The translations under genes were made by a program, and so were the position numbers. 28,867 nucleotides of DNA, taken from a virus. The notes under the pieces were generated by a model. The model was not told the origin of the DNA, ran no database searches, and worked only from the letters and a program-made list of their open reading frames with translations. Below are positions 1 to 28,867 of the stretch, one piece after another. The stretch's first letter is position 1; each line of letters starts with the position of its first letter. The stretch is from IMG/VR virus record IMGVR_UViG_3300011115_000756, positions 1 to 28,867 of that record; one strand, 5' to 3'.

Positions 1-1
1 T

Positions 2-127
2 ACTATAAAAGAAAGAAGTTATAGTGAGGAAGAAGTATATCACATATTATGTGAACATACAGCTTTTTTATTTGCAGGAGGTAAATCAACATTAACAGAA
101 TGGTTTGAACAATTTAAAAACAAATAA
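2..127 (+). CDS. Partial hypothetical phage protein (C-terminal part)
   Basis: An open frame enters from the left edge and stops with TAA at 125-127, leaving 41 residues without their N-terminus. The visible part is charged (ERSYSEEEVYHILCEHTAF) and ends in a tryptophan- and lysine-bearing tail. I do not recognise the family. It is followed by a 32-nt gap and then more small same-strand genes, which fits the tail of an early or accessory gene cluster. The real start lies outside the window. Confidence 0.6.
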   Translation, partial: TIKERSYSEEEVYHILCEHTAFLFAGGKSTLTEWFEQFKNK

Positions 128-159
128 ACCCGATTGCAAGGATAAATGCTACAAATATT

Positions 160-417
160 ATGGAAAATTCAAAATTACAAAGATTAATTGACAGACAAGT
201 TTATTTAAACAGTATGTTAAGAGCAACTACAGACAACCTTTGTATGGTAGTTGAAAAAGTTGGTGGAAATGTACCAAAAGAGATTTGCGAATATGATAAA
301 AAAATAAATATTCCTTTGCCTCATTTGGAAACTTTAGAAGTAAGTTTAGAATATTACGAAATCCTTTTAAACGAATTTAGATTTTATTTGATTAACTTAG
401 AAAAATTAATTAAATAA
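160..417 (+). CDS. Hypothetical protein, helical, 85 aa
   Basis: Small protein starting MENSKLQRLIDRQ. It looks mostly alpha-helical, with two leucine/isoleucine-rich amphipathic stretches (about residues 1-30 and 55-85) separated by a loop containing prolines and a cysteine. No catalytic motif is visible and I do not recognise the family. Its codons are very AT-rich compared with the nuclease and terminase genes downstream, like other accessory genes of this phage. The next gene starts 4 nt after its stop, so the two are probably co-transcribed. Confidence 0.6.
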   Translation: MENSKLQRLIDRQVYLNSMLRATTDNLCMVVEKVGGNVPKEICEYDKKINIPLPHLETLEVSLEYYEILLNEFRFYLINLEKLIK

Positions 418-421
418 GATT

Positions 422-628
422 ATGGAAAAAATAACAAGGTCAGTAATTAAGTTATCAGAAATACCTGAACACTTACAAAAAAATGAAATATTTAATGGTC
501 ATAAAATACATACTTATACGGAGTTTCATATTGATGACACTGAAAAAGATGAATTGAGTTTATGGTTAATTGAAAATTATCCTACAATCAAACGAAAAAT
601 TAGTTTTTTAATACATATTGATATATGA
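422..628 (+). CDS. Hypothetical protein, 68 aa
   Basis: Small protein starting MEKITRSVIKLSEIP, with no motif that I recognise. It is charged in the middle (DDTEKDELSLW) and ends in a short hydrophobic segment (FLIHIDI). Its stop overlaps the start of the nuclease gene in an ATGA arrangement at 625-628, the usual sign of translational coupling, which supports it as a real gene. Confidence 0.6.
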   Translation: MEKITRSVIKLSEIPEHLQKNEIFNGHKIHTYTEFHIDDTEKDELSLWLIENYPTIKRKISFLIHIDI

Positions 629-891
629 CAGAGCAACAAATACAAACTAAGATAAAAAAGAAACTCCAGGCGCAAGGGTATTTTGTTACCAAACTAATAA
701 AGACCTCAACAAATGGCATTCCTGACTTGTTAGCTATCAAAGACGGACAGGCGACGTTTATTGAAGTAAAAAAGGAAAATGGTATATTGAGTCCATTACA
801 AGAGTTGAGGCTCTCAGAGCTTAAAAAACACGGCTGTTTGGTTTGTGTTTGGAGTGATTGGAATATTGAATTTAAAACAAAAACTATCTAA
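625..891 (+). CDS. VRR-NUC family PD-(D/E)XK nuclease
   Basis: An 88-residue, single-domain protein. It carries the PD-(D/E)XK core in the VRR-NUC form: GIPDLLA (about residues 31-37, catalytic Asp), then TFIEVKKE (44-51, E-x-K), then SPLQELRL (56-63) in the helix that follows. This short stand-alone form is common in phages, where it is thought to cut branched or structured DNA during replication, recombination or packaging; that role is inferred here. It overlaps the previous gene by 4 nt (ATGA). The gap after it holds the promoter elements for the next operon. Confidence 0.85.
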   Translation: MTEQQIQTKIKKKLQAQGYFVTKLIKTSTNGIPDLLAIKDGQATFIEVKKENGILSPLQELRLSELKKHGCLVCVWSDWNIEFKTKTI

Positions 892-898
892 ATTTGTT

Positions 899-930
899 AC
901 AAAATAACTTTTTTTAGTTATATCAATATA
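899..930 (+). promoter_or_regulatory. Bipartite ACAAAA / WAGTTATA element, copy 1
   Basis: ACAAAA at 899-904 and TAGTTATA at 915-922, separated by 10 nt, preceded by TTTGTT. The same pair in the same 16-nt register occurs before 3921, 11251 and 13941. Here the ATG of the next gene is 33 nt after the second half, not 13. At the position where the other three copies have ATG this copy has ATA (928-930). It heads the operon that encodes the sigma-like factor. Confidence 0.6.
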
Positions 931-943
931 ATTACTATATTTG
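914..943 (+). promoter_or_regulatory. Bacteroidota-type promoter, TTAG ... TATATTTG
   Basis: TATATTTG at 936-943 matches the Bacteroidota -7 consensus TAnnTTTG. A weaker -33-like TTAG lies at 914-917, 18 nt upstream. Transcription would start about at the ATG (948), giving a leaderless or nearly leaderless message. It overlaps bipartite element copy 1, so this unit may have two modes of transcription. Confidence 0.5.
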
Positions 944-947
944 TAAT

Positions 948-1181
948 ATGATAAAACCGTACACAATATCGACTCAAATGTGGTTGGAGCAAGAGGACGA
1001 CAACTTAGGTCTTAACGGCTCGTTTGTCGATTTTCGAGTGAACGTCGATAGTATTGATGGTTATTGGGTAGAGTCTCCAGAGGAAATTGTGTTAATTATT
1101 CGAGGAACAGCTTACTATATAGAAAATGAGACTCACATTTTACATTTTTTAAGTGAGTTTTTTAATCCGATGAGGCTTTGA
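948..1181 (+). CDS. Hypothetical protein, 77 aa
   Basis: First gene of the unit driven by the promoter region at 899-943. The protein begins MIKPYTISTQMWL and has alternating short hydrophobic and acidic segments, suggesting a small beta-rich fold (EEIVLIIRGTAYYIEN). I know no function for it. The following sigma-like gene starts at a TTG overlapping its TGA stop, so the two are translationally linked. Confidence 0.65.
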   Translation: MIKPYTISTQMWLEQEDDNLGLNGSFVDFRVNVDSIDGYWVESPEEIVLIIRGTAYYIENETHILHFLSEFFNPMRL

Positions 1182-1606
1182 TAATTCACGAACTCGCTAA
1201 AAAAGACGCTCAGTGGCGCAAAATGGCTTTGCAAATTTGCAAATGCAAAGACTTAGCAGACGAGTTGGTGCAAAATATGTATATAAAATTATCCGATAAA
1301 ACTATAATGGTTTCAGACGGATATATTTTTGTAACTTTGAGGTCATTATTTTATGACTCTCTTAAAAATAACGATATTTTAATTGACGATTTTAGTAAAT
1401 TTGAAATTGAAGAGGAGGAATATAACGACGGAATTGATTATAAAGAACTTTCCAAAGATTTGACATGGTACGAAAGGACTTTATTTGAGCTTTCAACATT
1501 ACACGGACAAAGGGAACTATCGAGACAAACAGGAATACACATTCAAACAATCCATCGAGTTAATAAGATGGTTAAAATAAAACTAAATGGCAAAAAAAAG
1601 GACTAA
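1178..1606 (+). CDS. Sigma-70-like transcription factor
   Basis: A 142-residue protein with the layout of a small sigma-70-type factor. Residues about 1-40 resemble region 2 (QWRKMALQICKCKDLADELVQ, then MYIKL). Residues about 46-60 (SDGYIFVTLRSLFYD) resemble the end of region 2. A C-terminal helix-turn-helix about 108-132 (QRELSRQTGIHIQTIHRVN) resembles region 4. The inferred role is redirecting host RNA polymerase to phage promoters. The start is a TTG at 1178, because the upstream residues match the domain; an ATG at 1223 would remove part of region 2. It lies immediately before the terminase genes, where a late-gene activator often sits. The bipartite element in front of its own operon suggests autoregulation (inference). 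Confidence 0.7.
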   Translation: MIIHELAKKDAQWRKMALQICKCKDLADELVQNMYIKLSDKTIMVSDGYIFVTLRSLFYDSLKNNDILIDDFSKFEIEEEEYNDGIDYKELSKDLTWYERTLFELSTLHGQRELSRQTGIHIQTIHRVNKMVKIKLNGKKKD

Positions 1607-1961
1607 AAAAGAAATTCAGGGACTAGGCGACGTAGTTGCAGCAGTAACCTCAGCAGTTGGAATTGAGCCTTGCGATAATTGTAAGGATAGACAATTTAAA
1701 CTCAATCGTTTATTTAACTTTAAAAAGGTTAAGTCAGAGATGACTCCAATAGACAAAGAACATTTTACTCTATTTTTAGAGGCAAAAGGTCAAAGAGTAA
1801 TTGATAAAAAACGTACTGAGTTAGTATTTGAAGACATAGAATATTTGAATGGTTTATATTTATACTATTTTGGCATCGATAATTCAAATTGTCCGACTTG
1901 TTCGAAAGTACATGAAACGATAATTAAAGATTTATTTAAACTCTACTCTTATGCCGATTAG
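1587..1961 (+). CDS. Hypothetical protein with two cysteine pairs
   Basis: A 124-residue protein with a basic start (MAKKRTKKEIQ). It continues with GLGDVVAAVTSAVGIEP and a cysteine pair CDNC (about 29-32) ahead of a KLNRLFNF motif. A second pair, CPTC, lies near residue 103. The spacing suggests a small zinc-binding or disulfide-free Cys4 fold. The GLGD...C..C...KLN pattern is familiar from hypothetical proteins next to terminase in Flavobacterium and Cellulophaga phages, but I know no function. It overlaps the sigma-like gene by 20 nt and the next gene by 11 nt. Confidence 0.7.
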   Translation: MAKKRTKKEIQGLGDVVAAVTSAVGIEPCDNCKDRQFKLNRLFNFKKVKSEMTPIDKEHFTLFLEAKGQRVIDKKRTELVFEDIEYLNGLYLYYFGIDNSNCPTCSKVHETIIKDLFKLYSYAD

Positions 1962-2256
1962 TTTTGATTATGACGGAACGCTCTCAACTAAAAAAGGGAA
2001 AGATATTGCCTCAAAGTTTATATCTGAGGGTAAAGACGTCAGAATTTTAACAGCTAGACAAAAAGACGGAGACAATTCCGATTTATATAGCACCGCAAAA
2101 GAGTTAGGAATTGATAAAATATACTTTACAAATGGACGTGACAAATGGTCGTTTGTACAAAAGTATAAAATAAAAGAACACTATGACAACAACAAAGAGC
2201 AAATCGATAAAATCAACGAAAAAACAACAGCAAGAGGAATTTTATTTATTCCTTGA
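1951..2256 (+). CDS. HAD-like hydrolase
   Basis: A 101-residue protein that opens with the HAD motif I, FDYDGTLS (residues 5-12; the nucleophile would be Asp6 and the acid/base Asp8). Next come a motif II-like ILTARQ (about 33-38) and a C-terminal part with HYDNNKEQID (about 77-86), like the motif IV acidic region of short phage HAD proteins. The family includes small phosphatases and nucleotidases; the substrate cannot be told from the sequence. It overlaps the previous gene by 11 nt and the next by 74 nt. Confidence 0.75.
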   Translation: MPISFDYDGTLSTKKGKDIASKFISEGKDVRILTARQKDGDNSDLYSTAKELGIDKIYFTNGRDKWSFVQKYKIKEHYDNNKEQIDKINEKTTARGILFIP

Positions 2257-2434
2257 TGCTATAATCGAAAACGCACCAGGAGACGTCTCAGCAAACGAAA
2301 TTTGGATGGATAACAACTTATTCAAATTATTAAAAACAAAGTCTTATAAGGGCTACAAATTCTTTACGTCTATATTTTTAAAGGATAATGAGGTTATTTT
2401 GGGAAAGTATATTGGTAAGGAGCAAATTAATTAA
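2183..2434 (+). CDS. Hypothetical protein, 83 aa, overlapping HAD gene
   Basis: An ATG at 2183 opens a frame of 83 residues. It has a Thr/Ser/Lys-rich start (MTTTKSKSIKSTKK), then a helical acidic segment and a lysine- and phenylalanine-rich end (YKGYKFFTSIFLKDNE). The first 74 nt overlap the end of the HAD gene in another frame. That is longer than usual here, so the true start could be a later codon such as the ATG at 2306. Most of the frame covers DNA with no other gene. It is followed at 17 nt by the small terminase gene. Confidence 0.55.
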   Translation: MTTTKSKSIKSTKKQQQEEFYLFLDAIIENAPGDVSANEIWMDNNLFKLLKTKSYKGYKFFTSIFLKDNEVILGKYIGKEQIN

Positions 2435-2450
2435 TTAATTTAGATTAATT

Positions 2451-2747
2451 ATGGATAAGAGAAAATTAAACGGCGGTCACAGCACAAAAGCAATGCGTAC
2501 TGACGATAAGCGTTTAATGACTAAGTCGGAGATGCAAGACACTTACGAGAGATTGAAACCTTTTTTACCTGAGGCTATCTTACAACTCGAGGCAGCGATG
2601 CAAGCTGGAGAAAAATGGGCGATTGAATTGTGGTTTAAATACTTCTTTGGAATGCCTAAGCAAACAATTGACCAGCATATAAGTATTGAGAAACCGATTT
2701 TTAATTCCTTAGACTTAGATGTTCCAGAAAACAACGGCTCAGAGTAA
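2451..2747 (+). CDS. terS: Terminase small subunit (probable)
   Basis: A 98-residue protein with the basic N-terminal signature KLNGGHSTKAM (residues 5-15), typical of small DNA-binding terminase subunits in Bacteroidota phages. A helical middle follows (EAILQLEAAMQAGEKWAIE, about 43-61), with WFKYFFGMPKQ at 62-72. It would recognise phage DNA and recruit the large subunit for packaging. Direct overlap (29 nt) with the unmistakable large terminase supports the call. The gene is short for the family but complete in layout. Confidence 0.75.
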   Translation: MDKRKLNGGHSTKAMRTDDKRLMTKSEMQDTYERLKPFLPEAILQLEAAMQAGEKWAIELWFKYFFGMPKQTIDQHISIEKPIFNSLDLDVPENNGSE

Positions 2748-3882
2748 AATTGCCAAACTAAGAAAACGAGTTAGGATTGTGCAAGGTGGGACGAGTAGTT
2801 CCAAGACGTTTTCTATTTTACCGCTTTTAATTACTTACGCAATACAAAATCCATTTTCAGAGATTAGTATTGTTAGTGAGTCAATTCCTCATTTGAAACG
2901 TGGAGCTTTAAAAGACTTCCAAAAGATTATGTTAATGACTGACAATTGGAGAGATAACAACTTCAATCGCTCTTCGCTTAAATATACATTCTCTAATAAT
3001 TCCTATATCGAATTTTTTAGCGTTGACCAACCGGATAAATTACGAGGTGCGAGACGTGATATTTTATTTATAAACGAGTGCAATAATATCGACTTTGAAA
3101 GTTACCAGCAACTCGCAATCCGTACTAAAAAATTTATTTATTTAGACTACAATCCAACGAATGAGTTTTGGGTGCAAACGGAACTCTTAAACGATGAGGA
3201 CTCCGACTTTGTTATTTTAACATATAAAGATAATGAGGCGCTTGATCCGGCAATCGTCAAAGAGATTGAAAAGGCAAAAGACAAAGCGAGTACGTCAACA
3301 TATTGGGCGAACTGGTGGAACGTCTACGGACTAGGTCAACTCGGATCACTCGAGGGAGTAATATTTCAAAACTGGGAGCAAATCGATACCATACCAACTG
3401 AGGCAAAGTTTTTAGGAAGTGGACTTGACTTTGGATACTCTAACGATCCGACAGCGCATATTGCTGTTTATGATTATAATGGTAAGATAATAGTTGACGA
3501 GTTAATTTATAGCACCTCACTTTTAAACTCAGATATAATTCGATTGATGAAACAGGAAAGGACGGCGCCAATTTGGGCAGACTCAGCAGAGCCAAAAAGT
3601 ATTGAAGAGATAAGACGAGCTGGTTACAATATTAAACCAGTAGTCAAAGGAGCTGACTCAATCAATTATGGTATCTCAGTACTTCAGCAAAAGGAAATCT
3701 TAGTTACTAAGTCAAGTACAAACCTAATTAAAGAGTTGAGGAGTTATAGTTGGGACGTTGACAAAACAGGCAAAAAATTAAACCGACCTATTGACGAATA
3801 TAACCACGCTATTGACGCTCTTCGTTACTTTGCAATGATGAGCCTCGCGATAAATAAGTCGAGACGCGTAATAATTACATAA
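2719..3882 (+). CDS. terL: Terminase large subunit
   Basis: A 387-residue ATPase-nuclease that packages DNA into the prohead. The Walker A site is GGTSSSKT (23-30) and the Walker B is DILFINE (114-120, catalytic Glu120). A coupling-type YLDYNPT follows (141-147). The nuclease domain begins at GSGLDFGYSND (233-243, metal-binding Asp237). Further acidic positions lie in IVDELIY (258-264), WADSAEPKS (around 283-291) and EYNHAIDALRYF near the C-terminus. The start at 2719 overlaps the small subunit and gives the conserved lead-in FQKTTAQ. Length and motif order are normal for the family. Confidence 0.95.
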   Translation: MFQKTTAQSKIAKLRKRVRIVQGGTSSSKTFSILPLLITYAIQNPFSEISIVSESIPHLKRGALKDFQKIMLMTDNWRDNNFNRSSLKYTFSNNSYIEFFSVDQPDKLRGARRDILFINECNNIDFESYQQLAIRTKKFIYLDYNPTNEFWVQTELLNDEDSDFVILTYKDNEALDPAIVKEIEKAKDKASTSTYWANWWNVYGLGQLGSLEGVIFQNWEQIDTIPTEAKFLGSGLDFGYSNDPTAHIAVYDYNGKIIVDELIYSTSLLNSDIIRLMKQERTAPIWADSAEPKSIEEIRRAGYNIKPVVKGADSINYGISVLQQKEILVTKSSTNLIKELRSYSWDVDKTGKKLNRPIDEYNHAIDALRYFAMMSLAINKSRRVIIT

Positions 3883-3891
3883 AATTTATAA

Positions 3892-3920
3892 ACAAAACAA
3901 CATTTTTAAGTTATATATAT
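3892..3920 (+). promoter_or_regulatory. Bipartite ACAAAA / AAGTTATA element, copy 2
   Basis: ACAAAA at 3892-3897 and AAGTTATA at 3908-3915, 10 nt apart, with the ATG of the tail operon 13 nt after the start of the second half. From the T-run (3903) through the ATG this copy is identical to copy 4 before 13941. It fills the only sizeable gap between terminase and tail genes, so it probably starts the tail transcript. Confidence 0.6.
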
Positions 3921-4613
3921 ATGAGAGTTATAATTCCAACGGATTTAAAGGACATAAAACTATCTCAATATCTGAGATATTTAAAAGTAGTAAAAGAAAA
4001 CCAGGACGATGAGACGTTTGTCTGTATTCAAATGGTTGCGATATTTTGTAACCTCAGCGTGGCTGAAGTTATGAAAATACCTGTTAACGACTTTACAGAG
4101 ATTATCGAATTATTGGCTAAGGTATTGGATCAAAAACCACAACTCATTAAGACTTTCAAAATGAATGGAACTGAGTTTGGGTTTATTCCTAACTTAGACA
4201 AAATGACAATTGGAGAACATGCAACGATTGACTCGTTACTCGGAACGGATGAGAATTTAAGTTTATTAATGTCGGTAATGTATCGACCAATAACAAAAAA
4301 GATTTATCCATTTTATTCGATTGAGGCATACGACGGAGACGAGAGCAAAGCGGAGTTATTTAACGATGTTAGAATGGATATAGTAATCGGATCAATACTT
4401 TTTTTTTGGAATTTAAGCAAAGAATTATTGAGCAATATCCTATCGCATTTGGAGAGCAAGGCGATGAGGGAGGAGAAATCTCTAGAGGAGGTTTTCACGA
4501 ACGATGGGGATGGTATCAATCATTTGTTAGACTTTCGCGTGAGCTTGGAATCAAGCCTCGAGACGTTGGAGCAGAGCCTCTTCATGAATCACTCACGTTA
4601 TTATCTTACTTAA
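3921..4613 (+). CDS. Tail assembly chaperone, zero-frame product (gpG-like)
   Basis: A 230-residue protein opening the tail operon. The N-terminal part (to about 162) is helical with no catalytic motif. The region around FIPNLDKMTIGEH and MYRPITKKIYPF (about 88-140) resembles a protein family I associate with Bacteroidota phage tail operons. At codons 161-162 the message runs through nine T residues. The zero frame continues for 68 more residues, including a conserved-looking NDGDGIN. A -1 slip would join residue 162 to the overlapping frame and give about 248 residues. This is the arrangement of lambda gpG/gpGT chaperones, placed as expected upstream of the tape measure. Function is inferred from position, overlap and family resemblance. 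Confidence 0.65.
   Translation: MRVIIPTDLKDIKLSQYLRYLKVVKENQDDETFVCIQMVAIFCNLSVAEVMKIPVNDFTEIIELLAKVLDQKPQLIKTFKMNGTEFGFIPNLDKMTIGEHATIDSLLGTDENLSLLMSVMYRPITKKIYPFYSIEAYDGDESKAELFNDVRMDIVIGSILFFWNLSKELLSNILSHLESKAMREEKSLEEVFTNDGDGINHLLDFRVSLESSLETLEQSLFMNHSRYYLT
4399..4407 (+). promoter_or_regulatory. Slippery T9 run, probable -1 frameshift site
   Basis: Nine consecutive T residues. In the chaperone frame they read CTT TTT TTT TGG, so the heptamer T TTT TTT is correctly phased at 4400-4406 for tandem -1 slippage. The downstream frame 4406-4666 is open from exactly this point and has no ATG. A T9 run could also act through transcriptional slippage, where one extra U gives the same frame. Confidence 0.7.
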
Positions 4614-4666
4614 TAGACGAAAGCAAAGAAGAGGCAAAACAAATTAAAAATCACTTTAAAAAATGA
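4406..4666 (+). CDS. Tail assembly chaperone C-terminal extension (gpT-like, -1 frame)
   Basis: An 86-codon frame in the -1 register relative to 3921-4613, overlapping it for 208 nt and running 53 nt beyond. It has no ATG near its beginning; the only independent start would be the TTG at 4406. Its content is protein-like: FHERWGWYQSFVRLSRELG (about 30-48) and a helical charged end (LLSYLIDESKEEAKQIKN). The RWGWY motif followed by a short helical tail recalls the T-part of phage tail chaperones. I read it as expressed by -1 slippage at 4399-4407, yielding a GT-type fusion. It ends in an ATGA overlap with the next gene. Confidence 0.7.
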   Translation: MEFKQRIIEQYPIAFGEQGDEGGEISRGGFHERWGWYQSFVRLSRELGIKPRDVGAEPLHESLTLLSYLIDESKEEAKQIKNHFKK

Positions 4667-5127
4667 GATCATTTTATCAGGCAATAGAATATATTAAAAG
4701 TACGTTGGAAAGCGCACCACTTTTAAATACAATCACTCACGGAACGGATATAATAGACAATGTTAAGAAAAATATATTTCCACTTGCTCACATTAATATA
4801 CTCAGCTCTTCAATTAGCTCAGGAGTTGTCAATTTTACTTTCGAGGTGGCTGTTGTCGATATTCGTAATATGTCAAAGGTAAATATTAAAGATAAATTTC
4901 TCGGCAATGACAACGAGTTGGATAATTTAAACACTTGCCATGCAATCCTCAATTATATGATTACTCAAATGAGATTGCAAAGAAGTGATAACGATATAGA
5001 ATTGCAAAACGATCCAACTTTGCAACCGATATTATTAGCGTTTACAAATGCGCTTGACGGATGGAAGTGTGATATTGAGATAAGCGTGCCGAATAACGAT
5101 TTTACTATTTGCGAAATTGGAGACTAA
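4663..5127 (+). CDS. Putative tail terminator/completion protein
   Basis: A 154-residue protein starting at the ATGA overlap with the chaperone extension. It has an initial helix (RSFYQAIEYIKSTLESAP), then ITHGTDIIDNVKKNIFPLAHI (about 22-42), a beta-strand segment with SGVVNFTFEVAVVDI, and a second helix (HAILNYMITQMRLQ). This alpha-beta pattern and its place between chaperone and gp10-like genes resemble tail-terminator proteins, which cap the tail tube. No diagnostic residue proves it, so the role is an inference from context. Its last 11 nt overlap the next gene. Confidence 0.5.
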   Translation: MRSFYQAIEYIKSTLESAPLLNTITHGTDIIDNVKKNIFPLAHINILSSSISSGVVNFTFEVAVVDIRNMSKVNIKDKFLGNDNELDNLNTCHAILNYMITQMRLQRSDNDIELQNDPTLQPILLAFTNALDGWKCDIEISVPNNDFTICEIGD

Positions 5128-5638
5128 AAACGTACAACAAGCCCTAAATGAGTTTGGCGCATCCGTAGTTGAGCGAGCAAGACTCAATTTAAAAACTGGA
5201 GGGCGTTATGGAACACACAACGCCTCAGGAAATTTATCAAAGTCGTTAGATTACAAAGCCAAAGAGAATAAAAATTCGATTGAGTTTGATTTTTACGCTG
5301 AGGATTATTGGAAGGAGTTAGACTTTGGAACGAAAGGAAGTGAGTCAAGTGCAAAAGCGCCTAACTCTCCATACAAAGCAAACGCCTCAAGGGGTGCGAT
5401 TGATAAATGGGTAATTCGAAAAGGCATTCAAGGAGTGCGAGGAGCTGGAGGAGAGTTTGTTAATCGTCGTATGATGGTGACGTCAATCACAAACTCAATC
5501 AATAGGACTGGAACTTACGAGACGAGGTTTTTTAGGAATGCCTTTGATAATGAGTACAAAGATTTTGACAATAACATAACTGAAAAATACGGCTTGGATT
5601 TAGAGTCGTTTTTAAAATTTACATTAAAAGAAATATAA
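5117..5638 (+). CDS. HK97 gp10-like neck/tail completion protein
   Basis: A 173-residue protein. The early section (QQALNEFGASVVERARLNL) is helical. It is followed by a Gly/Ser-rich SGNLSKSLDYK and by FYAEDYWKELDFGTKGSE (about 58-75), which is the type of YxxxLdfGT motif seen in HK97 gp10-like head-tail joining or tail completion proteins. A GxxGxGGEFVNRR segment and a C-terminal helix follow. The start is a TTG at 5117, because no in-frame ATG is available before the conserved part; that overlaps the previous gene by 11 nt. It ends in TAATG with a small gene. Confidence 0.55.
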   Translation: METKNVQQALNEFGASVVERARLNLKTGGRYGTHNASGNLSKSLDYKAKENKNSIEFDFYAEDYWKELDFGTKGSESSAKAPNSPYKANASRGAIDKWVIRKGIQGVRGAGGEFVNRRMMVTSITNSINRTGTYETRFFRNAFDNEYKDFDNNITEKYGLDLESFLKFTLKEI

Positions 5639-5799
5639 TGAATATAGTTAAAATTTATAAAGATAAAGATATTATTCCAACGTTTACAATTGAAAGCGAA
5701 AATATAATCGACTCAAGTGAGTACGTTATTTTGTGGGATTGTAAAGAGGAAATTTATATTGACGAAAAATTAATTGATACAAAATATCATACAAAATGA
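5638..5799 (+). CDS. Small hypothetical protein, 53 aa
   Basis: A short frame that fills the gap between two tail genes exactly. Its ATG shares one base with the preceding TAA (TAATG, 5636-5640) and its TGA overlaps the next ATG (ATGA, 5796-5799). The protein begins MNIVKIYKDKDIIP, is acidic with alternating hydrophobic residues, and is probably a small beta fold. No motif is recognised. Perfect tiling at both ends argues that it is a real tail-operon gene. Confidence 0.6.
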   Translation: MNIVKIYKDKDIIPTFTIESENIIDSSEYVILWDCKEEIYIDEKLIDTKYHTK

Positions 5800-6914
5800 A
5801 AGTAGTAAACGTTAGAAGTCCTTTTATAATTGAGATTAATGAGGCTTTGCAAATTGGTAGTAAAATTGAAATATTTATATGGAATTATGGATCAAGTGCG
5901 CCAGCGACTCCGACATATACATTAAGCAAACCAATACCAACGACAGCACAAAGACAAACTTACTACAACGTTTCAAATTTTGTAAAAGAATATATCGAAA
6001 ATATTAGTGCAACTTACGTCCCTTTTTATGGTGCGGTTGAGCAAAATAAGGAATGGGCTGTGTTTAAAATTAAAAGATATAAATTAATAGGCACGACATA
6101 TACATTATTGGATGAGCTTTATTATATAGGCGTGAATGGATTTACTGAATACTCTGAGGGACTACAAAATCCAGCAGAGGTAAAAATGTTATTACTAACA
6201 AATCCAGATATTAAAAATTATTATTATTCTCAAAATACTTATCCGTCAATTTACATGCAGTATTTTAATTTAATAATTGATAAAACAACAGCGAACACAA
6301 CGACGGTCGATGTTAAATATGAAAGGATTGACGGAGTTGCTTATTCATATACAAATAGCCTAGCAGTTGGTTACGCTGGTATATTTAATTTCGCTCAGCC
6401 AATTTCATTAATAAAATCAAATTCAAATTTTATTAACGGGTGTAAAATTACAATCACGTACACTCCAGCAACAGGCTCGCCAATTGTATTGCAACCAATG
6501 TATACTTATCCAGTTTGTGAGCCTAAATATACGCCAGTACTTTGTGATTTTGTTAATCGTTATGGAGGTTGGCAAACAATAACATTTTTTAAGGCGCAAA
6601 CGAATAGTGTAACAGCAAAGAGCGACGAATATAAATTGATGCCAGAGCAAGTCAATTACAATCCATTAAGAGGGCAAAGCAAATCGTTTAATATTACAGG
6701 ATCTCAAAATATTAAATTAAATACAGGTTGGGTTGACGAAAATTATAGCGAATTAATAACCGACTTACTTTTGAGCGAGACGATTTTATTAGATAAAAAA
6801 CCAGTAAGCCTAAAAACTCAAAGCTCTGAGTTAAAAACAAAATTAAAAAATAGAATGATTAATTATGAGTTAGAGTTTCAATATAACTTTAATTTAATTA
6901 ACGACGTAGTATGA
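5796..6914 (+). CDS. Tail structural protein, 372 aa (unnamed family)
   Basis: A beta-rich protein, high in Tyr, Thr, Asn and Ile, with no signal peptide. It opens with NVRSPFIIEIN. A CEPKYTPVLCDFVNRYGGW block lies around residues 238-256, and near the C-terminus come NYNPLRGQSKSFNITGSQ and SELKTKLKNRMINYELEFQ. I recognise this pattern only as a structural protein recurring beside the tape measure in Bacteroidota phages, where it is probably a tail-tip or baseplate part. The exact role cannot be told. It overlaps both neighbours by 4 nt. Confidence 0.55.
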   Translation: MKVVNVRSPFIIEINEALQIGSKIEIFIWNYGSSAPATPTYTLSKPIPTTAQRQTYYNVSNFVKEYIENISATYVPFYGAVEQNKEWAVFKIKRYKLIGTTYTLLDELYYIGVNGFTEYSEGLQNPAEVKMLLLTNPDIKNYYYSQNTYPSIYMQYFNLIIDKTTANTTTVDVKYERIDGVAYSYTNSLAVGYAGIFNFAQPISLIKSNSNFINGCKITITYTPATGSPIVLQPMYTYPVCEPKYTPVLCDFVNRYGGWQTITFFKAQTNSVTAKSDEYKLMPEQVNYNPLRGQSKSFNITGSQNIKLNTGWVDENYSELITDLLLSETILLDKKPVSLKTQSSELKTKLKNRMINYELEFQYNFNLINDVV

Positions 6915-8959
6915 TTTTAAATTTAGCTTTATTTTTAAAAAACAATTCAATAAATAAATACCAAAGAACGGATTTATTTAACGATGAAACTATATCTATA
7001 ACTCAAGTCATCCAGGACGTACAGGAAATATCTAAAATTTTTACCAATTTCAGCAAAACTTTTACACTTCCAGCGACAAATGAAAACAATAAAATATTTA
7101 AACATTACTATAATTACGATATTGACGGAGGATTTGATGCGAGAGTAAAGATTGACGCTTATATTGAGATTGATAGTAATCGATTTAATAGTGGAAAGGT
7201 CAAATTAGAGGGAGTTGATATGAAGAACAACCAGCCTTTTGCCTATAAAGTTACCTATTATGGCGATACAATTAACCTAAAAGACGTAATCGGAGAGGAT
7301 AAATTGAACGCTTTGCCTTTAGCAAGTTATAATTTAACTTATAATAATACAACTATACTATCAAAATTACAAGCAAATCCAGCGTCAACCGACGTGATTG
7401 CTCCATTTATATCACACACAAATAGATATTATTTTGATAGTAGCGCAGGACATAGCGAAGATCCTCACAATTTATATTTTCAAAATGGAGGAGGTCATAA
7501 TCATGGGCTTTTATGGTCGGATTTAAAATATGCGATTAGAGTTGATAAAATAATACAGGCTATCGCAACTCAATACGGATTGGTTTTTAGTAATGATTTT
7601 TTTAATAGCACTAATTTAGATTATTATAATTTATTTTTATGGTTGCATAGGGCTAAGGGAGACGTTCAAGGAGCTGAGGGTGGAATTTTACCTCCTGAAT
7701 TAATCAATATTTGGAGTGGAACTGGTGTTGTTAGTTCTTTTATAAATTCTAGTACTTTAGAAGTTTATCAGTTTTTAAACGCCGGTGTAGCCACTATTCA
7801 AACTATTACTTCATCTACAACTGACTATAAAATAAGTGTATTTAGAAATGGAATTTTATATTATCAAAGTAATACTTTAAATGGAAATAGTACTTTAAAT
7901 TTAGGATATACAGATGTTGGATTATATACTTTTAATATCCAAAGTCAATCAATAATTACAATAGATGTACAAATAGGTTTACCATTTTATGATACAGATC
8001 CTTACGGACAACCATTTATAAATTATGATTTTTATAGTACAGGTAATTTTAATACAAATAATACTTTTATATTTGATATAGCACAGCAAATTCCTGAGAT
8101 AAAAGTAATCGATTTTTTAAGTGGTATTTTTAAAATGTTTAATCTAACCGCTTATGTTGAAAATGGAGTAATAATTGTTAGAACTTTAAACGATTATTAT
8201 TCTACTGGTAACGTTTTAGATATTACTCCATATATAAAAGTAGATCAAAAAAGCGTTAATGTTGCTTTGCCTTTTAAACAAATCGAGTTTGGATATGAAG
8301 ACACAAATACACTTTTAGCTCTTAAACATTCTCAACAATTTAACTACGATTGGGCAAAGGAAATTTATAATGAGTTACCGGATATTGACGGAGGAATTTA
8401 CAAAGTTACTCTTCCATTTTCTCACTTTAAATATGAGAGAATATTTGACGTAAACAACGCAACGACTCCGACAAATATACAATGGGGTTACTCGGCAACG
8501 GATAACTTCAACGCTGCAACAGGGAACTACGAGGCAGCTCTAGGAAAGCCACTTTTGTTTTATCCGATTTTAGTTACTGGAGTTTCAAATATGTCATTCA
8601 AACCTACGACGTCAACTCACCAACAAATCACGTCTTATATTGCTCCGTCAAACTCTCGAAGTTTTGATCCAAATGTAAGTAAGACAAATATAAATTTTAA
8701 GGCTGAGTTGAACGAGTGGACGTTTGGGAATAATTTTACCGATACATTATTTTTAAAATATTATCAGGATTATATTATGCAAGTTTTTAACCCTAAAAAT
8801 AGACTAACAAAAATTAAGGCGATTTTGCCTTTGAGTGTTTTGATAAAATTCAAATTAAATGACAGGTTTAAAATTGTGGATCGTCTATTTAGAATAAATA
8901 AAATTACTACTAACTTAACAACTGGAGAGAGCGACATGGAGCTTTTAAATGAATTATGA
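6911..8959 (+). CDS. Large tail/baseplate structural protein, 682 aa
   Basis: Largest tail protein upstream of the tape measure. The N-terminal part (about 20-110) contains ISITQVIQDVQEISKIFTNF and an IDAYIEIDSNRFNSGKVKL block, as in hub-type tail proteins of Bacteroidota phages. The C-terminus (about 615-682) has LTKIKAILPLSVLIKFKLND and ends NLTTGESDMELLNEL. The middle, about residues 260-390 (nt 7690-8080), is a Ser/Thr/Asn-rich beta segment with much more AT-rich codons than its flanks, suggesting an exchanged host-contact domain. The hub or tail-tip role is inferred from position. It overlaps the next ATG by 4 nt. Confidence 0.55.
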   Translation: MILNLALFLKNNSINKYQRTDLFNDETISITQVIQDVQEISKIFTNFSKTFTLPATNENNKIFKHYYNYDIDGGFDARVKIDAYIEIDSNRFNSGKVKLEGVDMKNNQPFAYKVTYYGDTINLKDVIGEDKLNALPLASYNLTYNNTTILSKLQANPASTDVIAPFISHTNRYYFDSSAGHSEDPHNLYFQNGGGHNHGLLWSDLKYAIRVDKIIQAIATQYGLVFSNDFFNSTNLDYYNLFLWLHRAKGDVQGAEGGILPPELINIWSGTGVVSSFINSSTLEVYQFLNAGVATIQTITSSTTDYKISVFRNGILYYQSNTLNGNSTLNLGYTDVGLYTFNIQSQSIITIDVQIGLPFYDTDPYGQPFINYDFYSTGNFNTNNTFIFDIAQQIPEIKVIDFLSGIFKMFNLTAYVENGVIIVRTLNDYYSTGNVLDITPYIKVDQKSVNVALPFKQIEFGYEDTNTLLALKHSQQFNYDWAKEIYNELPDIDGGIYKVTLPFSHFKYERIFDVNNATTPTNIQWGYSATDNFNAATGNYEAALGKPLLFYPILVTGVSNMSFKPTTSTHQQITSYIAPSNSRSFDPNVSKTNINFKAELNEWTFGNNFTDTLFLKYYQDYIMQVFNPKNRLTKIKAILPLSVLIKFKLNDRFKIVDRLFRINKITTNLTTGESDMELLNEL

Positions 8960-9102
8960 TAAACAATATTTTAGAGATGCTCAAACACGCTGAGCAATAC
9001 GAACACAATGAAATAATCGCAACCGCTAAGGGAAAATACGAACTTAAAAAAAACTATTTACAACAATTTAAAGACTTATTAAAATGGCGATTGAAAAAGT
9101 AA
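8956..9102 (+). CDS. Small helical protein before tape measure, 48 aa
   Basis: A 48-residue frame starting in an ATGA overlap with the large tail protein and running 19 nt into the tape measure gene. The protein begins MINNILEMLKHAEQYEHN and ends in a basic helix (LLKWRLKK). It looks all-helical and charged. Position and coupling suggest a tail-operon protein, but no family is recognised. Confidence 0.55.
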   Translation: MINNILEMLKHAEQYEHNEIIATAKGKYELKKNYLQQFKDLLKWRLKK

Positions 9103-10973
9103 TTGACATAAACATACAAGGCAACGCAGACGAGGCGGTTGGGAGTTTAAAATCACAATTAAGACAGGCTCAAGCTGAGGTCGCTGTTTTATCCGATAAG
9201 TTTGGAGTTACTTCAGTCGAGGCAGCGAATGCCGCTAAGAAAGCCGCTGAGTTAAAGGACAAAATCGCAGACGCTAAAAATTTAACGGATGCCTTTAATC
9301 CTGACGCTAAATTTAAGGCGTTAAGTTCGTCTTTGGCTGGAGTTGCTGGAGGTTTTGCAGCTGTTCAAGGCGCTCAAGCGTTATTTGGTGGGCAATCCAA
9401 AGAGGTAGAGCAAACGCTTTTAAAAGTTCAAAGCGCAATGGCGTTGTCTCAAGGCTTACAAACAATTGGCGAGAGCGTTGACTCATTCAAACAATTGGCA
9501 GCCGTTGCGAAGTCTTATTCAATAGTACAAAAATTAGTCACAGCCGGTCAGTGGTTATGGAATGCGGCTATTATGGCAAATCCAATCGGTGCGATTGTAG
9601 CTGGAATTGTGGCGTTAATTGCAGCAGGAGTTGCGCTTGTTAATTATTTTAAAGAAAGCTCAGCAGCAGCCGCTAAAAATACGGCAGCCGTTGACGCGAA
9701 TAAGAAAGCCTTAGACAATCAAACCAAAACTTTAGAGCGTAATAATTCCGAGCTACAAAATAAACAAAATCAGGAGCTAGCAATGGCGAAAGCGTCAGGA
9801 GCGAGTGCGGACTCAATTAGAGCGTTAGAAATTAAATTGATTGATGAGAAAATTGCTTATGAGAAATCGGCTAGAGCGATTGCGTTTAATACTTACGAAA
9901 AAAATAAGAATTATTTAGCGTCTTTGAAGTCGGCTGGAGCGGATGAGGAGTTGATTAAAAAACAACAGGAGACACTAAACAAATCAATTTTAGATTATAA
10001 CAAACAAAATCAAAACGTACAAAAAGCCTTTGACGAAAAAAGAGATATTCAAAATCGTCACCAGGTTGAAATATTACAATCGCAAACCAATCACAATAAA
10101 GAGGTAGCCGATAAAAATAAAGAGGCTGCGACAAAAGCAAAAGAGGAGGCAGATGCAGCAGCAAAGAAAAAAGCCGAAGACAAAAAGAAATTTGACGAAG
10201 AGACTCAAAAAGGAATTGAAGACTTAAATAAAAGTCAAGCAGAGGCAGAGAAAAAAAGACAGGAAGACGCTCAAAAAATTATTGACGATTTAGCTCAAAG
10301 TCAAGAAACTCCAACTCAAAAACTCAATAGAGAATACGAGGAGAAAAAAGCTATTTTAGAGGCAGCTGGTAAAAGTACTTTTGAACTTGAAATGCAACAC
10401 AATTCAGATTTAGAAAATTTGGACGCTGAGGCAAAAGCTAAAAAGAAAAAATCCGATGAGGATCAAGGAGCGGCAGAAGTTGAAATTGCTAAAAAAACAG
10501 CAGCAGCAAAGCAAGCCCTATTCGCTAAAACTTCCGAAACGTTAAGCAAAGGCGCTGACTTATTGGGTAAAAATACGGCAGCTGGAAAAGCAATGGCAGC
10601 GGCAGCCGCTTTGATTAATACGTATCAAGGTATAACGGCAGAGCTTGCAACCAAAACCGTCACTCCTTTTGAAATTGGATTGAAAATTGCCAACGTTGCT
10701 ATAATCGCAGCGACAGGATTTAAAGCGGTACAGGATATCGTATCAGTTCAAATTCCTGGCGGAGGTGGTGGCGGTGGAGGTGGCGCTCAAGGTGGTAGCG
10801 CTCCAAGTATGACCGCTCCGAGTTTCAACACGGTTGGATCTAGCTCAACAAATCAACTTGCTCAGACAATTGGAGAGCAATCACAAACTCCGATTAAGAG
10901 CTACGTTGTAGCCTCTGACGTATCAACAGCTCAGGCGTTAGATAGGAATATTATATCAAACGCATCGATTTAA
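9084..10973 (+). CDS. Tail tape measure protein
   Basis: A 629-residue protein rich in Ala, Lys, Glu and Gln. Long coiled-coil helices lie at about 20-70 and 200-480. A hydrophobic segment at about 161-188 (AAIMANPIGAIVAGIVALIA) resembles the membrane-spanning part typical of tape measures. A glycine run begins near residue 558 and is followed by a Ser/Thr/Gln-rich tail. It sets tail length and is ejected with DNA. With the usual ~0.15 nm per residue it would give a tail of about 95 nm, an estimate only. It is the last gene of the tail operon; an AT-rich hairpin follows. Confidence 0.88.
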   Translation: MAIEKVIDINIQGNADEAVGSLKSQLRQAQAEVAVLSDKFGVTSVEAANAAKKAAELKDKIADAKNLTDAFNPDAKFKALSSSLAGVAGGFAAVQGAQALFGGQSKEVEQTLLKVQSAMALSQGLQTIGESVDSFKQLAAVAKSYSIVQKLVTAGQWLWNAAIMANPIGAIVAGIVALIAAGVALVNYFKESSAAAAKNTAAVDANKKALDNQTKTLERNNSELQNKQNQELAMAKASGASADSIRALEIKLIDEKIAYEKSARAIAFNTYEKNKNYLASLKSAGADEELIKKQQETLNKSILDYNKQNQNVQKAFDEKRDIQNRHQVEILQSQTNHNKEVADKNKEAATKAKEEADAAAKKKAEDKKKFDEETQKGIEDLNKSQAEAEKKRQEDAQKIIDDLAQSQETPTQKLNREYEEKKAILEAAGKSTFELEMQHNSDLENLDAEAKAKKKKSDEDQGAAEVEIAKKTAAAKQALFAKTSETLSKGADLLGKNTAAGKAMAAAAALINTYQGITAELATKTVTPFEIGLKIANVAIIAATGFKAVQDIVSVQIPGGGGGGGGGAQGGSAPSMTAPSFNTVGSSSTNQLAQTIGEQSQTPIKSYVVASDVSTAQALDRNIISNASI

Positions 10974-10983
10974 TATAAATAAA

Positions 10984-11011
10984 ATCTATTATAAAAATTA
11001 TTATAATAGAT
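10984..11011 (+). terminator. AT-rich hairpin after tape measure
   Basis: An 11-bp perfect inverted repeat (10984-10994 with 11001-11011) around a 6-nt loop, 11 nt after the tape measure stop. The stem is almost all A-T and no long T-run follows, so it may be a weak terminator or an RNA 3' end stabiliser. Confidence 0.45.
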
Positions 11012-11150
11012 AAAAACTTGGGCTGTGAGGTATTGATTTTATTAGGATTTTGCGTTAAATTGAAAAACTTTAAAAAGACGATATAATATATATAAAGTCC
11101 TTTTAATTAAAATAAACGCTTAAAAATAGCCTTAGAATTAAAGTTAAATA

Positions 11151-11170
11151 TTTAAGGTTAAAACCTTAAA
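11151..11170. repeat. Inverted repeat 9-2-9 (first of a pair)
   Basis: TTTAAGGTT - AA - AACCTTAAA, perfect 9-nt arms around AA. It lies in the 277-nt gap between tape measure and protease genes, about 50-70 nt upstream of bipartite element copy 3. A second repeat of the same geometry follows at 11189-11208. It could be a protein-binding site or an RNA hairpin. Confidence 0.5.
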
Positions 11171-11188
11171 AATGAAAAAAAGTTATGT

Positions 11189-11208
11189 CATTAAATTAAA
11201 ATTTAATG
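11189..11208. repeat. Inverted repeat 9-2-9 (second of a pair)
   Basis: CATTAAATT - AA - AATTTAATG, perfect 9-nt arms around AA. It has the same geometry as the repeat at 11151-11170 though a different sequence, with centres 38 nt apart, and ends 13 nt before the ACAAAA box. Confidence 0.5.
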
Positions 11209-11221
11209 CAAAAAGTTTATA

Positions 11222-11250
11222 ACAAAACATAAAAAAAAAGTTATAGTAAT
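11222..11250 (+). promoter_or_regulatory. Bipartite ACAAAA / AAGTTATA element, copy 3
   Basis: ACAAAA at 11222-11227 and AAGTTATA at 11238-11245, in the same 16-nt register as the other copies and 13 nt before the ATG at 11251. The spacer is A-rich here instead of T-rich, so it is the spacing and the two boxes that are conserved. It heads the capsid unit. Confidence 0.6.
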
Positions 11251-12363
11251 ATGGAGACTTACAAAGTTTTATTTAACGAACAAGAAAACGAGGGAGTTTA
11301 TGCAATCTCGTTAGTTTCAGATCCAGCGATTGAGTCTAATTTTATTTCACTTTCAAAAAATAAAGAAATCAAATTAGCTACAATAAATGAGGAACAAAGA
11401 ATTTTAGTTGGACCAGTATTAATTCCGGATCAATTAATTTATCGTAATCAGGACGGACACGAATATAATATTATGTTCCCAAAAGAAACGATTAAACAAG
11501 TTCAACATAATTTTGTACAACAAGGATATCAAAATAATTCAACGATTGAACATTCAGGAAAATCAATTCCAAATGTTACGTTTGTTGAGACTTGGATAAA
11601 AGAGGATGAAGTACACGACAAATCTGTTTTATACGGATTTAGTGAGCCAGTAGGTACGTTATTTGGTTTAATGAAAGTTAATAACGACGAGATTTGGAAC
11701 GACTACATTAAGACTGGCAAAGTTAAAGGATTTTCGATTGATGGAGTCTTTGACATGGAGAAAGTAAATTTAAAAACAGAAATTAATATGAATTTAGAAA
11801 CTATCGTTAATGCGATAAAAGAGGGTTTCGCATCGGTAAAATTATCGAACGAGGCTGAGCAAGTTGAAGTTATTGAAACTATCGAAGTTTCAATGATGAC
11901 GATGATGCTAAAAGATGGTGTTACCATTTTAGAGGCTGAGGCTTTTGAGGCTGGAAAATCAGTTATGATTGTAGCTGAAAATGGCGACAAAGTTCCAGCT
12001 CCAATTGGAGAGCACGAACTTGAAGACGGAAGAATTTTAGTAATTACCGAAGAGGGTAAAATTGCTGAAATTAAAGACGCAATGGTTGAAGAAGAAACTC
12101 CAGACGCAGCTCCGGCTGAGGCTGAGGCTGTGGAAATGTCAACTGAGGAAATGATAAAAGCTATCGTTACCAATATGAGCGTTGAAGTATCAAAACAAAT
12201 TGAGGCAATTCGTACCGAATTAAGCGCTCAAATTGCTGAGGTAAAAACTACTCAAGTTGAGGTAAAAGCGTCAACAAAAGCAAAGCCTGAAGTTGCTGAA
12301 ACTTCAACAAAAAATGTGAAACTAACTAGATCACAAAAAATATTAAATAACTTAAAAAATTAA
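11251..12363 (+). CDS. XkdF-like prohead protease fused to scaffold domain
   Basis: A 370-residue protein with two parts. Residues 1-175 resemble the XkdF-type phage serine protease: YAISLVSDPAIESNF (17-31), RILVGPVLIPD (50-60), a histidine in STIEHSGKS (101), WIKEDEVHDKS (115-125) and GFSIDGVFD (160-168, candidate Ser162). Residues 180-370 are Glu/Ala/Lys-rich with an acidic linker and coiled-coil helices, as in scaffolding domains, ending in a basic tail (KLTRSQKILNNLKN). It would drive capsid assembly and maturation. An in-frame ATG at 11788 (Met180) sits at the domain joint and could give a free scaffold (inference). The capsid gene follows at 10 nt. Confidence 0.8.
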   Translation: METYKVLFNEQENEGVYAISLVSDPAIESNFISLSKNKEIKLATINEEQRILVGPVLIPDQLIYRNQDGHEYNIMFPKETIKQVQHNFVQQGYQNNSTIEHSGKSIPNVTFVETWIKEDEVHDKSVLYGFSEPVGTLFGLMKVNNDEIWNDYIKTGKVKGFSIDGVFDMEKVNLKTEINMNLETIVNAIKEGFASVKLSNEAEQVEVIETIEVSMMTMMLKDGVTILEAEAFEAGKSVMIVAENGDKVPAPIGEHELEDGRILVITEEGKIAEIKDAMVEEETPDAAPAEAEAVEMSTEEMIKAIVTNMSVEVSKQIEAIRTELSAQIAEVKTTQVEVKASTKAKPEVAETSTKNVKLTRSQKILNNLKN

Positions 12364-12373
12364 ATTTTAAAAA

Positions 12374-13273
12374 ATGGCTACAACTACAAATGTAAGTTCA
12401 AACTACAACGGAACGGCTGCCGGTGCAATTATCGGTCAAGCGTTCAAAACGATTGATACAATCGAAAAAGGTGCGGTAACAATCGCTGAGAATGTAAACT
12501 TTAAATTGTCTTTGCGTAAAATCGCTTATACTGACGGAACAACTGCTTACACTTGCGGTTTTGCTCCAGCTGGTACAATCGTATTAAACGAAAATACTAT
12601 CGAGCCTTTCAAATTCAAAAATGATTTTGATGTTTGTAAAGAAGATTTTAGACAAACATGGTCTGACGGAATTATGGGTGGAGGAGCTGCTAACGCAACT
12701 GCACCAAGCGACATAATGGACGCAATCCAAGCTGAGGTTTTAGGAGCTATCGGTGAAAAATTAGAGTCTGACATTTGGACTTCTAGCGCTAACTTCGACG
12801 GATTCTTAACTTTGTTCGCTGCTGACGGAGACGTTATTAAGCCAACTGCTGACGCTGCTGTTACTGAGGCTAACGTATTAAGCAAATATTTGAAACCAGC
12901 TTTAAACGGAGTGCCTGTTGCTTTGAGAAATAAAGAGTTAGTAATTGCTGTATCTCCAGACGTTGCTCAGGCTTACGCTTTTTACTTATCTACTCAAGGG
13001 ATTGTTTATGGAATGGGAAATACTGATTTTGCTTTGGCATTTGGACGTCACACGTTAACAGTATTAAACGGATTACCAAGTAATTCAGTTGTTATCTACG
13101 AAAAGAAAAACTTAGTTTTTGCTACTGGATTAACAGCAGATCACAACCAAGTTGCACTTGTTGACGAAGACGAAATCGGTTTATTGACTGGTAAAGTTAG
13201 AGGAAAAGTAGTTTACAACGTAGGTGTTGGATACTACAACGCAGAGGAGATCGTTTGGTTATCTTTAGACTAA
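12374..13273 (+). CDS. Major capsid protein (HK97-fold, probable)
   Basis: A 299-residue protein directly after the protease-scaffold gene, the usual place of the major capsid. It is rich in Ala, Gly, Val and Asp without catalytic motifs. A helical N-terminal part contains IIGQAFKTIDTIEKG; an IQAEVLGAIGEKLESDIW helix (about 118-135) and a C-terminal beta segment (GKVRGKVVYNVGVGYYN) fit an HK97-type subunit. Codons are less AT-rich than the neighbours (many GCT, GAC, GGA), as expected for a very highly expressed gene. A strong terminator follows. Confidence 0.82.
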   Translation: MATTTNVSSNYNGTAAGAIIGQAFKTIDTIEKGAVTIAENVNFKLSLRKIAYTDGTTAYTCGFAPAGTIVLNENTIEPFKFKNDFDVCKEDFRQTWSDGIMGGGAANATAPSDIMDAIQAEVLGAIGEKLESDIWTSSANFDGFLTLFAADGDVIKPTADAAVTEANVLSKYLKPALNGVPVALRNKELVIAVSPDVAQAYAFYLSTQGIVYGMGNTDFALAFGRHTLTVLNGLPSNSVVIYEKKNLVFATGLTADHNQVALVDEDEIGLLTGKVRGKVVYNVGVGYYNAEEIVWLSLD

Positions 13274-13288
13274 TTAATTAACAAAAAT

Positions 13289-13315
13289 ACCGCTCATTAA
13301 GTTGGGCGGTTTTTA
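13289..13315 (+). terminator. Rho-independent terminator after capsid gene
   Basis: Stem ACCGCTC (13289-13295) with GGGCGGT (13304-13310), one G-U pair, 8-nt loop, then a T-run at 13310-13314. It is GC-rich for this genome. It stands between the capsid and tube genes and probably sets their relative expression. Confidence 0.8.
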
Positions 13316-13334
13316 ATAAAAAAATCACAAAAAT

Positions 13335-13859
13335 ATGTCTTGTCTTATATCAAAAGGAAAACTTTTAGGATGCAAGGATCAAAGAGGTGGTTACAAAAAT
13401 TTATACTTCGCCAATTATGACGATTATAGTTTTGTAATTGCAGCGCACCAAGTTACAGACTTGGGATCTTTGGATGAAGTTTTCAAATACGAAGTTAAAG
13501 CGACAACAAATACGTTGACAGAAACTGGAACAAGCTCACAGGATAACGGAACATTTTTAAACGCTCAATCGTTAGCGGTTACACTTCCTAAATTATCGGC
13601 TGACTTGCAAGGTCAAATTCAATTAATTTGCGCGTCTCGTCCTTACGTTTTCGTAGAGGATTACAATGGGAATATTCTTTTAGTTGGTGCAGCTAACGGA
13701 ACAATGGCAAACTGCACAAAAGTAACCGGAGGAGCTGGAGCCGATTTATCAGGTTTCACTTTGACAATTACTGCTGAAGAGAGCAATTTAAGTCCATTTT
13801 TGGACTCAGCAACTAAGAGCGCATTATACGCTTTGGTTAGCAACTCGGTTGTTTCCTAA
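13335..13859 (+). CDS. Probable major tail tube protein
   Basis: A 174-residue protein with a beta-rich, Gly/Ala/Thr-heavy composition. It begins MSCLISKGKLLGCKDQRGG and contains FKYEVKATTNTLTETG (about 50-65), DNGTFLNAQSLAVTLPKLS, FVEDYNGNILLVGAANG (about 106-122) and DLSGFTLTITAEESNLSPF. This pattern matches a widespread structural protein of Bacteroidota phages whose strand layout fits a tail tube subunit. Terminators on both sides point to separate, strong expression. No direct promoter is seen in the 61-nt gap, so it probably relies on read-through from the capsid unit. The tube assignment is inferred. Confidence 0.55.
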   Translation: MSCLISKGKLLGCKDQRGGYKNLYFANYDDYSFVIAAHQVTDLGSLDEVFKYEVKATTNTLTETGTSSQDNGTFLNAQSLAVTLPKLSADLQGQIQLICASRPYVFVEDYNGNILLVGAANGTMANCTKVTGGAGADLSGFTLTITAEESNLSPFLDSATKSALYALVSNSVVS

Positions 13860-13879
13860 TTTTCTTTCATAGTTTGTTT

Positions 13880-13908
13880 AAAAAAAAGTCACTTCGGTGG
13901 CTTTTTTT
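13880..13908 (+). terminator. Rho-independent terminator with TTCG loop
   Basis: Stem AAAAAGTCAC-type arm (13880-13892), loop TTCG (13893-13896), and GTGGC followed by seven T (13897-13908); one T-G pair. The A-run pairs with the T-run, so it can work on both strands. It closes the capsid/tube unit; bipartite element copy 4 begins 4 nt later. Confidence 0.85.
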
Positions 13909-13911
13909 GTT

Positions 13912-13940
13912 ACAAAACGTTATTTTTAAGTTATATATAT
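13912..13940 (+). promoter_or_regulatory. Bipartite ACAAAA / AAGTTATA element, copy 4
   Basis: ACAAAA at 13912-13917 and AAGTTATA at 13928-13935, ATG 13 nt after the second box starts. The stretch TTTGTTACAAAA is shared with copy 1, and the 3' half is identical to copy 2. It lies directly between a strong terminator and the portal-lysis operon, exactly where a promoter is required. Confidence 0.7.
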
Positions 13941-14249
13941 ATGTGGATATTTAATTTAACAGCTCCTTACCAATTCAAATGCATTCCTCGTTATTATAAT
14001 GAGGGCGAATTGACGTTTTATTTAAGGGATGAGCTAAGAGATACGACGACAGAGATTGAAATTTTAGAGACAATTTACCAAAATAATATTTTAAAATTAG
14101 TTTTTGAAGAGCCAATTTTAAAAGAGGGACAAAGTTTTGAGATTACAATCAATGAGGATGACAATTTAATATATAGAGGCAAGGCATTTTCAACAGCTCA
14201 AACAGACCTCGAAAATTTTGAACTTAATAAAGGAGTTCTAAAAGTATAA
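13941..14249 (+). CDS. Hypothetical structural protein, 102 aa
   Basis: First gene of the portal operon. The 102-residue protein alternates short beta strands with acidic turns (GELTFYLRDELRDTTTEIE, ILKLVFEEPILKEGQSFEI). It has no signal peptide or membrane segment. It ends 4 nt before the portal gene. The composition fits a small beta-sandwich neck or tail part. I recall similar short proteins beside portal genes in Flavobacterium phages, but no function is known to me. Confidence 0.6.
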   Translation: MWIFNLTAPYQFKCIPRYYNEGELTFYLRDELRDTTTEIEILETIYQNNILKLVFEEPILKEGQSFEITINEDDNLIYRGKAFSTAQTDLENFELNKGVLKV

Positions 14250-14253
14250 ATTT

Positions 14254-15981
14254 ATGGAGAAATTACAAATTATAAACCTATCAAACTACATTCGCCCAGA
14301 AATTAGAGAGGTGAGCGGTAAAAAGTGGGTTTTAAATGGAGATAAAAATTCATTTTATCAAATTATTATTGACGCTTACAATGGATCGCCAACTAACTCA
14401 GCGATAATTGACTCATATAGTCATTTTATTTATGGTAAGGGTTTGACTTCAAATGGCAAATCACAAAAACCGTCTGAGTGGGCTGCGATTATGTCGTTAG
14501 TTTCTAAAAAAGATTTACGAAAAATTTGTAAGGATTTTGAAATGTTTGGCGAGGCATCGCTTGAGGTAAAATATATAAATAATAAAATCCAAAGATGCTT
14601 TCATATAGCAAAGCAAAGGATTGCTCCTGAGGTTGCAAATGAAGACGGAGATATTACAGGATATTATTATAGTTATGATTTTTCGAATGTAACCAAATAC
14701 AAGCCAGAGCGTTTCGATGCTTTTGGTTATGGTGAGGGAATAGGCGAACGCTCTGAAATTTATATAATTCGTGATTACCAGGTTGGACAATTTTATTATA
14801 GCAATCCGAGTTATGTCTCAGGGATTTCATGGGCTAAAATGGAGGAGGAAATAAGCAACTACTCAATCAATCACATTCAAAAAGGTTTGTCATTCGGTCA
14901 TATTATCAATATGAATTGTGGCATCCAAGAAAGCGCAGAGACAATCCAAGAAAATACGAGACAAATTCGCAACCACTTAACAGGATCACAAAACGCTGGA
15001 GCGTTCTTTTTAAATTGGAACGATAATAAAGATAGCGAGATAACAATTTCAGCGCTTGAGGTTTCAGACGCTCACCAGCAATATGATTACTTAAGTAGCG
15101 AGGCTCGTCAACAACTTTGCACGTCTCACAAATTAACGTCTCCAATGTTAGTTGGAATAAAAGACGCAAATGGTTTCAGCTCAAACGCTGACGAAATAAA
15201 AGTGGGTTTTGAGGAATTAATGATAAATGTAATTAGACCAAAACAAGAAATTATTTTGGACGGATTAATGGATATTTTTGCCGTTAACGGAATTACTTTG
15301 GACTTACAATTTGAAAACCTAAGAGGTGAAGAGCAAGCAATTGCAGAAACGCCAATAGTTGCTCCGACTCAATTAGCAAGTCAACACGTTTGTTGCTCAA
15401 AAGACGACAACAGACTCTTAGAAGTTGCGGACGCTCTTATTGAAATGGGCGAAATTGTAAACGAGGACGAGTGGATTGAGATTGATGCAATACCAGTAAC
15501 AAAAGACCTTGAGATTAATGAAATAACTTTAAACTTAGCGAGATCATTTGCAAGTTTCCCAAATGTAACAAGCGAACAAGACACGGAGCTTTTTAAGATA
15601 CGATATTCTTATGAGGGTAGTTTGGGAGCGCAAAGAGATTTTTGTAATAAAATGGTAAGCGCTGGACGTACTTATCGCAAAGAGGATATAACAATCGCTG
15701 AGACAAAAGTTGTCAATCCAGGCTTTGGAGCTGAGGGAGCAGACAATTACTCAATTTGGTTATACAAAGGAGGCGTAAATTGCCAACATTTTTGGATGAG
15801 AAAAATATATTTGCGTAAAAATAACAAACAAATCGGAGTAAACGAGGCTCGAAAAATGATTTTAGACCTAGATCCAGCCGACAGACCTCAAGCAAAATGG
15901 CAAGAGAATGAGATTGAAGTGGCACAAATTGCCTCACAGAGTAACAATTACTGGTCATTAAAACCAAATTATAGACAATAA
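14254..15981 (+). CDS. Portal protein with extra C-terminal domain
   Basis: A 575-residue protein. Residues about 1-370 look like a phage portal: an N-terminal IINLSNYIRPEI, NSAIIDSYSHFIYGKGL (about 48-64), DFEMFGEASLEVKY (about 93-106), the long helix around EEEISNYSINHIQ, and SPMLVGIKDANGFSSNADEIK (about 298-318). After a linker with HVCCSKDDNRLL, a second domain (about 455-560) contains RDFCNKMVSAGRTYRKEDI, NPGFGAEGADNYSIWLYKGG and NCQHFWMRKIYLRK. Its Cys and His residues could bind metal. The portal forms the DNA gate at the capsid vertex. This location, 3' of the capsid and 10 kb from terminase, is unusual. Confidence 0.8.
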   Translation: MEKLQIINLSNYIRPEIREVSGKKWVLNGDKNSFYQIIIDAYNGSPTNSAIIDSYSHFIYGKGLTSNGKSQKPSEWAAIMSLVSKKDLRKICKDFEMFGEASLEVKYINNKIQRCFHIAKQRIAPEVANEDGDITGYYYSYDFSNVTKYKPERFDAFGYGEGIGERSEIYIIRDYQVGQFYYSNPSYVSGISWAKMEEEISNYSINHIQKGLSFGHIINMNCGIQESAETIQENTRQIRNHLTGSQNAGAFFLNWNDNKDSEITISALEVSDAHQQYDYLSSEARQQLCTSHKLTSPMLVGIKDANGFSSNADEIKVGFEELMINVIRPKQEIILDGLMDIFAVNGITLDLQFENLRGEEQAIAETPIVAPTQLASQHVCCSKDDNRLLEVADALIEMGEIVNEDEWIEIDAIPVTKDLEINEITLNLARSFASFPNVTSEQDTELFKIRYSYEGSLGAQRDFCNKMVSAGRTYRKEDITIAETKVVNPGFGAEGADNYSIWLYKGGVNCQHFWMRKIYLRKNNKQIGVNEARKMILDLDPADRPQAKWQENEIEVAQIASQSNNYWSLKPNYRQ

Positions 15982-16490
15982 TGGCAACGACAATACTTTT
16001 AAGAGAGAACGAATTAACTAAAAATACCCTTTTGGGTGGGAATATTGATATTGATTTATATATCCCATGTATCGCAGACGCTCAAAGGACTAGACTTGAG
16101 GAGATTTTAGGTGAAACTTTATATAATAAAATTTGTTTAGACTTTGAAAATGACGAGTTAGAAAATGAATATTTAACTTTATATGAGGGATATATAGTTC
16201 CGTTTATAATTGCAGCGGCAGCGGTTGAATATCTTTTAATCGGAGCTTACAAAGTTAATAATAATGGAATATTTAAGGCGCAACCTGACAACTCAGTTGC
16301 TATCGATAAGACCGAAGTTGATTATTTAGTTAATAATATGAGACTAAAATCGGAAATGTACCGAGATAGGATGTTCCGTTGGTTGGCAAAATACCATTTG
16401 CCTGAGTACGTAAGTAGTTCGACAAATATAGTCAATCCAATACGCTCAAATTTAATTTGCGGTAAATGGTGGCTAGATAAACCATATTAA
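15981..16490 (+). CDS. Head-tail adaptor/neck protein
   Basis: A 169-residue, mainly helical protein starting at the last base of the portal stop (TAATG overlap). Motifs: DIDLYIPCIADAQRTRLEEI (about 23-42), LGETLYNKICLDFE, YIVPFIIAAAAVEYLLIGAYK (about 70-90) and VDYLVNNMRLKSEMYRDRM. The layout of four or five helices and the place directly after portal fit an adaptor that joins the portal to the tail (gp6/gp15-like). The role is inferred from position and a family pattern recurring in Bacteroidota phages. Confidence 0.65.
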   Translation: MATTILLRENELTKNTLLGGNIDIDLYIPCIADAQRTRLEEILGETLYNKICLDFENDELENEYLTLYEGYIVPFIIAAAAVEYLLIGAYKVNNNGIFKAQPDNSVAIDKTEVDYLVNNMRLKSEMYRDRMFRWLAKYHLPEYVSSSTNIVNPIRSNLICGKWWLDKPY

Positions 16491-16491
16491 T

Positions 16492-16590
16492 ATGAGGAAA
16501 ACAGACAAAAGAACAGAGGTAAACATTAAGAAATTAAAAAAATTTATAGTAAAATTAAAAAATAACAAAAAAATTAAAAAAAATGAGTAA
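16492..16590 (+). CDS. Possible lysine-rich small peptide, 32 aa
   Basis: An ATG 1 nt after the adaptor stop opens 32 codons, more than a third of them lysine (MRKTDKRTEVNIKKLKK), overlapping the next gene by 8 nt. It could be a short nucleic-acid-binding peptide. However, the DNA here is nearly pure A/T, and such stretches produce lysine codons by chance. Otherwise this 92-nt gap is just an A-rich leader. Confidence 0.3.
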   Translation: MRKTDKRTEVNIKKLKKFIVKLKNNKKIKKNE

Positions 16591-16849
16591 AGATATTAGA
16601 ACAGACCACGAGTACCAAGTTGCAGAGTTTGGAGATTTTGGATTTAGATTATTAGAGAGTACAGGATCTCAAGAGGGGGAAAGTTTCTCAAGTATTATGG
16701 CTTTGACAGATTGTTCAATTGATATTATCTCGTCAAGAAGAGGCGACGGAAGTAGAAATATAAACTTAAAGGCTGGAATGGTAATATATGGAGATTTAAT
16801 TGTTGACGGACTAAGTGGAGATGTAATCGCTTATTTAAGAGGAGAGTAA
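16583..16849 (+). CDS. Small structural protein, 88 aa
   Basis: A compact beta-rich protein: FGFRLLESTGSQEGESFSS (about 19-37), IMALTDCSIDIIS, and NLKAGMVIYGDLIVDG with a final SGDVIAYLRG. The pattern (a FRLLE strand, later a GxxIYGDF-type strand and an AYLR end) recurs in small virion proteins near neck genes of Bacteroidota phages, possibly decoration or head-fibre proteins. The exact role is not known. It is separated by 2 nt from the next gene and probably co-translated with it. Confidence 0.55.
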   Translation: MSKDIRTDHEYQVAEFGDFGFRLLESTGSQEGESFSSIMALTDCSIDIISSRRGDGSRNINLKAGMVIYGDLIVDGLSGDVIAYLRGE

Positions 16850-16851
16850 AA

Positions 16852-17553
16852 ATGAACAGATTAGGACTAGGAACGAATAATTTTAGGATAATAGGCTCAG
16901 CGCCTCCTCCTCCAGAATTTACTAGATATATTGTTGCCGATTGTGTTGTTGATGGAGATCAATATTATACTACTAATTATGGATATAATGATTTTCAAAT
17001 AAATGATAGGGTATTTTACAATATTAATGGTATAAATTCATTTGGAAAAGTTATTGCTCGTACGACTGAAATAGACCAAGAAATAAGTATTGAGCCAACT
17101 GGAATAAATTCTCGTGATTGTTATGATAATATTTTAAATTTTAGTTCAAATTGCTATGGCGATGAGGAAATAAAAATAGAATTTTATTGCACTCCTTTAT
17201 TAGATGATTTTAATTATGATGCTGAACTTGATTCATTTATATCATATAATTATTATTTAATTGTTTATTATGAAGCTACAGATAATGAGGGTAATGATTA
17301 TAGTGGAATTTCAGAAATAAGTGGTAATATTGAAATTGGAGGATATAATTTTTTACAAAATCAAAATAATTTTATGTTTGACGTACAACAAGAAAGAGAC
17401 GGAGTAGTTACTTATGCAAATATTGATAGTGGATATGAACAACCAAGTTTTGGAGCTACGCAACAATTTAGCGATAATGCTGGATGTTCTTTTAATTATT
17501 TTTTAAGAAGTGATGGATATAGTTATGTTTCAAATTTTAGAACTGAATGTTAA
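16852..17553 (+). CDS. Hypothetical structural/host-contact protein, 233 aa
   Basis: A protein of 233 residues, very rich in Tyr, Asn, Asp, Ser and Phe, acidic, with a PPPP turn at about residue 18-21 and six cysteines spread along it. It has no signal peptide or catalytic motif. Composition fits a beta-rich extracellular virion protein such as a fibre or receptor-contact part. Its codons are far more AT-rich and CpG-poor than in the portal gene, which suggests separate acquisition or fast exchange. Function is unknown; the fibre idea rests on composition and position only. Confidence 0.5.
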   Translation: MNRLGLGTNNFRIIGSAPPPPEFTRYIVADCVVDGDQYYTTNYGYNDFQINDRVFYNINGINSFGKVIARTTEIDQEISIEPTGINSRDCYDNILNFSSNCYGDEEIKIEFYCTPLLDDFNYDAELDSFISYNYYLIVYYEATDNEGNDYSGISEISGNIEIGGYNFLQNQNNFMFDVQQERDGVVTYANIDSGYEQPSFGATQQFSDNAGCSFNYFLRSDGYSYVSNFRTEC

Positions 17554-17555
17554 TT

Positions 17556-18014
17556 ATGAAAAATATAAGTAAAAATATAACTTTTGATAATTGGATTGAT
17601 TATAAAGGTAAGGAGTTTTTTAAAATTGAAAATACTCCAAATAAAGATCAAATAAAAAATGGTAAATTGATCGCTGAGAATATATTTGAGCAATTAGTTA
17701 CCGAGTTTGGCGAAATAATTAAAATTGAAAATGGATTTATAAATTTTGACTTAGGGAAAAAAATATCTCAAGGCTTACCATACTACAATGGCGATGCGTT
17801 AAAAATATCCTCAGAAAAAAGCGGAGAAATATTTAATTATATAAAAGATAATTTTAATTTTGATGTTTTAATTTGGATGTTTGGAAGTGCAACAAATCCT
17901 CAAAGTATTTATGTATCTTATAACTCCGACAATAGAAAAATAATTTTAAAAACTTCTTACAATAAAGAAGAGAAAAAAATTGAATACATAGACTATGAGC
18001 CGACAGCAATTTGA
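17556..18014 (+). CDS. M15-like peptidase fold with lost active site
   Basis: A 152-residue protein whose pattern follows the M15 (D,D-carboxypeptidase-like, M15_3) family: KIENTPNKDQIKNGKLIAEN (about 23-42), FGEIIKIENGF (51-61), GEIFNYIKDNFNFDVLIW (90-107), FG, and a final YVSYNSDNRKIIL (119-131). In register with the family consensus, all metal and catalytic positions have changed: the first His is Tyr76, the Asp is Lys83, the Glu is Met108 and the second His is Tyr119. It is therefore probably a pseudoenzyme, perhaps binding cell wall. I chose ATG 17556 over 17547 because it lies after the previous stop. The holin gene overlaps it. Confidence 0.6.
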   Translation: MKNISKNITFDNWIDYKGKEFFKIENTPNKDQIKNGKLIAENIFEQLVTEFGEIIKIENGFINFDLGKKISQGLPYYNGDALKISSEKSGEIFNYIKDNFNFDVLIWMFGSATNPQSIYVSYNSDNRKIILKTSYNKEEKKIEYIDYEPTAI

Positions 18015-18177
18015 TTATATTTTAAATAAATTAATATCTCGAAAATTATTAGTTTTCGCAATCGCTTGCGTTGGATTATTTAATCAAACATTAACCTCAT
18101 CCGATTGGGTTGTGATTGCTACGGCTTACATAGGCATTCAAGGATTTACGGAGATAGTTACACAATTACGAAAATGA
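17995..18177 (+). CDS. Holin candidate, 60 aa
   Basis: A 60-residue membrane protein. After a short charged start (MSRQQFDYILNKLISRK) come two hydrophobic segments, about 18-31 (LLVFAIACVGLFNQ) and about 37-52 (DWVVIATAYIGIQGF), and a short basic end. Two membrane spans, small size, and the position before the endolysin fit a class II holin, which permeabilises the inner membrane at lysis. It overlaps the M15-like gene by 20 nt and the next gene by 4 nt (ATGA). Confidence 0.65.
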   Translation: MSRQQFDYILNKLISRKLLVFAIACVGLFNQTLTSSDWVVIATAYIGIQGFTEIVTQLRK

Positions 18178-18347
18178 GACAATACTTCCTTGACTTAAAA
18201 CCATCCCTATTGACAGGAACTTTTTACGCAATATCATTCGCAGACGTTGACGCTACAATGAAAATCGTCGCTTTTTTATTAGCCTCAGGATATACCTTGC
18301 GCCGTTGGTATCTTATGGAAAAATCAAAAAATAATGAAATTAAATAA
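18174..18347 (+). CDS. Small membrane protein, second holin/antiholin candidate, 57 aa
   Basis: Starts with the ATG in the ATGA overlap at 18174. A longer frame beginning upstream in 18105 would run through the holin gene and is less likely. The 57-residue protein has weakly hydrophobic segments at about 11-24 (LLTGTFYAISFADV) and 28-41 (MKIVAFLLASGYTL), followed by a basic end. It lies between a holin candidate and the endolysin, so it may be an antiholin or second holin. The role is inferred from position. Confidence 0.55.
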   Translation: MRQYFLDLKPSLLTGTFYAISFADVDATMKIVAFLLASGYTLRRWYLMEKSKNNEIK

Positions 18348-18792
18348 CGCTGGTTATCTTTTAATTTGTAAATTTGAAGGCTTGAGCTTAATTCCTTACC
18401 TTTGTCCGGCTAAAATTCCGACGATTGGATATGGAAATTGTTACTATCCAAATGGTAAAAAGGTGACGATGCAAGACAAAGCAATTACTAAGCAAGAGGC
18501 ATTCGAATTGTTTAAATTTATAGCCGATAAATTTGCTTTGAAAGTAAGTGAATTGATAAAATCAAATGTTAATCAAAATCAATTTAACGCCTTAGTGAGT
18601 TTTGCTTATAATATAGGAGTTAATGGATTAGCTAAAAGTACATTATTAAAAAAAGTCAATTTTAATCCTGACGACTTAACCATTAAAAACGAGTTTTTAA
18701 AATGGAATAAGGCTGGAGGCAAAGAGATAAAAGGATTAACAATTAGGAGAGAACAGGAAAGCGATTTATATTATGAAAAAAGTAACTTATAA
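18334..18792 (+). CDS. Endolysin, GH24 lysozyme
   Basis: A 152-residue T4-type lysozyme that cuts the glycan strands of peptidoglycan. The catalytic triad has the phage spacing E-8-C-5-T: Glu15 in CKFEGLSL, Cys24 in YLCPAK, and Thr30 in IPTIGYGN. The family helix NQNQFNALVSFAYNIG (about 82-97) and the C-terminal GLTIRREQESDLY are present. There is no signal peptide, so it needs a holin to cross the membrane; two candidates lie immediately upstream. Cys in place of Asp at the second position occurs in a normal subset of the family. It overlaps the next gene by 20 nt. Confidence 0.93.
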   Translation: MKLNNAGYLLICKFEGLSLIPYLCPAKIPTIGYGNCYYPNGKKVTMQDKAITKQEAFELFKFIADKFALKVSELIKSNVNQNQFNALVSFAYNIGVNGLAKSTLLKKVNFNPDDLTIKNEFLKWNKAGGKEIKGLTIRREQESDLYYEKSNL

Positions 18793-19768
18793 GGGTGAAA
18801 TTGTTAGAGAATATTTACTTAAATTTCCACACGCATCCACGAACGCAATCTCTCGTTTATTGGTTGCAGATTATCCGCTTGACTTTAATAGTGTAGAGGC
18901 AGCTCGAGGACTTGTAAGAGCGCATCGAGGCGAACTTAATATAAAATTAAAAGAAACAATCTCAGAAAGAACAACAAAGGAAAAAAAACAATTTATGACT
19001 AAAAATTTTGAGTTACCAGAGTCGGACTACGAAAAGCAAAGCGAAGTAATAGTCCCAAACAAAAACATTTTATTTTTAAGTGATATCCACTTCCCCTATC
19101 AAAATAACGACGCTCTTAAATTAGCTCTCGATTATGGTAAAAGCGAGAAAGTAGATTGCGTTTATTTAAACGGCGATACTATCGATATGTATATGTTAAG
19201 CCGATTTATTAAAGATAGACGCCTAAGGAATATGGCTGACGAGTTGGAGATGACTCGAAACTTTTTAAAAAATTTACAGGATCACTTCCAAGCTCCGATT
19301 TATTACAAAATAGGAAATCATGAGGATCGTTGGCAAAACTTTTTAAAATTGCAAGCTCCTGAGCTTTTAGGTATTCCTGATTTTGAACTATCAACGATTT
19401 TAAGATTTGGAGAGGCTGGCGTCCAGGAGGTAAAAAGTAAGCAAATTGCAAAGGCTGGTAAATTACCACTTTTACACGGACACGAATTTTTTAGCGGTTT
19501 TGCTCCTCCAGTTAATCCAGCGCGAGGATTGTATATGAAAGCAAAAGAAAGCTCAATTATTGGGCATCACCATAGAACTTCCGAACATACTGAGGTTTCC
19601 TTAAGTGGAAACGTAACAACAACGTGGAGCGTTGGTTGTTTATGTGGTTTACAACCTGAGTACATGCCGTTTAATAGTTGGAATAACGGCTTTGCTCATA
19701 TTTTAGTGGAAAAAAACGGCGATTATGAGGTCAATAACCTTAGAATAGTAGAAAATAAAATCCGATAA
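18773..19768 (+). CDS. Metallophosphoesterase with N-terminal HTH-like region
   Basis: A 331-residue calcineurin-like phosphoesterase. The metal-binding motifs are in order: SDIHFP (Asp104, His106), LNGDTIDMY (Asp135), IGNHEDRW (Asn182, His183), LLHGHEF (His235, His237) and GHHHRTS (His265-267). The first 60 residues (ASTNAISRLLVADYPLDFNS, then AARGLVRAHRG) resemble a helix-turn-helix-like domain seen fused to this enzyme in flavobacterial prophages and phages. Possible substrates are phosphodiesters in nucleic acids or nucleotides; which one is unknown. Sitting in the lysis cluster between endolysin and spanin, it is oddly placed for a nucleic-acid enzyme. Confidence 0.85.
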   Translation: MKKVTYKGEIVREYLLKFPHASTNAISRLLVADYPLDFNSVEAARGLVRAHRGELNIKLKETISERTTKEKKQFMTKNFELPESDYEKQSEVIVPNKNILFLSDIHFPYQNNDALKLALDYGKSEKVDCVYLNGDTIDMYMLSRFIKDRRLRNMADELEMTRNFLKNLQDHFQAPIYYKIGNHEDRWQNFLKLQAPELLGIPDFELSTILRFGEAGVQEVKSKQIAKAGKLPLLHGHEFFSGFAPPVNPARGLYMKAKESSIIGHHHRTSEHTEVSLSGNVTTTWSVGCLCGLQPEYMPFNSWNNGFAHILVEKNGDYEVNNLRIVENKIR

Positions 19769-19778
19769 TGTACTTATA

Positions 19779-20252
19779 ATGGAAAATAAAATCAAATATA
19801 TATTAATATTATTGCTTTTAGTTGGGTGCGGAACTCGTAAAGTAAACAAAAGTAATACAGAAACGACGACAAAAACTGAGGTAAGCATCTCGGACACTAC
19901 TAAAATTGTCACAAATACGGCGTATAATATTGACAAAGTTGTCAATGATTTTTATATTGAGCCAGTCGATACGTGTAAACCTATTATTATCATTGATAGT
20001 CAAGGTAAAAAAACGTCTTATCGTAACGCTAAAATACGTCACAGAGTTGAAAACAGCTCGAATAAGACACTAAAAAGCGAAATAGTACAAAGTAGTCATA
20101 AAGAAAATATTAAGACAACCACGCAATCTAAAACAAGCGTTAAACAAATAGAGCGCAAAACTTCGTTTATAAGTGATTTTTGGTGGTTGTGGCTTATTTT
20201 ATTATTAATCTTATTATACTACCTCAATAAGAAACTAAATTTATTCGCTTAA
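19779..20252 (+). CDS. Unimolecular spanin (u-spanin) candidate
   Basis: A 157-residue protein with an N-terminal lipoprotein signal (residues 1-17, lipobox LLVGC, lipid-bearing Cys17). A polar periplasmic middle rich in Thr, Ser, Lys and Asn follows, then a C-terminal membrane span (about 134-151, FWWLWLILLLILLYYLN) with a basic end. An outer-membrane lipid anchor plus an inner-membrane span in one chain is the defining layout of unimolecular spanins such as T1 gp11, which fuse the membranes in the last lysis step. Location right after endolysin and phosphoesterase, and before a strong terminator, agrees. Confidence 0.75.
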   Translation: MENKIKYILILLLLVGCGTRKVNKSNTETTTKTEVSISDTTKIVTNTAYNIDKVVNDFYIEPVDTCKPIIIIDSQGKKTSYRNAKIRHRVENSSNKTLKSEIVQSSHKENIKTTTQSKTSVKQIERKTSFISDFWWLWLILLLILLYYLNKKLNLFA

Positions 20253-20280
20253 CTGGAGACGTCACAGACTTAAGCAAATC

Positions 20281-20307
20281 AAAGCCACTTTTTTAAGTGG
20301 TTTTTTT
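20281..20307 (+). terminator. Rho-independent terminator closing the lysis operon
   Basis: AAAGCCACTT (20281-20290), loop TTTT, then AAGTGG and seven T (20295-20307). Six Watson-Crick pairs extended by A-T and one G-T. It ends the portal-lysis unit 28 nt after the spanin stop. Confidence 0.85.
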
Positions 20308-20365
20308 ATACCCTTTTGCGTATAAATGCGAATAAATACGTATAATTATACCCGATTGCGTATAA
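20307..20365. repeat. Phased iteron array RCGWATAA with TATACCC boxes
   Basis: GCGTATAA at 20318, GCGAATAA at 20328, ACGTATAA at 20338 and GCGTATAA at 20358 lie on a 10-nt grid; the 20348 position is empty. A longer direct repeat, TATACCC-NN-TTGCGTATAA, occurs at 20307-20325 and 20347-20365, exactly 40 nt apart. The 12-nt palindrome GTATAATTATAC lies at 20340-20351. The array stands between a terminator and the promoter at 20427. It is probably an operator array or replication iterons. Confidence 0.6.
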
Positions 20366-20426
20366 TTCAACTATGTTAATAAAATGTTAAAATTTAATTT
20401 AAGTACCTAAAATTAAAAATTGATTG

Positions 20427-20434
20427 TATCTTTG
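20427..20434 (+). promoter_or_regulatory. Bacteroidota -7 box TATCTTTG
   Basis: TATCTTTG matches TAnnTTTG and lies 31 nt before the ATG at 20465, heading the small-gene cluster. No clear TTTG -33 box is seen at normal distance, which would suit a promoter needing an activator at the iteron array upstream (inference). Confidence 0.55.
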
Positions 20435-20464
20435 CTCTATTATTAACAAACAAATATTTTAATT

Positions 20465-20551
20465 ATGAAATCAAAAAAATTTTATTACAGCTTTTTTCTA
20501 ATCGCAGCAAGTTATTTTTTATTACAAATAATTTTTAGATATGGATACTAA
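20465..20551 (+). CDS. Small membrane peptide, 28 aa
   Basis: A 28-codon frame: basic start MKSKKFYY, then a hydrophobic stretch (SFFLIAASYFLLQIIF) and a short polar end. It is a typical single-span membrane peptide. It is the first frame after the promoter at 20427 and overlaps the next gene by 11 nt. Function unknown; it may act on the host membrane. Very short, so coding status is not certain. Confidence 0.45.
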   Translation: MKSKKFYYSFFLIAASYFLLQIIFRYGY

Positions 20552-20735
20552 AAGACTAATCCATGAACATCGCAAAAAAATTGCAATCTTAAAAATGATT
20601 GAGAACGCAGAGCTTAAGTTTCAAAACCACATTAAAATGGTTGGACTAGGTTTAAATTTAAACGACAACTTAGACAAAGCAAAAAAATTAATAGCAATAC
20701 AGGACAGACTAATCAATTATTATTATAAATTATGA
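20541..20735 (+). CDS. Hypothetical helical protein, 64 aa
   Basis: A 64-residue basic protein (MDTKRLIHEHRKKIAILKM) that looks like two long helices separated by a short turn around GLGLNLNDN (about 35-43). It is rich in Lys, Leu, Ile and Asn. No motif is recognised. It starts within the end of the membrane peptide gene and overlaps the next start by 4 nt (ATGA), so it belongs to a tightly coupled early-type cluster. Confidence 0.6.
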   Translation: MDTKRLIHEHRKKIAILKMIENAELKFQNHIKMVGLGLNLNDNLDKAKKLIAIQDRLINYYYKL

Positions 20736-20947
20736 ATTTACTAGAAAGACTAAAACCGGAATATTTAAAAAAATTAGAAAATTTAAAAGAGCAATATCCA
20801 ACCTCAGCAGAAAAAATCGAATTGAGCTTACAATACAATACTAGCGTATTTGGTTTATCAATTAGCGAGGCAAGTTCAATTTGTGTCTTTTTTGACCTTG
20901 AAATGACTCTTAATAATTTACTTAATTTAATTGAAGACGATGAATAA
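20732..20947 (+). CDS. Hypothetical protein, 71 aa
   Basis: A 71-residue acidic protein beginning MNLLERLKPEYLKKLENLK, helical in the first half, with GLSISEASSICVFFDLEM (about 37-54) and an acidic end IEDDE. No family is recognised. It is coupled by a 4-nt overlap to the previous gene and an 8-nt overlap to the next, in a run of small genes downstream of the promoter at 20427. Confidence 0.6.
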   Translation: MNLLERLKPEYLKKLENLKEQYPTSAEKIELSLQYNTSVFGLSISEASSICVFFDLEMTLNNLLNLIEDDE

Positions 20948-21083
20948 AAAAAACGCTGGGCGTAAGTCCAAATTTAAAGAGGGAACTCAAACCAAAATAA
21001 TAAAGAGGTTGATCCCAATCGAGTCAGAAAACGAAATCAAACAAACAATCAAAAAAATCTTAGAAAAATGGAAGAGAAATTAA
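20940..21083 (+). CDS. Small basic protein, 47 aa
   Basis: A 47-residue frame with a strongly basic start (MNKKNAGRKSKFKEGTQTK) followed by IIKRLIPIESENEIKQTIKK and a basic tail. The GRKSKFKEGTxTK lead-in recalls short DNA-binding-like proteins common in Bacteroidota phages and plasmids. It starts 8 nt before the previous stop and overlaps the next ATG by 16 nt, so it tiles well. Possible nucleic-acid binding is inferred from charge only. Confidence 0.6.
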   Translation: MNKKNAGRKSKFKEGTQTKIIKRLIPIESENEIKQTIKKILEKWKRN

Positions 21084-21184
21084 AACAAATTAAAAAATTC
21101 GACAAATGGATGCGTAAGACCGTCCAATCAGTCCACTACTCAAACAACGAGAAAATGTGTAACGCTTATCAAAAAATAAAATGA
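21068..21184 (+). CDS. Small hypothetical protein, 38 aa
   Basis: A 38-codon frame starting [18 protein letters not shown], basic and helical, with one cysteine near the end. It overlaps the 47-aa gene by 16 nt and has an ATGA overlap with the pentapeptide-repeat gene at 21181-21184. Precise tiling supports it as a real gene; function unknown. Confidence 0.5.
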
Positions 21185-21720
21185 AAACAATAGAAATTAA
21201 AAATAGATTTACAGGAGAAATTATTTATACATATATTTCAGAAAATGCAACTATAAAGGATGCTATATTAGATGCTATAAAAAATAAAACTAATTTATCG
21301 GGAGCTTATTTATCGGGAGCTGATTTATCGAGAGCTGATTTATCGGAAGCTAATTTATCGGAAGCTAATTTATCGAGAGCTGATTTATCGGGAGCTTATT
21401 TATCGGGAGCTGATTTATCGGGAGCTGATTTATCGGGAGCTAATTTATTTGGAGCTTATTTATCGAGAGCTAATTTATTTGGAGCTTATTTATCGGGAGC
21501 TGATTTATCGAGAGCTGATTTACAACCATTTTGCAAATGGAGAACATCAATAAAAGGTAATAAAATAAATATTGGTTGCAAAAGTAAGACTATTGAAGAA
21601 TGGGATAATTTTTTTAATAGTTCAGAAGAATTTGAAACTAAAAGAAATACTGATGAATTTAAAAAAATTCAAGCAGTTTATGAATCATATAAAACATATA
21701 TAAACTTTTTAAATAAATAA
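21181..21720 (+). CDS. Pentapeptide-repeat protein
   Basis: A 179-residue protein. After about 37 residues, some 15 perfect pentapeptide repeats of the A-(D/N/Y)-L-S-x type run from about residue 38 to 114 and should fold as a right-handed square beta-helix of about four turns. The C-terminal part holds [18 protein letters not shown] (about 123-140) and a charged helix, a tail seen in many phage and bacterial pentapeptide proteins. Some family members (Qnr, MfpA) mimic DNA and protect or inhibit gyrase; whether this one does is unknown. Its codons are very AT-rich. It begins in an ATGA overlap with the previous gene. Confidence 0.88.
21292..21516 (+). repeat. 15-nt tandem repeats in the pentapeptide gene
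   Basis: About fifteen 15-nt units of the form RATTTATCGGGAGCT, nearly identical at the DNA level, encode the pentapeptides. Variation is mostly in the first base triplet and one G/A position (ggg, gga, gag). The units are in frame, so slippage by whole units would change only the coil length. Confidence 0.9.
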
Positions 21721-21722
21721 AA

Positions 21723-22166
21723 ATGGGAGCAAATTCAAAATTATTTTTAGAAAATTCAGAGCAATTCGCGACAATGTACGAGCCAACTTTTACCAAAAAA
21801 GATGCAATATTGACAGGCAAAAGAATGGTTGATAATGTAATCGAAAGCGGAGAGGTTGACAAGCACCAATTTATGGCAAATATTTGCCGTTTAAAAGAGG
21901 TTATTAATTCAGCAGACTCAGAGATGAGAAAATACTTACCTTTTGAAAAATTAAAGTACTACGGCGTAGAGTTTATTCCAACAAATGGAGGAGATACTTT
22001 AAACTACAATGAAGATCCAATTTATTGCGAATTAAAAGCCGATTTGGACGCAAGGGTTGAATTATTAAAGCTAGCACAAAAACAAACGATTATCGATGCG
22101 TATGGTAATGAAGTCCCAAAGGTTGGAACGACGCCTCGCAAAAATTCAATATCACTAAAATTTTAA
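21723..22166 (+). CDS. Conserved hypothetical phage protein, 147 aa
   Basis: A 147-residue soluble protein: SKLFLENSEQFATMYEPTF (about 5-23), a helix ICRLKEVINSADSEMRKYL (about 54-72), YCELKADLDARVELLKLAQK and an end PKVGTTPRKNSISLKF. The pattern recurs in Bacteroidota phages and prophages close to replication genes, but I know no function. It starts 2 nt after the pentapeptide gene. Codons here return to the less AT-rich style of the replication and structural genes. Confidence 0.65.
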   Translation: MGANSKLFLENSEQFATMYEPTFTKKDAILTGKRMVDNVIESGEVDKHQFMANICRLKEVINSADSEMRKYLPFEKLKYYGVEFIPTNGGDTLNYNEDPIYCELKADLDARVELLKLAQKQTIIDAYGNEVPKVGTTPRKNSISLKF

Positions 22167-22170
22167 TATT

Positions 22171-22368
22171 ATGAAAAGATATTTATTATTTACATTTGCA
22201 AATTATTATCCTTGTGGAGGTTTTGAGGATTATATAGATATATTTGATACTATTGACGATGCTTATAATTATTGGCTTAATATACCATTAATTGATAGAG
22301 ATAGTAATTGTCAAATAGTAGATTTAAAAACATTAAAAATAGTTAAAGAGGATAGTTTAGATTATTAA
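22171..22368 (+). CDS. Hypothetical protein, 65 aa
   Basis: A 65-residue acidic protein rich in Tyr, Asp and Ile (FANYYPCGGFEDYIDIFDT), with a C-terminal strand-like segment CQIVDLKTLKIVKED. The pattern YYPxGGxxD followed by a helix and a short strand pair resembles small phage proteins of unknown function. Codons are very AT-rich, unlike the genes on either side, so it may be a recent insertion. Confidence 0.55.
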   Translation: MKRYLLFTFANYYPCGGFEDYIDIFDTIDDAYNYWLNIPLIDRDSNCQIVDLKTLKIVKEDSLDY

Positions 22369-22379
22369 AAAAAAATAAA

Positions 22380-22592
22380 ATGAGAATAGGACAAAAAGTA
22401 AAGTTAAAAGAAACGAGTATTTTCGCAATGGAAATCGACAGGCATAATCCAAACGATAAAGTTGGAGTGATAGTTGAAATCGGAAATGAATTTGGAAATC
22501 CAAAACGCTCTCCTGGACTTCCGGTTGTAGTTGACTGGGGTAAATTTACAAATACTTATCGTTATTTAGATTTGGAGGAGGTTTATGAGTAA
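22380..22592 (+). CDS. Small SH3/KOW-like protein, 70 aa
   Basis: A 70-residue protein with the rhythm of a small beta-barrel: MRIGQKVKLKETS, DKVGVIVEIGNEF (about 26-38), LPVVVDWGKFTNTYR and a final LEEVYE. The G-x-V-x-L start and later G-x-I-V-E-I and V-x-W strands are typical of SH3-like or KOW-like folds that bind nucleic acid or protein. This is structural inference without a confirmed family. It overlaps the next small frame by 8 nt. Confidence 0.55.
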   Translation: MRIGQKVKLKETSIFAMEIDRHNPNDKVGVIVEIGNEFGNPKRSPGLPVVVDWGKFTNTYRYLDLEEVYE

Positions 22593-22716
22593 GCAAAGCG
22601 AACTAACAAGGATCAAAAGAGTAATAAATTTTTATTATAAACGAGGTATTAATTCAGAGAGAGTGAATAATTTATACAGAAAAATTTTGTTAATTAAAAA
22701 GAATTATATAATTTAG
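22585..22716 (+). CDS. Small basic protein, 43 aa
   Basis: A 43-residue frame starting MSKQSELTRIKRVINFYY. It is very basic, with many Lys, Arg, Tyr and Ile, probably two helices. It overlaps the end of the SH3-like gene by 8 nt. The 64-nt gap after it leads to the ssDNA-binding gene and holds only a weak 5-bp hairpin. Function unknown. Confidence 0.45.
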   Translation: MSKQSELTRIKRVINFYYKRGINSERVNNLYRKILLIKKNYII

Positions 22717-22780
22717 CAATATCATAATACCGATGCAAGGTTTGAGCATCTTAATTTCAGACCATAAATAAAATAAAATT

Positions 22781-23470
22781 ATGAGTACAATTTCAAACAG
22801 AAAACAAGCGTTTGCACAACCACAAACCAATCCAGCAACGAAATTCGTTGAATGGAAATCAAACGACAAGGCTTTCAATTACTACGACAAGGAAAGCAAA
22901 CAAAACGTCTCAATTCCTTTACCTTTTAAGTTTTTAGTTTTAGACGAATTGCACACGATTAAAGGTTGGAACGATGCAAGCTCAAGTCAAATCAATTCCA
23001 ATGAGGTAAAATTTATCTCACGTGACGAAATGAATGTAAAACCATTTAAAGGGAACGAAATTGCTAAGGGACTTTACAAAGACATTAAAGAGAAAGTTAA
23101 AGCAGCTGGAGGACATTATGTAAAGAGTGTTTATTGTATGCTTGAGGACGGCTCAATCGCTAACTTACAACTTAAGGGAGCAGCGTGCCAAAGTTACGGA
23201 GATTTTACAGCCAAAACACGATCACGTTTGACGGATGAGTGGGTTGTTGTTGACAAAGCTATTGAGGGTAAAAAAGGAGCTGTTAAATATACAACGCCAG
23301 GCTTTGCATTTGAGAAGTCATTAAGCGACTCAGAGGCAGACTTAGCGGATGAGGCTTACAATGTATTGGAGGCGTATTTAAAAACGTATTTAGCAAAGGC
23401 TGAGCCTATCGATGCAATCGTACCAAGTGAAACCGATGAGGCTATCGAGGATGACGATTTGGATTTTTAA
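22781..23470 (+). CDS. Probable ssDNA-binding protein
   Basis: A 229-residue protein that starts MSTISNRKQAFAQPQTNP and contains KFVEWKSNDKAFNYYDK (about 21-37), LPFKFLVLDELHTIKGWND (about 47-65), AKGLYKDIKEKVKAAG and MLEDGSIANLQLKG (about 115-128). A highly acidic C-terminal tail (DEAIEDDDLDF) ends in Phe, the hallmark of phage ssDNA-binding proteins such as T7 gp2.5 that recruit replication partners. It lies just upstream of the primase-helicase and is followed by a strong terminator, so it may be expressed at its own level. The assignment rests on tail, position and family pattern. Confidence 0.65.
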   Translation: MSTISNRKQAFAQPQTNPATKFVEWKSNDKAFNYYDKESKQNVSIPLPFKFLVLDELHTIKGWNDASSSQINSNEVKFISRDEMNVKPFKGNEIAKGLYKDIKEKVKAAGGHYVKSVYCMLEDGSIANLQLKGAACQSYGDFTAKTRSRLTDEWVVVDKAIEGKKGAVKYTTPGFAFEKSLSDSEADLADEAYNVLEAYLKTYLAKAEPIDAIVPSETDEAIEDDDLDF

Positions 23471-23498
23471 TAATTTGTTAAGTTAATTGTTGGTTAAT

Positions 23499-23524
23499 TA
23501 GGAGACTTCGGTCTCCTTTTTTTT
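23499..23524 (+). terminator. Rho-independent terminator with TTCG loop
   Basis: AGGAGAC (23500-23506), loop TTCG, GTCTCCT (23511-23517) and a T-run to 23524. The stem is perfect. It closes the ssDNA-binding protein unit. Its T-run also forms part of the left arm of the larger inverted repeat at 23517-23640. Confidence 0.9.
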
Positions 23525-23640
23525 AATTAGTACACATTTAAAGCGTTTCCCTATACCCACATATATTTAAATTTTTTATTTTTATATGGGTGGGTACTTT
23601 TTCCAAAAAAATGTGTTGAATGTGTACTATTTAAAAAAAT
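23517..23640. repeat. Nested inverted repeats around an AT core, candidate origin
   Basis: Outer arms: TAGTACACATT (23528-23538) with AATGTGTACTA (23619-23629), extended outward by T-run/A-run pairing with one mismatch. Inner arms: TACCCA-CATATA (23554-23565) with TATATG-GG-TGGGTA (23583-23596), a 12-bp stem with a two-base bulge. Between the inner arms lies DNA of only A and T. AATGTGT is also directly repeated at 23610 and 23619. It lies between ssDNA-binding and primase-helicase genes. It may be a replication origin, operator or cruciform site. Apart from this and the promoter/leader, the 308-nt gap from 23471 holds no gene. Confidence 0.5.
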
Positions 23641-23651
23641 ATTAAAAAAAA

Positions 23652-23682
23652 TTAGTTTATATAAAATTAATTATTATCTTTG
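23652..23682 (+). promoter_or_regulatory. Bacteroidota-type promoter, TTAG ... TATCTTTG
   Basis: TATCTTTG (23675-23682) matches TAnnTTTG; a -33-like TTAG lies at 23652-23655 with a 19-nt spacer. The spacing and TTAGTT context resemble the promoter at 914-943. Transcription should begin near 23688, just before the structured leader of the primase-helicase gene. Confidence 0.65.
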
Positions 23683-23692
23683 AAAAACATTT

Positions 23693-23773
23693 GGAGTGGT
23701 AGCCATAATTAACTTTTTATAAAGTCCTTAATACCACGCAACTACCACTGCTGGTATTAGGGACTATTTTTTT
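23693..23773 (+). promoter_or_regulatory. Structured leader with terminator-like hairpin (putative attenuator)
   Basis: A long hairpin (23723-23736 with 23752-23765, one G-U pair; extended by GCA/TGC at 23738-23740 and 23749-23751) carries an 8-nt loop ACTACCAC and is followed by seven T (23767-23773). The loop is complementary to GTGGTAG at 23696-23702 near the expected 5' end, permitting a pseudoknot. The T-run ends 5 nt before the primase-helicase ATG. This looks like a regulated terminator or a short RNA gene. Confidence 0.6.
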
Positions 23774-23778
23774 ACACT

Positions 23779-26109
23779 ATGATAGTATCAGTATTTAAAG
23801 ACTTATATAAGTCAACCGACGTACCCTTTCACGTTCCAATCGAAAAAATTGTTGATCGAATTAAAAAAGGAACTTCAAAAGAAATTGTCGAGTTAGTTCG
23901 TAACGGAGCTAAAGAAAACAAAACAAAATTACCATGTATTATTTTTGCTGGTATTTTTAACGAGAGAAACTCAAACTCATTACAACAACATTCAGGATTA
24001 ATGGTTGTCGATTTTGACAAATATCCTGACGTTGAAACGATGCTCTCACAATTAGAAACTTTAAAACAAAATAAACATTTTTGTTTACTTTTTATATCTC
24101 CCTCAGGAATAGGAATAAAAGGAGTGATAAAAGTATCAAATGAATTGACAAAAGAAACTCATCCGAAAGTATTTAAAGAGTTTCAAAAGGAATTTAATTT
24201 TGATTATTTTGATATTAGCAACTCAAACGTCGACCGAGTTTGTTTTGAGTCATACGATCCGAATATTTATTTTAATCCTGAGGCTGAAATTTTTAATCCT
24301 GATTTACCTGAGGAGGGATTTAACGTTTCGGAACGAGTGCCACTTTTACCAGTTACCGACCAAGATAAAATTATCGCTAAAATAATGGAGTGGAACTGGC
24401 AAAAAGATTTTAGAGAGGGAGAGCGAAACGCTTTTATTTTTGATTTGGCCGGTGCATTTTGTGAATATGGTATATCTCAATCCAATGCAGAGGGTTATAT
24501 TCTTAATAATGTAGTAATCGGAGACTTCTCAGAGACAGAGGCTAAAACTACAATAAAATCCGCTTATAAAAAACGTAATTTTGATATAAAATACTTTGAG
24601 AATTATAATAAAATAGATTCAATAAAAGTAGATTTAAAAAAAGGTAAAAAGGAAGTAATCGAAAAATATGGTATTTCGGAGGGTACATTCAACGAAATAA
24701 AGGAAGCATCCGAACACGAAGACTTTTGGCAATATGGAGACAAAAATAAACTCCGAATTGATAATTTAAAGTACCGATTATTTTTAGAGCGTAACGGCTT
24801 TAAAAAATATTTTCAATCGGACGCACAAAAGGCAACGTGGATTTATATAAGCTCCAATAAAGTAGTTGAAACCTCAGCCGAGAAAATAAAAGATTTCGTT
24901 CTTAATTACTTAATGGATCGAGGAGAGATTGACGTTTGGAATTATTGCGCTAGTTATCAAAATATATTCTCAGAGAATTATTTGTCAATGATTGAGAGCG
25001 TCGATTTAATGATGTTAAAAGATACCAAAACCAAATCTTATATCGCGTTTGAAAATGGTATTTTAGAAGTCACAAAAGACTCTATTAAATTGGTTGACTA
25101 TATTGACGTTGACGGATACGTATGGAAGTCTCAAATTATTCAAAGAGATTTTATTCAATGTGAGGATTTTGAAAACGAATATAAAACATTTATAAATAAT
25201 ATTAGTAACAACGAGCCTATCGCTATCGAGTGCGTTGTTGGGTATCTTTTAAGCACGTATAAAAACAAAATGAATAATAAGGCTATAATCTTAAACGATG
25301 AGGTTATAAGCGAAAATCCGGAGGGAGGAACTGGAAAGGGTTTATTTGTACAGGGTTTAAAACAAATTAGAAAAATATCGATATTAGACGGAAAATCTTT
25401 TGACGATAAAAAATCGTTTCCTTACCAAACGGTATCTCCAGAGACTCAAGTATTGGTATTTGACGACGTTAAAAAGAATTTTGACTTTGAGAGCAAATTT
25501 AGTTTGGTAACTGAGGGAATGACTCTTGAGCGTAAAAATAAAGACGCTATTAAATTAAAAGTTGAGGAGAGTCCTAAAATGGTTATCTCTACAAATTACG
25601 CAATTAAAGGCGAGGGAAATTCTCATGATCGTCGTAGATTTGAGATTGAGTTTGCACAATTTTACGGAAAGGCTTTGACGCCTTACGACGAATTTAATCG
25701 CCAACTATTCGACGACTGGGACGAGGAGGATTTTAAGCGCTTTGATAATTATATGGTTTATTGTTTACAATCTTATTTGAAATTGGGCTTAGTACCTCAA
25801 AACGCCAAAAATATTAAAATGCGTAAATTTATCGCTGAGACTTCAATGGAGTTTTTAGAATGGATTAAGGATATTGAAAACGTACCTCACAATCAAAGAC
25901 TCGAAAAATCATTTTACTTTAATAATTTTACAACCGAGTACCAGGATTACAAAAAATGGTTGACAAATAAAAAGTTTAATATTTGGGTGCAAAAGTATTG
26001 CAATTTTATAGGTGCAAAATATATTGACGGAAATACTAATGGAATGCGTTGGTTTACAATTAACTCCAATAATGTTCAATTAGTCGAAGACGACGATATA
26101 GCTTTTTAA
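23779..26109 (+). CDS. Primase-helicase (VirE/BT4734-like N-terminus, SF3 helicase)
   Basis: A 776-residue replication protein. The N-terminal domain (about 1-180) is BT4734/VirE_N-like, with CIIFAGIFNERNSNSLQ (53-69), VVDFDKY (76-82, paired Asp78/Asp80 as in primase-type folds) and LLFISPSGIGIKGVIKV. A helical linker follows. The C-terminal helicase has Walker A EGGTGKG (515-521), Walker B VLVFDD (558-563), a sensor-type MVISTN (601-606, Asn606) and an arginine-rich HDRRRF (about 616-621). It should synthesise primers and unwind DNA at the fork. The start follows the putative attenuator, so expression may be controlled at the leader. The next gene follows after 2 nt. Confidence 0.85.
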   Translation: MIVSVFKDLYKSTDVPFHVPIEKIVDRIKKGTSKEIVELVRNGAKENKTKLPCIIFAGIFNERNSNSLQQHSGLMVVDFDKYPDVETMLSQLETLKQNKHFCLLFISPSGIGIKGVIKVSNELTKETHPKVFKEFQKEFNFDYFDISNSNVDRVCFESYDPNIYFNPEAEIFNPDLPEEGFNVSERVPLLPVTDQDKIIAKIMEWNWQKDFREGERNAFIFDLAGAFCEYGISQSNAEGYILNNVVIGDFSETEAKTTIKSAYKKRNFDIKYFENYNKIDSIKVDLKKGKKEVIEKYGISEGTFNEIKEASEHEDFWQYGDKNKLRIDNLKYRLFLERNGFKKYFQSDAQKATWIYISSNKVVETSAEKIKDFVLNYLMDRGEIDVWNYCASYQNIFSENYLSMIESVDLMMLKDTKTKSYIAFENGILEVTKDSIKLVDYIDVDGYVWKSQIIQRDFIQCEDFENEYKTFINNISNNEPIAIECVVGYLLSTYKNKMNNKAIILNDEVISENPEGGTGKGLFVQGLKQIRKISILDGKSFDDKKSFPYQTVSPETQVLVFDDVKKNFDFESKFSLVTEGMTLERKNKDAIKLKVEESPKMVISTNYAIKGEGNSHDRRRFEIEFAQFYGKALTPYDEFNRQLFDDWDEEDFKRFDNYMVYCLQSYLKLGLVPQNAKNIKMRKFIAETSMEFLEWIKDIENVPHNQRLEKSFYFNNFTTEYQDYKKWLTNKKFNIWVQKYCNFIGAKYIDGNTNGMRWFTINSNNVQLVEDDDIAF

Positions 26110-26111
26110 TT

Positions 26112-27350
26112 ATGCTTAAATTAAGAGAATATCAGACAAAACTAGCTAACGAGGGAGTTGAAATTTTAAGACATAAAAAAATAGTTTATTATTGTTGCGA
26201 AGTTCGCATAGGAAAAACAGCTATTGCGTTGGAAACTTGTAAACTATTTGGAGCTAAAAAGGTATTATTTATAACTAAGAAAAAAGCTATCTCCAGCATC
26301 GAGCGAGATCATTTTAATTTTGGTTATGAGTTTGAAATTGTAATAATAAACGATCAAAGTTTACATAAAATTGAGGATATCGATTTTGACTTAGTCGTTT
26401 CGGATGAGCATCACAAATATGGAGCTTTCCCAAAGCCGAACAAAGTCGCTCAGTTATTTAAAAAGCGTTACTCAAAACTCCCAATGATATTTTTATCAGG
26501 CACGCCAACGCCGGAGAGTTACTCCCAATGGTATCACCAATTTTGGGTAAGTGATCACTCTCCTTTTAAACAATATAACAACTTTTATAAGTGGGCAGTC
26601 GATTACGTTGACATAAAAGAGAAACGCTTAGGCTACGCTGTTATAAAAGATTACTCTCAAGCCAAAGAGCAGTTAATTAGAAGAAAGGTACAGCACTTTA
26701 TTATAACTTTTACACAGGCTCAAGCGGGTTTCACAACCTCAGTTAACGAAATGATCCTCGAATGTGAAATGCAACCTATCACAAATTTGATAATTAACAA
26801 GCTCAAAAAGAATTTAGTTGTTAAGAATACCGACGGACAGGTTATTCTCGGAGATACTGGAGTTAAATTAATGCAAAAAATCCACCAACTAAGCTCAGGA
26901 ACTTGCAAATTTGAGGACGGAACGAGTAAAGTAATTGATAAGAATAAGGCGTTATTTATACATAACAAATTCAAAGGTATAAAAATAGCGATTTTTTATA
27001 AGTTTAAAGAGGAGTTTAACGCTTTAAAATCAGTTTACGGAAATGAATTGACGGACAATGTCGAAGAGTTTGACAATAGTGAAAAATGTATTGCGTTACA
27101 AATTATCTCCGGTCGTGAGGGAATAAGTTTAAAAAATGCTAAATACTTAGTCTATTATAATATCGATTTTAGCGCAACAAGTTACTGGCAAAGTCGAGAT
27201 AGATTGACGACAATGCAACGACAATCGAATGAAATCTTTTGGATTTTCAGCAAAGGAGGGATCGAACTCGATATTTATAAAACCGTACTTAAAAAAAAGG
27301 ATTACACACTTAAAATCTTCAAAGAAAATGAACGTACTATCACTATTTAA
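26112..27350 (+). CDS. SF2 DEXH-box helicase (SNF2-like)
   Basis: A 412-residue helicase. Motifs: LREYQTKLANEG (4-15, Q-like motif), Walker A VRIGKTAIAL (31-40), VLFITKKKAI (Ia-like), DEHH (98-101, motif II), FLSGTPTPES (127-136, motif III), then in the second lobe IISGREGISLKNAKYLVYYN (about 337-356, motif V) and SATSYWQSRDRLT (about 359-371, motif VI-like). It is short for an SNF2-type protein but all core motifs are present. Such helicases in phage replication modules remodel DNA-protein complexes or forks. It follows the primase-helicase by 2 nt and overlaps the methyltransferase start by 23 nt. Confidence 0.88.
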   Translation: MLKLREYQTKLANEGVEILRHKKIVYYCCEVRIGKTAIALETCKLFGAKKVLFITKKKAISSIERDHFNFGYEFEIVIINDQSLHKIEDIDFDLVVSDEHHKYGAFPKPNKVAQLFKKRYSKLPMIFLSGTPTPESYSQWYHQFWVSDHSPFKQYNNFYKWAVDYVDIKEKRLGYAVIKDYSQAKEQLIRRKVQHFIITFTQAQAGFTTSVNEMILECEMQPITNLIINKLKKNLVVKNTDGQVILGDTGVKLMQKIHQLSSGTCKFEDGTSKVIDKNKALFIHNKFKGIKIAIFYKFKEEFNALKSVYGNELTDNVEEFDNSEKCIALQIISGREGISLKNAKYLVYYNIDFSATSYWQSRDRLTTMQRQSNEIFWIFSKGGIELDIYKTVLKKKDYTLKIFKENERTITI

Positions 27351-28365
27351 TGGAATGAATACAGGACGCCAAGCCTTAGAAAACGTTGGTATAAAAGTTG
27401 ACAAATATTACAGCTCAGAGATTAAGCCATACGCAATTGAATTGACACAATATCACTTCCCTGACACAATCCAAGTCGGAGACGTTACCAAGTGGCGTGA
27501 GTGGGATATTGATTGGAAAACTATTGATTTGGTATTGAGTGGCTCTCCTTGTCAGGATTTGAGTGCAGCTGGAAAGCGTGCCGGTATTAATGGCAAAAAG
27601 TCAAGTCTGTTTTTTGTCTTTATTGAAATTTTAGAACATATAAAATCACTCAATCCGAACGTCTTATTTTTACAAGAGAACGTTGGAAGTGCGTCAAAGT
27701 TGGACGTTGGAATTATGAGCCGAGCTTTAGGAGTTTATCCTGTTCGGATTAATAGTTCGTTAGTAACTGCTCAATTACGTGATCGTTACTACTGGAGCAA
27801 TATAAGAACACGTCAAGACGGAATGTTTGGAGATATTGTGACAGATATACCTCAGCCAAAAGATAGGGGAATAATGTTTAAGGATATAATTACAAGTGGA
27901 GAAGTTAAAAGAGATAAAAGCAAATGTTTATTAGCTGGTTTATACAATTCTTTTGGACATAAAGATAAAAAATCAAAAGAGGCTCAGAATTATTTAATTA
28001 ATAGAGAAAAGTTTGGAACTTTATTAATTTATGAAAATAATGAGTTAAGAGTTAAAACAAATACAATTAAAGGATTTGACGTAGTTACTGAGAACGATTG
28101 TATTGATTTATCGTTTCCAACTTCAACCACTAGACGAGGACGAGTTGTAAAAGGAAAATCTCCTTGCTTAATGGAGTCGTCAAATAATTTATATAGTTAT
28201 AAGGACGGAATTGTTAGGACGGTTAATAAGGTTGAAATGTGTCGTTTGCAAGGTTTCCCTGACGACTATTGTAATATTTTGACAACCGCAAAGGCTGGCT
28301 CATTATTAGGAGACGGCTGGACTTTGCCAATAATTGAACATATTTTTAAATTTATACAAAAATAA
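27328..28365 (+). CDS. DNA (cytosine-5) methyltransferase
   Basis: A 345-residue C5 methyltransferase. Motif I is LSLFNGMNTGRQAL (4-17); motif IV SGSPCQDLSAAG (71-82) has catalytic Cys75. Motif VI is QENVG (116-120) and motif VIII QLRDRYYW (149-156). The C-terminal motifs IX-X include MCRLQGFPDDY and GSLLGDGWTLPI. The target-recognition region (about 185-270) is AT-richer than the rest. The start at 27328 is preferred over the upstream frame at 27229, because motif I normally begins within a few residues of the start. The enzyme methylates cytosine in an unknown site, probably protecting phage DNA from restriction. No cognate nuclease lies adjacent, so it looks like a solitary enzyme. Confidence 0.94.
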   Translation: MNVLSLFNGMNTGRQALENVGIKVDKYYSSEIKPYAIELTQYHFPDTIQVGDVTKWREWDIDWKTIDLVLSGSPCQDLSAAGKRAGINGKKSSLFFVFIEILEHIKSLNPNVLFLQENVGSASKLDVGIMSRALGVYPVRINSSLVTAQLRDRYYWSNIRTRQDGMFGDIVTDIPQPKDRGIMFKDIITSGEVKRDKSKCLLAGLYNSFGHKDKKSKEAQNYLINREKFGTLLIYENNELRVKTNTIKGFDVVTENDCIDLSFPTSTTRRGRVVKGKSPCLMESSNNLYSYKDGIVRTVNKVEMCRLQGFPDDYCNILTTAKAGSLLGDGWTLPIIEHIFKFIQK

Positions 28366-28398
28366 TTTGGATATAATAAAATAATATTATTATATTTG
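28366..28398 (+). promoter_or_regulatory. Bacteroidota-type promoter, TTTG ... TATATTTG
   Basis: TTTG (28366-28369), 21-nt spacer, TATATTTG (28391-28398): a close match to the Bacteroidota consensus in both boxes and spacing, the clearest in the window. It lies immediately after the methyltransferase stop, and transcription should begin at about 28403. Confidence 0.8.
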
Positions 28399-28402
28399 TA
28401 CA

Positions 28403-28466
28403 ACCGCCAAAGTAAAGTATTTAATATCCCTTTTCTTTTGCGCTTGGCGGTAGCAATCGAGGAGGG
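28403..28466 (+). promoter_or_regulatory. Structured leader RNA with possible pseudoknot
   Basis: Stem ACCGCCAA (28403-28410) with TTGGCGGT (28444-28451), perfect 8 bp, begins at the predicted transcript start. In its loop, CCCTTTTC (28428-28435) can pair over 8 positions (two G-U) with GAGGAGGG (28459-28466), the only strongly Shine-Dalgarno-like sequence nearby. The result would be an H-type pseudoknot hiding the purine-rich site. No known riboswitch class is recognised. Confidence 0.55.
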
Positions 28467-28481
28467 TTTATTTTTTATATT

Positions 28482-28712
28482 ATGAGTAAAGAATTTTTTG
28501 AGACAATGACAAATCCATACGTCAAAAAGCCAAAGCAATATCAAATCGGTATCGATACCTTTGAGCGAGCTGAGGCGAATTTAAGTAAGGAGGAAATTAT
28601 AGCGATTTGCAAATTTAATATTGATAAATATTGCTGGAGACAAAAAGACCAAGATAAAGAGGATTTTCAAAAGATAATTAAATATGCCGAGTGGGCGCTT
28701 AAAAATTTATAG
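28482..28712 (+). CDS. DUF3310-like protein, 76 aa
   Basis: A 76-residue protein with the pattern of DUF3310: KKPKQYQIGIDTFERAE (about 15-31), then a helix LSKEEIIAICKFNIDKY (about 34-50), W/R residues and a closing helix EDFQKIIKYAEWALKNL. In T7 a member of this family (gp1.7) acts on nucleotides; activity here is unproven. It follows a strong promoter and a structured leader, suggesting tightly controlled expression. A purine-rich GAGGAGGG lies 15 nt upstream of the ATG, too far for a classical ribosome site. Confidence 0.7.
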   Translation: MSKEFFETMTNPYVKKPKQYQIGIDTFERAEANLSKEEIIAICKFNIDKYCWRQKDQDKEDFQKIIKYAEWALKNL

Positions 28713-28715
28713 GTT

Positions 28716-28867
28716 ATGAAATACGAAATAGTAGAATTTAGAAATAATAAATTCGGAATAAGAAGACGAAATTTTTTAGAAAATTTATTTAATTACGGAG
28801 GTGATTTTTTAGACTTTAAAGGACATTCAATAAAATATTTTTTTTGGACTTCTAAAAGTAATTTTTT
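28716..28867 (+). CDS. Partial hypothetical protein (N-terminal part)
   Basis: An ATG 3 nt after the DUF3310-like gene opens a frame that is still open at the right edge, giving 50 visible residues starting MKYEIVEFRNNKFGIRRRNF. It is basic and aromatic (LFNYGGDFLDFKG, KYFFWTSK), probably a small alpha-beta protein. Codons are very AT-rich. I do not recognise the family, and the C-terminus is outside the window. Confidence 0.6.
   Translation, partial: MKYEIVEFRNNKFGIRRRNFLENLFNYGGDFLDFKGHSIKYFFWTSKSNF

Follow-up and report, generated by a model that had tools for sequence, protein, structure and literature searches.

Among the systems described to date, one of the closest to the locus reported here is the tail chaperone of phage lambda (the G/GT scheme), in which a common N-terminal domain is followed by a -1 frameshift that yields the fusion gpGT, the second domain has no start of its own and the pair lies upstream of the tape measure gene (PMC5009743). 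The zero frame of lambda stops shortly past the slip; the overlaps of tail-chaperone frameshifts usually span a few codons, and in the SEA-PHAGES training set the mean distance from the slip to the zero-frame stop is 26 nt (PMC10885494). A second point of comparison is gpE/E+E' of P2 (Pfam Phage_TAC_7), whose likeness to the present family is a weak sequence match in the N-domain, below the Pfam cut-off. The slippery site of P2 is also T-rich, T TTT TTG, and we know of no description of a long zero-frame overlap or of a T run of at least nine in that phage. Finally, in IS elements, Shigella mxiE/spa13 and Thermus dnaX, a homopolymer of about nine (A9 or T9) gains one extra nucleotide and two frames are thereby joined; RNA evidence exists for those genes, whereas there is none for our family, and no second conserved C-terminus of the length reported below is described for them in the portions of the sources at hand (PMC1088944, PMC5009743).

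The DNA analysed here, which we call the window, is the 28,867-nt viral record IMGVR_UViG_3300011115_000756 from IMG/VR, and the features given in the form 3921..4613 lie on its plus strand. The zero-frame gene (3921..4613) starts at the ATG at 3921 and encodes 230 amino acids, comprising an N-domain (residues 1-162) and a zero-frame C-terminal tail (residues 163-230); residues 1-169 match phrog_32199 (E 7.8e-21), and the gene is further supported by its homologues. The codons ATA CTT TTT TTT TGG cross a run of nine T residues (4399..4407), which the sequence and the homologues identify as the shift element. An earlier note, made from this sequence alone, had placed the heptamer T TTT TTT in the correct phase within this run, and this proved right: it occupies 4400..4406 in the phase of the zero frame. 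A -1 slip would make TTG (4406-4408) the next codon, and the -1 segment (4406..4666, 86 codons plus the stop) would then be read as far as the TGA at 4664-4666. This segment encodes a C-domain with a KWGWY/RWGWY motif, is conserved in all homologues, and would give a predicted fusion of 162 + 86 = 248 residues. The two product sizes that the note had proposed, 230 and 248 residues, agree with the frame ends at 4613 and 4666, as does its ATGA overlap, in which the next gene (4663..5127, 154 aa) begins at the ATG at 4663 and overlaps the -1 stop. By contrast, the statement that the -1 frame opens precisely at the slip cannot be kept, since the previous stop in that frame (4370..4372) lies upstream and the frame opens 27 nt earlier.

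The gene lies directly after the terminase large subunit (2719..3882) and upstream of a tape-measure-like gene (9084..10973; phrog_9483, E 1.4e-12), with four genes intervening. The head genes of this phage (an XkdF-like protease and the portal) are found at 11251-15981, downstream of the tail and tape measure genes, and the terminase comes first; this terminase-first, head-after-tail order is unusual for a siphovirus. From the context, the layout and the weak Pfam matches we infer that the pair is probably a tail assembly chaperone. The only recurrent Pfam match was Phage_TAC_7, seen in 7 of 56 members with a best E of 0.004 (0.0011 in another search), always below the Pfam cut-off. AlphaFold models the N-domain with a confidence of about 90 and the -1 domain, which is helical, with 79; Foldseek/VIA retrieved no solved chaperone with this fold, and when either domain was compared by fold with the PDB, nothing usable was matched. 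Because the Pfam matches remain below the cut-off and no solved structure matches well, the chaperone role, and with it the function in tail assembly, has to be regarded as inferred.

We scanned IMG/VR with the zero-frame and -1 proteins of the window and then with profiles, and obtained 384 two-domain loci, 298 of them distinct. Each of the two domains was searched for separately with HMMs on stop-to-stop ORFs, so that an in-frame fusion or any other register would not have escaped notice. In all 298 distinct viral homologues, whose N-domain identity falls to about 26%, the C-domain lies in the -1 register relative to the N-domain, and the same is true of the 4 copies (4/4) found in bacterial genome assemblies. 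Among the viral sequences 252 have T9, 45 have T10 and one has T12; no run shorter than nine was found among the 298, the 4 bacterial copies all have T9, and every homologue in which the heptamer was looked for has T TTT TTT in phase. The family comprises many marine and freshwater phages that are kin to flavobacterial phages. Flavobacterial genome assemblies carry T9 copies, one of which is probably a prophage because its contig is at least 2.6 Mb long, and a genome scan with a single protein returned one Winogradskyella assembly contig. The sole named phage relatives that we found are Nonlabens P12024S and P12024L (Inhavirus), in which genes 38/39 and 40/41 have homologous N- and C-domains and the identical in-phase T9; they differ in having a lambda-like zero-frame tail that extends only 77 nt past the run, and they are annotated as two hypothetical genes, with the frameshift unremarked.

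Homopolymers are prone to errors, and an assembly error or a decaying gene at the run could in principle mimic such a locus. We rejected this explanation, which we consider practically ruled out, on the conservation of register and run across the 298 distinct sequences, which come from many assemblies and are joined by the isolate phages P12024S/L and by the contigs of bacterial genomes; a decaying gene would moreover not be under purifying selection in both frames, as this one is (see below). A few individual copies are interrupted. One close homologue (L001, 522-785) is cut short in the -1 frame by a TAG 47 codons past the slip, keeps its zero frame intact, and is a lone exception; another locus (L305, 3001-3066) has an in-frame TAG at codon 17 of the N-domain; and a copy from a flavobacterial genome assembly (L394, 1483-2124, assembly G205) has T9, a shortened zero-frame tail and one TAG reported within the profile match.

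Could the -1 domain start by itself? The earlier note had described the -1 frame as lacking an ATG; there is indeed none between the upstream stop and the C-domain of the window, but a TTG is present at 4406, at the very end of the run, and could serve as the internal start of a separate gene made without any fusion. The annotation of part of the -1 segment as a gene of its own in the Nonlabens records points the same way. However, this TTG is not constant, being replaced by TTC or TTT in some homologues; no ATG precedes the C-domain in the -1 frame of 227 of 230 homologues; a Shine-Dalgarno (SD)-like sequence is rare (3 of 87 representatives); and an independent gene would not call for the strictly conserved T run and phase. 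We therefore give very little credence to a separate gene. Two viral proteins in BFVD, A0A516L611 (258 aa) and A0A6J7WJY4 (243 aa), are matched by the N-model as well as by the C-model, and may represent natural in-frame fusions.

A distinctive feature of the family is the length of the zero frame beyond the slip. Unlike in lambda, in the window it continues for 206 nt beyond the T9, and this exact length recurs in 66/66 distinct copies of the main clade with an intact -1 frame, whose amino-acid identities to the window extend down to about 68%. The earlier note would have been refuted by homologues that keep only one frame open or that lack a slippery run; put to this test it survived, since the register is -1 and the run at least T9 in 298/298, and the zero-frame tail is long (140 nt or more after the run) in 291 of the 293 homologues whose zero-frame stop is on the contig. 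Considered on its own, the window gives moderate evidence that the zero frame is open beyond chance: random synonymous recoding of the -1 peptide keeps it open with P = 0.003, whereas permutation of the gene's own codons gives a non-significant result (P = 0.09). For the family as a whole, the comparative evidence is overwhelming, and it is on these family-wide tests that the claim rests. At least 50 zero-frame codons are open in 61 of 63 representatives, against 3.2 of 63 (5%) expected under random synonymous recoding of the -1 peptide; under codon permutation for each gene, 6.9 of 63 would be expected to remain open as far as observed, and all 63 do. These counts are not independent, because the sequences are related, a problem that the synonymous test on disjoint pairs lessens.

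That test concerns synonymous divergence in the -1 frame, which is 0.28 within the overlap and 0.64 just past the zero-frame stop; the value after the stop exceeds that of the overlap in 51 of 59 disjoint pairs (Wilcoxon p 1.3e-9, 59 pairs). The ranges are 0.13-0.38 in the overlap and 0.38-0.70 beyond the stop in the short-tail group, and the singly coding N-domain, at 0.41-0.73, is near the latter. Along the gene, the profile stands at 0.27 over the eight codons that precede the zero-frame stop and jumps to 0.68 over the eight that follow it, so that the suppression seen in the family ends at the stop, which in the window lies at 4611..4613. Selection on amino acids was assessed with an OLGenie-like count. 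In the zero frame NN/SN is 0.46-0.56, compared with 0.75-0.87 in the single-coding control, a hypothetical frame within the N-domain; as plain NN/SN falls below 1 even without selection, only the difference from this control was used. In the -1 frame NN/NS is 0.18-0.44. Purifying selection is thus seen in both frames, the outcome of the codon-level comparison across homologues that the note had suggested as a check, with the zero-frame tail under weaker constraint than the -1 frame. RNA structure was rejected as a cause of the synonymous suppression, since there is no excess of structure in the overlap and the suppression stops at the zero-frame stop.

These results bear on whether the -1 fusion alone is of consequence and the long zero frame is a tolerated by-product that could end anywhere. 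The weaker constraint on the tail fits such a by-product, as do its low AlphaFold pLDDT (about 54-75; the tail starts with a long helix) and the short tail of the Nonlabens phages. Yet a by-product would not explain why synonymous change in the -1 frame is suppressed as far as the zero-frame stop and free beyond it, why the zero frame is open far past expectation, or why many members share a conserved SL.EIL.DLKISLN at the end of the tail. On the comparative data this reading is largely refuted, and we consider it very improbable. One argument for the tail had to be abandoned: the zero-frame pattern NDGDGIN, put forward in the earlier note as protein-like in its own right, is largely a shadow of the invariant WGWY of the -1 frame (AAT GGG GAT GGT ATC mirrors TGG GGA TGG TAT) and is variable in homologues, so it was discarded as independent evidence. 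The dual coding proposed in that note is nevertheless confirmed and strengthened across the family, the doubly read DNA being about 205 nt (4406..4610). We are confident that the locus is truly dual-coding and that a -1 fusion is made, a conclusion drawn from sequence comparison, with no protein or RNA data for any member.

How the frame shifts is less certain. The note had named transcriptional slippage as an alternative; on the run length of at least nine and the failure to find stimulators we rate it likelier than ribosomal slippage, an inference that has not been demonstrated. Homopolymers of 9 A or T are slippage-prone and those of 8 are not, a threshold seen in many bacterial genomes (PMC1088944), and the family minimum of 9 meets this threshold of about nine in 298/298. 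Four sequences that have a C in place of a T on the 3' side of the run carry an extra T on its 5' side. TTC makes up 22% of the Phe codons of the N-domain and is never used in the T run. Other T runs of at least nine in the flanks occur once inside a gene and 26 times outside genes; the single case, the sole other T9 within an ORF of at least 80 codons in the flanks examined, lies in L032 about 3777 nt upstream of the slip site, and may be another slippage gene or chance. Over 87 representatives, no excess of downstream RNA structure was detected at the site (pseudoknots being outside the model), and an SD-like sequence just upstream was found in only 3 of the 87. Because the run is never shorter than nine, lost T residues are compensated on the 5' side, TTC is absent, T9 is rare inside genes and no stimulators were found, we favour, with reserve and without RNA data, slippage by RNA polymerase over slippage by the ribosome alone.

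The same two products would also result if the ribosome slipped by -1 on T TTT TTT in the classical manner of lambda G/GT and P2 E/E', and this remains a real possibility, if one that we would not put first. Frameshift stimulators, such as an upstream SD or a downstream structure, are common but not universal, and -1 sites can function without them. The perfect heptamer T TTT TTT stands in phase in all homologues inspected for it (with the run at least nine in 298), U_UU.Y ranks with the better -1 tetramers of E. coli (PMC4066793), and the tail-chaperone frameshifts studied to date are ribosomal (PMC5009743). What this mechanism leaves unexplained is the strictness of the run: the heptamer requires 7 T and its last base is free, yet runs of 7 or 8 T and T TTT TTC are never seen, in spite of the frequency of TTC elsewhere in the N-domain, and neither enriched downstream structure nor more than the rare upstream SD-like sequence accompanies the site. 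Ribosomal slippage, or a mixture of both mechanisms, is not excluded, and the run may be kept in part by the FF/L residues of both frames, a constraint at the protein level.

A stop in the +1 frame, the TAA at 4414..4416 just past the T9 run of the window, lies 2-5 codons from the start of the run in 230 of the 230 homologues tested, so that any +1 product would end at once. This raises the tentative idea of a three-way output by slippage of RNA polymerase, in which U9 transcripts would give the N-domain with the zero-frame tail, U10 the N-domain with the -1 domain, and U8 or U11 the bare N-domain by way of the +1 stop; the stop may, however, not be selected at all but be a by-effect of the other frames (TTT AGR/AAR in the -1 frame, TTA GGN in the zero frame).

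Our best explanation of the whole, to which we lean without protein or RNA evidence, combines two overprinted C-terminal ends, a transcriptional slip and a lambda-like chaperone. Ordinary reading would give the N-domain (about 162 aa) with the zero-frame tail, 230 aa in all, and a one-base slip at T9 the N-domain with the 86-aa -1 C-domain, 248 aa, selection keeping both C-ends on the same 205 nt, as the sequence comparison shows. In some of the transcripts RNA polymerase would insert a single additional U at the T run, and ordinary translation of these would yield the fusion. The short form would be abundant and bind the tape measure protein, as does lambda gpG, and the rarer fusion would recruit the tail-tube protein, as does gpGT. 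Frame slips in tail chaperones are known; what is unusual is a doubly used stretch of this length and a T run of this strictness, the shift element being, in contrast to that of lambda, an invariant homopolymer of at least 9 T.

Gene callers miss such a dual-frame gene: in the known relatives it appears either as hypothetical proteins or split into two genes. A frameshift predictor whose training set had short distances from slip to stop would tend to overlook it as well. The family offers a clear case, with strong statistical support, in which about 200 nt of a DNA phage carry two conserved, overprinted protein ends. If the slip is transcriptional, the ratio of the tail-assembly isoforms would be set by RNA polymerase and not by the ribosome; and if the three-way output is true, the phage would have a tail chaperone whose product ratio is fixed at transcription and whose two C-terminal domains are overprinted.
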